Assembly (NCBI GenBank): GCA_022695795.1
Contig: MU404063.1
Location: forward strand, 639,682 to 703,681
Direction: 5' to 3'
Origin: Biscogniauxia marginata
Lineage: Eukaryota; Ascomycota; Sordariomycetes; Xylariales; Xylariaceae
Length of the DNA stretch: 64,000 nt
Shown: positions 1 through 64,000 of the stretch, piece by piece
How positions within the stretch are numbered: position 1 is the stretch's first letter
Layout: every line of letters starts with the position of its first letter
Notes under the pieces: generated by a model
Told to the model about the DNA's origin: nothing
What the model saw: the letters and a program-made list of their open reading frames with translations, nothing else
The model's database searches: none
Program-made: the position numbers and the translations under genes

Positions 1-2598
1 TAAGAAACATAAATAATATACAGCCTTTTAAATAATATATAAACACTATAAATACAAGGTTATACTATTTAGACTTATTAATACACCCGCTACATTTCAA
101 CATATAATTATAATAGTTTTTCGCAAGTTTCTAGACAAATTTGTATTTATTTACTTAAACGATATCCTAATTTACTTAAAAAACGAGAAAAAATACAAAA
201 AACATGTAAAGTAAATGTTAAAAGCCCTAGAAAAGGCGAACCTACTTGTTTATTCGATTAAAAGTAAATAGCATATTAAAAAACTAAATTATTTAAAGTT
301 TATAATAAGTCCAGAAGAAATCCATATTTAAAAAGGAAAAATAGTAACAATTAAGAATTAGCTAGAACTTAAAAGTGTTACAAACATACATATATTTCTT
401 GGCTTTATTAATTATATTAAATAACTCATTAAAGATTTCAAGCGTATCGCTAAACTATTAACGGAACTAACTACCTTAATAAAAACAAGAAAGGCTTTTT
501 ATTTTACTAAAGAAGCTAAACAGGCTTTTCAGCAGCTAAAAAAAGTTATAACTAATGAGGTTATATATAAACTTCTAAATGAAAATAAAAAGAAACGACT
601 AAGGATAAACGCCTTAAATTTCGCCATTAAAACAGTCTTAAAGTAATTAAAAAATAATAAGAAATAATACCTAGTCGCGTACCTATTTAAAGCACTATAT
701 AATGTTAAACTAAACTATCTAATTTATAACAAGGAACTACTAATAATCATTAAAGCATTAAAAAAATAAGAACTATAACTCAGCAAAATCAAGGAACCTA
801 TTAATATCTATTTAAACCACAAAAACCTTACACGATTCATGACAACATAAATACTTAACTAAAGACACAAGCGTTAAATAATTTTCTTATTTAAGTTCAA
901 TTTCAAAATCTAGCACATTAAGGGAAAAAAAATATTTAAGTAAATCTTCTTAGTAAAAAGGGAAATTATAAATCAAAAATTAACAAAAAAGATATCTAGA
1001 TGTTTAAACAACAAAATAATAAATTAATTGTATTAACTTACATACGAATTAACATAAAAAACTAAAAACAATGATTTAAGGAAAATTATAATCAAAAAAA
1101 AAACAATTATAGTTTTAGCAAGGATCTAGTAATAAACTTCTCTTGTATAAAGAAAAGGTATACGTATTAAAACGAGTATAAAACGAATTCGTTAAAGAAT
1201 TTCACAAACATTCTTTACATGGTTACTAAGGGATTTTCAAAACAATAAAACGACTTTAAAAAGAATTCGACTTTTCAGGAATACGACAAATAATCAAAAA
1301 AATTATAAAGAATTATAATATTTATAATAAAGTTAAAGCATTATAATATAAACCATATAAATTATTACAACTAACCTAAATACTTAACAAAGCATAGAAT
1401 ATAATTGTATAGGACTTCGTAATGAAACTTTCAAAGTCAAAGGATCTTACCATAAAAGTACATTATAACAACATATAAGTAATTATTAATAAACTCATAA
1501 AATACGTCTACTTCTTACTATTTAATAAATCAAGCATAATAAAACAATTAATTTTTAGCTTTTTAAGAAAATATATTAACAAATATGGGTTATTTAAACG
1601 CGTTGTTTTAAACAAAGACAAGTTATTTACGTTAAAATTCTAAATTAGTCTAATAAAACGAATAAAAGTTAAATAAAAGTTATTTATAGCGTATTACCTC
1701 TAAATAAACAAGTAAACAGAAAAACTAAACCAAATAATAAAACAATATTTACAAAGCTATGTTAACTAGGAAATAAATAACTAAATAGAATTACTACTAA
1801 TAACCTAAATAGTATATAACACTTCGGTTAATAAAGACATGAAAATATCACTATATAAGGCAGTATATAAATAAAAGGCGGAAGTTTAAAAACAACTAAT
1901 CGAACTTACAAAAGCACCAAAAATCGAAATAAAGGCCCCGAGAGCAAAAGTACTATCCAAAAAAATCTAGGTAGTATAATAATAACTACAAAAAGAATTA
2001 CAATTTATTTAAGATAAAATAATAAAGCACTATAATAAAAGAAAAATTAAGGGACTAATTCTTAAAAGAAAAGACATAATTTATTTACTTCGCTAATAAC
2101 AAGACGTAATATTAAAAATACTTTAAATTAAAATAAAGTAACTTAACGAAAAACTTAAATTCAAGAAATTAAAACCATATAAAATTAAAAAAGTTGTTTT
2201 AAAAGTTAATTATAAGTTAGCACTACTAAAAAGATCTAGAATATATCTTGTATTTCATATTTCGCTTTTAAAACCAGCATTAAATAACGCCGTGTTAAAA
2301 AACCAATTAGAATTTAAAAAAAACCTTAATAAATACGAAATAGAAAAAATACTAGATTTAAAACAGGTCGAAAGTTAATTACAGTATTTAATTAAATAGG
2401 AGGGTTACTTACCGGAAAAAAACATTTAAAAACTATTTAAGTATTTAAAGAACCTAACAAATAAAATTAAAAACTTTTACCGCTAAAATCTAGACTAGCT
2501 AAAAAGGCCTAGATATCGAAGTCTTGATCTTGCTAGGAAGGACTAAGAAAAGAGAAAAGGCAGGTCTCGGAAGTAAGTAAACTTTACGAAAATTTAGA

Positions 2599-2960
2599 TT
2601 AACACTACGATTCCTTTATATGTTACGATTCTTTAGCAAAACGTTTTTATTTTTTTTCTTTACGCTTAACGCGTTTTAAATCCTTTATAGAATTAAGACC
2701 TTAAGTAACTATTTTACGTAATTTATTTAACCATAATTTACGTTTAGTCTTAAGGCGTAAAATGCGGTTTATAACTACTTTCTTAATAGCACGAGTAACC
2801 TTATAATGGGATTTCGCTTCCTTAAGCTTAACCTCGATCTTTTAAAATTATTCCGTGATTTTAACCACGCTTTTTCGCGAAATACTAAACACGTTACATC
2901 GCGATCGATTTAATCTTATATATTCCACACAATAATTAAAATCCTTTAAAGCAATATAAT
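2599..2960 (-). pseudogene. antisense third ORF of copy 1 (relic)
   Basis: Between pol and the 3' LTR, on the strand opposite to gag-pol, there is a reading frame homologous to that at 7790-8142 in element A and ending at the same TAA. It encodes a lysine/glutamate-rich, coiled-coil-like tail. In-frame TAA codons sit at glutamine-like positions, as RIP would create. No function is known to me. Confidence 0.55.
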
Positions 2961-3219
2961 CTTTTTTATTACGCTCGTAATAAAAACAAGTTATCTTTTT
3001 TTTATTATAAAAAGCAATAAAATTTAAAAGAGTTACTTTATTTTTAACTTATTTTTTAGCTCGACGCGAAATGTTAGAATTTTCTTTACGAAATTTTATT
3101 ATATAATAAAATATTATAAACTAAGTTAAAAAAGGCTTAAACTTCTTAACAAATTAAAAAAAAGGTTAATTAATACTCTCTTTATTTTTAAAACAAAAAT
3201 TCTCGAAAGGAAAGAATAA

Positions 3220-3625
3220 TATTACGAGACTCCTAAAACGAGGAAACGCGTGCCACGCACGTGACCCTATTAAATAAGTGAATAATGGGTGGGGCAACTT
3301 ACGATTTAACTATTTACTAAATGTGTGAATAGTGGGTGGGGCAACTTATAATTTAACTATTCAGTTAATTATATAAAAAGAAGAATAAGTATAAGTAAAT
3401 TAGAATTTCTTTATATAATTAATTTCTCCCTTTTTAACTATTAATCTAAGACTATAGTCACTTTTTAATATTATAGTAAAAATACCTTAAAACCTCTTTA
3501 ACGAACATAACATTATAAATTAATTAAACTAATCTTAACCCATTATTACCTTTAAATCAAGAAAACCTAGTACGTACTTACCTGTAAAGTTAACTGACTA
3601 GGAACACACAGGGAGGTTCGTTACA
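3220..3625 (+). repeat. 3' LTR of copy 1 (406 bp)
   Basis: It starts TATTACGAGAC (a mutated TGTTACG) and ends GTTCGTTACA. It matches the LTRs of element A at 7119-7523 and 14215-14619 along its whole length, including the U3 core GCGTGCCACGCACGTGACCC. U3 holds two tandem units of about 43 bp built around GGGTGGGGCAACTTA. Confidence 0.92.
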
Positions 3626-3968
3626 AATTATAACTAAAAAAGAGTCTTAAGAGGACACTTTAAAAGTTTAATAAAAAAAATCATTTAAAGAAAAAAAAGA
3701 AAAAGAGAAAAAAATATCTAAAAAAGAAAATAAATAAGTAAAACAACCTTTACTTTTTAAAGATAAGTAATCGAAACTACCTTTAAACGATAACGACCTT
3801 AATAACTTAAACGACAAAAACAATATAACAACCCTTAATATAAAAAGTTTTAAATTAATTATACCTAGCAAATATAATGAGTTAAGCGATTTAAAGGGAT
3901 TTTTAATCTAGGTTAAAACTTATTTATAGTTTTATTACGAAACGATTACCATTAAAGAACAAAAGGTT
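3626..3968 (+). mobile_element. element D, piece 1 (gag N-terminal part)
   Basis: This segment aligns with the gag start region of element C (about 24650-24990), so it is the early gag of a plus-strand Ty3/gypsy element. Its 5' LTR and leader lie left of the window, beyond copy 1. The piece stops at AGGTT (3964-3968), the duplicated target of element B, and the same gag resumes at 19073 with AGGTTCTTATAATATCTTAG. That matches C at about 24976 onward, so the two pieces were once contiguous. Confidence 0.85.
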
Positions 3969-4394
3969 TATAACGAACCTCCTTGTGGATTCCTAGTTAA
4001 CTAACTTTATAAGTAAGTACGTACTAGGTTTTCTTGATTTAAAAATAACAATAAATTAAGATTAGTTTAAGTGATTTATAATGTTTTATCCGTTAAAGAG
4101 GTTTTAAGGTACTTTTATTATAATGTTAAAAAGTGACTATAATTTTAAATTAATAGTTAAGGAATTAAAATGAATAACTAAATATATAAGAAATTCTAAT
4201 TTATTTATATTTTATTCTTTATAAGGAGTTATACCTATATTTTCTTAAATTCTTAGGAGAATAACAGAGAATCTTAGTATTTTCCTAAATTTTTAAGAGA
4301 ATAATAAAGAATCTTGGTATTTTCCTTTTTAAAGTTATATAACCTTAAATTACATAACCATTTTAATTATTTTTACCTTTATTAAGTCGTAACA
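3969..4394 (-). repeat. 3' LTR of element B (426 bp)
   Basis: It starts TATAACGAACC (from TGTGACGAACC) and ends AAGTCGTAACA on the plus strand. It is 39 bp longer than the partner at 18686-19072 because a unit around GAGAATAACAGAGAATCTT is present twice here and once there. Confidence 0.92.
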
Positions 4395-4598
4395 TTATAT
4401 CTCTTTTTTAAATGGTTTTATTTTTAAAACTTTTTTTCTTAGTAACTTTTTATTTTAATTATGTTATTTTATCGTGTTACTAAGAATATGCGAATAAGTT
4501 TAAAAAAAAGGAATTCTTCCGAATATTAATACGAACTAGCCGTTATTATTAATTAATTTAAATATATAGTTATGCTTTATACTTATTATTTTAAAAGG

Positions 4599-4990
4599 GG
4601 CTTATTATGCAAAATATTAAAGAATCGGAAAAAATGTTAGAATTATAGTGAGATTAATACCACCTCTTGTGACGGTAATCACGTTTCCTTAAAATCTTTT
4701 TAAAATATTTAAAAAGAAAAACTTAAGATAGATCGAGAAAAATGAGTAGCCATTTAGTAATTTCAGGAACTATTAAGTAAGATTACGCGATTAAATTGTT
4801 AATTTAAATAATTATATAAATATGCGGTTTAATTTATTCGACGCGGACTTTAAAACTTAAATAAGTTAAAGGATTAAGAATATATTAAGGCGGAGTAAAA
4901 GCGTTTTTAAGCTAAATAATAGTTTTTAACTAAATAGGTTAAAGTTACTTTCGAGGCCGTTCCCTCTTTTAACTAGTTATAATTAAATCA
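4599..4990 (+). pseudogene. antisense third ORF of element B (Cys-cluster plus coiled coil, relic)
   Basis: B is transcribed on the minus strand, but this frame reads on plus, just inside the 3' LTR. It begins near GLLCKILKNRKKC and shows the spacing C-x8-C-x2-(C/Y)-x7-C-D, followed by a Lys/Glu-rich helix-forming stretch. Stops inside are TAG/TAA/TGA at positions that RIP can explain. The same motif recurs in elements C and D. It resembles a zinc-binding cysteine cluster, but function is unknown. Confidence 0.55.
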
Positions 4991-5306
4991 CGACTTGGGT
5001 TTTTAAATTTCTTTAAGCGATTTGGGTTTTAACGGTAAAAGCTTTTAAGTTTAATTATTAAATTCTTTAAATGTTTAAGTGGTTTTTAAGTGTTTTTTTT
5101 AATAGGTAACTTTCTTATTTAATAAAATATTATAATTAACTTTTAACTTGTTTTAAATCTAGTATCTTTTTTACTTCGTATTTATTAGGGTTTTCTTTAA
5201 ATTTTAGTTAGTTTTTTAGTATAGCGTTATTTAATGCTGGTTTTAAAAGTAAAATATGGAATATAAAATGTATTTTGGATTTTTTTGGTAACGCTAACTT
5301 GTAATT

Positions 5307-5563
5307 AACTTTTAAAATAACCTTTTTAATTTTATATAATTTTAACTTTTAAAATAACCTTTTTAATTTTATATAATTTTAACTTTTAAAATAACCTTTT
5401 TAATTTTATATAATTTTAACTTTTAAAATAACCTTTTNNNNNNNNNNNNNNNNNNNNNNNNNNNNNNNNNNNNNNNNNNNNNNNNNNNNNNNNNNNNNNN
5501 NNNNNNNNNNNNNNNNNNNNNNNNNNNNNNNNNNNTTTAATTTTATATAATTTTAACTTTTAA
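5307..5563. repeat. 37-bp tandem repeat with assembly gap
   Basis: A 37-bp unit beginning AACTTTTAAAATAACCTTTT is repeated at least three times before a run of N (5438-5535) and resumes after it. It lies in the 3' part of element B's pol. In element A the matching place has a single unit, so the array grew inside this copy. True copy number is unknown because of the gap. Confidence 0.9.
5438..5535. other. assembly gap (98 N)
   Basis: A run of N inside the 37-bp tandem array, most likely an unresolved repeat number. Confidence 0.99.
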
Positions 5564-7118
5564 ACTTAAGTTTTTTGTTAAGTCGTTTTATTTTGATTTA
5601 AGGTGTTTTTGATGTTACGCCTTATTATTAGCGAAGTAAGTAGATTATGTTTTTTCTTTTAAGAATTAATCTTTTAATTCTTTTTTTATTATAGTATTTT
5701 ATTATTTTGTTTTAAATAAACTATAATTCTTTTTATAGTCGTTATTATACTACTTAAACCTTTTTAGATAGTACTTTTATTCTCGGGGCTTTTATTTTAA
5801 CTTTTGGTGTTTCCGTGAGTTTAATTAGTTGTTTTTAGATTTTTGCTTTTTACCTGTATATTGCCTCGTATAGTGATATCTTTATATCCTCGTTAATTGA
5901 AATGTTATATGCTATTTAAGCTATTAATAATAATTCTACTTAGTTATTCATTTCTTAGTTAATATAACTTTGTAAATATTGTTTTATTATTTAGTTTAAT
6001 TTCTTTATTTGTTCGTTTATCTAGGGATAATACGCTATAAATAATTTTTATTTAACTTTCATCCGTTTTATTAGGTTTATTCAAAATTTTAAAGTAAATA
6101 ACTTGTCTTTATTTAAAATAATGTGTTCCGGTAATTTATGTTTATTAACGTATTCTTTTAAGAAATTAAAAACTAGCTGTTTTATTATATTTAATTTGTT
6201 AAATGGTAGAAAATAGATATATTTCGTGAGTTTATTAACGATTATTTATATGTTATTATAAGGTACTCTTATAATAAAATCTTTTAACTTTAGAAGTTTT
6301 ACTACGAAATCCCATGTAATTATATATCACGTTTTATTAAGTATTTAGGTTAGTTATAATAATCTATATAGTTTATATTGTGATGCTTTAACCTTATTAT
6401 AAATATTATAAATCTTTATAATTCTTTTAACTATTTATCGCATTCCTAGAAAGTCGAATTTTTTTTAAAGTCGTTTTACTGTTTTGAAAATTCCTTAGTG
6501 GCTATGTAGAGAATATTTGTGAAATTCTTTAACGAATTCGTTTTGTACTCGTTTTAATATATATACTTTTTCTTTATACGAGAGAAGTTCGTCACTAGAT
6601 CCTTATTAAGATTATAATTGTTTTTCCTTTTAATTATAATTTTTTTGAAACGTTATTTCTAGTTTTTTATATTAATTCGCATATAAGCTAATATAATTGA
6701 TTTGTTATTTTGTTATTTAAATATCTAGATATCTTTTTTATTGATTTTTGATTTATAATTTCCCTTTTTATTAAGAAGATCTATTTAGATATTTTCCTTT
6801 CCCTTGATATACTAGATTTTAAAATTAAAATTAAATAAAAAAATCATTTAACACTCGTGTTTTTAATTAAGCGTTTGTGTTGTTATAAATCGTGTAAGGT
6901 TTTTATGGTTTAAATATATATTAATAGGTTCCTTAGTTTTATTAAGCTATAGTTCTTATTTCTTTAATGCTTTAATGATTATTAATAATTCCTTATTATA
7001 AATTTAATAGTTTAGTTTAGTATTATATAATGCTTTAAATAGGTACGCAATTAAGTATTATTTCTTATTATTTTCTAGTTACTTTAAAACTACTTTAATG
7101 GCGAAATTTAAGGCGTTT

Positions 7119-7523
7119 TGTGATGAACCTCCCTGTGTATTCCTAGTCAGCTGACTTTACAGGTGAGTACGTACTAGGTTTTCTTGATTTAAAGGTAACA
7201 GTGGGTTAAGATTGGTTCAGGTATTTCACAATGGTTGTTCGTCAGAGAGGTTTTAAAGTACTCTCACTATAGTATTAAAAAGTGATTATAGTTTTAGATT
7301 AATAGTTAAAAAACGAGAAACTAATTATACAAGGAAATTCCAATTTATTTATACTTGTTCTTTTTTTTATATAATTAACTGAATAGTTAAATCGTAGGTT
7401 GCCCCACTTATTATTTATATATTTAATAAATAGTTAAATCGTGGGTTGCTTTACCTATTATTTATTTATTCGATGGGGTCACGTGCGTGGCACGCGTTTC
7501 CCTATTTTAGGAGTCTCGTAATA
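7119..7523 (-). repeat. 3' LTR of element A (405 bp)
   Basis: It runs from TGTGATGAACC to CTCGTAATA on the plus strand. Equal in length to its partner at 14215-14619; the differences I compared are transitions. The inner side has a polypurine tract on the minus strand (AAAGGAGAAGAATAA). Confidence 0.95.
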
Positions 7524-7789
7524 TTATTCTTCTCCTTTAAAAATCTTTATCTTAAAGATAAAAAAAGGGTTAGTTATTCTTTTTTTTAATTTATTAAAAG
7601 GTTTAAATCTTTTTTAACTTAGTTTATAATGTCTTATTATATAATAAAATTTCGTAAAAAAAATTCTAATATCTTGCGTTAAGTTAAGAAATAAATTAAA
7701 AACAAGGTAACTTTTTTAAACTTTATTATTTTTTATAATAAAAAAAATAGCTTATTTTTATTATAAGTATAATAAAAAAAATTATATTA

Positions 7790-8142
7790 TTTCGAAGGAT
7801 TTTAATTATTATGTAAAATACATAAAATTAAGTTAATCGCGATGCGACGTGTTTAGTATTTCGCAAAAAAGCGTATTTAAAATTACGAAACAATTTTAAA
7901 AGATTAAGGCTAAACTCGAAAAAGCGGAATCCCATTATAAAGTTACTCGTGTTATTAAGAAGGCAATTATAAACCGCATTTTACGCTTTAAAACTAAGCA
8001 TAAATTATAATTAAGTAAATTATATAAAATAATTACTCGAGATCTTAATTCTATAAAGGATTTAAAGCGCGTTAAGCGTAAAGAAGAAAAATAAAAACGT
8101 CTTACTAAAAAATCGCAACGTGTAAAGAGATCGCAGCGTTAA
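7790..8142 (+). pseudogene. antisense third ORF of element A (relic)
   Basis: This frame lies opposite to gag-pol, between pol and the 3' LTR, and ends at TAA 8140-8142. It reads a Y-x2-Y-x7-C-D segment in which the Tyr codons (TAT, TAC) are one RIP step from Cys. That matches the C-x2-C-x7-C-D of elements B and C. A basic, heptad-like tail follows (KAKLEKAESHYK and onward). Only three in-frame TAA codons interrupt about 110 codons, so the frame looks once functional. Confidence 0.6.
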
Positions 8143-11100
8143 TTTAAGTCTTTATAGAGTTTACTTACTTTTAAGACCTGCCTTTTCTCCTTTCTTGGTT
8201 CTTCCTAGCAAGATTAAAACTTCGACGTTTAAACCTTCTTAGCCGGTCTAAATTCTAGCGGTAGAAATCTTTAATTTCATTTGTTAGGTTCTTTAAGTGC
8301 TTAAGTGATTTTTAAATGTTCTTTTTCGGTGAGTAACTCTCTTATTTAACTAAATACTATAATTAACTTTCGACTTATCTTAAATTCAATATCTTTTTTA
8401 TTTTATACTTATTAAGGTTTTCTTTAAATTCTAGTTAGTTTTCTAGTATAACGTTATTTAGTGTTAGTTTTAAGAGTGAAACATGAAATATAAGATATAT
8501 TCTAGATCCTTTTAATAGTGCTAATTTATAGTTAATTTTCGAAATAACCTCCTCGATTTTATATGGTCTTAATTTCTTAAATTTAAGTTTTTTGCTAGGT
8601 CGCTTTATTTTAATTTAGGGTATTTTTAATATTATGTTTTGTTGTTAGCGGAGTAAGTAAACTATGTTTCCTTTTTTAAGAATTAATCCTTTAATTCTTT
8701 TTTATTATAGTATTTTGTTATTTTATTTTAAATGAATTGTAATTTTTTTTGTAGCCGTTATTATACTACCTAAATTTTTTTGGATAGTATTTTTACTTTC
8801 GAGGCCTTTATTTTAACTTTTAATGTTTTTGTGAGTTCGATCGATTGTTTTTAAGCTTCCGCTTTTTGCTTGTACACTACTTTGTGTAATGACATTTTTA
8901 TGTCTTTATTAATTAAAGTGTTATATGCTATTTGGGCTATTAATAGTAATTTTACTTAGTTGTTTATTTCTTAGTTAATATAACTTTGTAAATATTGTTT
9001 TATTATTTAGTTTAATTTTTCTATTTACTCGTCCGTTTAGGAGTAATATATTATAGATAATTTTTGTTTAATTCTTATTTGTTTTATTAAGTTAATCCAA
9101 AATTTCGACGTAAATAATTTGTTTTTGTTTAAAATAACATGTTTTAATAACCCATATTTGTTAATATATTTTTTTAAGAAGTTAAAAGCTAATTATTTTA
9201 TTATGCTTGATTTATTAAATAATAAGAAGTAGGCGTATTTCGTGAGTTTATTAATAATTACTTATATGTTGTTATAATGTACTCCTATAATAGGATTTTT
9301 TGATTTTAAGAGTTTCATTACGAAGTCTTATACAATGGTATTTCATGCTTTATTAAGTATCTAAGTTGGTTGTAATAATTCGTATGGTTTATATCGTGAT
9401 GCTTTAGCCTTATTATAGATGTTATAATTCTTTATAATTCTTTTAACTGTTTATTATATTCCTAGAAAGTCGAATTCTTTTTAAAGTCGTTTTATTATTT
9501 TAAAAATCCTTTGGTGGCCATGTAGAGAATGTTTGTGAAATTCTTTGATGAATTTGTTTTATACTTGTTTTAGTATATATACCTTTTCTTTATATAAAAG
9601 AAGTTTGTCGTTAGATTTTTATTAAGATTATAATTATTTTTCTTTTTGATTATAATTTTCCTTAAACTATTATTTTTAGTTTTTTATATTAATTTATATG
9701 TAAGTTAATATAATTAATTCGTTATTTTGTTATTTAAAAATCTGAATATCTCTTTTATTGATTTTTGATTTATAATCTCTTTTTCTGTTAAGAAGATCTA
9801 CTTAGATATTTTCCTTTCCCTTAATGTGCTGGATTCTAAAATTGAACTTAAATAAGAAAATCATTTAATGCTTATGTCTTTAATTAAACGTTTATATTAT
9901 TATGAATCGTGTAAGGTTCTTATGGTTTAAATAGATGTCGATAGGTTTCTTAGTTCCGCTAAGTTATAGTTCCTATTTTTTTAGTGCTCTAATAACTATT
10001 AATAGTTCCTTGTTATAAATTTAATAGTTTAATTTAGTATTATGTAGTGCTTTAAATAGGTACGCGATTAGGTACCATTTCCTATTATCTTTTAATTGCT
10101 CCAGGACTGCTTTAATAGCGAAATTTAAAGTGTTTATCCTTAGTCGTTTCTTTTTATTTTTATTTGGAAGTTTATATATAACCTCACTAATTATAACTTC
10201 TTTTAATTACTAAAAAGCCTGTTTAGCTTTTTTAGTGAAATAGAAAGCCTCTCTTATTTTTGCTAGGGTAATTAGTTCCGTTAATGGTTTGGTAATACGC
10301 CCGAAATCTTTAATAAGTTATTTGACATAGTTAATAAAGCCAAGAAATGCGCGTACGTTTATGACATTCTTAGGTTCTAGCTAATCTTTAATTATTATTA
10401 TTTTTCTTTTTTAAATGTAAATTTCTCCTGGACTTATTATAAACCTTAAATAATCTAGTTTTTTAATATATTATTTATTTTTGGTCGAATAAATAAGTAG
10501 ATTTGCTTTTTCCAGGGTTTTTAACACTTGCTTTATATATTCTTTATATTCTTTCTCGTTTTCTAAGTAAATTAATATATCGTTTAGGTAAATGAATATA
10601 AATTTATTTAAAAACTTGCAAAGAATTATTATAATTATATGTTAAAATATAGCGGGTGCGTTAGTAAGTCCAAATGGTATAACCTTGTACTTATAATGTC
10701 TATATATCGTTTAAAAAGCTGTATATTATTCGTGTCCCTTGGTTATTTTGATTATATAGTATTTATTGCGAAGGTTTAGTGCTATGAAGATTTAGGCCTT
10801 ATTAATTTATTCTTTTATGAGTTTTATTAGTAGTAATAAGTATTTGTTTTTTTTGGTTATTTTATTAAGGTGTCGGTAATTAATTACTTGTCGCTATACT
10901 AGATTTCCTTCTTTATTGACATGTTACTTCCCATTTTTGTCGACTTTAAGTACTATAATCGCCGGGTATCTTAACGAGGATTTAGATTCTCGAATATATC
11001 CTTTATTAAGATCCTCCTAGATTCCTTTTTATAGTACTTTTTGTTTTTCTTGATTTATAAAATATACTAAGAATAATTTTAGTTGTTTTCCTTTTTTAAA

Positions 11101-14100
11101 GTAGATTTAGTGATTTTACTGGTTATGTTTTAGTAATTCTTTTTTTGTTTTATTTCTAAATAATTTATAGAATTGGAGGTATTTACGCGGTACTTTTTTC
11201 GTTGGATTTTTAGGTTTAGTTACTTGAATTATATAGGTAATATGTTTCGTTTTTATATTCGTTTCTTTAGAGTTATTTACGGTACTTATCTCGTAACCCG
11301 TAGTGGTTAATTTCTCTTGTTTTTAATCTTAATAAAGCGTGTTTATCTTGAAATTTATTTATGAATTACTTTTTTTAAGCTAATTTATTCTTAAGATTAT
11401 ATCGTGATTTAATATATATATAATATTAAAGATGACTTATTTAAAATGTTTTTAAATAGTTATTAAAAGAGGAATTATTTCTCTTAACACCCTACTATTT
11501 TTATAACTAGATATGTTTCCTTTAAAGTTTTATAGATTATATAGATTTTGTTTATATACCTATGATATTCTATTTTCTTGAACTATCTTTGCTGAGACAT
11601 AGCTTTTATTTGCTTTTGAATTTATTAGGGCTTTGTATTTTTTTTTATTATACTTAACTTTGGTTATAATAGTGTTGTTAAGTCCTGATTAGACTTTATA
11701 TAAGGACTTATTATTTATAGCTTCTCGCTGCTTTATTAGCGAGAGCCTTTGCTGTTTTTTGGTTTTCCATGTCCTTTTCTTTTTGGTTTTTTTTTAGTTA
11801 TTATAACCTAAATATCTTTTTATTTTTGAGCTTTTATGGGAATGTGTTTCTAGTAATTATTACTTAGATAATCTCTTTAATTACCCTTTACGTAATAAGG
11901 GGTAAAAAGTTTATTTTTTATGTAAAACCTTATATATTAAAACTTTAATTCTTTTTCGAGAGCCTTTTTATAGCCTAAGTCCGTTTTATTAACTCGGAAT
12001 TTTTTAAAGTTCTAAATTATCCTTAAATAAAAGGAGTAATTCTTGAGTTTGTTTGTTAAAGGTATCTCGATGTTTCTCTTTAAGTTTATATTGATTTTTA
12101 GGAGTTTCTCTTTTTTTTTGAGGTATACTTTAATAATTCGTTTATAGCCCCGTTTAGTCGTACGTGTTTTTGCTTATTATTTTATTAAGTGTTTTTCTAT
12201 AAAGCCAAATAGATTAGTATCGTATTTAGTTCGTTTTTCGAGCCATTATAGAAAATATAGTTCCTTTTATAATTCTCATAATTCTTCCTTAATTTCGTTT
12301 TCTTTAAAACCTGTTTCGAGCAAGTCGTATATGTTGCATGGTACCGAGGTGTAACATATATAACCTTTAGTTATTGCTTCGTAGCTTTTTTCGGAGCTTA
12401 GGTGAAGATAACATGCTTTAAGGTAATATAGTTATTGTGGGGTGTTATCGTAGATATATTTATTTTCTTCCGTGTCGTCACTTTCTGGTTTTTAAGAATA
12501 GTAACCGGCTTTATCCTTAAAACTTTTATGTATTTAATAGGCGTCGTTAATATAAAAGCTTTAATATAACGATATATGTTACCTTAAGCTTTAATAGACA
12601 TTGCAACTATTATTTATATAAAGCCTTTAGTTTAGGCTATTGTGTTGGCTTTTTCCCTAATGGGTTTCGTATTTATTATTTTTATAGTGGCTCTAGTGTA
12701 GATCACTATAGTTTAACTTAATTCTTAAGTCGTATCTTAGTTTATAATTATTATATATATATAGTAATTCGCTTTCGTTATATCTTTATTTGGCTTGTTT
12801 TAATGTAAAATATTTTAGATATAAATGGTTATTTTTTGGATAGTTTTTACGGTTAACTTAATAAGATTTATAAACTCTTTTTATAAAGGTCTTTTCGATC
12901 TTTTCTACCTTAATAGTATTAATAGTAAATACTTGGTTTATTTTTTTGTTGTTTTCGAATTGAATCCTTGCTTCGGCGACTCTTTTTTTAGGTTAAAGAA
13001 TCCCTTTTGTTTTTGGTTCCTATTTTTTAGGATTTTGGTATTTGTTTTTATAATGTCTTTTTTTTTTGTAGTTAAAACACTTAATAGTTGATTTGTCTCG
13101 TTTCTTTTGTTCCTTTTGAATAACGTTGATTTTAATGGGGTTTGACTTAGTTCTAGTGCTTTTCTTGGTTTTAGTACCGCTTTTGTGATTTCTTTTTTTC
13201 AGTTGATCGTTATTCCTTCGTTGTACCGTTTTTTTCTTTTTAAGGTACTGTTCGAAGTTCTCGTTATTAATGGTAATTATTATTATAATGTAGTTATTAA
13301 ACTTTCCTGGGTTTTTTTCTTTATATAGGTTTGTTTTATATAACTCATTTTTTATATGGTTTTTTAACCCTTAATAAAATAAGTAGTATAGGTTTTTGAT
13401 AAGTAATTATAATTGGCTTATGAGTTTTTTGAATTTAATAGTATAATTTAAAGCCTTTTTATTTTGTCGTAGTTTATAAAGTCGAGCTTTAGTTTGTTAC
13501 TTGAAGATTAGATTGCTAAATATAGACCTAAGTTGTTTTTTAAATTCTTTATAATTTTTGAAGACTTTTTTCGTGTCTTTTTAGGCGTTTGATTTATTTT
13601 CTAAATAGTTCTTTAATACTAGTTGAAACTAGGTTAAGGCGGTTTTAGTTAGGAGCTGGGATATCGTGAGAATCTTCTATTCTTTAGTGATAATCGTTCT
13701 ATAATAAAACTATAAATAGGTTTTAACCTAGATTAAAAATCCTTTTAAATCGCTTGACTTATTATATTTACTAGGTGTAATTAGTTTAAAACCCTTTACG
13801 TTAGGGGTTATTATATTGTTTTTATCGTTTAAGTCGTTAGGGTCGTTATCGTTTAAGGGTGGTTACTTGTTTTTAAGAGGTAGGGGTTGTTTTGCCTGTT
13901 TTTTAGGTATTTTTTCCTCTTTTTTTTCTTCTTCCTTAGATGCTTTTTCTTGCTGATCCTTTGAGATGTCCTTTTGTGACTCCTTTTTAACTATAACTAT
14001 AATGGATTCTTGTGTTAGTTTCTTTAAACCCTTTAGTTATATCGTAAAAGGACTTAAAGCTTTCGTTTAAGAGCTTATTAATTATTGTTTTTTTATTTGT

Positions 14101-14214
14101 TTTTTTTCTTGTTACTTTTTAGTTTTAAGGGGCATGTTTATCTTGGGACGGTTTGACTAAGAGTCCCTTCTTTTCTTGAACTAATATCAAGCATTGATTA
14201 AAGAGCTATTAAAA

Positions 14215-14619
14215 TGTAACGAACCTCCTTATATATTCTTAGTTAGTTGACTTTATAGGTGAGTACGTATTAGGTTTTTTTAATTTAAAGGTAATAATGG
14301 GTTGAGATTAATTTAGGTATTTTATAATAATTGTTCGTTAAAGAGGTTTTAAGGTACTCTCATTATAATATTAAAGAGTGACTATAGTTTTAGATTAATA
14401 GTTAAAGAACAAGAGACTAATTACACAAGGAAATTCCAATTTATTTATACTCGTCCTTCCTTTTATACAATTAATTGAATAGTTGAATCGTAAGTTGCCC
14501 CACTCATTATTCACATATTTAGTAAATAGTTGAATCGTGGGTTGCCTCACCTACTATTCACCTATTCGATGGGGTTACGTGCGTGGCACGCGTTTCCCTA
14601 TTTTAGGAGTCTCGTAACA
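14215..14619 (-). repeat. 5' LTR of element A (405 bp)
   Basis: It starts TGTAACGAACC and ends GTCTCGTAACA, followed by the TSD CGTTT. It carries GTGCGTGGCACGCG in U3. Inside it the minus strand begins TTTTAATAGCTC; a TGG primer-binding start could have been mutated to TAA here. Confidence 0.95.
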
Positions 14620-14959
14620 CGTTTATCTTTAGTCGTTTCTTTTTATTTTTGTTTAGAAGTTTATATATAACCTCATTAATTACAATTTCCTTTAATTGTT
14701 AAAAAGCCTATTTAGCTTCTTTAGTGAAATAAAAAGCCTTTTTTGTTTTCGCTAGGGTAATTAATTCCGTTAATGGTTTAGCGATACGTTCGAAATCCTT
14801 AATAAATTATTTAATATAATTAATAAAGCCAAGAAATGCGCGTATATTTATAACACTCTTGGGTTTTAGCTAATCCTTGATTATTACTATTTTCTCTTTT
14901 TAAATGTAAATTTCTTTTAAACTTATTATAAATCTTAAATAGTTTAGTTTTTTAATATA

Positions 14960-15169
14960 CTATTTATTTTTAGTTAAATAAATAAATAGGTTTACTTTTT
15001 TTAGGGCTTTTAATATTTGTTTTATATGTTTTTTATATTCTTTCTCGCTTTTTAAGTAAATTAATATATCGTTTAAATAAACAAATACAAATTTATCTAG
15101 AAACTTGCGGAGGATCGTTATAATTATGTGTTGAAATGTAGTAGATACGTTAATAAGTCCAAACGGCAT
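14960..15169 (-). pseudogene. reverse transcriptase fragment of element B
   Basis: An open stretch of 69 codons on the minus strand covering MPFGL, TFQHIII, the active-site block YLNDILIY (normally YLDDI; Asp to Asn is a one-base change) and the following helix. This is the Ty3/gypsy reverse transcriptase palm. It is a fragment of the broken pol of element B, left open by chance, and not a gene of its own. Confidence 0.85.
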
Positions 15170-18100
15170 AACCTTATACTTATAATATTTATATATTATT
15201 CGGAATATAGTATATTATTTGTGTTTTTTGGTTATTTTAATTATATAATATCCATCGCGAAGGTTTAATATTATAAAGATTTAAGCTTTATTAATTTGTC
15301 TTTTTATAAGTTTTATTAATAATAATAAGTATTCGTTTTTCTTGGTTATTTTATTAAAGTGTTAGTAGTTAATTACTTATCGCTATACTAGGTTTCCTTT
15401 TTTATTAATATGTTATTTCTCGTTTTTATTGATTTTAAGTACCATAATTACCGGGTATTTTAACGAGGACTTTAATTCTTAAATATATTCTTTATTAATA
15501 TCTTTTTAAATTCCTTTTTATAGTGCTTTTTATTTTTCTTGATTTATAAGATATATTAGGAATAATTTTAACTATTTTCTTTCCTTAAAATGGATTTAGT
15601 AATCCTATTAACTATGTTTTAATAATTCTTTTTTTATTTTGTCTTTAAATAATTTATAAAAACGGAGGTACTTATATAGTACTCTTTTCGTTAAATTTTT
15701 AAGCTTGGTTACTTAAATTATATAAGCAATATATTTCGTTTTTATATTTGTTTTTTTAAAGTTATTTACGATACTTATTTCGTAACTCGTAATAGTTAAC
15801 TCCTTTTATTTTTAATTTTAATAAAGTATGTTTATCTCGAAATTTATTTGTAAATTACTTTTTTTAAGTTAATTCATTTTTAGTATTATATCGTGACTTA
15901 ATATATATATAATATTAAAAATGACTTGCTCGAGATGTCTTTAAATAGTTATCAAGAAAGGGATTATCTCTTTTAACACTTTATTATTCTTATAACTAGA
16001 TATATATCCTTCGAAGTTCCGTAATTAATATGAATTTTATTTATATATTTATAATATTTTGTTTTTTTAAGTTATCTTAATTAAGATATAACTTTTATTT
16101 ATTCTTGAGTTTATAAAGGCTTTATATTTCCTTTTATTATACTTAACTTTAGTTATAATAGTATTATTAAGTCTCGATTAAACTTTATATAAGGACTTAT
16201 TATTTATGGCTTCTCGCTGCCTTACTAGCGAGAGCTTTTACCGTTTTTTGGTTTTTCACGCTTTTTCTTTTTTAGGTTTTTTTAAGTTGTTATAACCTAG
16301 ATATTCTTTTACTTTTAGGCTTTTATAAGAGCGTGTTTCTAGTAATCATTATTTAAACAGTTTTTTTAATTATTTTTCACGTAATAAAGGGTAAAAGGTT
16401 TATTCTTTATATGAAACCTTATATATTAAAACTTTAATTCTTTTTCAAGGGCCCTTTTATAACTTAAGTTTGTTTTTTTGTTAACTCGAAATTTCTTAAG
16501 GTTTTAAATTATTTTCAAATAAAGTATATAATTCTTGAATTTATTTATTAGAGGTAATTTAATGTTTTTTTATAGGTTTATATTAATTTCTAGAAATTTT
16601 CCCTTTTTTTAAGGTATATTTTAACGATTTATTTATAGCTTAGTTTAGTTATATATATTTTTGCTTATTATTTTATTAAGTATTTTTTTATTAAGCTAAA
16701 TAAACTAGTGTTATACTTAACTCGTTTTTCGAGTTATTATGAAAGATATAATTCCTTTTATAATTCTTATAACTCGTTTTTAACTTCGTCTTTTTCGAAA
16801 CCCGCTTTAAGCAAGTCGTGTACGTCGTATAATACTAAGGTGTAATATATATAACTTTTAATAATTGTTTCGTTGTTTTTTTCGGAACTTAGGTGAAAAT
16901 AATATGCTTTAAAGTAATGTGGCTATCGTGGGACGTTGTTATAAATATATTTATTTTTTTTCGTGTTATTATTTTCTAGTTTTTAAAAATAATAACCGGC
17001 TTTATCCTTAAAATTTTTATGTATTTAATAGGCGTCGTTAGTATAAAAGCTTTAATAAACATCGTAATTATTATTTATATAAAACCTCTAGTTTAAGTTA
17101 TTATGTTGGCTTTTTCCTTAATAGGTTTTATACTTATCATCGTTATAATAGCTTTAATGTAGTTTATTATGGTTTAACTTAATTTTTAAGTCGTATTTTA
17201 GTTTATAGTTATTATATTTATATAATAGTTCGTTTTCGTTATATCCTTGTTTAGCTTGTTTTAATATAAGATATTTTAGATATAAATAGTTATCCTTTAA
17301 ATAGTTTTTACGGTTAACTTAATGATATTTATAAATTTCTTTTATAAGGACTTCTTTATTTTTTTCTACCTTAATAGTGGTAATAATAAACACTTGGTTT
17401 ACCTCTTTATTATTTTCGAAATAAACTCTTACTTTAAAAGTTTTTTTCTTGGGTTAAGGAATTTTTCTTGTTTTTAGTTCTTGTTTTTTAGGACTTTAGC
17501 ACTTGTTTTTATAATGTCTTTTTTTTTGTAATTAAAACACTTAATGGTTAACTTATCTCGTTTCTTTTACTCCTTTTAAGTAATGTTAATTTTAATGGGG
17601 TTTAACTTGGTTTTAGTGTCTTTCTTAGTTTCGGTACCGCTTTTGTGATTTCCTTTTTTTAATTAATCGTTATTCCTTTGTTATATTGTTTTTTTCTTTT
17701 TAAGGTATTATTTGAAGTTTTTGTTATTAATGGTAATTGCTATTATAACGTAGTTATTGAACTTTCTTGGGTTCCTTTTTTTATATAGGTTTATTTTGTA
17801 TAGTTTATTCTTTATATGGTTTTTTAGTTCTTAATAAAATAAGTAGTATAAGCTCTTGATAAGTAGTTATAACTAGCTTATGAGTTTTTTGAATTTAATA
17901 GCGTAATTTAAAGCTTTTTTGTTTTGTTGTAATTTGTGAAGTCGAGCTTTGGCTTGTTATTTGAGGATTAGATTGTTAAATATAGACTTAAGTTGTTTTT
18001 TAAACTCTTTATAATCCTTGAAAACCTTTTTTATGTCTTTTTGAGCGTTTAATCCGTTTTCTAGATGATTTTTTAACACTGGTTAAAACCAGGTTAAAGC

Positions 18101-18685
18101 AGTTTTGATAAGGAGTTAAAATACCGTGAAAACCTTTTATTCTTTAGTGATAATCGTTTCGTAATAAAATTATAAGTAGGTTCCGGCTTGGATTAAAAAT
18201 CCCTTTAAATCGCTTAATTTATTATATTTACTAGGTGTAATTAATTTAAAACCTTTTATATCGAGGGTTGTTATATTGTTTTTGTCGTTTAAGTTGTTAA
18301 GGTCGTTATTATTTAAAGGTGGTTTTAGTTGTTTATCTCTAGGAAGTAAAGGTTATTTTATTTATTTATTTTCTTTTTTAGGTGTTTTTTCTTTTTCTTT
18401 TTCTTCTTTTTTAAATGATTTTTCTTATTAAGCTTTTAAGGTGTCCTCTTATAACTTTTTTTAACTATAATTATAATTAATTTTTATATTGGTTTTTTTG
18501 AACCTTTTTGTTATACCGTAAAAGAATTCAAAGCTTTCGTTTAAGAGCTTATTAATTATTGTTTTCTTACTTGTTTTTTTTCTTGTTGCCTTTTAGTTTT
18601 AAGGGGCATATTTGTTTTAAGACGATTCGACTAAAAATCCCTTCTTTTAAATTAATATTAAGCATTAATTAAAGAGTTATTAAAA

Positions 18686-19072
18686 TATAACGAACCTTTT
18701 TATAGATTTTTAGTTAATTAACTTTATAAATAAGTACGTATTAGGTTTTCTTAATTTAAAAGTAATAATGAATTAAAATTAGTTTAAGTGATTTATAATG
18801 TTTTGTTTGTTAAAGAGGTTTTTAAAGTATTCTTATTATAATGTTAAAAAGTGATTATAATTTTAGATTAATAACTAAAAAACTAAAATAAATAACTAAA
18901 TACGTAGGAAATTCTAATTTACTTATATTTCATCTTTTATAGGGAGTTATACTTATATTCTCTTAAATTCTCAAGAGAATAACAGAGAATCTTGGCATTC
19001 TCCCTTTTGGAGTCATGTGACCTTAAATCACATAACCACTTTAATTCCTTTTACCCTTATTAAGTCGTAACA
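18686..19072 (-). repeat. 5' LTR of element B (387 bp)
   Basis: It runs from TATAACGAACC to AAGTCGTAACA, followed by the TSD AGGTT. U3 has GAGAATAACAGAGAATCTTG once, and an AGTCATGTGACC box. Confidence 0.92.
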
Positions 19073-22000
19073 AGGTTCTTATAATATCTTAGCTCCTCGT
19101 CGAAACTGCCTTAACCTGGTTTTAACTAGTGTTAAAAAATCATTTAGAAAATGGATTAAACGCCTAAAAAGACACAAAAAAGGTCTTTAAAGATTATAAA
19201 GAATTTAAAAAATAATTTAGGTCTATGTTTGGTAATTTAATCCTTAAGTAATAAGCCGAAACTCGATTTTATAAACTATAATAAGACAAAAAAGCTTTAA
19301 ATTACGCTATTAAGTTTAAAAAACTCGTAAGCTAATCATAACTACTTATTAAGAGTTTATATTACTTATTTTATTAAAAACTAAAAATTTATATAAAAAA
19401 TAAACTATATAAAATAAACCTATATAAAAAAAAGAACTTAAGAAAGTTTAATAACTACGTTATAATAGCAATTATTATTAATAATGAAAACTTTAAACGG
19501 TACCTTAAAAAGAAAAAAACAGTATAACGAAAGAATAACAATTAACTAAAAAGAGGAAATTATAAAAGTGATACTAGGACTAAAAAAGGCATTAAAACCA
19601 AGTTAAACCCCATTAAAATTAACGTTACTTAAAAAGAATAAAAGAAACGAAATAAATTAACCATTAAGTGTTTTAATTATAAAAAGAAAAGACATTACAA
19701 AAACGAGTGCCGAAATCCTAAAAAACAGGAACTAAAAACAGGAGGAATTCCTTAACTCGAGAAAAAAACCTTTAAAATAAAGGTTTATTTCGAAAATAAT
19801 AAAGAGATAAACTAAGTGTTTATTATTACCACTATTAAAGCAGAAAAAATAAAAAGGTCCTTATAAAAGAAATCTATAAATATTATTAAGTTAACTATAA
19901 AGACTATTTAAAGGATAACTATTTATACCTAGAATATTTTATATTAAAACAAGCCAAATAAAGATATAATAAAAACGAATTACCGTATAAATATAATAAC
20001 TATAAACTAAGATACGACTTAAAAATTAAATTAAACCATAATAAGCTATATTAAAGCCATTATAACGACGATAAGTATAAAACCTATTAAGGAAAAAGCC
20101 AGCATTACAGCTTAAACCGGAGGTTTTATATAAATAATAATTGCGATGTTTATTAAAGCTTAAAAGAATATATATCGTTATATTAAAGCTTTTATATTAA
20201 CGACGCTTGTTAAGTACATAAAAGTTTTAAGGATAAAGCCGGTTATTATCCTTAAAAACTAGAAAGTAATAACACGAAAAAAAATAAATATATTTATGAT
20301 AACGTCCCACAATAGCTATATTATTTTAAAGTATGTTATTTTCACTTAAGTTCCGAAAAAAGCAACGAAGTAATTGCTAAAAATTATATATATTACATCT
20401 TAATATTATACGACGTATACGACTTACTCAAAGTGGGTTTCGAAAAAGACGAAATTAAGGACGAATTATAAGAATTATAAAAGGGATTACATTTTCTATA
20501 ATGGCTTAAAAAGCGAGCTAAATATAACACTAGTTTATTCGGCTTAATAAAAAAGCACTTAATAAAACAATAAATAAAAATACGTATAATTAAACTAAGC
20601 TATAAACAAATCGTTAAAATATACCTTAAAAAAAAGGGAAAGTTTTTAGAAATCAATATAAACTTATAAAGAAACATCGAATTACCCTTAATAAATAAAC
20701 TTAAGAATTATATACTTTATTTAAAAATAATCTAAAACCTTAAGAAATTTCGAGTTAATAAAAAAACAAACTTAGGTTATAAAAGGGCCCTCGAAAAAGA
20801 ATTAAAGTTTTAATATACAAGGTTTTATATAAAAAATAAACCTCTTACCCCTTACTATATAAAAGATAATTAAAGAAACTATCTAAATAATAATTACTAA
20901 AAACACGCTCCTATAAAAGCCCAAGAATAAAAAGACATTTAGGTTATAACAACTTAAAGAAACTAAAAGAAAAAGCGTAGAAAACCAAAAAACGGTAAAG
21001 GCTCTCGCTAGTAAGGCAACGAGAAGCTATAAACAATAAATCCTTATATAAAATCTAGTCGAGACTTAATAATACTATTATAACTAAAGTTAAGTATAAT
21101 AAAAGGAAGTATAAAGCCTTTATAAACTTAAGAATAAATAAAAGTTATATCTTAATTAAGATAACTTAAAAAAACAAAATACTATAAATATATAAATAAA
21201 GTTTATATTAACTACGGAATTTTAAAGGATATATATCTAGTTACGAGAATGATAAAGTGTTAAAAGAGATAGTCCCTCTCTCGGTAACTATTTAAAAACA
21301 TCTCAAACAAGTTATTTTTAATATTATATATATATTAAGTCACGATATAATACTAAAAATGAATTAACTTAAAAAAAGTAATTTACAAATAAATTTCGAG
21401 ATAAACATACTTTATTAAAATTAAAAATAAAAGGAGTTAACTATTACGAGTTACGAAATAAGTACCGCAAATAACTTTAAAGAAATAAATATAAAAACGA
21501 AATATATCGCCTATATAATTCGAGTAATTAAGCTTAAAAATCTAACGAAAAAAGTACTACGTAAGTACCTCCGTTTCCACAAATTATTTAAAAACAAGAT
21601 AAAAAAAGAATTACTAAAACATAGCTAATAAAATCACTAAATTCACTTTAAAAAAAGAAAACAACTAAAACTATTCTTAATATATCTTATAAATCAAGAA
21701 AAATAAAAAGCATTATAAAAAGGAATTTAAAAGGATCTTAATAAAGAATATATTCAAGAATTAAAGTCCTTATTAAGATACCCGGCAATTATAATACTTA
21801 AAGTCGATAAAAACGGGAAATAACATATTAATAAAAAAGAAAACCTAGTATAACGTCGAGTAATTAATTATCGACATTTTAATAAAATAACCAAGAAAAA
21901 CGGATACTCGTTATTATTAATAAAACTTATAAAAAAACAAATTAATAAAGCTTAAATCTTTATAGTATTAAATCTTCGCGATAAATATTATATAATTAAA

Positions 22001-24040
22001 ATGACTAAAAAATATAAATAGTATATCGCATTTCGAACGATATATAGATATTATAAGTATAAAGTTATGCCGTTTAAACTTATTAACGTATTTGTTATAT
22101 TTTAATATATAATTATAACGATTCTTCGTAAGTTTCTAGATAAATTTGTATTTATTTATTTAAACGATATATTAATTTATTTAAAAAGCGAGAAGAAACA
22201 TAAAGAATATATAGAACAAATGTTAAAAGCCCTGGAAAAAGCAAACCTACTCGTTTATTCGACTAAAAGTAAATGGCATGTCAAAAAACTAGATTATTTA
22301 AGGTTTATAATAAGTCCAGGAAAAATCCGCATTTAAAAAGGGAAAATAGTAACAATTAAGGATTAATTAAAACCTAAAAATGTTATAAATGTACACGCAT
22401 TTCTTGGTTTTATTAATTACGTTAAATAACTTATTAAGGATTTCGGGCGGATTATTAAACTATTAACGAAATTAACTATTTTAATAAAAACAAAAAAAGC
22501 TTTTTATTTCATTAAAGAAGCTAAATAGGCTTTTTAGTAACTAAAAAAAGTTATAACTAGTGAGGTTATATATAAACTTTTAAATAAAAATAAGAAGAAA
22601 CGACTAAGGATAAACGCCTTAAATTTCGCTATTAAAGCAGTTTTAAAGTAACTAGAAAACAATAAAAAATGGTACTTAGTCGCGTACCTATTTAAAGCAT
22701 TATATAGTGTTAAACTAAATTATTAAATCTATAATAAAGAACTATTAATAGTAATTAAAACGCTAAAAAATAAGAATTATAGCTTAATAAAACTAAGGAA
22801 CCTATTAATATCTATTTAAACTATAAAAACCTTATACGATTTATAACAATATAAACGCTTAATTAAAGATATAAACGTTAAATGATTTTCCTGTTTAAAT
22901 TCAATTTTAAAATCTAGCATATTAAGGAAAAGGAAAATATTTAAGCGGATTTTCTTAGTAAAAAAGGAGATTATAAATCAAAAATCAATAAAAGAGATGT
23001 CTAGATGTTTAAACAACAAAATGACGAATTAATTATATTAGCTTATATACAAATTAACATAAGAAACTAAAAACAACATTTCAAGGAAAATTATAGTTAA
23101 AAAGAAAAATAATTATAGTTTTAACAAGGATCTAGCGATAAACTTCTTTTATATAAAGAAAAGATATACGTATTAAAACGAATATAGAACGAATTTGTTA
23201 AAAAATTCCACGAACATCCTCTACACGGTTACTAAGGAATTTTTAAAACAATAAAACGACTTTAAAAAGAATTTAACTTCCTAGAAATGCGAAAAACAGT
23301 TAAAAGAATTATAAAAAATTATAACGTTTATAATAAAGCTAAAGCATCACGATATAAACCATACGGACTATTATAGTTAACTTAAATACTTAATAAAGCG
23401 TGGCATATAATTATATGGGATTTCGTAGTAAAACTCTTAAAGTTAAAAGATCTCACTATAAAAGTGTCTTATAACAATATATAAGTAATCGTTAATAAAC
23501 TCACGAAATATGCCTACTTTTTACCGTTTAATAAATTAAGTATAACAAAATAACTAGCTTTTAATTTTTTAAAGAAATATGTTAATAAACATAAATTATT
23601 AAAATACATTATTTCAAATAAAAACAAGTTATTTACTTCAAATTTTTAAATAAACCTAATAAAACAAATAGAAATTAAATAAAAGTTATTTATAATATAT
23701 TATCTTTAAATAAACGAATAAATAAAAAGACTAAATTAAATAATAAAATAATATTTATAAAGCTATATTAACTAAAAAATAAATAATTAAGTAAAATTAC
23801 TACTAATAACCTAAATAATATATAATATTTCGATTAACGAGGACATAAAAATGTCATTATACAAGGCAATATACAAGTAGAAAGCGGAAATTTAAAAACA
23901 ATCGATTAAACTTATAAAAACATTAAAAGTCGAAATAAAGGCCCTAAAAATAGAAATACTATCCGAAAAGGTTTAAGCAGTATAGTAACGGCTACAAAAA
24001 GAATTATAGTTTATTTAAGATAAAATAACAAGGTATTATA
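19073..24040 (+). mobile_element. element D, piece 2 (gag to integrase)
   Basis: Continues the gag interrupted at 3968. Landmarks on plus: gag CCHC knuckle remnant near 19660-19710 (CFNYKKKRHYKNEC-like), protease region near 21000-21300, reverse transcriptase with MPFKL near 22068, RNase H near 22500-22900, and integrase HHCC finger near 23200-23250 (FHEHPLHGY). It stops at TTATA (24036-24040), the target of element C, and the integrase resumes at 31922. Heavily RIP-mutated. Confidence 0.88.
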
Positions 24041-24430
24041 TGTTACGATCCAACTGGATCTACTTACCATTTGCCTTTACGCGTCCGGATTTGGGTTCTT
24101 CCTTCTTCGCTATTATCACGTGATGATAGAACGGCGCTTCGTTGTGCTTTAGGAGCAGGACAGAGCTCACATTGAATAATGGATCTAGATAATTATAAGT
24201 AGAATGGGGTTTCTTTATATAATTAGTCTCGGGTTTTTTAGCTATTAATCTAAGATTATAATCACTTTTTAATATTATAATTAAAAATACCTTAAAACCT
24301 CTTTAACAAATATAACATTATAAATTACTTAAACTAATCTTAATTTATTGTTATTTTTAAATTAAGAAAACCTAATATGTATTTACTTATGAAGTTAGCT
24401 AACTAGGAAGTTATAAGGAGGTTCGTCACA
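24041..24430 (+). repeat. 5' LTR of element C (390 bp)
   Basis: Begins TGTTACGATCCAACTGG and ends GTTCGTCACA. U3 is little mutated and contains ATCACGTGAT; R-U5 is RIP-mutated. It lacks a 33-bp unit that is duplicated in the 3' LTR. Confidence 0.93.
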
Positions 24431-27400
24431 TTTTAATAACTCCTTAATTAGTGCTTGACATTAATTCAAAAGAAGGGATTTTTAATTAAACAATCCCAAG
24501 ATAAGCATGCCCCTTAAAACCAAAGAGTAACAAGAAAAAAAACAAATAAAAAAATAACAATTAACAAGCTCTTAAACGAAAGCTTTAAGTCCTTTTACGG
24601 TATAACTAAAAAGTTCAAAAGAACTAACACAAGAATCCATTATAATTACAACTAAAAAAGAGTCACAAAAGGACATCTTAAAAGCTCAATAAAAAGAATC
24701 ATTTAAGAAAAAAGAAAAGGAGAAAGAAAAAATACCTAAAAAAGAAAACAAATAGGCAAAATAACCCCTATTTCCTAAAGACAAATAACCACTTTTAAAC
24801 AATAATAACCCTAATAACTTAAACGATAAAAATAATATAACAACCCTCGACGTAAAGGGTTTTAAATTAATTACACTTAGTAAATATAATAAGTTAAGCG
24901 ATTTAAAAGGATTTCTAATTTAAGCTAAAACTTATTTATAGTTTTATTATAAAACGATTACCACTAAAGAATAAAAGGTTTTCACGGTATTTTAGCTCCT
25001 CGCCGGAACCGCCTTAACCTGGTTTTAACTAGTGTTAAAAAATTATCTAGAGAACGGATCAAACGCCTAAAAAAACACGAAAAAAGTCTTTAAAAATTAT
25101 AAGGAATTTAAAAAACAACTTAGGTTTATATTTAGTAATCTAATTCTCAAGTAACAAGCCGAAGTTTAACTTTATAAATTATGACAAGATAAAAAGGCTT
25201 TAAATTACGTTATTAAGTTTAAGAAACTTGTAAGCTAGTTATAATTACTTATTAAAAACTTATATTACTTATTTTATTAAGAATTAAAGGATTATATAAA
25301 AAATAAGTTATATAAAATAAATCTATATAAAGAAAGAAACCTAGAAAAGTTTAATAACTACGTTATAATGGTAATTACTATCGATAACGAGAACTTCGAA
25401 CGATACCTTAAAAAGAAAAAGACGGTATAACGAAGAAATGGCGATTAGCTAAAAGGAGGAAATCATAAAAGCGGTGCCGGAACCAAGAAAGGCATTAAAA
25501 CCAAATTAAACCCCATTAAAATCAACGTTATTTAAAAGGAATAAAAAAAACGAGATAAATCAACTATTAAGTGTTTTAACTATAGAAAGAAAAGACATTA
25601 TAAAAACGAGTATCGAAATCTTAAGAAACAAAAACCAAGAATAGGAGAAATTCCTTAACCTGAGAAAAGAGCCGCCGAGACAAGGGTTCAATTCGAAAAT
25701 AACAAAGAAATAAACTAAATATTTATTATCGATATTATCAAAGCAAAGAAGATCGAGGAGGCCTTTATAAAAAAAATTTATAAATATTATTAAATTAACC
25801 GCAAAAACTATTTAGAAGATAACCACTTATATTTAGGATATTTTACATTAAAATAAACCAAATAAAGATATAACGAAGGCGAATTATTATATAAATACGA
25901 TAATTATAAACTAAGATACGACTTAAGGATTAAGTTAAACTATAATAATTTATATTAAAGTTATTATAATAACGACAAATGCGAAACCTACTAAGGAAAA
26001 GGCTAATATAATAGCTTAAATTAGAAGTTTTATATAAATAATAGTTATAAAGTTTATTAAAGCTTAAAAAAACATGTATTATTACATTAAAGCTTTTATA
26101 TTAATGACGCTTATCAAATATATAAAAGTTCTAAAGATAAAGCCGGTTACTATTTTTAAAAACTAGAAAATAATAACACGAAAAAAAATAAGTGTATCTG
26201 CGATAACATCCCACGATGGCCACATTACTTTAAAGCATGTTATCTTTACCTAAGTTCCGAAAAAAGCAACGAAGTAATTGCTAAAGATTATATATATTAC
26301 ACCTTAATACTATGCGACGTACACGACTTACTCAAAGCAGGTTTCGAAAAAGACGAGATTAAAGAAGAATTATAAGAATTATAAAAGGGATTACATCTTC
26401 CATAATAACTTAAAGAACGAACTAAATACGACATTAATCTATTTGGCTTTATAAAAAAATACTTAACAAAATGACAAGTAAAAACACGTATAATTAAACG
26501 GGGCTATAAATAAATCATTAAAACATACCTTAAAAAAAGAGGAAAGCTTTCCGAAATTAATATAAACTTAAAGGGAAACATTAAAATACTTCTAATAAGT
26601 AAACTCAAGGATTATTTATTCTATTTAAGGATAATTTAAAACTTTAAAAAATTCCGAGTTAACAAAATAGACTTGAGTTATAAAAAGGCTCTTGAAAAAG
26701 AATTAAAGTTTTAATATGTAAGGTTTTATATAAAGGATAAACCTTTTACCCCTTATTACGTAAAGGGTAATTAAAGAGATTATTTAAGTAATAATTACTA
26801 GAAACACGCTCCTATAAAAACCCAAGAATAGAAAGACATTTAGGTTATAACAACTAAAAAAAAACCAAAAAAGAAGGGACGTGGAAAACCAAAAAACGGC
26901 AAAGACTCTCGCCAGTAAGGCAGCGAGAAGCTATAAATAATAAATCCTTATATAAAGTCTAGTCGAGACTTAATAATACTATTATAACTAGAGTTAAGTA
27001 TAATAAAAGAAAATATAAAGCCCTAATAAATTCAAGAGCAAATAAAAGCTATATCTCAGCAAAAATAGCTTAAAAAAACAAAATACCATAAATATATAAA
27101 TAAAATCTATATAAACTATAAAACTTTAAAGAAAGTATATTTAGTTACGAGAATAGTAAAGTGCTAAGAAAAATAATTCCTTTCTCGGTAACTATTTAAA
27201 GACATCTTAAATAAGTTATTCTTAATATTATATATATATTAAACCACGATATAATCTTAAGAATGAATTAGCTTAAAAAAAGCAATTTACGAATAAATTT
27301 CGAGATAAATACGTTTTATTAAGATTAAAAACAAAAGGAGTTAACTATTACGGGTTACGAGATAAGTACCGCAAGTGACTCTAGAGAAATAAATGTAAAA

Positions 27401-28875
27401 ACGAAACATATCGCTTATATAATTCGAGTAACCAAGCCTGAAAATCTAACGAAGAAAATACCGCGCAAGTACCTCCGTTTTTATAAACTATTTAAAGATA
27501 AAACAAAAAAAAATTACTAAAACATAACTAATAAAATCATTAAATTTACTTTAAAAAAGGAAAATAACCAAAATTATTCCTAGTGTATCTTATAAATTAA
27601 GAAAAATAAAAAGCATTATAAAAAGGAATTTAAAAGGATCTTAATAAAGAATATATTCGAGAATTAGAATCCTCGTTAAAATACCCAGTAATTATAATAC
27701 CTAAAATCGACAAAAACGGGAAGTAACGTGTTAATAAAGAAGGAAACCTAGTGTAGCGATAAGTAATTAACTATCGACACCTTAATGAAATAACCAAGAA
27801 AAACAAGCACTCGTTACCATTAATGAAACTCATAAAAAGACAAATTAGCAAGGCTTAAATCTTCATAACACTAAACCTTTATAATAAATATTATATAATT
27901 AGAATAATTAAAAGACACGAATAATATATAGCCTTCTAAATAATACATAAACATTATAAATATAAAGTTATGCTATTTAAACTTATTAACGCACTTATTA
28001 CATTTTAACATATAATTATAACAATTCTTTGCAAGTTTCTAAATAAATTTGTATTTGTTTACTTAAACAATATATTAATTTACTTAAAAAAACGAGAAAA
28101 AGCATAAAAAACATATAAAACAAGTGTTAAAAGCCCTAGAAAAAGCAAACCTACTTGTTTATCTAATTAAAAGTAAATAATATATCAAAAAACTAAACTA
28201 TTTAGGGTTTATAATAAGTTTAGAAGAAATCCGCATTTAAAAGGGAAAAATAGCAATAATTAAGGATTAATTAGAACTTAAAAGTGTTATAAACGTACGT
28301 ATATTTCTTGGCTTTATTAACTATGTTAAATAACTCATTAAAGATTTCGGGCGTATCGCTAAACCATTAACGGAACTAACTACCTTAACAAAAACAAAAA
28401 AGGCTTTTTATTTTATTAAAGAAGCTAAACAAGCTTTTTAATAATTAAAAGAAGTTATAACTAGTGAGGTTATATATAAACTTCCAAACAAAAATAAAAA
28501 GAAACAATTAAGAATAAACACCTTAAATTTCGCTATTAAAGTAGTCTTAAAATAACTAAAAAATAATGGGAAATAATACCTAGTCACGTACCTATTTAAA
28601 GCATTATATAGTGCTAAATTAAACTATTAGATTTATAACAAGGAACTATTAGTAGTTATTAAGGCACTAAAGGAATAAGAATTATAACTTAACAGAACTA
28701 AAGAACCTATCGACATTTACTTAAACCATAAGAACCTTATACGATTTATAACAACACAAACGCTTAATTAAAGACATAAGTGTTAAATAATCTTCCTATT
28801 TAAGTTCAATTTTAAAATCTAGTACATCAAGGGGAAAGGAAAATATCTAAATAGATCTTCTCAGTAAAAGGGGAA

Positions 28876-29289
28876 TGTTACGGATCTCGTGTTCCCCCCC
28901 TCTGCGTGCAGGTCACGTGAGCAAAATATGAATCAGTGAATCATGGGTGGATAAGAGTCGATTCACTGATTCAAGGTGAATCAGTGAATCATGGGTAGAC
29001 AAGAAGCGATTCACTGATTCAACGAGTTTATGTGAAGGAAGAACGAGTATAAGTAGATTGGGGTTTCCTTATGTATCTAGTTATTCATTCTCGTTCTTTA
29101 GCTATCAATCTAAGACTACAGTCACTCTTTGATACTATAGTGAGAGTACCTTGAAACCTCTCTGACGAACATAACATTGTGAACCCTTGAACCAATCTCA
29201 ACCTACTGTTACCTTCAAATCAAGAAAACCCAGTACGTACTCACCTGTGAAGTCAGCTGACTAGGAATACACAGGGAGGTTCGTCACAG
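28876..29289 (+). repeat. solo LTR, little RIP, inside element C
   Basis: A lone 414-bp LTR, TGTTACGGATC to GTTCGTCACA, with a perfect TSD GGGAA (28871-28875 and 29290-29294), inserted in the integrase-side pol of C. Its base composition is clearly less AT-rich than its surroundings, so it arrived late. U3 has two tandem 48-bp units (from 28929 and 28977), each holding a perfect 14-bp inverted repeat TGAATCAGTGAATC / GATTCACTGATTCA with a 17-base loop. R-U5 has the palindromes AGTACGTACT (29232-29241) and GTCAGCTGAC (29252-29261). Confidence 0.95.
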
Positions 29290-30939
29290 GGAAATTATAA
29301 ATCAAAAATTAACAAAAAAGATATTTAAATGTTTAAACAATAAAATGACAGATTAATTATATTAACTTATATATAAATTAACATAAAAAACTAAAAATAA
29401 CGGTTTAAGGAAAATTATAATTAAAAAGAAAAACAATTATAGTTTTAACAAGGATTTAGCGACAAACTTCTTTCGTATAAAGAAAAGGTATACGTATTAA
29501 AACGAATATAAGACGAATTCGTTAAAGAATTTTATAAACATCCTTTATATGGCCACTAAGGGATTTTCAAAACAATAAAACGACTTTAAAAAGAATTCGA
29601 CTTTCTAGGAATACGATAAATAATTAAAAGAATTATAAAGAATTATAACATCTATAATAAGGCTAAAGCATCACGACATAAACCATACGAACTATTATAA
29701 CTAATCTAAATACCTAATAAAACATGGAATATAATTATATAGGACTTCGTAGTGAAACTCCTAAAGTTAAAAGATCCTACCATAGAAGTACATTATAACA
29801 ACATATAAGTAATTATTAATAAACTCACGAAATACGCCTATTTCTTACTATTCAACGAATCGAGCATAATAAAACAATTAACTTTTAGCTTTTTAAGAAA
29901 ATACGTTAATAAATATAGGCTACTAAAACGCGTTGTTTTAAATAGAGACAAGTTATTTACGTCAAAATTTTGGACTAACTTAATAAAACGAATAAAAATT
30001 AAATAAAAGTTATTTATAACGTATTACCCCTAAATAAACAAGTAAATAAAAAGACTAAACCAAATAATAAAACAATATTTACGAAGCTATATTAACTAGA
30101 AAATAAATAATTAAGTAAAGTTGTTATTAATAGCCTAAATAGCATATAACACTTCGATTAACGAAGATATGAAGATGTCACTACACGAAGCAATATACAG
30201 GCAAAAAGCGGAAGTTTAAAAACAACCGATTAAACTTATAAAAGCACTAAAAATCGAAATAAAGGCCTTAAAAGTAGAAGTACTATCTAAAAAGATCTAG
30301 GCAGTATAATAACGGCTATAAAAAGAATTACGATTTATTTAAAATAAAATAATAAAGTATTATAATAAAAGAAGAATCGAGAAACCAATTCTTAAAAAAA
30401 GAGACATAATTTACTTACTTCGTTAACGATAAAACGTAACATTAAAAACACCTTAAATTAAAACAAAGCGACTTAGCAAAAAACTTAAATTTAAGAAATT
30501 AAAACCGTATAAGATTAAAGAGGTTATTTCAAAAATTAACTATAAACTAACATTACTAAAAAGATTTAAAATATATCCTGTATTTCATATTTCACTCTTA
30601 AAACCAACACTAAATAACGCCATACTAAAAAACCAACTAGAATTTAAAGAAAACCCTAATAAGTACAAAATAAAAAAGATATTAAATTCAAAACGGGTCG
30701 AAAGTTAACTATAGTATTTTGTCAAGTAGGAAGGCTATCCACTAAAAGAAAATACGTAGGAACCTCTCAAACACCTAAAGAACCTGACGAAAGAGCTTGC
30801 GAACTTTCACCGCCAGAACCCAGATCGGCTAGGAGGGCCCGAAGGTCAGGATCCTAATCTAGAAAGAACAAGTCGAAAAAGGGGGCGACCTCAAAAGCAG
30901 CATTAATCTACTCAGCTAATAAACGCTACTCGACCTCCA

Positions 30940-31270
30940 GTCTAGCTTGCTTCTCCTTTAAACGCTTTTATTTCTTTAATTAATCTAAACTTTAAAAACC
31001 ACGTTATATAATTTTAACTCCACATTTACACAACTATACATGTTACTTTCGTAACCGGATAAAGCAGGTAACGGCTTTATTCATTTTGCGTTAAAATTTT
31101 AAGAAGTTGTTCTTTACGAGGGCCTCCTCACGATTTAGTCGCTCCTTTTCCTTATAAATATTTTAAAAAAAAGCTATAAATAAATTGCTATTATCGCAAA
31201 ATGTGCGATTAGCTTTTAAACACTTCCCACACTTCGAACTATTTTCGACTTTTTTACACGAGAAACCTTT
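30940..31270 (-). pseudogene. antisense third ORF of element C (Cys-cluster plus coiled coil, relic)
   Basis: On the strand opposite to gag-pol, near the 3' LTR, a frame reads SCKKVENSSKCGKCLKANR then TFCD, i.e. C-x8-C-x2-C-x7-C-D. A charged helical stretch follows (KEKERLNREEALVK and onward). Few stops interrupt it (TAA for CAA). The cysteine spacing equals that of element B, and the charged tail is shared by all copies. It may be a zinc-binding coiled-coil protein; I cannot assign a family. Confidence 0.6.
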
Positions 31271-31498
31271 TTATAAATAAAAATAATAAAGTATAACCTC
31301 GAACCTCAAATCGTGAATTAATTAAATAATATTTTTTTAATAAACGGTAGAACTTTTAGGTTTGCTTTTCGATTTGGAAATTCTATTAACTAATATAATA
31401 ATTATTAATAAATAATAATAAGGAACTATTAAAGAAAAAGGAAAAGAAAAAAGCTTACTTTTATCTTTAAAACAAAGATCTTAAAAGGGGAAAAATGA

Positions 31499-31921
31499 TG
31501 TTACGATTTAACTAAATCTACTTACCCTTTACCTTTACGCGTCCGGATTTAAGTTCTTCCTTCTTCGCTATTATTACGTAATAATAAAACGGCGCTTCGT
31601 TATACTTTAAAAGCAAGACGAAGCACGCTCCCTTATACTTTAGAAGTAAAACAAAGCTCACATTAAATAATAAATCTAAACAACTATAAATAAAATAGGG
31701 TTTCCTTATATAATTAGTCTCGGGTTTTCTAGCTATCAATCTAAAACTATAATTACTCCTTAATACTATAATTAAAAGTACCTTAAAACCTCTTTAACGA
31801 ATATAACATTATAAATTACTTAAACCAATCTCAACTTACTATTACCTTTAAATCAAGAAAACCTAGTACGTACTTACCTGTGAAGTTAGCTGACTAGGAA
31901 GTCACAGGGAGGTTCGTCACA
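31499..31921 (+). repeat. 3' LTR of element C (423 bp)
   Basis: Matches the 5' LTR at 24041-24430 but has an extra 33-bp tandem unit in U3 (the segment around GAAGCACGCTCCCTTATACT) and is more RIP-mutated. It is preceded by the polypurine tract AAAAGGGGAAAAATGA. Confidence 0.93.
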
Positions 31922-33386
31922 TTATAATAAAAAAAGAATTAAAGGACTAATCCTTAAAAAAGGAAATATAGTTTACTTATTTCGCTAATAATAAAGCGTA
32001 ACATTAAAAACACTTTAAATTAAAATAAAACGACCTAGCGAAAAACTTAAATTTAAGAAATTAAAACTATATAAAATTAAAAAGGTTATTTTAAAAATCA
32101 ATTATAAGTTAATACTATTAAAAAGATTTAAAATACATTTTATATTTTATATTTTATTTTTAAAACCAACACTAAAAAACGCTTTATTAAAAAGCTAATT
32201 AAAATTTAAAAAAACCCCTAATAAGTACGAAATAAAAAAAATATTAAATTTAAAACGGATTAAAGGTTAATTATAATATTTTATTAAATAAAAAGAATAC
32301 CTACTTAAAAAGAACACTTAAGAACTACTTAAGCATTTAAAGAATTTAATAGCTAAGCTTAAAAACTTTTATCGTTAAAACCCAGATCACTTAAAGGGAT
32401 TCGAAAACCTAGGTCGTGATCTAGTTACGACTAATCAAAAAAAGGAACGACCTCGAAAGTAACTTTAACCTATTTAACTAAGAACTACTATTCAGCTTAA
32501 AAACGCTTTTATTCCGCCTTAATACGTTCTTAATCCTTTAACTTATCTAGGTTTTAAAGTCCACGTTAAATAAATTAAACCTTACACTTATATAACCATT
32601 TAAATTAACGATTTAATCGCGCAATTTTACTTAATAGTTCTTAAAGTTATTAAATAATTACCCGTTTTTCTTAATTTATTTTAAGTTTTTCTTTTTAAAT
32701 GTTTTAAAAAGATTTTAAAAAAACATAATTACCGTTATAAAAAGTAGTATTAATCTCGTTATAATTCTAACATTTTTTCCGATTTTTTAACATTTTACAT
32801 AATAAGCCCCTTTTAAAATAGCGAGTATAAAATATAATTATATATCTAAATTAATTAATAGCGGCGGTTAGTTTATATCGATATTTAAAAAAATTCCTTT
32901 TTTTTAAACTTATTCGTATATTCTTAGTAACATAATAAAATAAAATAATTAAAATAAAAGGTTATTAAAAAAAGAAGTTTTAAAGATAAAATCATTTAAA
33001 AAAAAGATATAATATTACGACTTAATAAAGGTAAAAAGAATTTAAGTAATTATATAATTTAAAGTTACATAACTCTAGAAAGATTCTTTATTATTCTCTT
33101 GAGAATTAGGGAGAATATAGATATAACTATTTATAAAGAATAAAATATAAGTAAATTAAAATTTCCTACGTATCTAGTTATTCATTTTAGTTCCTTAACT
33201 ATTAATCTAAAATTATAATTACTTTTTAATATTATAAGGAGAGTACCTTAAAACCTCTTTAACGAATAAAACATTATAAAACACTTAAACTAATTTTAAC
33301 TCATTATTACCTTTAAATTAAAAAAACCTAGTACGTATTTACCTGTGAAGTCAGCTAACTAGGAACACATAAGGAGGTTCGTCACA
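31922..33386 (+). mobile_element. element D, piece 3 (integrase end, tail, 3' LTR)
   Basis: Resumes D's integrase after the TTATA target duplication and runs to the 3' LTR at 33013-33386. The minus strand at about 32450-32830 carries the antisense ORF with GLLCKMLKNRKKC, like element B. The bases that follow the LTR (AAGAT, 33387-33391) should be the right TSD; the left one is outside the window. Confidence 0.88.
33013..33386 (+). repeat. 3' LTR of element D (374 bp)
   Basis: Begins TATTACGACTTAATAAAGG and ends GTTCGTCACA. The U3 type is the same as element B's LTRs (mirror of CTTTATTAAGTCGTAACA). Confidence 0.9.
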
Positions 33387-35397
33387 AAGATATATTAAAA
33401 ATAATTTTAGTTGTTTTTTTTCTTTAAAGTAGATTTAGTAATCTTATTAATTATGTTTTAATAATTCTTTTTTGTTTTGTTTTTAAATAATTTATAAAAA
33501 CGGAGGTATTTACGTAATACTTTTTTTATTAAATTTTCAAGTTTAATTACTTAAATTATATAAGTAATATGTTTCGTTTTTATATTCGTTTTTTAGAGTT
33601 ATTTATAATACTTATTTTATAACTTGTAATAATTAACTCTTTTTAATTTTAATTTTAATAAAACGTGTTTATCTCGAAATTTATTTATAAATTATTTTTT
33701 TAAGTTAATTTATTCTTAAAATTATATCGTGATTTAATATATATATAATATTAAGAATAACTTATTTAAGATGTTTTTAAATAATTATTAAAAAAGGAAT
33801 TATTTCTTTTAACACTTTACTACTTTTATAATTAAATATATAATTTTTATTTGTTCTTTTTAAGCAGCATTAATTTTAATACCCTTTTTTATTCCGGCCC
33901 CACTTTTATAATTTCCTTCTTTTTACTAATCGCCGTTTTTTCGCTATATCGTTCTTTTTTTTTATAAGGTATTATTCGAAGTTTTTATTATTAATAGCAA
34001 TTACTATTATAACGTAGTTATTAAACTTTTTTAAGTTCTTTTTTTTATATAGATTTATTTTATATAATTCATTTTTTATATAGTTTTTTAGTTCTTTATA
34101 AAACAAGTAATATAAGCTTTTAATAAATAGTTATAATTAGCTTATAAGTTCTTTAAACTTAATAACGTAATTTAAAGCCTTTTTATTTTATCGTAATTTA
34201 TAAAATCGAGTTTTGGTTTATTACTTAAAGATTAAGTTATTAAATATAGACTTAAGTTGTTTTTTAAACTTTTTATAATTTTAAAGACCTTTTTTATGTT
34301 TTTTAAACTTTTTATAATTTTAAAGACCTTTTTTATGTTTTTTAAAACGCTTAATTTATTATTTAAGTGATTTTTTAACATCGGCTAAAACCAGGTTAAG
34401 GCAGTTCCGGCGAGGAGTTAAAATATCGTAAAAACCTTTTATTCCTTAATAATAATTATTCCGTAATAAAATTATAAATAGGTTTTAACTTAAATTAAAA
34501 ATCCCTTTAAATTACTTAACTTATTATATTTATTAAGTATAATTAATTTAAAACTTTTTATATTAAGAATTATTATGTCGTTTTCGTCGTTTAAGCTATT
34601 AAGGTCGCTATTATTTAGGAGTGGCTTTAGTTATTTATTTCTAAGAAATAAAGGTTATTTTGCTTATTTATTTTCTTTTTTAGGTGTTTTTTTTTCCTCT
34701 TTTTTTTTCTTTTTTAAACGATTTTTTATTGAGCTTTAAAGGTATCCTTTTAAGGCTTTTTTTAATTATAATTATAATTAATTCTTATATTAGTTTTTTA
34801 AATCTTTTTATTATATCGTAAAAAAATTTAAAACTTTCGTTTAAAAGCTTATTAATTATTGTTTTTTTATTTGTTTTTTTATTACTTTTTAGTTTTAAAG
34901 GGTATATTTATTTTAAAACGGTTCGATTAAAAGTCCTTTCTTTTAAATTAATATTAAATATTAATTAAAGAGCTATTAAAATGTGATAAACCTCTTTATT
35001 TATTTTTAATTAATTAACTTTATAAATAAATACGTATTAAGTTTTTCTTGTTTTAAAAGTAATAATGGATTAAAATTAATTTAAGAGATTTATAATGCTT
35101 TATTTGTTAAAGAAATTTCAAGGTATTTTCATTATAATATTAAAGAATAATTATAATCTTAAATTAATAACTAAAAAACTTTAAATAAATAATTAAATAT
35201 AAAGAAAATTCGAATTTATTTATACTTACTTTTTTATAAAGTAATACTCATTATTTTCCTTAAGTTTTAAGAAATTAATAAAGAATGTTAATATTCTCTT
35301 TAATTCTTAAGAGTCCAATAAAGAATTCTTTTTAAAGTTATATAACCTTAGATTACATGACTCTCTTTATTCCTCTTACCTTTGTTGGTTTGTAACA
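33387..35397 (-). mobile_element. element E: minus-strand gypsy element, 5' part with internal deletion
   Basis: The outermost gypsy element seen. Minus-strand protease/RT-proximal sequence (33387-33842) matches A at about 11040-11510. It then jumps directly to the gag zinc-knuckle region (33850 onward, like A near 13100), so about 1.6 kb is deleted. Gag runs to about 34980 and the 5' LTR is at 34982-35397. The remaining pol should lie left of the window, beyond D. RIP is very heavy. A short tandem duplication (TTTTTAAACTTTTTATAATT type) lies at 34260-34340. Confidence 0.85.
34982..35397 (-). repeat. 5' LTR of element E (416 bp)
   Basis: Starts TGTGATAAACC, ends GTTTGTAACA, and carries a B-type U3 with two AAGAATGTTAATATTCT / AAAGAATTC-like units. 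Confidence 0.85.
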
Positions 35398-36784
35398 TTT
35401 AATTTATAATAAGGAAATATTATAAGTAACTATTAAAAAGCTATTTATTATAAAGTTATTATCTTATTATATATATATATAATAATATTTAAAATAAGGA
35501 AAATCGATTTTTTTATTTATAAAGTTTAAAAGTTTATAACTTTATTATTTTACTTAAAAAAGCTAAAAAGAATAATAACCAAAAAAATGGTTTAAATAAC
35601 ATTATAAATAAGCCTTATTAACTTTTAATACGTCGAAATAATCCTTAAAAATTAATTATAAACTTAATAATTAACTTTATTTACGATATAAAATTAATAT
35701 TAATAAATAAATAAAAAGTTATATTAATTACTTTAAATATTTAAAAAGCGTTTAACGCTTTATTAAAAAATAAGTTTTTTAATAAAATAGTTAAATAAAA
35801 ATAATTAAATATTATATTTTAACTTATAAAGTTTTTTCTTTTTAATTATTAAATTTCTATTAAACTTAAAAATATTATTATATTATTAAAGAAAGTTGTT
35901 TATAAAATCCTTTAAAGCTCTTTTTAGTTCTTTATATTATATATATTATATCTTTATAAACTAGTTAAAAAAATTCCTCTAAATAGAGATATATTAATAA
36001 TATAATAATTTTTACTTTTAATAAAACTTTAAAGAAAAGTATTAAAACTATTTAAAAAAATAAATAAAATCCTTAAATATAAAAACCGTAATAAAATAAC
36101 TTTTAACTTAAAAAAATAAAAATAATTTATTTTATTAAAAAGAAATTTAACTTTTTTATTAATTTAAAAAAAGACATTAAAATTAAATTAATTTTTATTT
36201 AAAACTTAAACACCTTAAAAGCCCTTAATACTTTAAAATAATTAAAAATATATTTAAATAAAAAACTTAAATTTAAGCGTTATATAAAAATAAAAGCGGT
36301 TAAAACCTTAAAAATCTTAAATTATATTAAAGCTTTATTCGTTATAACTAAAAACCCCCTCGTAATAAAATTATATAAAGTAATTAATATTATCTTTTTT
36401 TATATTACTATATAATAGCGAAATCTAGTATAAAAAGCGTAAAAGCCTAATTAAAAAGATAATTAATACCCGCATAATAAACGTTAATATTAAATTAAAG
36501 AGATACGTCTTCTTAATTTAAAAGGCGCTAACGAAAACTATTAAAGAAATTCTATTAATATAAAAAACGTTTTTTAAAAATGCCTTATTTACGGTATTTA
36601 ATATTCTTATAATAAAGATAATATAAATATATTTATAAGTTATAAACTATTTACGATAATTACTTATTAACTTTTAAAACGGTTTTAAAAACGATAATAA
36701 AAAATAAGTTAATTATAAAAAGCTTTAATAGGCTTATAATTAATTACTTAACTTTTCTTATATATAAAACGAAATATTTTATAC

Positions 36785-37095
36785 CTTTTAAATAATAATT
36801 AAACTTTTAAATAATAATTAAACTTTTAAATAATAATTAAACTTTTAAATAATAATTAAACTTTTAAATAATAATTAAACTTTTAAATAATAATTAAACN
36901 NNNNNNNNNNNNNNNNNNNNNNNNNNNNNNNNNNNNNNNNNNNNNNNNNNNNNNNNNNNNNNNNNNNNNNNNNNNNNNNNNNNNNNNNNNNNNNNAAACT
37001 TTTAAATAATACTTAAACTTTTAAATAATAATTAAACTTTTAAATAATAATTAAACTTTTAAATAATAATTAAACTTTTAAATAATAATTAAACC
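36785..37095. repeat. 19-bp tandem repeat with assembly gap
   Basis: Unit AACTTTTAAATAATAATTA, at least six copies before and five after the N run at 36900-36995. Confidence 0.92.
36900..36995. other. assembly gap (96 N)
   Basis: A run of N inside the 19-bp array. Confidence 0.99.
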
Positions 37096-37702
37096 TTTTT
37101 TAAAAAAACTAAATTACTTTTTACGCGAATAATATAATAATTATTTAAAACGCCTAAAAAGACACTTTGAACTCTTTATAAAAAGTTTTTATCGAGATTT
37201 ATAAGTTTATAAAACGACACGATATAATCTTTAAATAATATCTTGGTTATTATAAAATCTAAGGTAACGAATTAACGGATTTCTACGTAAAAAGCGGAGT
37301 TATAAACGACCCCCTAAATCTTAAATTAACGTTTATACTTATAATTATTAAAATAATAATTTAATAAAAACACGCTTATATTTTTAATAGCTTTTAAGTA
37401 ATAAAAATTACTTATTACTTAAAAAGGTGTTTTTAAACACTTTTTTTACTTAAAAAACCCTTAATTAATATTTTAATATTATTTTAACTTATAAAAATTA
37501 TAATTTAAAAATATATTATATTTATATTTTTATATTTATAAATTATTAACTTAAAATTTTTAAAAATTTAATATATTACTTATAAAGCTTAATATTACTA
37601 AAAAACTAATTTAAACCCTTAAAACCTATTAAAAAACCCGACGATAACAAATTAAACAAGTATAATTAACTAATAAGGTTATATCGATTAAAACTAAAAA
37701 AC

Positions 37703-38174
37703 TATTACGAACCAACTATGTTAAAAGGGTTTCCAGTAGGGGTAGTCGGACACGGACCAAGAATGTACGGACCAGTGGTCCCCTCTCTGTAATGTGATGT
37801 AACATCACGTGACCCAATCAAAGGTGTTCATCTAATTGAGTCTGATTATGGAGAGAATCAAAGGTGTTTATCTGATTAAGTCTAATTCTCTCGGTATCTA
37901 ACATACCAAACGGGAAGAACGTATACAAGGGAGAATAAGTATAAAAAGGATGGGATTTCTCATGTATCTAGTCGTTCATTCTCTAGCTATTAATCTAAGA
38001 CTATAGTCACTCCTTAATACTATAGTGAGAGTACCTTGAAATCTCTTTAACGAACAAGACATTGTGAATCTCTTGAACCAATCTTAATTCATTGTTATCT
38101 TTAAATCAAGAAAACCTAGTACGTACTTACCTGTGAAGTCAGCTGACTAGGAATACACAGGGAGGTTCGTCACA
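37703..38174 (+). repeat. solo LTR, little RIP, inside the LINE relic
   Basis: A 472-bp LTR, TATTACGAACC to GTTCGTCACA, with a perfect TSD AAAAC (37698-37702 and 38175-38179). It shares R-U5 with the other LTRs (GACTATAGTC, AGTACGTACT, GTCAGCTGAC palindromes) but has its own U3, including ATCACGTGACC and two tandem units of about 41 bp starting AATCAAAGGTGTT. Much less mutated than its surroundings. Confidence 0.93.
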
Positions 38175-38750
38175 AAAACCTTAATAATAAGTATAAATAT
38201 TAAACATAATTAATTTAAAACTCTTTAAAGTTCTAGAAATTCTATATAGTTATAAGTTATTTCGAAAAAATTTATTTATTATTTAAGCTAAAAAGAAAAT
38301 AATATTATAATTAACGAAATTAAAAAAAACAACAAAGAAAGGTAATAACGGAAATAATAACAAAAAAGGAGAAAAAAAAGGAATTAAAAATAATAATTCT
38401 TATGAAATTACTAAAGAGCTAAAAAAAAAAGGGGGGGGGGATTTTATATTTACTAAATATTAATTTTAAAAGACGGACGAAGTTTAAAACTATTAATTTT
38501 ACTTTATTTTATTTTATTATATTACATTATATTAATATACTTTTTAAACTTAAAACGAAGCTTATTAAAGTTATAACGACTAATAAAGGGAAAAAAAGGA
38601 CTTTTTATCCTTTTAATAATAAAAATAAATAACAAACTTATATAATAACAAATTAACAAAACCGATAAATAATAACCACTAATTAAAGAATATTAAGCCC
38701 TAAAAACAAAGAATAACCTCACAAATTATAAATAACTTTAGATTTAAATA
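38175..38750. other. AT-rich relic sequence up to the RIP boundary
   Basis: Continuation of the AT-rich relic, with a G run near 38438-38448 and simple repeats. Composition returns to normal between about 38750 and 38830. No gene is visible. Confidence 0.6.
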
Positions 38751-39449
38751 CTTATAGCTTATAACTAGTCACGTCTTATACCCTTAAGGAGATTACCTAG
38801 GAGGGCTCACGCCCCCCTCGCTTAGACATTAAACAATACAATAATAATAATAACAACAATAATAGGATGTCTTTAGCCCACGGCACCCGCTTTCATTATA
38901 CATTAAAACTCCCGTCGTTGTATTCGTAATGAGCCGCAAGATACTCTACCGAGGTTGACTGCCTTGAGCGTTTCTAATAGTTTCTCCTCGATACTTTCCC
39001 TGGTGTTGTATCTAGTACGTGACTTCTCCATGGTTGTAGGCACGGTTTCATTGGCAACACTGGAATGATATTGAATTAGGATGTGATTAAGTTGGAAGAT
39101 AAGAAGCAAACTTTCTGTCATTGCCTAAATACACATGTACTAAGATCCAGTGACCACCTGTAGTTTACTGTTGGGAAATCATAGGATGAATACCTGGCTG
39201 GTTGGATAAGACATAATATTATCGACTGCATGTAGCAATGAAAGCAGTTGCATGTCCAAACCCAGCGAAACTTGTAGTACAACCTGTCACAAAGTTCATG
39301 GTTTCTTTCAAATTCCCTAAGCGATATATTCCACGTGAACTGCTTAAACCAACACAATTGCCTTGGCCTATCAAAAGAACCTTGTACGACATCGACACAT
39401 AAGCTCAAAATAAGGATGGCCGATGTCTATCACAGGCTGTCTGAGCAAG
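38751..39449. other. non-coding 3' flank of the SDR gene
   Basis: Includes a short AAT/AAC microsatellite (38834-38865). Small open frames here have no recognisable motif. I see no supported gene. Confidence 0.5.
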
Positions 39450-40624
39450 CTAAGTAAAAGCGATCCCTCCATCGACAATCTGGGTCTGGCCTGTAATGGA
39501 GTTGCTATCGCTGCTGGCGAGATAACTAACCAGCTTGGCCACATCTTCCGCCGTGGTACCCCTTTTGAGGGCCGTCAGTTCTTCGATATACTTCTGCATC
39601 ACCCGGCCCTTAGGCAGATCTTTCCTCTTAGACCCTTCTTCATCGATATGGTCCCACATTGCGGTGCCGACGATGCCTGGGGCATACGAGTTCACCGTGA
39701 TGTTATGGTCTGCAAGCTCTAAGGCATACGCCTGAGTGAGGCCCCGGACAGCAAACTTACTCGCGCTGTAGTGCGGAAGTAAGGGGAATGGCCTAAAGGA
39801 TACGACGGAGGCAGCCCCAATGAGTTTTCCCGGCTGCTCCGGTCGGCAGTTGCCTTGGCTAATAAGCTGTTTGGCTGCTTCAGAGAAGCAATTGTGCATC
39901 CCGAAGACGTTGACCTCGAACATACGCCTGAAGTCCTCATCTGAAACCTCTAGGAGATCCTTAACCTGCACTATTCCGGCATTGGCAATCCTAATTTACG
40001 TCAGATAGCAAGTCCAATCTTATCATCGAAAGCACGCCCATTTTGGCTATGTCGATGGTTCATAACGAGGCTGTGAGCTTACATGGTGTTCAAAGGTCCG
40101 AGTTCCCGCACGCTTGCCTGTATCATATCCTTGACTTCACCTCGCTTTGTAACGTCCGCGATAGCAGTACAGGCCTTTCTACCCATGCTACGAATCTCTC
40201 TCACGACATCGTCGCAGCCTGCTCGATTAGCGCTAATATCGTTTATGCACACATTATAACCATCCACTGCAGAAAAGGAAGTCAGTAATTGCGGTATTCG
40301 GACTGTTTTTAGCCCATGAAACACGTCTCGGAAACAAAAACTCATACAACAAGCCAGAATATGCATGTTTTACTCATGAGATAGGCTATAAGGGGCAATA
40401 AAGAACGCTAAAATTAGCTTACCAGCGAGACGCAATGCTATGGCCTTCCCTATTCCTCGACTCGATCCCGTCACGATAGCATTCTTCCCCTCACTCGACT
40501 CACGAGCAAGCGATGAATACTCTGCCATTGTAGTCTGCCTTCCAGCAACGATGGTACTAGCCGAATTGCCAAGGACCCGTGATACAGTCGATAGCCCAGA
40601 TTGTGACCTCGTCGTGTTTGCCAC
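39450..40624 (-). CDS. short-chain dehydrogenase/reductase, acetoin/diacetyl reductase-like
   Basis: Classical SDR, probably NAD(P)H-dependent oxidoreductase of a small ketone or alcohol. Three exons: 40624-40423, 40266-40083, 39990-39450 (introns 156 and 92 bp, GT-AG, frame closes to 308 aa). Motifs: TGSSRGIG cofactor loop (residues 52-59), NAG (132-134), catalytic Ser about 190, and YSASK with Tyr203 and Lys207. The C-terminus EDVAKLVSYLAS ... GQTQIVDGG is typical. Overall the pattern fits acetoin reductases (MWDHIDEE after PGIVGTAMW). The first ATG gives a 32-residue Arg/Ser-rich extension before MAEYSS, where most SDRs would start; it could be a mitochondrial presequence or the start may be Met33. 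A TATATAAG box lies at 40734-40741. It sits at one edge of the prenylindole locus; a role there is inferred only from position. Confidence 0.88.
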
Positions 40625-40733
40625 GCGCTGAACAAGAGAACTAATTTCTGGAATGACTAACGAGTTTGAATCGAAGTAATAGTAAAGAGGGTCGGGGAAA
40701 AGTTGGGAGTTGGGGACGAAGAGATCCCCGCAT

Positions 40734-40741
40734 CTTATATA
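40734..40741 (-). promoter_or_regulatory. TATA box of the SDR gene
   Basis: TATATAAG on the minus strand, about 110 bp upstream of the first ATG at 40624. Confidence 0.5.
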
Positions 40742-41279
40742 GGATCAAACCCAAGACAATGATATAGCCAACTTGGAAGAGGCGCCGCCTCGTTCGATCA
40801 TTCACGAGACAAGCACGAAGACCGATCTATACAGATATCTAACTACATATAGTAATAAAACAGCCCCAAGCATATATTTCTAAATCAGCATGTTCACGAG
40901 AAAGTAGTTACACTTGTGTGACCACGTCATATTCGTTTGTGGAAGGGCCAAATTCTAAGTTACGAAACCCCAAGGTTTCCGGGAGGAAAATATATGTACG
41001 TACGTAATGCCCTCGAGTCTGCACTACGAAAAATGCAACACGTTTGGAGATGCATTCGCTTCGGTTAAATTGGGGTAATTACCTTGCACTCTTCGATAAA
41101 CATACCAAAGGGTATACTGCTACTCGCTAGGTGTTATTGAAATATTGCTGGAAGCAATGCAATTAAACAAAGTGAGCATAAGAAGGGGTTTGTTATTTAT
41201 CTTCGTATCACCAGTCTTGGTATAGATTTATAGTATCTGTCTGCTCGCACTGTGTAACTCTCTAGTGTGTTAATATACT
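40742..41279. other. intergenic region between SDR and regulator genes
   Basis: Upstream region of the SDR gene and 3' flank of the regulator gene. No gene seen. Confidence 0.5.
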
Positions 41280-41331
41280 GATGTCACCCGATGTCACCCT
41301 ACCTTGTCACCCGATGTCATCCAATGTCATC
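41280..41331. repeat. short direct repeats GATGTCACCC
   Basis: Five imperfect copies of a (C)GATGTCAYCC / TTGTCACCC decamer in about 52 bp, right at the 3' end of the transcription factor gene. Function unknown; could be 3' UTR or protein-binding sites. Confidence 0.6.
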
Positions 41332-41336
41332 GAGGG

Positions 41337-43377
41337 CTATTTTGATTCGTTGTCCATAAACTGCACGAATCGCGAGAGGTCGACACAAGATCTGTCCGGT
41401 CTGCTTTGCAGCTTTGCTATCTCTCTGGCAACATTCCAGCTCCATTCGCATTCGGCGGACGTATTTCGGTTTTCGGCAAGTCGTTCAAGTAACCAGTCTC
41501 TATGAGCAGAGTCCTGAGTCTCTATTGCAGCCATGAACATCGGCCAGATGAAACGAAGCAGCCGCCGCTTCTCCTTTTTGTATTGGTCGGAGATACACTC
41601 GACGATAAACGCAATCGCGTGATGGTGAATTGTATCCATTGAGCTTGACGGGCAGAGCCAACGACGACAGAATAGCACACAAGCCCAATAGTTTGCAATA
41701 AGTCTGGAGGTTGTTTTAGGAGTATGTACTGAGCGAAAACTAGTATTTGAATCGGCACATGCTTTCTCGAAGAGTTCGTGATAAATCTAAGATGATTTGA
41801 TGTTAATATAGTGTAACCTGTGACAGGGGTGAATGGGGGAGGCTTGAGGCACCTCTAGTTCAGTTGATAACTAACCTCCTGAAGCAACATCAACTCTTTC
41901 ATCAACGAAGAATATATATGTGTTATATCGCCAGATCTCGCATTGGTTCTGGATTTCCAAATCTTAGACCGTATCATGTGAAGACGGTGTACGAACTCAA
42001 AAGGCCTAAGATTTTGCACGTCGTCAACGCGGCAATCGACGGGATATTCATCGCCCCATAGGGTAGAAGAAATAAACCGAGCATCCTTATATAGTTGAGC
42101 CAGACTCAATGATGAGCTAGACGGATTACCGAACAATTTCATCAGCTCATTAGAAGTTTCAAGCCAGGTGCCAGAGACGTCGGTATATCTGAGTAATCGT
42201 TGAAGTCAGTCAATAGAATTACACCAAGATTGTTGGTAGTAGGCTAAGCATATGGGGAACATACAATATCCATAGGAGGAGACGCGATGACAAAGGTGGG
42301 AGCGAAATTGTTGTGTTACCCTTTTTCCTCCTCCCAGTTTGATTCAACGATCGCACATATGAGGTGACCAGAGACCTCGCCCCTATAATGTGCGCCTTAA
42401 CGTGAGAGAGTAACGGCGTGGACTGTAGCCCATACTGTATCATGAAAAAAATAGTGGCGAGTATTTCATCAATGACTTCTTCACGGTATTCTATCCCTTG
42501 GGTTGTTATACAGTTTTGTAGTTCCTGAAGGGCAGTAGTGTAGTGATACAGCCCAAAGTCTGGTCTGGACCCCTGTAAAGTTGTGTATAGGCCTCGCCGA
42601 CGCATTTCACTTGCAGAGATAGCAAGCATCATGCGCTGATTATAATCGTGAGTTAAAGGTCGCACTTTGCATAAATAAAACGGGGGTTAGGCGCATGCCT
42701 AGGGAGCTGAATACTCTCCAATAGTCCCGAAAAGGAAATTTCAGCTCCCAAGACAGGACAAAAGGGGGGGAAGGGGTGGGATGAACTCTGGAAATACATA
42801 CCATAACCATACTACTCGACAAAGCAGTGACTTCACAAAGGTACTGGAGTGGCCCCCACTTCCTGGGTGAGTGCGCATAGTGAATTGTTGATGCTGGAAA
42901 GTACTCAAGGAAGATGCGGTCGTGACGAGCTAGAATTATTGAATTCGAACACGGGATGTTAGGGGGGCTCAGCGATGGAAGAAGCCGCGCACAAGATGAC
43001 AGTAACCTACTCCTTGAATTAATGCCTAACTTGGAGTTCTCGCATGTTTCAAGGTTGTCGGTTGGGTCTTGGGGGTCCTTAGAGGTTGCATTATGAATCG
43101 CAGGCTTTAGTGGTCTCAGCTTCGTCGAGTCGCAGCTCTCTTGTACGCTTCTGGAATTTCCATAATGTCTTGTGTTGGGAACGACCCCTAAACGTAGCCA
43201 ATCGCATGTGAATTGCATTCTGCGGCATCCACCGCATGTAGGCCGCTGTTCGTCACACTTGACCTTGCGGATACGGCATGTCGAACAGCCTATAAAGTAC
43301 CGAGCATGAGCCTCTAGATTAGCCCCGGGCCAAATGTGTAGATTGCCAATATTGACGGGGAAAATGGAACTTGCCAT
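41337..43377 (-). CDS. Zn2Cys6 fungal transcription factor
   Basis: Binuclear zinc cluster activator, probably the local pathway regulator. Four exons fit a continuous 569-aa frame: 43377-42802, 42635-42265, 42188-41876, 41786-41337 (introns 166, 76, 89 bp). The zinc cluster is near the N-terminus: Cys31, 34, 41, 48, 51, 58, spacing C-x2-C-x6-C-x6-C-x2-C-x6-C, with the usual KVKCD loop. The rest reads like the fungal-specific regulatory domain (SSMVM / RMMLAISASEM at the first splice, LLLWILYTDVSG at the second, then LIANYWACVLFCRRW), and ends with a charged tail. The first intron's acceptor is the least certain; exon 2 could start slightly earlier. It lies between the SDR and the FAD monooxygenase relic and is transcribed on the same strand as the SDR and the fusion enzyme. 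The N-terminal 30 residues before the cluster are longer than usual. Confidence 0.9.
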
Positions 43378-44440
43378 TCTTAGACCGAGGCCCGTGTCTT
43401 CCTGTCATTTTGTGACACCTAATTAATTAACATCTAGATGAATGAAGTGTCGATGTGTTACAACCTTCGGCACCCCGTCCGAGTAGGGTGTGAGTATGGC
43501 ATCGGATTGTATGAGAAGTTATCATAGCGTCTTCCCTAACTACGCCTTCATATTGCAGGGTTAGGTGCATGTATCTAACTAAAGCTCATACTGGCCAAGC
43601 ATTGATACTGACTTGCAGATTACCGATGGAACCAATAAAAATGCAGTTTTCTGCCAAGTCGGCGAGAATCAGATACATCTGACGTGATCATCACCGCTAT
43701 AGTATGCCAATAGTTAGTCACAATAGAATACCACGTAAACATCTAAAATTAGTCCCGGATGGTAAACTAGGTAGTTATTATAATTTATAAGGACTTCTAT
43801 AACTGCTGACAAAGTCACGGAAGAAAATTAAACCATATATATCTACTATAGCGCAATGCAAACACAATGTTAACTTAAAAATAAGTAGTATATAATAGAA
43901 GATGCAATCACTGTACAAGCTAGGAAACTCAACTACATTATCCTATTGAGGAGGTTCAGTGTTACGATATGTAGCTGCCATAAGGGTAGTTAATGATAGG
44001 TTTTGTTACTTGAAAAGCTACAATTAGGGATTGCACAAACCGATGATCCTTTCGCATATTAGAACCCCTTGGGCTCTTGACCAACTTAGTACAGCTCGTT
44101 TTCACAGCCGTGACCCTCAGGTCTCTAGCGAGGTTCCTAGCACTTGTATCCTTCAAATATTTGGAATGTCAGAGGCTCAGGCACGGAATATCTACTGTGC
44201 GAACTATCATATAATGAAAAGAAAAGAAAATTAATTCCATCGCCTCTAAGGCTACGATGGGTATAGAAACCTTGTCGACGATTGGCTCTATCGTCGTAGT
44301 TACGTGTTGCCTTTCTGTGACTCATAATAAGATTGTTGATTTGCACACAAAATAATGGGTCAGTTTCTCACCGAGCCAGCACCATTCGGTCGAACTACCC
44401 AGTTGAAGATACTGTCTACCGACGATGTACGAGACCGTCC
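43378..44440. other. intergenic region, no gene recognised
   Basis: Promoter side of the transcription factor gene on the left, AT-rich stretch at 43760-43920. Short open frames here (for example minus 43962-44156) show no motif I know. The missing N-terminal half of the FAD monooxygenase (GxGxxG) was looked for here and not found. Confidence 0.5.
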
Positions 44441-45207
44441 ACGCCGCATCTACCACCATAACAGGCCGATAGCCAAAATCTGGAGGCCGATATTGTCATC
44501 GGAGCATATGGGATCGGCACTAAGTCGCGCATGCTAATGAATGGTCACGATATCAGAGTCTGGAGTAATGGGTTGGCATGCTTCAGAACTGCATTCCCTG
44601 CGGAGAGGATCACAATTGCTGCCGACCTCAAAGAGCGCCTCAAGATTATCGAGGGGGCCGCCTCATTTTGAGTTGTGGCATGGGTATGTAGCGTCTTCAC
44701 GGAATTTATATGTCTTGAGTTTTCATTGATCTATGGACCAGCCTGGAACACACTTTTGCACTTTTCAAAATGATGACAAAATAAGTTAGTTGCACATTCA
44801 TAAGTTTCGGCTTCTGTTTAGAATACAAGATAATTTGAACTGGTAGACATTATTAGGAAGTCGGGGCGTCAAATGAATCGTGAAGTGAGAGCGTCGGAGC
44901 TGACAAAGTCCTCGAGCACCTATCCACGGTAATCCCGTATTTCGCCGAATGCGGAAAGAAATTGGTTAGAGATACGCCTGAAGGTGGAATAATTGACTGG
45001 AAATTTATGTGGAGGGACCCTCGGCCGAATACCGTCTCGCCTCTCGGTCGTTCAGTTCAGGTCGGTGATGTTGCGCGTACTTTCCTACTAAGCTCAGATG
45101 GTGTGAATCAGGGAATTGGGGATGCAGTTTCTCTTACTACCTGTCTGCAATTGCGTGGAAAGGACGAGATTAGACGGGACACAAAGATCCATGATAAGCT
45201 TCGGTGA
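44441..45207 (+). pseudogene. FAD-dependent monooxygenase (salicylate hydroxylase-like), truncated and frameshifted
   Basis: Three in-order pieces in different frames match the aromatic-ring FAD monooxygenase fold. Piece 1, about 44480-44671: EADIVIGAYGIGTKSR then LACFRTAFPAERI, the strand around the family's ADLVIGADGI-x-S motif; it ends at TGA. Piece 2, 44657-44729: PPHFELWHGYVASSRNLYV, next in the family order. Piece 3, 44884-45207: GGIIDWKFMWRDPRPN, then VQVGDVARTFLLSS, the position of the GDAAH-x-x-x-P flavin motif, here with His and Pro lost, then ISLATCLQL-like text. The N-terminal GxGxxG Rossmann motif is absent upstream. So a once complete hydroxylase gene is now a relic lacking its FAD-binding start and key motif residues. 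Its location between regulator and fusion enzyme suggests it once belonged to the same pathway. Confidence 0.78.
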
Positions 45208-45842
45208 ACAGTCTGAGGCGAGGATCCGACTCTCCAACACAAACGAAGCTTTTGGGCAGATCGCAGTGTGAGGAAAACGCAATACTGACACCTGAGGTTT
45301 TAAGCATAGTCATTGGAGAGAATAATCTTGGGGTGGTGTTAGCTTTACACCACGATAAACCTGATGCTACCATATTGGGTAATCCAAAGGGCCAACCGAG
45401 GGCCTAACCCCTGAGATTTCGGTTGACCACAGCGTTGATTACGACATCAATATATTTTACTTCATCATATATCATCATAAAAATTTCTGTAGCCTAATGA
45501 TGACCTGATCATGGAACAATTGGTGGCTGCAACCCACTAGTTTCCGCTTCACTTTAAGCTGGTATCCGGTTTGTATGGATTATAAGGACTGGTGTAGCAA
45601 TCGGGTATTATTTGGGCGTTTGACACCTTCCGTTTGTTCCAGCCTTGCTCTACCATTCTACCACGATCTAATCGAGTAAACTATATTATTTTAGAATTCA
45701 CAACTAGTATATAGATATGTTGAAAACACTTTCATCAGTATTGGGACAATACTTCTTGCAACGTTCACCCAACATTTCCTCCTACTTATCCGATATATCA
45801 CCTTACACTCTCCTTTCGATATTAGACTTGATAGCATACAGC
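45208..45842. other. intergenic region upstream of the BTB gene
   Basis: No motif-bearing frame. The BTB frame is open from 45717, so an upstream start at 45717 is possible, but those 42 residues look like translated 5' UTR. Confidence 0.5.
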
Positions 45843-46550
45843 ATGGATAGTGGAGCCAGACTATCTGACGCCGGAGGCCGTTCCATAACTCCATCCTCTT
45901 TTACGACTGCGTTCAGCAAATCTGAGCGTGTCACCCTACAGGTCGGTGAACGTCGGTTTCACACATTCCGTGACACGCTCATCGGGGAAAGCGACTATTT
46001 TGCAGCACGCCTGAACCGATGGAATGATGTGGAGGAAGACGGCTCATACTTCGTTGATGCCAACCCGGAACTCTTTCAACATCTCTTGAGTTACCTCCGC
46101 AGAGGAAACTACCCCCTTTTCTTTGACTTCAACACCCAGATGTTCGATCATGCCAAATACTTAGCCCTCTTGGGTGAAGCTCAATACTTCAGAGTACGGA
46201 AGTTAGAGGAGTGGATTTCCGATAAGCGATACCTCGAGGCTGTCAAGCTCGAAAGTTCGACCACTTTCATTCCCGACCTCGACAACGAAAGCATTAAACT
46301 ACTCAATGACTCGGTAAAACATAATGCGAGAATGAATATCACCACTGGTTGGTATCTTAAGAAGGTTTACGTGTGCCCGCGAGGCATCCATGTTCACCGT
46401 GGAGATCCCAAACGTTGTGGTCAGGCATGTAGGCAAAAGCTTGCTCAAGACGGCGGTGATCCAACGTTCGAAGACGAAACTATCCCAACCGCTGTCATTG
46501 TTACAACGAAGGTGTTAATAGATCCAGCTATTTGTATGACTGAGGGGTAG
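45843..46550 (+). CDS. BTB/POZ (T1-type, KCTD-like) domain protein
   Basis: Single-exon gene of 235 aa from the ATG at 45843 (a longer 277-aa version from 45717 is open). Residues about 30-126 form a potassium-channel-tetramerisation type BTB domain: VTLQVGERRFHTFRDTL, then ESDYFAARL, YFVDANPELFQHLLSYLRRG, and AQYFRVRKLEEWI. Known KCTD-type proteins oligomerise and often act as cullin-3 adaptors or assembly scaffolds; this one has no channel helices. The C-terminal 100 residues are unassigned but contain a Cys/His-rich patch (VCPRGIHVHRGDPKRCGQAC). It is between the FAD relic and the fusion enzyme. Whether it belongs to the pathway is unclear. Confidence 0.85.
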   Translation: MDSGARLSDAGGRSITPSSFTTAFSKSERVTLQVGERRFHTFRDTLIGESDYFAARLNRWNDVEEDGSYFVDANPELFQHLLSYLRRGNYPLFFDFNTQMFDHAKYLALLGEAQYFRVRKLEEWISDKRYLEAVKLESSTTFIPDLDNESIKLLNDSVKHNARMNITTGWYLKKVYVCPRGIHVHRGDPKRCGQACRQKLAQDGGDPTFEDETIPTAVIVTTKVLIDPAICMTEG

Positions 46551-47275
46551 TGAAGCTAGTCATTCAGAGTGTGTTCCGGTATATGGTACATCCCGCTCTC
46601 ATGGAAAGGATCATATGAGTCTGAATGGATATTATGAAGGAAAGCCATAGAATATTGTAGGTAAAAGCTGAAAGGGACTGCCAGGTCTCCAGCTAGGTAA
46701 TCATAATAGGAGTTTGGAGTGAGTTTAACTCAGGCCTCCCATTTCATGATAATTCCTGATCAATACGCAATCCTGGTCGCCATCTCCCTAGGTGGTTAAA
46801 TACAATGGGGCTCCTAATGGGGGTGTATCCAAGTACGGGTGGATAATGAATGTATTTTTATGACGGTGGTAGTCGTATCGAAACCCTTAGTCTTGCGGCC
46901 ACTAAGACTGCCTTCTCTTCAATTTTATAGTAGTCCAAGTTCTTAATAGGATTGTCTAAGACAACTGTCAAGATTAGCCACGGATCCTCAGGAATGATCT
47001 GACATAAGCCTCACAACAATCCGCGAAAACGATACAAGATTGGTGGACTTGAAAAGCAAGGAGCCGGCTATTGGTGCACATGCACGTACTGCCGAGCTTA
47101 GCAGTAAGATCTAGTGTTCCCAAAGCCCTCGAGACGCCAATTCAAGGATTAATAAGTAGGGATATATAAGTAGTATAATTGCTTTGATACCCGCATATTC
47201 TCTTAGTTACGTGCGGCGCCTCGCCATCATTCTATCAGCCAATCATACGTATCATACATTAAGGGGCCTGCAACG
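46551..47275. other. intergenic region, no gene recognised
   Basis: 3' flank of the BTB gene; no supported frame or RNA gene. Confidence 0.5.
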
Positions 47276-47488
47276 TTGACATCGACTAAAATCAAGCAAG
47301 TTACTCGTAATCACGATGACCCTTATTCTCTACCGTCAGAGATCCGGATCCAGATCTATGACTACTGTGCCGTCAAGCAAAACATGATTAAGCGAGCACC
47401 TACCCGCCCTTTCGAGGTTATTCCTTCGGCCCTCACTGATCAGTATAATCCTTTTACTGCTCCAAGTATGCCGATGCATCAATTGTGA
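47276..47488 (+). pseudogene. fragment with an LPSEIRIQIYDYC segment (2EXR/F-box-like)
   Basis: About 70 open codons without an ATG at the front. The segment SLPSEIRIQIYDYCAVKQN resembles the start of fungal '2EXR' or F-box-like proteins (LP-x-EIR-x-x-IY). It ends after 30 more residues with nothing recognisable downstream, so it is probably a truncated relic. An upstream exon cannot be excluded. Confidence 0.35.
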
Positions 47489-48598
47489 AGCTGCGCCACA
47501 GCACAATTCCGCTTCTTCCATGGCTGTGGAAGTATTCTAACTGCTTGGACGTTCGGAGGCCTCGTACCCATTGTGATCAAGCTTCTCTTTTTGGAGCCTA
47601 GTAGTCAGACCAGCGGGCCGGCATCTGTCCTTTTGCACAGATCACTTCATGAGCACGAATCGAATCTCGCTTGAACGGGTAGACTAGCTCATAAACTAAG
47701 TAACCGAGGACGAATGTAGACCTGTCAGCGACCTCTGTCTGCTTTGGCGGTCTATAGTGAAGTACATAGAGACACTAAAGAGTTTGGAGACAGTATAAGT
47801 ATGTGGAGAGTGTAGAAAGAGTTTATACTCTGTGCCCAGAATATTCTGGAAGGTACAGTCGTGGCTCATTGATTATCAAGGGGGGTTAATTACCATTGAA
47901 TAGAGGCTTATCGGAATAAAGCACCTTACACATGTAAGCTGACAATCGTTTACTGGTCTAAGGGCGAGAATGATGGCTTGAATTCCACAGCTTCATGAAC
48001 GACATCTCTATGCACGAATCTACATGAAATCAGGTACCTAGCCAAATTACACTGCAATTCCAAAGGCGGAGTATAGAAGCCTCAATCCGAACCTAGAAAG
48101 ATTTATATTCTGCACTCAGCCCGCAACTAACTGAAGCCTCTTCTACCTTGGAATTGCGAATTAGAGTATCAACACACGAATAATCAAGCATCAAACCTTC
48201 ATATATTGAGCTATTTGGTTCTTCACTGGCTCGGTAGCCCACTCGACATCGAGGTTAGTCGGTGGCATTAGAACTGAAGTCTATGCGTGGCTGATGTCGG
48301 CTTCCTAAATATATATGGAGAAACCCTACCCGCCTTTATATATTTATGTAGTTGTACCACGGGACAAACTCGCCGACTGATGCTGGTACGAGAATAATAT
48401 ACTCTTGCTTTTGCTTCCATACTAACAGGGTCGAAGACATATGTTCGGCTATGGTGAGGAAGCCATCTAAACACACTAAATCATCGTATTGTTTGAGATC
48501 TAAATATATGCCTCTTACTTCCGCTCTAGTTATAACTCCTTACATCGGAGCTAAGAAGAAAACACCAAGAGGTAGCTACTTGTACATGTAGGGCATAT
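47489..48598. other. intergenic region, no gene recognised
   Basis: 3' flank of the fusion gene. Short frames only; none shows a domain. Confidence 0.5.
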
Positions 48599-51545
48599 TT
48601 ACCCTGCTTTGACAGGCCCAAACAGCTCAGGCGAGACATAGAACGCATTCGATTGCCTGCCCGCCGAGTCTTGCTTCAGGCTTACCCATGCATGGATCCC
48701 CCGTCCCCGGTCCATCGGTCTACGTTGCACCGCACTGATTACCTTATTATACCTCTCCCGGTAGACAGGCGACGTACATGTCGCACTCATATACCTCTCG
48801 ATGCGTTCCTGAACCTCGGCATCATTATCCGCATATGTCACAATTGGAAAATGCACTGTGCCTACGGGGCTATCCGGCGCGTCGCTCGTAAACGCGAAAC
48901 ACGACAGCAGGGGCTTCGCGTGGAAGGGGCCTAGCGACCCGTAAGCCATAATCTCGCAGAACCGCTGGATCTCGTACGCGCATCCGTTCGGGCAGATGGC
49001 CACGTGCTTCTGCGCGATCTCGGACGCGGAGGTACCGGGATGGGCGATGTACACCTTGACGCGGGCACGCTTCACGTCTGGAAACAGGTCGAGCGAGAAG
49101 TAGACGACGGAGTCGGTGGATGTCATAATGCGTTCAACAAAGCCCCATGCGTCCGTCATACCGAGACGTTCGAACGCTTGCCGAGTTATGGACAGGGCAT
49201 TATCTTCCCCAGATGCACATGGGTTGAGATAGATCTTCCACTCCGGCCCAGTCTTCGATAACGCGCAGCTGTGCCACGCAGTAAATTTGCCTTTGGGTTG
49301 GGAAGGCATAAAGAGATCACGGATGAGATTGAAACGATCTAGTGAGACTGTCTTGTTGTATCTTGTGGCAAGGTCTTCGTTTAGTTGCAGTGCGCTCTCC
49401 TGGAGCTGTGGTAGGCTGTTCACCCCTGACTGGGCTTCGATTAGGAATCGGAGCTCGGCGTCTCCGGTCCTCTGGTCTAGAGTTACTGAGTACTCAAAGG
49501 GCGAACTGTCGTTGCTTACACTGGAAACCCAGCCCGACATATCTACTTCTCTAGGTATAGGCTTGTGGCCCCATTTCCCTGCCGCCAGCGTCAGAGCCTC
49601 AAGTAGCTGTTGTTCCGCTGTTGCACTTTGTCCAAGTGCCCGAGAAAGGTGTGATATCTGCCGCCTAGCTTCACTGATGTATGTGCCGGTAACGGTTTGG
49701 TCCAGAGGCACGGGTTTCATTCCGCTCTGGAAGTGCCGAAGACGCAAGTCCTTGCCCCGCGTGATCTCAACATTCGGTATTGTATGTCTCCTATTATACA
49801 GCTCCTTTAAAGCCGCAACCGTATAGTTGATATGCTCATCAGAAAGAACATAGCGGGGCACCGCAAAACGGACCAGGTTCGGTATATTCTTGCGGTCTTC
49901 TGGGGACTTCTTATCCCATTCCCACCCGAAAGGACCTGCTTCCGCCGCGCGGATGCCGTAATCCTTGATCAGCTCTAGGGTGAAGCCGACGGAGGCAAAA
50001 TCAGCCGGCTTCCTGTTGCAGCCGTAGAAGAACTCGTCCATGTCGAGGTAGACTGCGTGGCCTCCTGGCGGTGAGAGGACGGCGATTCCGCTCCCTTGCA
50101 GCTTCTGTGCAAATGATTGTACCTGGGCGATGCGGTTGCGGAGGTAGGATTTTTTGGTCACTTCGTACAGCCCGACCACGGCCGTCATTAAGTCCCGGCC
50201 ACTCACTAGATCGTTCGAAGTCAGTTTGAGGTTATGCCACCGGTTTACAGGGGATACCCAGCGCTTAATGAGAGCTAGAAATTACTTACTACCACCATAG
50301 GAATCGTTTCCATAACAGATAATCTGCCGCTCTTTGATACGGAGCCCTATACCTCCATACCTTCCGGCAAATAGTCCCTTGTCGCGAAAGCATAACGCGC
50401 CACCCATATTAGCAAGACCGTCTTTCTTCAAACTAATAGTAAACCCTTCAACATAAGAGAACATCTCTTGCACAATATCCGCAATCGTCTTGTCAGCGTA
50501 CCCACTCTCGAAACTGTGGATGAATAAGGCGTTCTCCGCAAATCGGCAGGCATCAAAGAATAGGGGAACTTGTTTGCGTTCCGCCAACGATGCGGCGTCT
50601 CTGATATTGGCCATAGAAACGGGCTGTGCGGCGGCCCAGTTGTTTGTGATGGTCATCAAGATCATGGACACTTGTCCAGGGTGCTGGTCAATAAAAGATT
50701 CGGTCGCAGCCACATCTAGATTTCCCTTGAAGGGGTTCGCTTTTCTGATAAGCTCCCGAGGGAACGGATTGCTCAACCCAGGTTGAGTGAACGTTTGGAG
50801 CTCAAACCCTGCTACGGCAGCATTGGCGCCAGTAGTATCAAAGAAGCCATTGCTAACTACCACCGGCCGACAAGACCCCTTCGTCTGTTGCGTCTCTTCC
50901 GCAATCATGTCCCTCAGTGTGGAAAATAGCAGAGACTCAGCACAACGTCCTTGCGGAACAATGAAAAAGTTTGGGCGTTCAAGCTGGTGAGTCCCACCAT
51001 TCACGAACCCGCTTTCGCATGACACCAGCAGCTTATTCTGGTAGAATTCACTATCTGCTGTCCCTGCAAGTATACTTCGGAATGCGCACTCTCGGTTATT
51101 TCCCCTCTCGAAGATGTCGCGAAAGGCATCTAAGAGGCAGTAATATCCCCAGTTGCGGCCGTAACTCTCATCGCCTCTCATCACTATAACGCCTTAAATC
51201 AGCCACTTCTATACTCGCTATGTTCCATAACGTGCTGAGCAAGTCTCGGAAGCCAAGTATATAAGAGACAGTCGAAAAGATACAATTTCCTTGGGGAGGA
51301 GAAGGGTAGGGGCTCTTACAGGCAGCCCATTGCACGTCTGTCATCGCCGAGGTACCAGAGTCTGATAGGTAATCACAGGTGACAAGCCCAGCAGGGAAAG
51401 CAAAGATGTTGTATTCAACATCTTTGAGAATCTTCTCGCGCTCTTCCGGTGTTACAGTCGAGAGGGACCTCACAACCACAGCGATATGCGATGGTGGGAG
51501 AGGCACACTTGGTGGCACAAATGAAGTCATTATAGAATTAATCAT
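48599..51545 (-). CDS. bifunctional fusion: tryptophanase domain + DMATS-type indole prenyltransferase domain
   Basis: One 908-aa frame from three exons: 51545-51320, 51183-50290, 50205-48599 (introns 136 and 84 bp, GT-AG, phases agree). Residues about 25-535 form a PLP beta-eliminating lyase: DYLSDSGTSAMTD, LMRGDESYG, VPQGRCAES (phosphate loop Gln153-Gly-Arg), NGFFDTT (Asp191), FFDACRFAEN (Asp286, Arg289), SLKKDGLANMGG (PLP lysine about 329), YGGMSGRD and LRHF (His531). Asp191 and His531 match Asp137 and His463 of tryptophanase, and Ala463 replaces the Arg381 of tyrosine phenol-lyase, so tryptophanase is the better call. Residues about 545-908 form an ABBA aromatic prenyltransferase: SPFEYSV (Glu611, indole-NH binding Glu), LRFLIEAQ, WKIYLNP, SLDLFP, ARVKVYIAHP (basic pyrophosphate sites), FPIVTYADND, GRGIHAWVSLKQ. 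Inferred: prenylation of Trp plus C-C lyase action to a prenylindole. A 40-residue insert (about 104-145) is present in the lyase. It is divergent to a P450. Confidence 0.93.
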
Positions 51546-52937
51546 ACTCCTCTTCAGGTGTTTTGATACTTTGGCAGTTTGTGGAATATCAATTCGTATT
51601 TACGGAGATATAAGAAGAGCCACAACCCCCTTTTATACGCAGCTATGCTGTAGTGAAGGATCTTCATAGAGACGGAGCATTTCATGACTTCGGGTACGAT
51701 GTTCTCTCCGCACCTTGCAGAGGAGTAGTCACAAAGCTATTGCCCTTATTATCATGCAGGTAGTCCTATATGTCACATCTAGCTTCTCTACACCTCTGAA
51801 TCCTTTCCTCCGCTATATGTGACACTACTTCGCTGACCGACTATACGAGACATACAGGTTGGCCACCCTTGGTGCACTCGAACAGCCTCACTATGTTACA
51901 TTACTAGCCTTTGTAGATGCGGTTGGTAAGATTATAACTCTGCTGAATCAATATCAGGACAGGTTCTGATGGAGCCATCGATAATTCGACTTCGGCGTCT
52001 CACTTACACGGATGAATAACAGGAAAGGGGTTACATGAAATTCACTGGTGTAACCTCGAAACACCCAACATAAAATTGATTCAGGTTAGTCGTACACCGA
52101 TAGCTTGGCAAGATTGGAAGGGGTCAGCGGGATGTCAGTATAAACACCGCAATTGGATGCCTTGCTTTACTTAATACACCTTGTATATTAACATTATCTA
52201 ACCCACCTTGTTGTAAAAAAACAGCAGGCTGTTCGATGTGCACTTATACCTGCAGGCTGATATCGCCGGCGCACATAACCAACCCCCTGACAAAAAGAAA
52301 AAGGCTGTGCAAAAGGTAATTTCAGCAAACAACCAAGTCTAATTAAGTACTTCTCAGATAGATGCTGCATATTACATCAGTCATAATTCAAGAACAAGAG
52401 AAATAATAATCTGCAAAATTGATCATGGTATAAATCAAGAAATACACCGTGGTATTTATATATAGGTACCTAGGTATTGTTGGCATATGGCGTGGCTTTG
52501 TATCGTGGCTGATGCCTGGCAAGTGAAGGGGGTATTGCATGCAAGGGAAGAACGGTCTTTGTACCGTATTTTGGTACATACTGGGATCCCCGTCCACTTG
52601 TGATACCCATGAGAGATAGTATGAACCAATACATGCTCCCCCCGAGATGCCTATACATATATTCACATACATCTAAAGGCTGGGCAAGTTGGGGTCCTTA
52701 TGTTTGTGTCATCCACTTACTTGATAGAACCAACTATCGGAAAAGGGGATAAGAATATGCATTGCACTTAGAACAGGTCACATCTAATATCATTTATCCC
52801 ACACCTACAGGTGCGACCTCTCTATTCCTATTATTCATACTCGTAACTTGTCATCCTAACCTCATCACGTCTACTCTTCTGTCTCACATTCACTACCCTT
52901 AGCAACCAATTCTTTTCAATCATACAAGGTCGCTGTC
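51546..52937. promoter_or_regulatory. divergent promoter region between fusion enzyme and P450
   Basis: A 1.39-kb gene-free stretch from which the fusion gene (left, minus) and the P450 (right, plus) are transcribed away from each other, allowing joint control. The P450 side is CT-rich before its ATG and has CAACCAATT near 52904. I see no clear CGG inverted pair for a Zn2Cys6 protein; GCCGGC at about 52265 is the only GC-rich palindrome noticed. Confidence 0.5.
51631..51638 (-). promoter_or_regulatory. TATA box of the fusion gene
   Basis: TATAAAAG on the minus strand, 86-93 bp upstream of the ATG at 51545. Confidence 0.55.
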
Positions 52938-54630
52938 ATGGCTTCAATAACTCTCTACGCAACATGTGCGTTTATAACGCTGCTATCATTATATGCCTTT
53001 AGAGTGTTTGCGACAAAATCGCTTCTGCCAACGCCACCTGGTCCTCCTCCTTTGCCGATAATTGGCAATGCGCACCAAGCACCGAAATCCCATGCATGGC
53101 TTCAGTATCACACCTGGAGTAAGACCTACGGGCCTATCATTCATCTGAATATGCTTGGACAATCTGTGATCATACTCTCTACCTCAAAGGCAGCACATGA
53201 TCTTCTCTCTAAGCGAGGCGCAACATTTTCAGACCGCCCACGTCTCGTTGTAAGTACTAATCTCAAGTTGCCACCCATTTGCTCGAAAAGTCTTCTTAAG
53301 CCAGCGTGGTTTCTAAATCTCGGACTTCAAGGTTTCAGCTGAGCTAGCACTGAAAGGCATGCATATGCTTCTAAGGCCTTACGACGAGCGTTTCCGGTTG
53401 CATCAAAGGCTGGAAAACCCGGTCCTAAACCCACGAGCAGCAAATTCCTATCTTTCCTTCCAAGGGCTGGAATCAAAGCAATTGCTATTCGATCTCCTGA
53501 ACGATGGAGGTGTTGCTGGGATTGACTGTCACGGACATTTCGAGCGCACAACAGCCAGTATTATTTACGCATTGTTCTACGGGTACCGGCTTAAATCCTC
53601 ATCTGAACCCGAGCTCGTTGCTGCACGCTCCGTAAACGACGAGTTCGGGCAGTTAGCCCAGGTTGGAGCATACCTTGTTGACTCATTTCCAATTCTGAAC
53701 AACCTCCCAGGATTTCTAGCACCCTGGAAAGCAGAAGCTGAGCGACACTGGAGTCGACAGCGTGCTTTGCATGTAGGCAACCTCCAGCGTGGCCTTCAAG
53801 GAAGCGAATGGAATTTCTCCAAACAAATGAAAAGTACCCTTGAAAGCGAGGGTATCGATATGCCCATTGAAGAGTTAGCACTTGACCTTGGCATTATGGC
53901 AGACGCTGCCATGGATGCCAGTACCGAGACTATGATGTGGTTCGTGGTGGCATGCGTTACGGAAAACCAGGAGTTTATTACCAAGGCGCAGAAGGACTTG
54001 GACGCCATCATCGGACGAGACAGATTACCCACCTTTGAGGATAAACCAAAATTGCTGTATATCGAAGCTATCATGGAAGAATTACTTCGATGGCGGCCTG
54101 CGGGTGCCGCAGGAGTCCCTCATTTCACGAAAATTGAAAGCAGCTACGAGGGATATAGAATTCCAGCAGGCTCCGTCGTCATAGCTAACCATTGGGCGAT
54201 CACGCGCGAAGAAGCGGTTTTCGGGCCCAAGGTGGAAGCTTTCATACCAGAGAGGTGGCTTGATTCGAAGAGCGGACAGGGCCCCAAAAGCAGCTCCGAG
54301 GAACTTAGAGATATTCCGACAGTAGGGTTCGGGTACGGGAGACGGATTTGTCCTGGACGACATATTGCACGTAACAGTCTATGGATCACGATCGCCAGAC
54401 TCTTATGGGCTTTCAATATTGAGCCTGGTCTCTCGGAATCGGGTGAGCGGGTTGCGATTGATTCTCTGGCAGCTACCGACGGTCTCGTTACGAAACCTCT
54501 GCCATTCAAGGTCGCATTCAAGCCCAGGGGGCAATGGGTGCGGGACATTATCACGAGAGAGTGCAACACCCATGATATGTGCTTTGCTGACATACTTAGC
54601 CAGATTGGGGCAGACTTGGCCGCAGATTAG
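52938..54630 (+). CDS. cytochrome P450 monooxygenase
   Basis: Membrane-anchored haem monooxygenase, 536 aa, two exons (52938-53249 and 53332-54630; 82-bp intron with acceptor CTTCAAG, chosen because it restores VSAELALKGMHMLLRPY). N-terminal helix (residues about 5-24) and hinge LPTPPGPPPLPIIGN. I-helix AAMDASTET (296-304; the usual Gly-x-Asp/Glu-Thr is relaxed), ExxR EELLR (354-357), PERW (410-413) and haem loop FGYGRRICPGRH with axial Cys444. All catalytic landmarks are intact. The sequence style is that of fungal class-E P450s of the O-methylsterigmatocystin oxidoreductase kind. It is divergent from the tryptophanase-prenyltransferase gene, so it likely oxidises the prenylated indole product; substrate and position of attack cannot be told. 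Confidence 0.93.
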
Positions 54631-55694
54631 GGTCTCAAATTTCATTGAGCAAACGACAATTTTATTCCTGTTGATCCTGTATTCATTTCTCACGCCTGTA
54701 TGTCGCTGACCACTTTCACTAATTATGATAATTCTCATATCATTACGGCTTTTCAACTAGGGGCTAGGGATGAGCCGCATCCACTAACAGGCCATTTGAT
54801 CTATCACTGGAAAAATCCATAGGAATATAGTGCGATCATTGGCCAAGTAAAGGCTATGCATGGGGAGTCGGTTTTCGCGCCGCGGGCCTGCTCCAACAGG
54901 TAGATCAAATAGTGCATTTTACGATGCTACATGGTTTGGCCAATAAGCCTCAACATTGACAACCAGGATAACCCTGGATTGTGTAATAACAGACATCACC
55001 ATGACCTTCTGTAGACGAGCATCTCAACAAATCCATTGGTACTTTAGTGTTCACGGTAGGCAATACGCTGTATGATACCGACGATCAGCAAGCCGAACTA
55101 CATATATATTAAACTTTGCTGTTGGTTGCCTTGATTAGCATTCGCTACGCCACATGCTGCTTTAAAGTCCGAAAAGATGTGGCCACAACTTGGCGGCTGC
55201 AGTTATTTCTGGCTCTATGATTGTTATGAATGATATTGAGGGGATGGTGCATACGTGCAACATCTTGTCCAAACAAAAGATAGAACCAACACGGACGTCT
55301 TAGCACGTTGATGCAGGCTACTTGACCGGTGTGGGAACCCAATTATGAATTACTGCTAGAGCCTACCGATATAGTATCCCAAAATGGGATATACCCGATT
55401 GAAATAAGGCAGTAAGGATGCTATTCATCATGCAGGAGTTGATATAACAAACTGTAGGCTTACTATGTAACGGGAGCAAGGCTCGCAACTTATAGCCTTC
55501 CCAAGGCTAATAACCCGCATTCATAGACCTATGTAGCTTGAGTTCCTATCTAACTACATATGTCTGGTCAAAGCGCTCTTCCAATCTGGTGCCTATATCG
55601 ACTCCGTCAGTTCTGTCTACAAGACGTATGGGTTCGTTTCTGTTCGACAGACACAGTCATAAGTTAATCTATTAGCTCTTATCAGCTTCACAGA
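54631..55694. other. intergenic region, no gene recognised
   Basis: Between the P450 and the rhodopsin-domain gene. Short frames only. Confidence 0.5.
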
Positions 55695-57021
55695 ATGGAG
55701 GCTGTTATACAGCCGACCAAAATACCGGCGGCAAACTACATTGGTTCTCAGATTACACTCAACATCACTACACTTGTCGTTATCGCCATCAGACTTTGGA
55801 CCAATTATTGGCACTGCAAGAAGCTTTTTGCTGATGACTGTGAGTATTTTGGACTCATTCTCAAACATAAGTTTGTGTACATTAACCGTACTTTCTTTAG
55901 ACCTTTCTGTTGTGGCTCTTATCCTTGTTGCAAGCTACTCGGCAACATCGTCTATGATGAACTCAAGTAGGGGTTCTTTGATGATCACATTCAGATAGGG
56001 GCCTAACTAAGCGCTAGCATTCAACTCGACACCCGAAACGGTTTCCCTAATATTTATCACCAGAGTAGGTTACTCCTTTTTCGACGTCTTGTGTGCTCCA
56101 AATACATACTAATTCATGTGAGTTGTCCAGTTAGCAGCAGCATGCATCTTCACAGCGACGGCCGCAATGTACTTCGCGAAACTTCCCTTGCTGATTCTCT
56201 TCCTTAGGAGTTTTGGTGTCAAGAAGTGGTTGCGTTATACATGCTACACCCTAATGGTCATTACCGCTGTCGGATTCCTGGCTGCAGCGCTGTATACAGG
56301 AGTTAATTGCAGCCCAGAGATACATACCTCCCTGGGTGACCCGTACCTCTTTCGTTGTGTTTCCGCCACTTTTTACACAACTGTATCACGCAATTCACTA
56401 TCACTCATAGTTGATATGGTCATCTTTGTACTGCCCCTTCCAATTGTCACCAAGCTGAAACTGCCTCTTCGCAAAAAGATTGGCTTAGCCTTGGTATTTT
56501 TAACAGGTACTTTGTAAGTTCGTTATATACGCTTCAATCCCAAGCACTCGTAATACTAAAGTGACCAACCAATAATAATAGTGCTCTTGCAGCTGGTACA
56601 GTTTCTTTGTATTACCAGGCAGGGCAGTTAGCAAGCACCTCATCTAACATTACTAACGCAATGCTGGCCACGTAAGTTGCAAACTTCTTGCCTCTCACAC
56701 TAGGGATATTTCCCCTAATATTTGGCTAGTGTCATCGAATGCTGCATTGTGATCATTGTCAGCTGTGCGCCTGCTTTCCGGCTATTTTGGACACATTACC
56801 TTAAGAAATCCTCCCTGTTTTCTCAGTTTAGTGAATCCTCTTCCACAACCCGCTCGAAAGGGTCACAGGCCGTCAGCACACCGGGAGGAGTACCAAAAAG
56901 CAGTTCCGGACCAATACGAGTCACGACTCATCATTACATCGAACTTCGTGACTACCCAAATACAACAACGCCGTCTTATCAGGCCATAGCCAGTAGCAAT
57001 CAACCTCAGGCGTACATATAA
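55695..57021 (+). CDS. rhodopsin-domain (PTH11-like) integral membrane protein
   Basis: Six exons join into 340 aa: 55695-55839, 55901-55966, 56018-56064, 56131-56513, 56582-56671, 56730-57021. Introns of 61, 51, 66, 68 and 58 bp are GT-AG, several with CTAAC-type branch sites (for example CCTAACTAAG before 56017), and the frame is closed throughout. Hydrophobic helices: ITLNITTLVVIAIRLW, SVVALILVASY, AAACIFTATAAMYFAKLPLLILF, YTLMVITAVGFLAAALY, LIVDMVIFVLPLPIV, IGLALVFLTG, CCIVIIVSCAPAF. The pattern is that of the large fungal 'rhodopsin domain' family related to the PTH11 receptors, with the K-L-x-x-L-x-x-F-L-R helix end and PLP-x-x-x-x-LKLP-x-x-KK motif. The 110-residue Ser/Thr-rich tail is cytosolic by analogy. 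Exons 2-3 are the least certain. Such genes occur often beside metabolite clusters; a role here is not shown. Confidence 0.82.
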
Positions 57022-58958
57022 GATAGAAGCTGGTTATCAGAAACGGGGCTTTCGCCCTCATTACTAAGCACCAAGCGCGAGAGGCTTTCAGCGGTGTGAA
57101 CAAGTGATACCAGGCGAGATGGGCAACAAAGGAGACATTCGGGTATAAAAGGACAGCTTACTTACGTAGCTTTAGTTCTAGTTCTTTGCGCAACAACTGC
57201 TTGTTATACCCCCATATATGGATATACTGGTACTCGTCGTGACACTGGCCATGTATAACTTGCTATAATTACACTCTCTGGGCTCGTAATATTCATCCTT
57301 AAAACATCTCTACATCCGGAGACTAAATAATCCCGACGACATAGCCCAAAGACATACGTAGGTAGGTATGTGGTGAACGAATGCGAGCGGGCTTCTTCAA
57401 GATATACCAAAGTCAACTCATGATATTTATCTACTCTTTAGCACAAATAGCTGGCTACACAGCTCCGACGGTAACTAGTCATGGAAGAAGGAAGAGTGAT
57501 AAAAGTAGAATAGCAGGTCGTGCGGAGTATGAAAAGTAGATAGTTAAGGTTATCGGACCCCGGAAGTAAAACAGACTATTGTAGCCAGCCGCCGGACTTT
57601 AATAGGGCGAACACGGTAGACAGGAGAGACGTGGTGTCGGAATTGACGATAATTCTCACAAGGTCCAGACATAATCAACATCGTAAGCGCCGGTCAACTC
57701 CTTAGGTAGTGGCTTGAAAAGGATATTGAGCTTTTCCGGGCTGAGCGTGTTGAGATAGGACGAAGGCATGAGGATAGGATCAAGTGTATTAGTTTAAGGT
57801 GAGTCTAGATGGATGGGCTTCGCCCATCCTATATATATGTAGATACAGGTGACTAGAGGTCGTATAGCCTCGTATTTCAATAGAGCGACGACGGAAGATA
57901 AACTGAGGCGGTGAATTTAAACAGTGTTTATTATATAATACCCATTTAGTTGAGCGCATATGCCCTTATTAAAGAGTTCACCGATTCGTAAGTCGGCTCG
58001 CCGGAAAGGGGTGGGGAGCAGCCACCTTTGAATTTAACGTCCAGTTGGTACAGTATCAACGATGCAGAAGATGTAGCATCCGTCATGTTTTATTATTTAG
58101 GATGTGAAGCGTTGTGGGAGTTCTGTTTGTTTTGCAGGATTCTCGGAAATGCTCTAGACACCAAAGCCACGGGTTTGGCTTCATCGCCTTCTAAAAGAAT
58201 GAATACTTTATGGTCAAATAAACGCGGAGAGTCAGATACCAAGTACTTCAGTCCCAGCCAATCACCCTGTAGCATAGATTGAAGCTTTAAACTGTCTGAC
58301 TAATTCTATACTGCGAAGAAATAATATCTCTAACCTGGATATGTTGATTCTAGCAAATACCCTGTTATAGATCCGGTAGAGTTAATTTACTCATTGCAGT
58401 GAGCCGGCGTGCTTCAACCCTTTTGTAAGATGATATGTATCCCTGTGTTACCCCTTACCGTCATAGTATGTATGACGAACAAGAACCGCAAACAACCTTG
58501 AACTAGAGAAAGCTAAGTCAGAGTGATATTTGGTGATAGCTATAGGTTCTTACCAGCCAGGCCCAATCCCGACTACATTACTTTGAGTTGTTCGACAGTT
58601 CAATGCGATGTAGAAGCTCAGCCCTTGATGCTAATTTGCCATGAACTGGAACACGTCTATATAATGAGAGACTTGGCGGCTCATACTCTGGCACTAACTA
58701 GCTTTGAACATATCAAAGCGATTATAAACCTGAAAGTTTGCAATATTTCGAAATAAAAGGAGGCATTTCCCGAGAACAGGGTACGCCAAGGGACGAGCTG
58801 CGAGTATTTAATTCAACATTATCCAAGTCGCGAAGAGGATAGCAATGTCTGACATAAAATCCATAGATCAATACCAACCAGTCCCTTGGTAAGCGTATGT
58901 CGACTCGCAATAGCAATCATCGAACCTAGGGCAAAGGACTTCCATTATCCACATCACC
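57022..58958. other. long intergenic region, no supported gene
   Basis: About 1.9 kb. A short GC hairpin GGGCTTCGCCC lies near 57818. Minus 58093-58275 has an open stretch (FILLEGDEAKPVALVSRAF) with protein-like composition but no family I know and no clear start or exons. Confidence 0.45.
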
Positions 58959-59410
58959 ATGTTCGCCTCTCAGATCTACACAGTAATCTGCCTAGCAGCT
59001 ACAGCAGTGGTACGCCTCGTTTCTCCCTCACTCTTGTCCGTCTCCCGGGTAATCGATCAGGGGCACGTCCCGCCCACCAATTCGCATTGAACTGACACCA
59101 CGGTAGACATATCCAGCCGGATGAATCGGTGAGAGACTAGGCATGCTTGACACGGGGACCTGTTTTGTGTTCGCAAATAAGCGGCGACTTGGGTGGGAAT
59201 TTCTGTCAGCTATAGCTGGAGCCACATCAGGGCTAAGGTCAACACCCAGGACTCCAACTACGACGACCTAGTCCGCCAGCCTTCGGCTCCGACTCAGGAT
59301 CCACACCTTCCGATAATGCGGCGGGCTTGGCGTAAGCGCCGGTCCCGGGCATCATGGTAGGGAATGGAGCCGCCGCGGCTGGGTTCTATGGACTAGGTGA
59401 AGGTTTTCAC
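58959..59410 (+). pseudogene. possible decayed small secreted GPI-anchored protein
   Basis: At 58959 an ATG in good context (CATCACCATG) opens a 43-codon frame starting MFASQIYTVICLAATAVV, a plausible signal peptide, and stops at 59088-59090. Further right (about 59250-59400) another frame reads GSDSGSTPSDNAAG, a stop, then APVPGIMVGNGAAAAGFYGL, the look of a Ser/Thr-rich stalk with a C-terminal GPI-attachment tail. The two parts do not join in one frame, so this is either a gene with introns I cannot place or a pseudogene. Low certainty. Confidence 0.35.
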
Positions 59411-61204
59411 CTGTCACTTTAGATTTATTTTCTCCCCCGGGGGTTTACAGTCCTAAGACATATTATAGAGGGTTCAAATGATCGTTTCTTGTGGCTTCTC
59501 ATCGTATTAAACTCGAAATCCCGTATTTCTAATCTGCTCTCCATAACAACTATTGTCTAAAATAGTCATGGGTCATTCCCATCGGTCAATGTCGTCTATA
59601 TATGCTAGTCTATCTCGTCGTAGCTACCTGGCTAAACCGACTATTAACCGGTAAACGATAAATCTCAAATGTCCATAAATAGAAATTACCTACAAGCTCT
59701 TACTAATACATACACTTACCTAGGTATACACACATGTGAGCCAAGTCAGTACGAGGAAAATAATTTCAGGATTTCGGAATACCTGATGGGCTGATGGAGA
59801 GACTTTCTGTTCCCAAAACAGAAGATTCAACCATGTTCTTAAAGCCCCTGCCTGTAATAGAAATCAAGAAGAAGAAAGGATATCTAACATTCCTACTGAT
59901 TTAGAAGCCCTGATCTCCTCTTGTCTTGTTACCGCCATTATCATCTAGGTATCTGTATAGTCAGGAGGGCCAAGTCTCTCAAGCCTTTCAATGGCGAAAT
60001 CAGAATCAGACCAAAGCACAGATAAGTATTGTGAACAATCCGTCCTCAAAGGTCAAGGCGCCTTAGTGTACATACCTACTGTAGGTATCGTCCCATTAAT
60101 CAAGGCACCAGACAAGGGTCGACCGAGATTATAATTTTATCAGTGTTGATTAGGTAACACATATCCATGAAATCAGCAGCAGGGGCCAAACGCACAGGAG
60201 GACAAAGCTCTCGAACAAGGGTATATAACTAGGTATTGTATGTATGTACAGTACAGTACAGTACCCATGTGAGCCACGGGAGCCACGGGATTTAGTTCTT
60301 TCTTTCGGTATTTCTCCGAATATGGGGACCAGCTAAAAATACAGGTTACAGCGTCAGCCCTAGGCCTGGAACTCCTAAGCACCTTAGTCTCTCTCTCTCT
60401 CTCTCTTTTTTTTTTTTTTTTTTTTTTTTAACTCTTCCCTTTCCTAATTACCCGGGGTAAACAAGAAGGAGAGGGAGGGAAGACCAGCGAGCGAGCGACA
60501 GAGCGTCAAAAGTGACCTATGTACACTAGTTACTCAAATACGGCGACGAGGGGATTAGACCGGATGATTTACACCCCCAACAAGGCAACTGAGCTAGATT
60601 GGGCGAACCGGCATGTTGCCGAGAGAGGGGAACCTGCGTACACATGTGTGCAGTCAAGCCGGCCCGTGCGGTCGTGCCTTTGCGCGTTCCTACATGAACT
60701 ACATATCACGTTGTTTTTAGAGACGAGGACGAACTGAATAATCCGGATGGCCTGGACTGCAAGGTGCATAAGGTAGTAGCGATTAGTATCCAGCGTCAAG
60801 GGAGAAACCCTCCCCCCTGCCAAACCCCTCCCTGAACACCGTCCCCCCGAAAAAAAGCCTACAACGTCGACAGAACAGTGATAAGCATAAGCAGCTGTTA
60901 AAATTCGATTATGTAGTAGGCAGAAAGGTAATAAGAGTACCATTACTGAATAATGCATAACTTGAACAAGTAGACAGTCCCAAAACGCCTCACCGATGCA
61001 TAAAAAGGCAGCACAGCAGCGAACTTCATTCTTCAAAAAGCTCGCATAACCGTCCCCTTCCCTTCCCCTCTCCCCCCAAGTGCTGTAGAAAAAGAAGTCG
61101 TTCGTCCGTGTAAAGCTTCGTCGTCCATGTCCCATAGACCAAATAAATATATATATATATAAACTCCCCTCTAAAAACCAATGACAACATAATAATAATA
61201 ACAA
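59411..61204. other. intergenic region with CT and T microsatellites
   Basis: No gene seen. Contains GTACAGTACAGTACAG near 60245 and the CT/T microsatellite at 60388-60429. The minus-strand frame over 60569-61204 is the 3' flank of the GH47 gene. Confidence 0.5.
60388..60429. repeat. (TC)n followed by T24 microsatellite
   Basis: About nine TC units (60388-60406) running into 24 T (60406-60429). Confidence 0.95.
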
Positions 61205-62965
61205 TCAGATCGGCTGGCCCCGGACCTTGAACGGGTGCGCCTCCGTGTTGTAAACCCACACGTTGTCGTGGGCCGCCGAGACCTGCCACGGCGCCTCCTC
61301 GGCCTGGATCAGGTAGCTGTACTTGAGCACCTCGGCGAACCAGAAGCTCTCCTGGTCGTCCGTCTTGGTGCCGCCGCCGGGCGTGTTGACGTCCGAGACG
61401 GCGCTGAACCCCACGCCCGCGCTGCACGTCTCGTTGATGTTGAGGAACGCGTCCCAGGCCCAGTCCTGGTACTTCGTGTCCCCCGTGGCCCGGTATGCGT
61501 AGTAGTAGCTCTCGATGACCTCCGGCCGCAGCTGGTAGTAGCCCCAGCCCGACTGGATCCAGAACCCCGCCTGCTCGTAAAAGTCCGACAGGCTGTCCGG
61601 CGCCGGCGCGTTGTTGGTCGCGTTGGGAGCCAGCTTGCTGTCCTGCCAGGCGAAGACTTCGGGCCCGATGCCTGTCGCGGTAGCAATGTACGTCTCGTGG
61701 CATCCGTTGACCAACTCGAGGCCAAACTGAACATACTCAGGATTGTCGAGCGTGAGCCCGCCAAGAATGATGTTTCCCCCGTCGAAGCAAGCGACTATAT
61801 GATAGCATTAGCATTTGTACCTTGGTGTTCCGCGGGTCAATGGACTTACGATGCTGTGATCGGAACACCAATTGGTCGCTACCAGGTCCCCGGTAATCAG
61901 CGAGGAACGTCAAGTCCGGCCGACTGCTAGGGTGCGATGCCAGATATTCGATGCTCGAGTCCACAGCTGAGATCCACCGCTCTTTATAGACACTGAATTG
62001 CTCCGAGTCGTACAAATACATTTTTATCAGATACTCGTAGAATGAATCCGTACCACCAGTCCATGCGCCGCTGGAGTCGACGAAATTTCCATTGGAAATA
62101 TTCACATTAGCACCCAACAAGCCGGGGTAGGGCTCCCCGATCTCGGGGTTCCGCACATTCAGGAGGTAGTCTTCGGCTGTCTGTGTCAATTGCGCATACT
62201 TGGGATCACCAGTGATGTCGCTCAGACGCGTCCACTCGAGAATCAAGGTCCCAATGGTGGCCAGACTATTAGTCGTCTCGGTCTCATCTACGACCGGTCC
62301 ATCGGGTCCATTATAGATCAGAGTGTTGTGAGGAACTCCACTCGGCGTGTCAAACGCTACGCTCAGAAGATCGGCTAGATTGATAGCTTGTTGTAATATC
62401 GCATCTATGGCGGTCTGGTCCTCCCCATAGCTGGTTGAAGAGCTCGACAGAAAGTCGTACGCTGGGAAAAACTTAGCACGTGTAGGTATTTTCAGAATGA
62501 GTTCTTAGACTCACCCGAAACCAGGCCTCCAAGATAGCGAATGGTGGTCTCAAAAACGGAAACTTGCTCCGCACCGGGAGCAGTGACGTTGAACTGGATA
62601 GTTGGGATATAATCCACAATCTGATTGACGACTTCCTCATTCCCCATGATTATGGCAGTCGATATAGCATCGACTGCGCTTGCTCCCCATCCATTACTGG
62701 TCACCATGTCAGTTCAATTCACATGTGATATGGGTGGGCTCTCCAGGGTTCTTTCTTCCACGTACCGGTCATTATTGTAAGATTGTGAAATTGGTTTCAA
62801 GCTATCGTTAGGAAATGCATATGTGTAATAGCCATCCCATGACCGTTGAAAGGCCTCCTTGACGGCATCGAGCCTATGGGGATGAGATACATAGGTTATG
62901 CTGGAACTGGCAAGAGCCGATGAGACACAGCCGAGAGCAGCGACAGTCCATGTGTAAGACACCAT
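61205..62965 (-). CDS. class I alpha-1,2-mannosidase, GH47, secreted
   Basis: Trims alpha-1,2-linked mannose from N-glycans; Ca2+-dependent inverting enzyme. Four exons give 527 aa from Met at 62965: 62965-62766, 62696-62515, 62461-61850, 61794-61205 (introns 69, 53, 55 bp). An in-frame ATG nine codons upstream (62992) is possible. N-terminal signal peptide ([13 protein letters not shown]). Family blocks in order: [29 protein letters not shown] (acid Glu116), [17 protein letters not shown] (Asp266), [19 protein letters not shown] (base Glu423), [14 protein letters not shown], and NTEAHPF with the Ca2+-binding Thr515. All three catalytic acids are present, so it should be active. Length fits fungal secreted GH47 enzymes. 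It is transcribed towards the cluster but is an ordinary glycosidase and probably marks the edge of the locus. GC is high in exon 4 (61205-61794). Confidence 0.93.
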
Positions 62966-64000
62966 GATGAAGAACCATGTATGAATAGCCAAAAAAGGGA
63001 GTGAGCCAATTAAGAATTACCACCAAAGAATGAACGGGCTGTAGGAAGGGGGGAGAAACCAGCAAAGAACCCAAACGAGCGCGGATGGGAATTATCCCTG
63101 AGTATTATATGGTGGTATGAAGAACGCCTTGACTTGAGATCGTCGGCGAGGGGGTGCCAGCCCAGAAATGTGGATATCTGCAAGCTGCAACCTCATCTTA
63201 AGAAAGTCACCGGAAGGCAGGAAGCTTGCCTAGCATTGCTTGCCATTGCCTACCATTGCCTACCTCTTAAGGCAGTCGGTCCACCCCGAGCTGCCAAGCA
63301 AGGGTTGAAGATGCGTCTATAGTTTATTATCGTAAAATAGGCTCTAGATCCTAGCTGGGCTAAGGCACTTCAGGATGTCATGCAAATCTTGGAGGCTCTA
63401 AAGTTCAGTACGACGATCAGTCGCTCTAGCTTTGCTGATCAAAGAATGACCCAATTAGCAATGCTAGGGTACCTGTTGACGGTCACATACGCGCTGCACG
63501 GGGATCCGGGTTTCTTGGAATCGAGACCATGTGGCCCTGCTTGAACCTTGATCAAGGGCCACCGATGATAGCCCCCGTCGCATCATGAGATGCCGCCGTA
63601 GATAGACCTCCGGCCCCCCTTGTCTCTGCGCGTGCATAGCGTATAGTCGGCTAGCTGTGATGTGACGATGATTGCCGGGCTACACCTTTTGCAGTCTGCG
63701 GTGCCGGATGACAACAGGAGACCGGCCACAGTACGGATCTGGGGGCGCACGTCTTTTCTGTTGTTCAACTTGGCGGTGCCTTAAGTGGCCTCGTCCAGCA
63801 ACGTAGCTGGCTGTATCACCTTCCAAATGCAGGGAGCAGCTGCAGACAGTCGAGATGGTTCAGGTTGCAAACTTGATAAGGAGGGGGGGGGGGGGGGGGG
63901 GGGTTTGAAAAAATAAAAAATCAAAAAAGAAATTTGGTAATTTACCGGACATTCACCCCCGCCACCCAAAAAGCCCCATGGGGTACCACCAAATAGGGTT
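62966..64000. other. GH47 promoter side and intergenic sequence
   Basis: CATATAATA on minus at 63103-63111 may be the GH47 TATA element. Nothing else recognised to the window end. Confidence 0.45.
63883..63903. repeat. G21 homopolymer
   Basis: Uninterrupted run of 21 G, followed by an A-rich stretch. Confidence 0.97.

Follow-up and report, generated by a model that had tools for sequence, protein, structure and literature searches.

The window, a stretch of 64,000 nucleotides from the genome of the wood-inhabiting fungus Biscogniauxia marginata (45.3 Mb in 229 contigs), contains one gene in which a tryptophanase-type PLP lyase and a prenyltransferase of the DMATS type (ABBA fold) follow each other in a single protein (Table 1). 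The three exons, parted by GT/AG introns, join in frame into 908 codons plus a stop codon, and the model is letter-identical to a deposited protein (P0001, 'beta-eliminating lyase [Biscogniauxia marginata]'), in agreement with the sequence-only reading, which had proposed one spliced 908-codon frame holding both enzymes. The domain search for which this reading had called finds PF01212 (residues 58-502) and PF11991 (residues 592-771) in the 908-aa protein, both above their cut-offs. The two folds are about six residues apart, and the border between them (around residue 540-546, near position 49700) lies within exon 3, inside one open frame of 560 codons; thus, the fusion is not created by splicing. 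A genome-wide search (45.3 Mb) located a single copy of the gene.

Table 1. Positions, within the window, of the fused gene, its parts and two neighbouring genes.
Feature	Position	Strand	Description
Fused gene	48599..51545	-	3 exons: 51545-51320, 51183-50290, 50205-48599; 908 aa
Intron 1	51184..51319	-	136 nt, GTAAGA...ATAG
Intron 2	50206..50289	-	84 nt, GTAAGT...CTAG
Tryptophanase-type PLP lyase domain	49706..51485	-	residues ~21-540; both introns inside
DMATS/ABBA prenyltransferase domain	48602..49690	-	residues 546-908
Cytochrome P450, candidate two-exon model, 536 aa	52938..54630	+	PF00067; intron 53250-53331
Fungal rhodopsin-domain membrane protein gene	56122..57018	+	PF20684; two ORFs located, ends approximate

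The P450 gene is transcribed divergently, 1.4 kb upstream of the fused gene (its intron was picked from 20 open splice pairs by the GTAAGT donor), and from this position it is likely a cluster partner of the fusion. The rhodopsin-domain gene lies beyond it. In the relative P0160, the gene model has apparently run the tail of a membrane protein, upstream, into a solo prenyltransferase, and this tail matches the C-terminal tail encoded by the rhodopsin-domain gene with 39% over 96 (E 3e-12 in a search of the window). In the whole genome, where the rhodopsin family accounts for 126 match rows, the tail (one candidate scored) gives one match at E 1 or better, which suggests that the rhodopsin-domain and prenyltransferase genes have remained adjacent in distantly related fungi. 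On the left side of the fusion, Pfam marks a BTB-domain ORF, a Zn2Cys6 regulator and a short-chain dehydrogenase. Positions 1-38000 of the window are AT-rich (13-29% G+C per kb), with two open frames of at least 90 codons; gene-bearing DNA starts near 39 kb, ~10 kb from the fusion, and a tRNA scan found no tRNA. The same genome (G000) has five other, classical DMATS loci, on contigs C95, C13, C145, C21 and C17, the one on C145 with in-frame stops that represent an intron or decay.

The lyase half scores 168.4 bits against PF01212 (cut-off 27) and 478.6 against the NCBIfam tryptophanase model NF009709 (cut-off 285). It falls below the cut-offs of the TnaA equivalogs (TIGR02617, 274.4 vs 825.8; NF053783, 315 vs 750), as does P0196, a long bacterial tryptophanase. 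In the alignment to E. coli TnaA (L029), residues Y83, R155, D191, N257, R289, K329, R486 and H531 correspond to TnaA Y74, R103, D137, N198, R230, K270, R419 and H463, of which we take K270 to be the PLP lysine and Y74, D137, R419 and H463 to be substrate residues. Conservation was counted among P0001-P0073 in the 60 proteins that exceed 850 aa (the 13 shorter ones were omitted): all positions are kept in 60 of 60, except R155 (59) and H531 (52), the latter being replaced by V in 6 proteins, by L in one and by a gap in one. Judged from this alignment, the tryptophanase catalytic residues of the window protein are intact.

The position of TnaA I396 is occupied by A463 in the window protein and by Ala or Ser in 58 of the 60 fusions. 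Leu is found here in 120 of 120 long bacterial tryptophanases among the matches listed, a listing filled by close relatives of 8sl7, and Ile, Leu or Val in 15 of 16 others; the one that differs, L009, has Ala, as does its relative L052, and both adjoin DMATS genes. The Streptomyces tryptophanases L033 and L035, which also adjoin DMATS genes, have Leu. Ala or Ser also stands at this position in 9 of the 12 lyase-only records that were aligned (13 records in all). By this comparison, A463 is no clean mark of prenyltransferase-linked lyases. The small residue would be consistent with a widened lyase pocket.

The prenyltransferase half scores 50.8 bits against PF11991 (cut-off 25) and falls below the cut-off of the DMATS subfamily model TIGR03429 (105 vs 163.85 bits), as do its bacterial relatives P0183 and P0186. 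The fold predicted for it is a barrel of five repeats with ten strands, which is the arrangement expected of a DMATS enzyme. Residues that we take to be the general-base Glu (E611) and the diphosphate-binding Arg, Lys and Tyr are present, and are kept among the 23 aligned fused rows as follows: E611 in 23, R626 in 21, K697 in 21, Y699 in 22, R755 in 20, K757 in 22, and Y759 in 22. By this alignment, the catalytic residues of the window protein are intact in this half too. Individual fused rows are without key prenyltransferase residues; together with the H531 replacements, this indicates that some relatives may be inactive or mis-modelled. In five solo prenyltransferases of the Aspergillus/Penicillium type (P0130, P0135, P0137, P0160, P0164), which group among the fused rows, Glu replaces R755.

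The fusion is a family that extends beyond B. marginata. Both parts are present in 107 of the best 120 of 681 database matches, comprising 76 nearly whole fusions, 24 pieces that cross from the lyase tail to the prenyltransferase, and 7 other pieces with both parts; the remaining 13 are lyase-only. Two protein searches combined (195 proteins) contain 42 junction-spanning pieces. The source names include Xylaria, Hypoxylon, Nemania, Rosellinia, Triangularia, Podospora, Colletotrichum, Metarhizium, Stachybotrys, Lentithecium, Corynespora, Mycena pura, and the liverwort Riccia sorocarpa, while records from Daldinia, Aspergillus and Penicillium hold the prenyltransferase alone. The solo prenyltransferases and the 13 lyase-only records indicate that the link between the two enzymes is not indispensable. 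In the 60 proteins, the distances of the two halves correlate at 0.863 (reached by none of 2000 shuffles), and in 54 of them the protein closest by its lyase also ranks among the three closest by their prenyltransferase; the two halves share a history. The lyase is the slower half, with a median identity of 67% vs 46% for the prenyltransferase. For Riccia sorocarpa, a fused and a lyase-only record (P0049 and P0082, on records of 31.9 and 52.3 Mb) form the closest pair in the lyase tree (99), where either gene transfer into the plant or contamination is possible.

The trees were calculated from 23 of the 76 nearly whole fusions, 12 of the 13 lyase-only records and 9 solo prenyltransferases, hand-chosen for the spread of names. 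In the quick prenyltransferase tree, the 32 fused and solo fungal-type rows (including a few metagenome rows and one liverwort row) form one clade (SH-aLRT 98), and a long branch (SH-aLRT 99) parts the fused and bacterial rows from two classical DMATS of the B. marginata genome. The careful tree, for which one classical row served as root and the long rows BAC_P0195 and L001 were removed, retains this grouping, with all fungal-type rows (83/55) as sister to all sampled bacterial rows (89/70). In the lyase tree, which is a quick tree with a long-branch warning for L029, L009 and L017, 35 fungal-type rows form one clade (99), the deepest row being P0120, a lyase-only metagenome record; the long clostridial tryptophanases join this clade (99), and then L017 (99). 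The latter is a 40% relative in a genome of the phylum of G001, and the 16 kb around it (L051) contain no prenyltransferase match. The short tryptophanases stand apart, including the DMATS-adjoining L009, L033 and L035. In these phylogenies of each domain, for which the sequence-only reading had asked, the lyase groups with long clostridial tryptophanases and the prenyltransferase separates from classical fungal DMATS; a nesting of the fused prenyltransferases inside bacteria is not recovered in the careful tree of the sampled rows.

The split from the classical DMATS, along with the higher similarity of the prenyltransferase half to bacterial DMATS enzymes than to the classical fungal type, argues for its acquisition from bacteria; given the sister placement of fungal-type and bacterial rows, it may instead represent an old separate fungal lineage. 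As the lyase goes with the long clostridial forms and the prenyltransferase with the bacterial DMATS side, the two halves look like separate acquisitions. Capture of a ready bacterial DMATS-tnaA pair finds no support in the loci sampled, the three paired tryptophanases in the tree lying outside the fungal and long clostridial clade; a bacterial pair with a long-type tryptophanase may exist elsewhere. The solo prenyltransferases of Daldinia, Aspergillus and Penicillium nest within the fused rows, a sign that the lyase was later lost or split off, and the solo Monosporascus prenyltransferase P0179 is found near the base of the fungal-type clade. Lentithecium and Corynespora, presumably Dothideomycetes, are each other's partners (100/99) in the prenyltransferase tree and adjoin the Biscogniauxia row (84/79), while in the lyase tree they share just a larger group; Mycena, presumably of the Basidiomycota, groups with a metagenome row near Colletotrichum. 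These placements suggest movement of the fusion gene between fungi. A fuller account would posit a fixed enzyme with two sites that arose a single time in fungi, when a clostridial-type tryptophanase was joined to a bacterial-type DMATS of separate acquisition. It would be convergent with the bacterial pairs, would pass prenyl-Trp from the barrel to a lyase with an enlarged pocket, and would have moved between distant fungal classes and perhaps into a liverwort. The odds of this account are lowered by the trees, where no nesting of the prenyltransferase inside bacteria is seen, and as a whole we consider it doubtful.

We regard the fused protein as a two-site enzyme of specialised metabolism, by which Trp and a prenyl diphosphate would be turned into prenyl-Trp and then into prenylindole, pyruvate and ammonia (probability of roughly 0.7). 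The analysis shows the fusion itself, the domain identities, the intact catalytic residues, the predicted folds and the correlated divergence of the halves; both activities, their order with prenylation first, the isoprene length and ring position, any site-to-site transfer and the role of the P450 are inferred. The C-terminal DMATS-type barrel would prenylate the indole ring of L-Trp, with a prenyl diphosphate (probably dimethylallyl) as the donor; the N-terminal PLP lyase would release free prenylindole, pyruvate and ammonia by beta-elimination of prenyl-Trp, and the neighbouring P450 would probably oxidise the product in a later step. A free prenylindole is soundly expected as the product. 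Prenylation is placed first because the solved relatives of the prenyltransferase half bind Trp (the nearest include Trp-prenylating enzymes crystallised with Trp), because IptA prenylates Trp (PMC3617294, accessible part), and because residue 463 is small.

The same end products would arise in the reversed order, if the tryptophanase released indole and the prenyltransferase prenylated it. This is unlikely in our view: the lyase half does retain the tryptophanase residues, and terpene cyclases, another kind of enzyme, are reported as aromatic prenyltransferases giving prenylindoles (PMC7414894, accessible part), but both the Trp-bound structures and the action of IptA on Trp speak for prenylation of the amino acid, and the order along the chain is uninformative on the order of reaction. 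Less probable still is a lyase acting on another aromatic amino acid, e.g. tyrosine, with the prenyltransferase acting on this amino acid or on what the lyase makes of it. For a DMATS-type enzyme, a crystal structure with Tyr exists (8day), and the tyrosine phenol-lyase equivalog TIGR02618 also matches the lyase half, but at 264 bits, far under the cut-off of 720.7; the Asp and His of E. coli TnaA are kept at D191 in 60 of 60 and at H531 in 52 of 60 fusions, positions where phenol-lyases presumably have Thr and Phe. That the lyase works as a synthase or by beta-replacement, with prenylindole being built into prenyltryptophan, is very improbable: tryptophanases are reversible in vitro and the conserved lyase site permits either direction, but free prenylindole and an amino-acid partner would be required, and several solved prenyltransferase relatives bind Trp directly. 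A relic with one dead half deserves as little credit, and a gene-model artefact is rejected, since, although some fungal records hold one half alone, one open exon spans the junction in a model equal to the deposited protein, the nearly whole fusions and junction-spanning pieces are many, and the catalytic residues are intact in both halves.

Coupling of the two enzyme kinds is known from bacteria. In the accessible part of PMC3617294, actinomycete Type A clusters are described as pairing an IptA-type gene with one for a tryptophanase, joined in some cases by a P450, and 6-prenylindole is named as the likely intermediate of a proposed route from Trp over 6-dimethylallyl-Trp to the prenylindole. 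The sequence-only reading had mentioned a Streptomyces tryptophanase gene beside a DMATS gene; such a bacterial precedent is supported by these clusters and by L033 and L035, the two Streptomyces loci with an adjacent tryptophanase among seven plasmid neighbourhoods viewed (9 records matched). An adjacent tryptophanase was also found at one of six genome-scan loci, some of them on short contigs, namely L009 (Polyangiaceae). In the phylum of L009, a prenyltransferase of this kind occurs in 7 of 282 genomes, at 11 places including L009; one of the other ten, L052, has a tryptophanase, which shares 66% identity with the one at L009. In L033, L035 and L009 the prenyltransferase precedes the lyase, and the lyase is first in L052 alone, where it lies upstream; both orders exist in bacterial pairs, and the suggested match of the N-to-C order to the Streptomyces gene pair is not upheld by the pairs examined.

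Other domains accompany relatives of this prenyltransferase in bacteria. A cytokinin-dehydrogenase-like FAD oxidase ORF (PF01565 and PF09265, above cut-off) is located at 7535-9160 of L009 and 2721-4247 of L052; enzymes of the cytokinin-dehydrogenase type act on isoprenoid side chains, and by analogy the oxidase may be a third step at both loci. In P0186-P0188, L011 (1127-2917), L013 (3338-5248) and L014 (9896-11749), a haem-oxygenase-like iron enzyme domain (PF14518, above cut-off) is fused C-terminally to a bacterial relative of this prenyltransferase, which gives a further fused DMATS architecture; the domain of P0186 is weakly BesC-like. Such a domain follows the prenyltransferase at 5 of 10 places in L052-L060 (tblastn), including L052 (6066-7883, without a Pfam match), L056, L057 and L058.

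Each of the two enzyme kinds is known, as is their coupling through adjacent genes in bacteria; the fusion varies this theme in a new way. The sequence-only reading knew of no described fungal enzyme of this build, and likewise we found no description of the fusion in the open-access literature (subscription journals are mostly outside this coverage), nor a mention of it in the accessible parts of papers on Hypoxylaceae metabolism and on Biscogniauxia papillata. The fusion is already deposited from many fungi under generic names, and automatic labels such as 'tryptophanase' and 'beta-eliminating lyase' mask what would be a widespread biosynthetic enzyme. If the proposed function is true, the gene offers a genetic handle on fungal free prenylindoles, the route being described in the accessible part of PMC3617294 for actinomycete clusters only, and a natural test of whether enzyme fusion aids the passing on of an intermediate.

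Compared with known systems, the fusion shares its superfamily fold with the classical fungal DMATS (DMATS1, 8db0, and the other loci of the same genome), and its prenyltransferase is ~25% identical to the bacterial IptA, PriB, CymD, 5-DMATS and 6-DMATS, which were solved as stand-alone enzymes. The long clostridial tryptophanase of Butyricicoccus (8sl7) also stands alone, without a prenyltransferase and with Leu at the A463 position. L009 and L052 hold both enzyme types as adjacent but separate genes, with a prenyltransferase ~36% identical to the fungal one and tryptophanases that are without the long insert and 32-33% identical to the fungal lyase half. The Type A clusters (L033, L035) couple the same two enzyme families, some with a P450, like the fungal locus, but as two separate genes and with short tryptophanases of another lineage, whereas the fungal version is one fused gene with a lyase of the long clostridial class. 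They also carry bacterial conservon genes (PMC3617294, accessible part), which are present in L035, whereas Pfam detects no conservon-type domain in the 19 ORFs flanking the fusion. If it works as proposed, the fused gene also suggests a repeated assembly of this coupling, with tryptophanases of different lineages.
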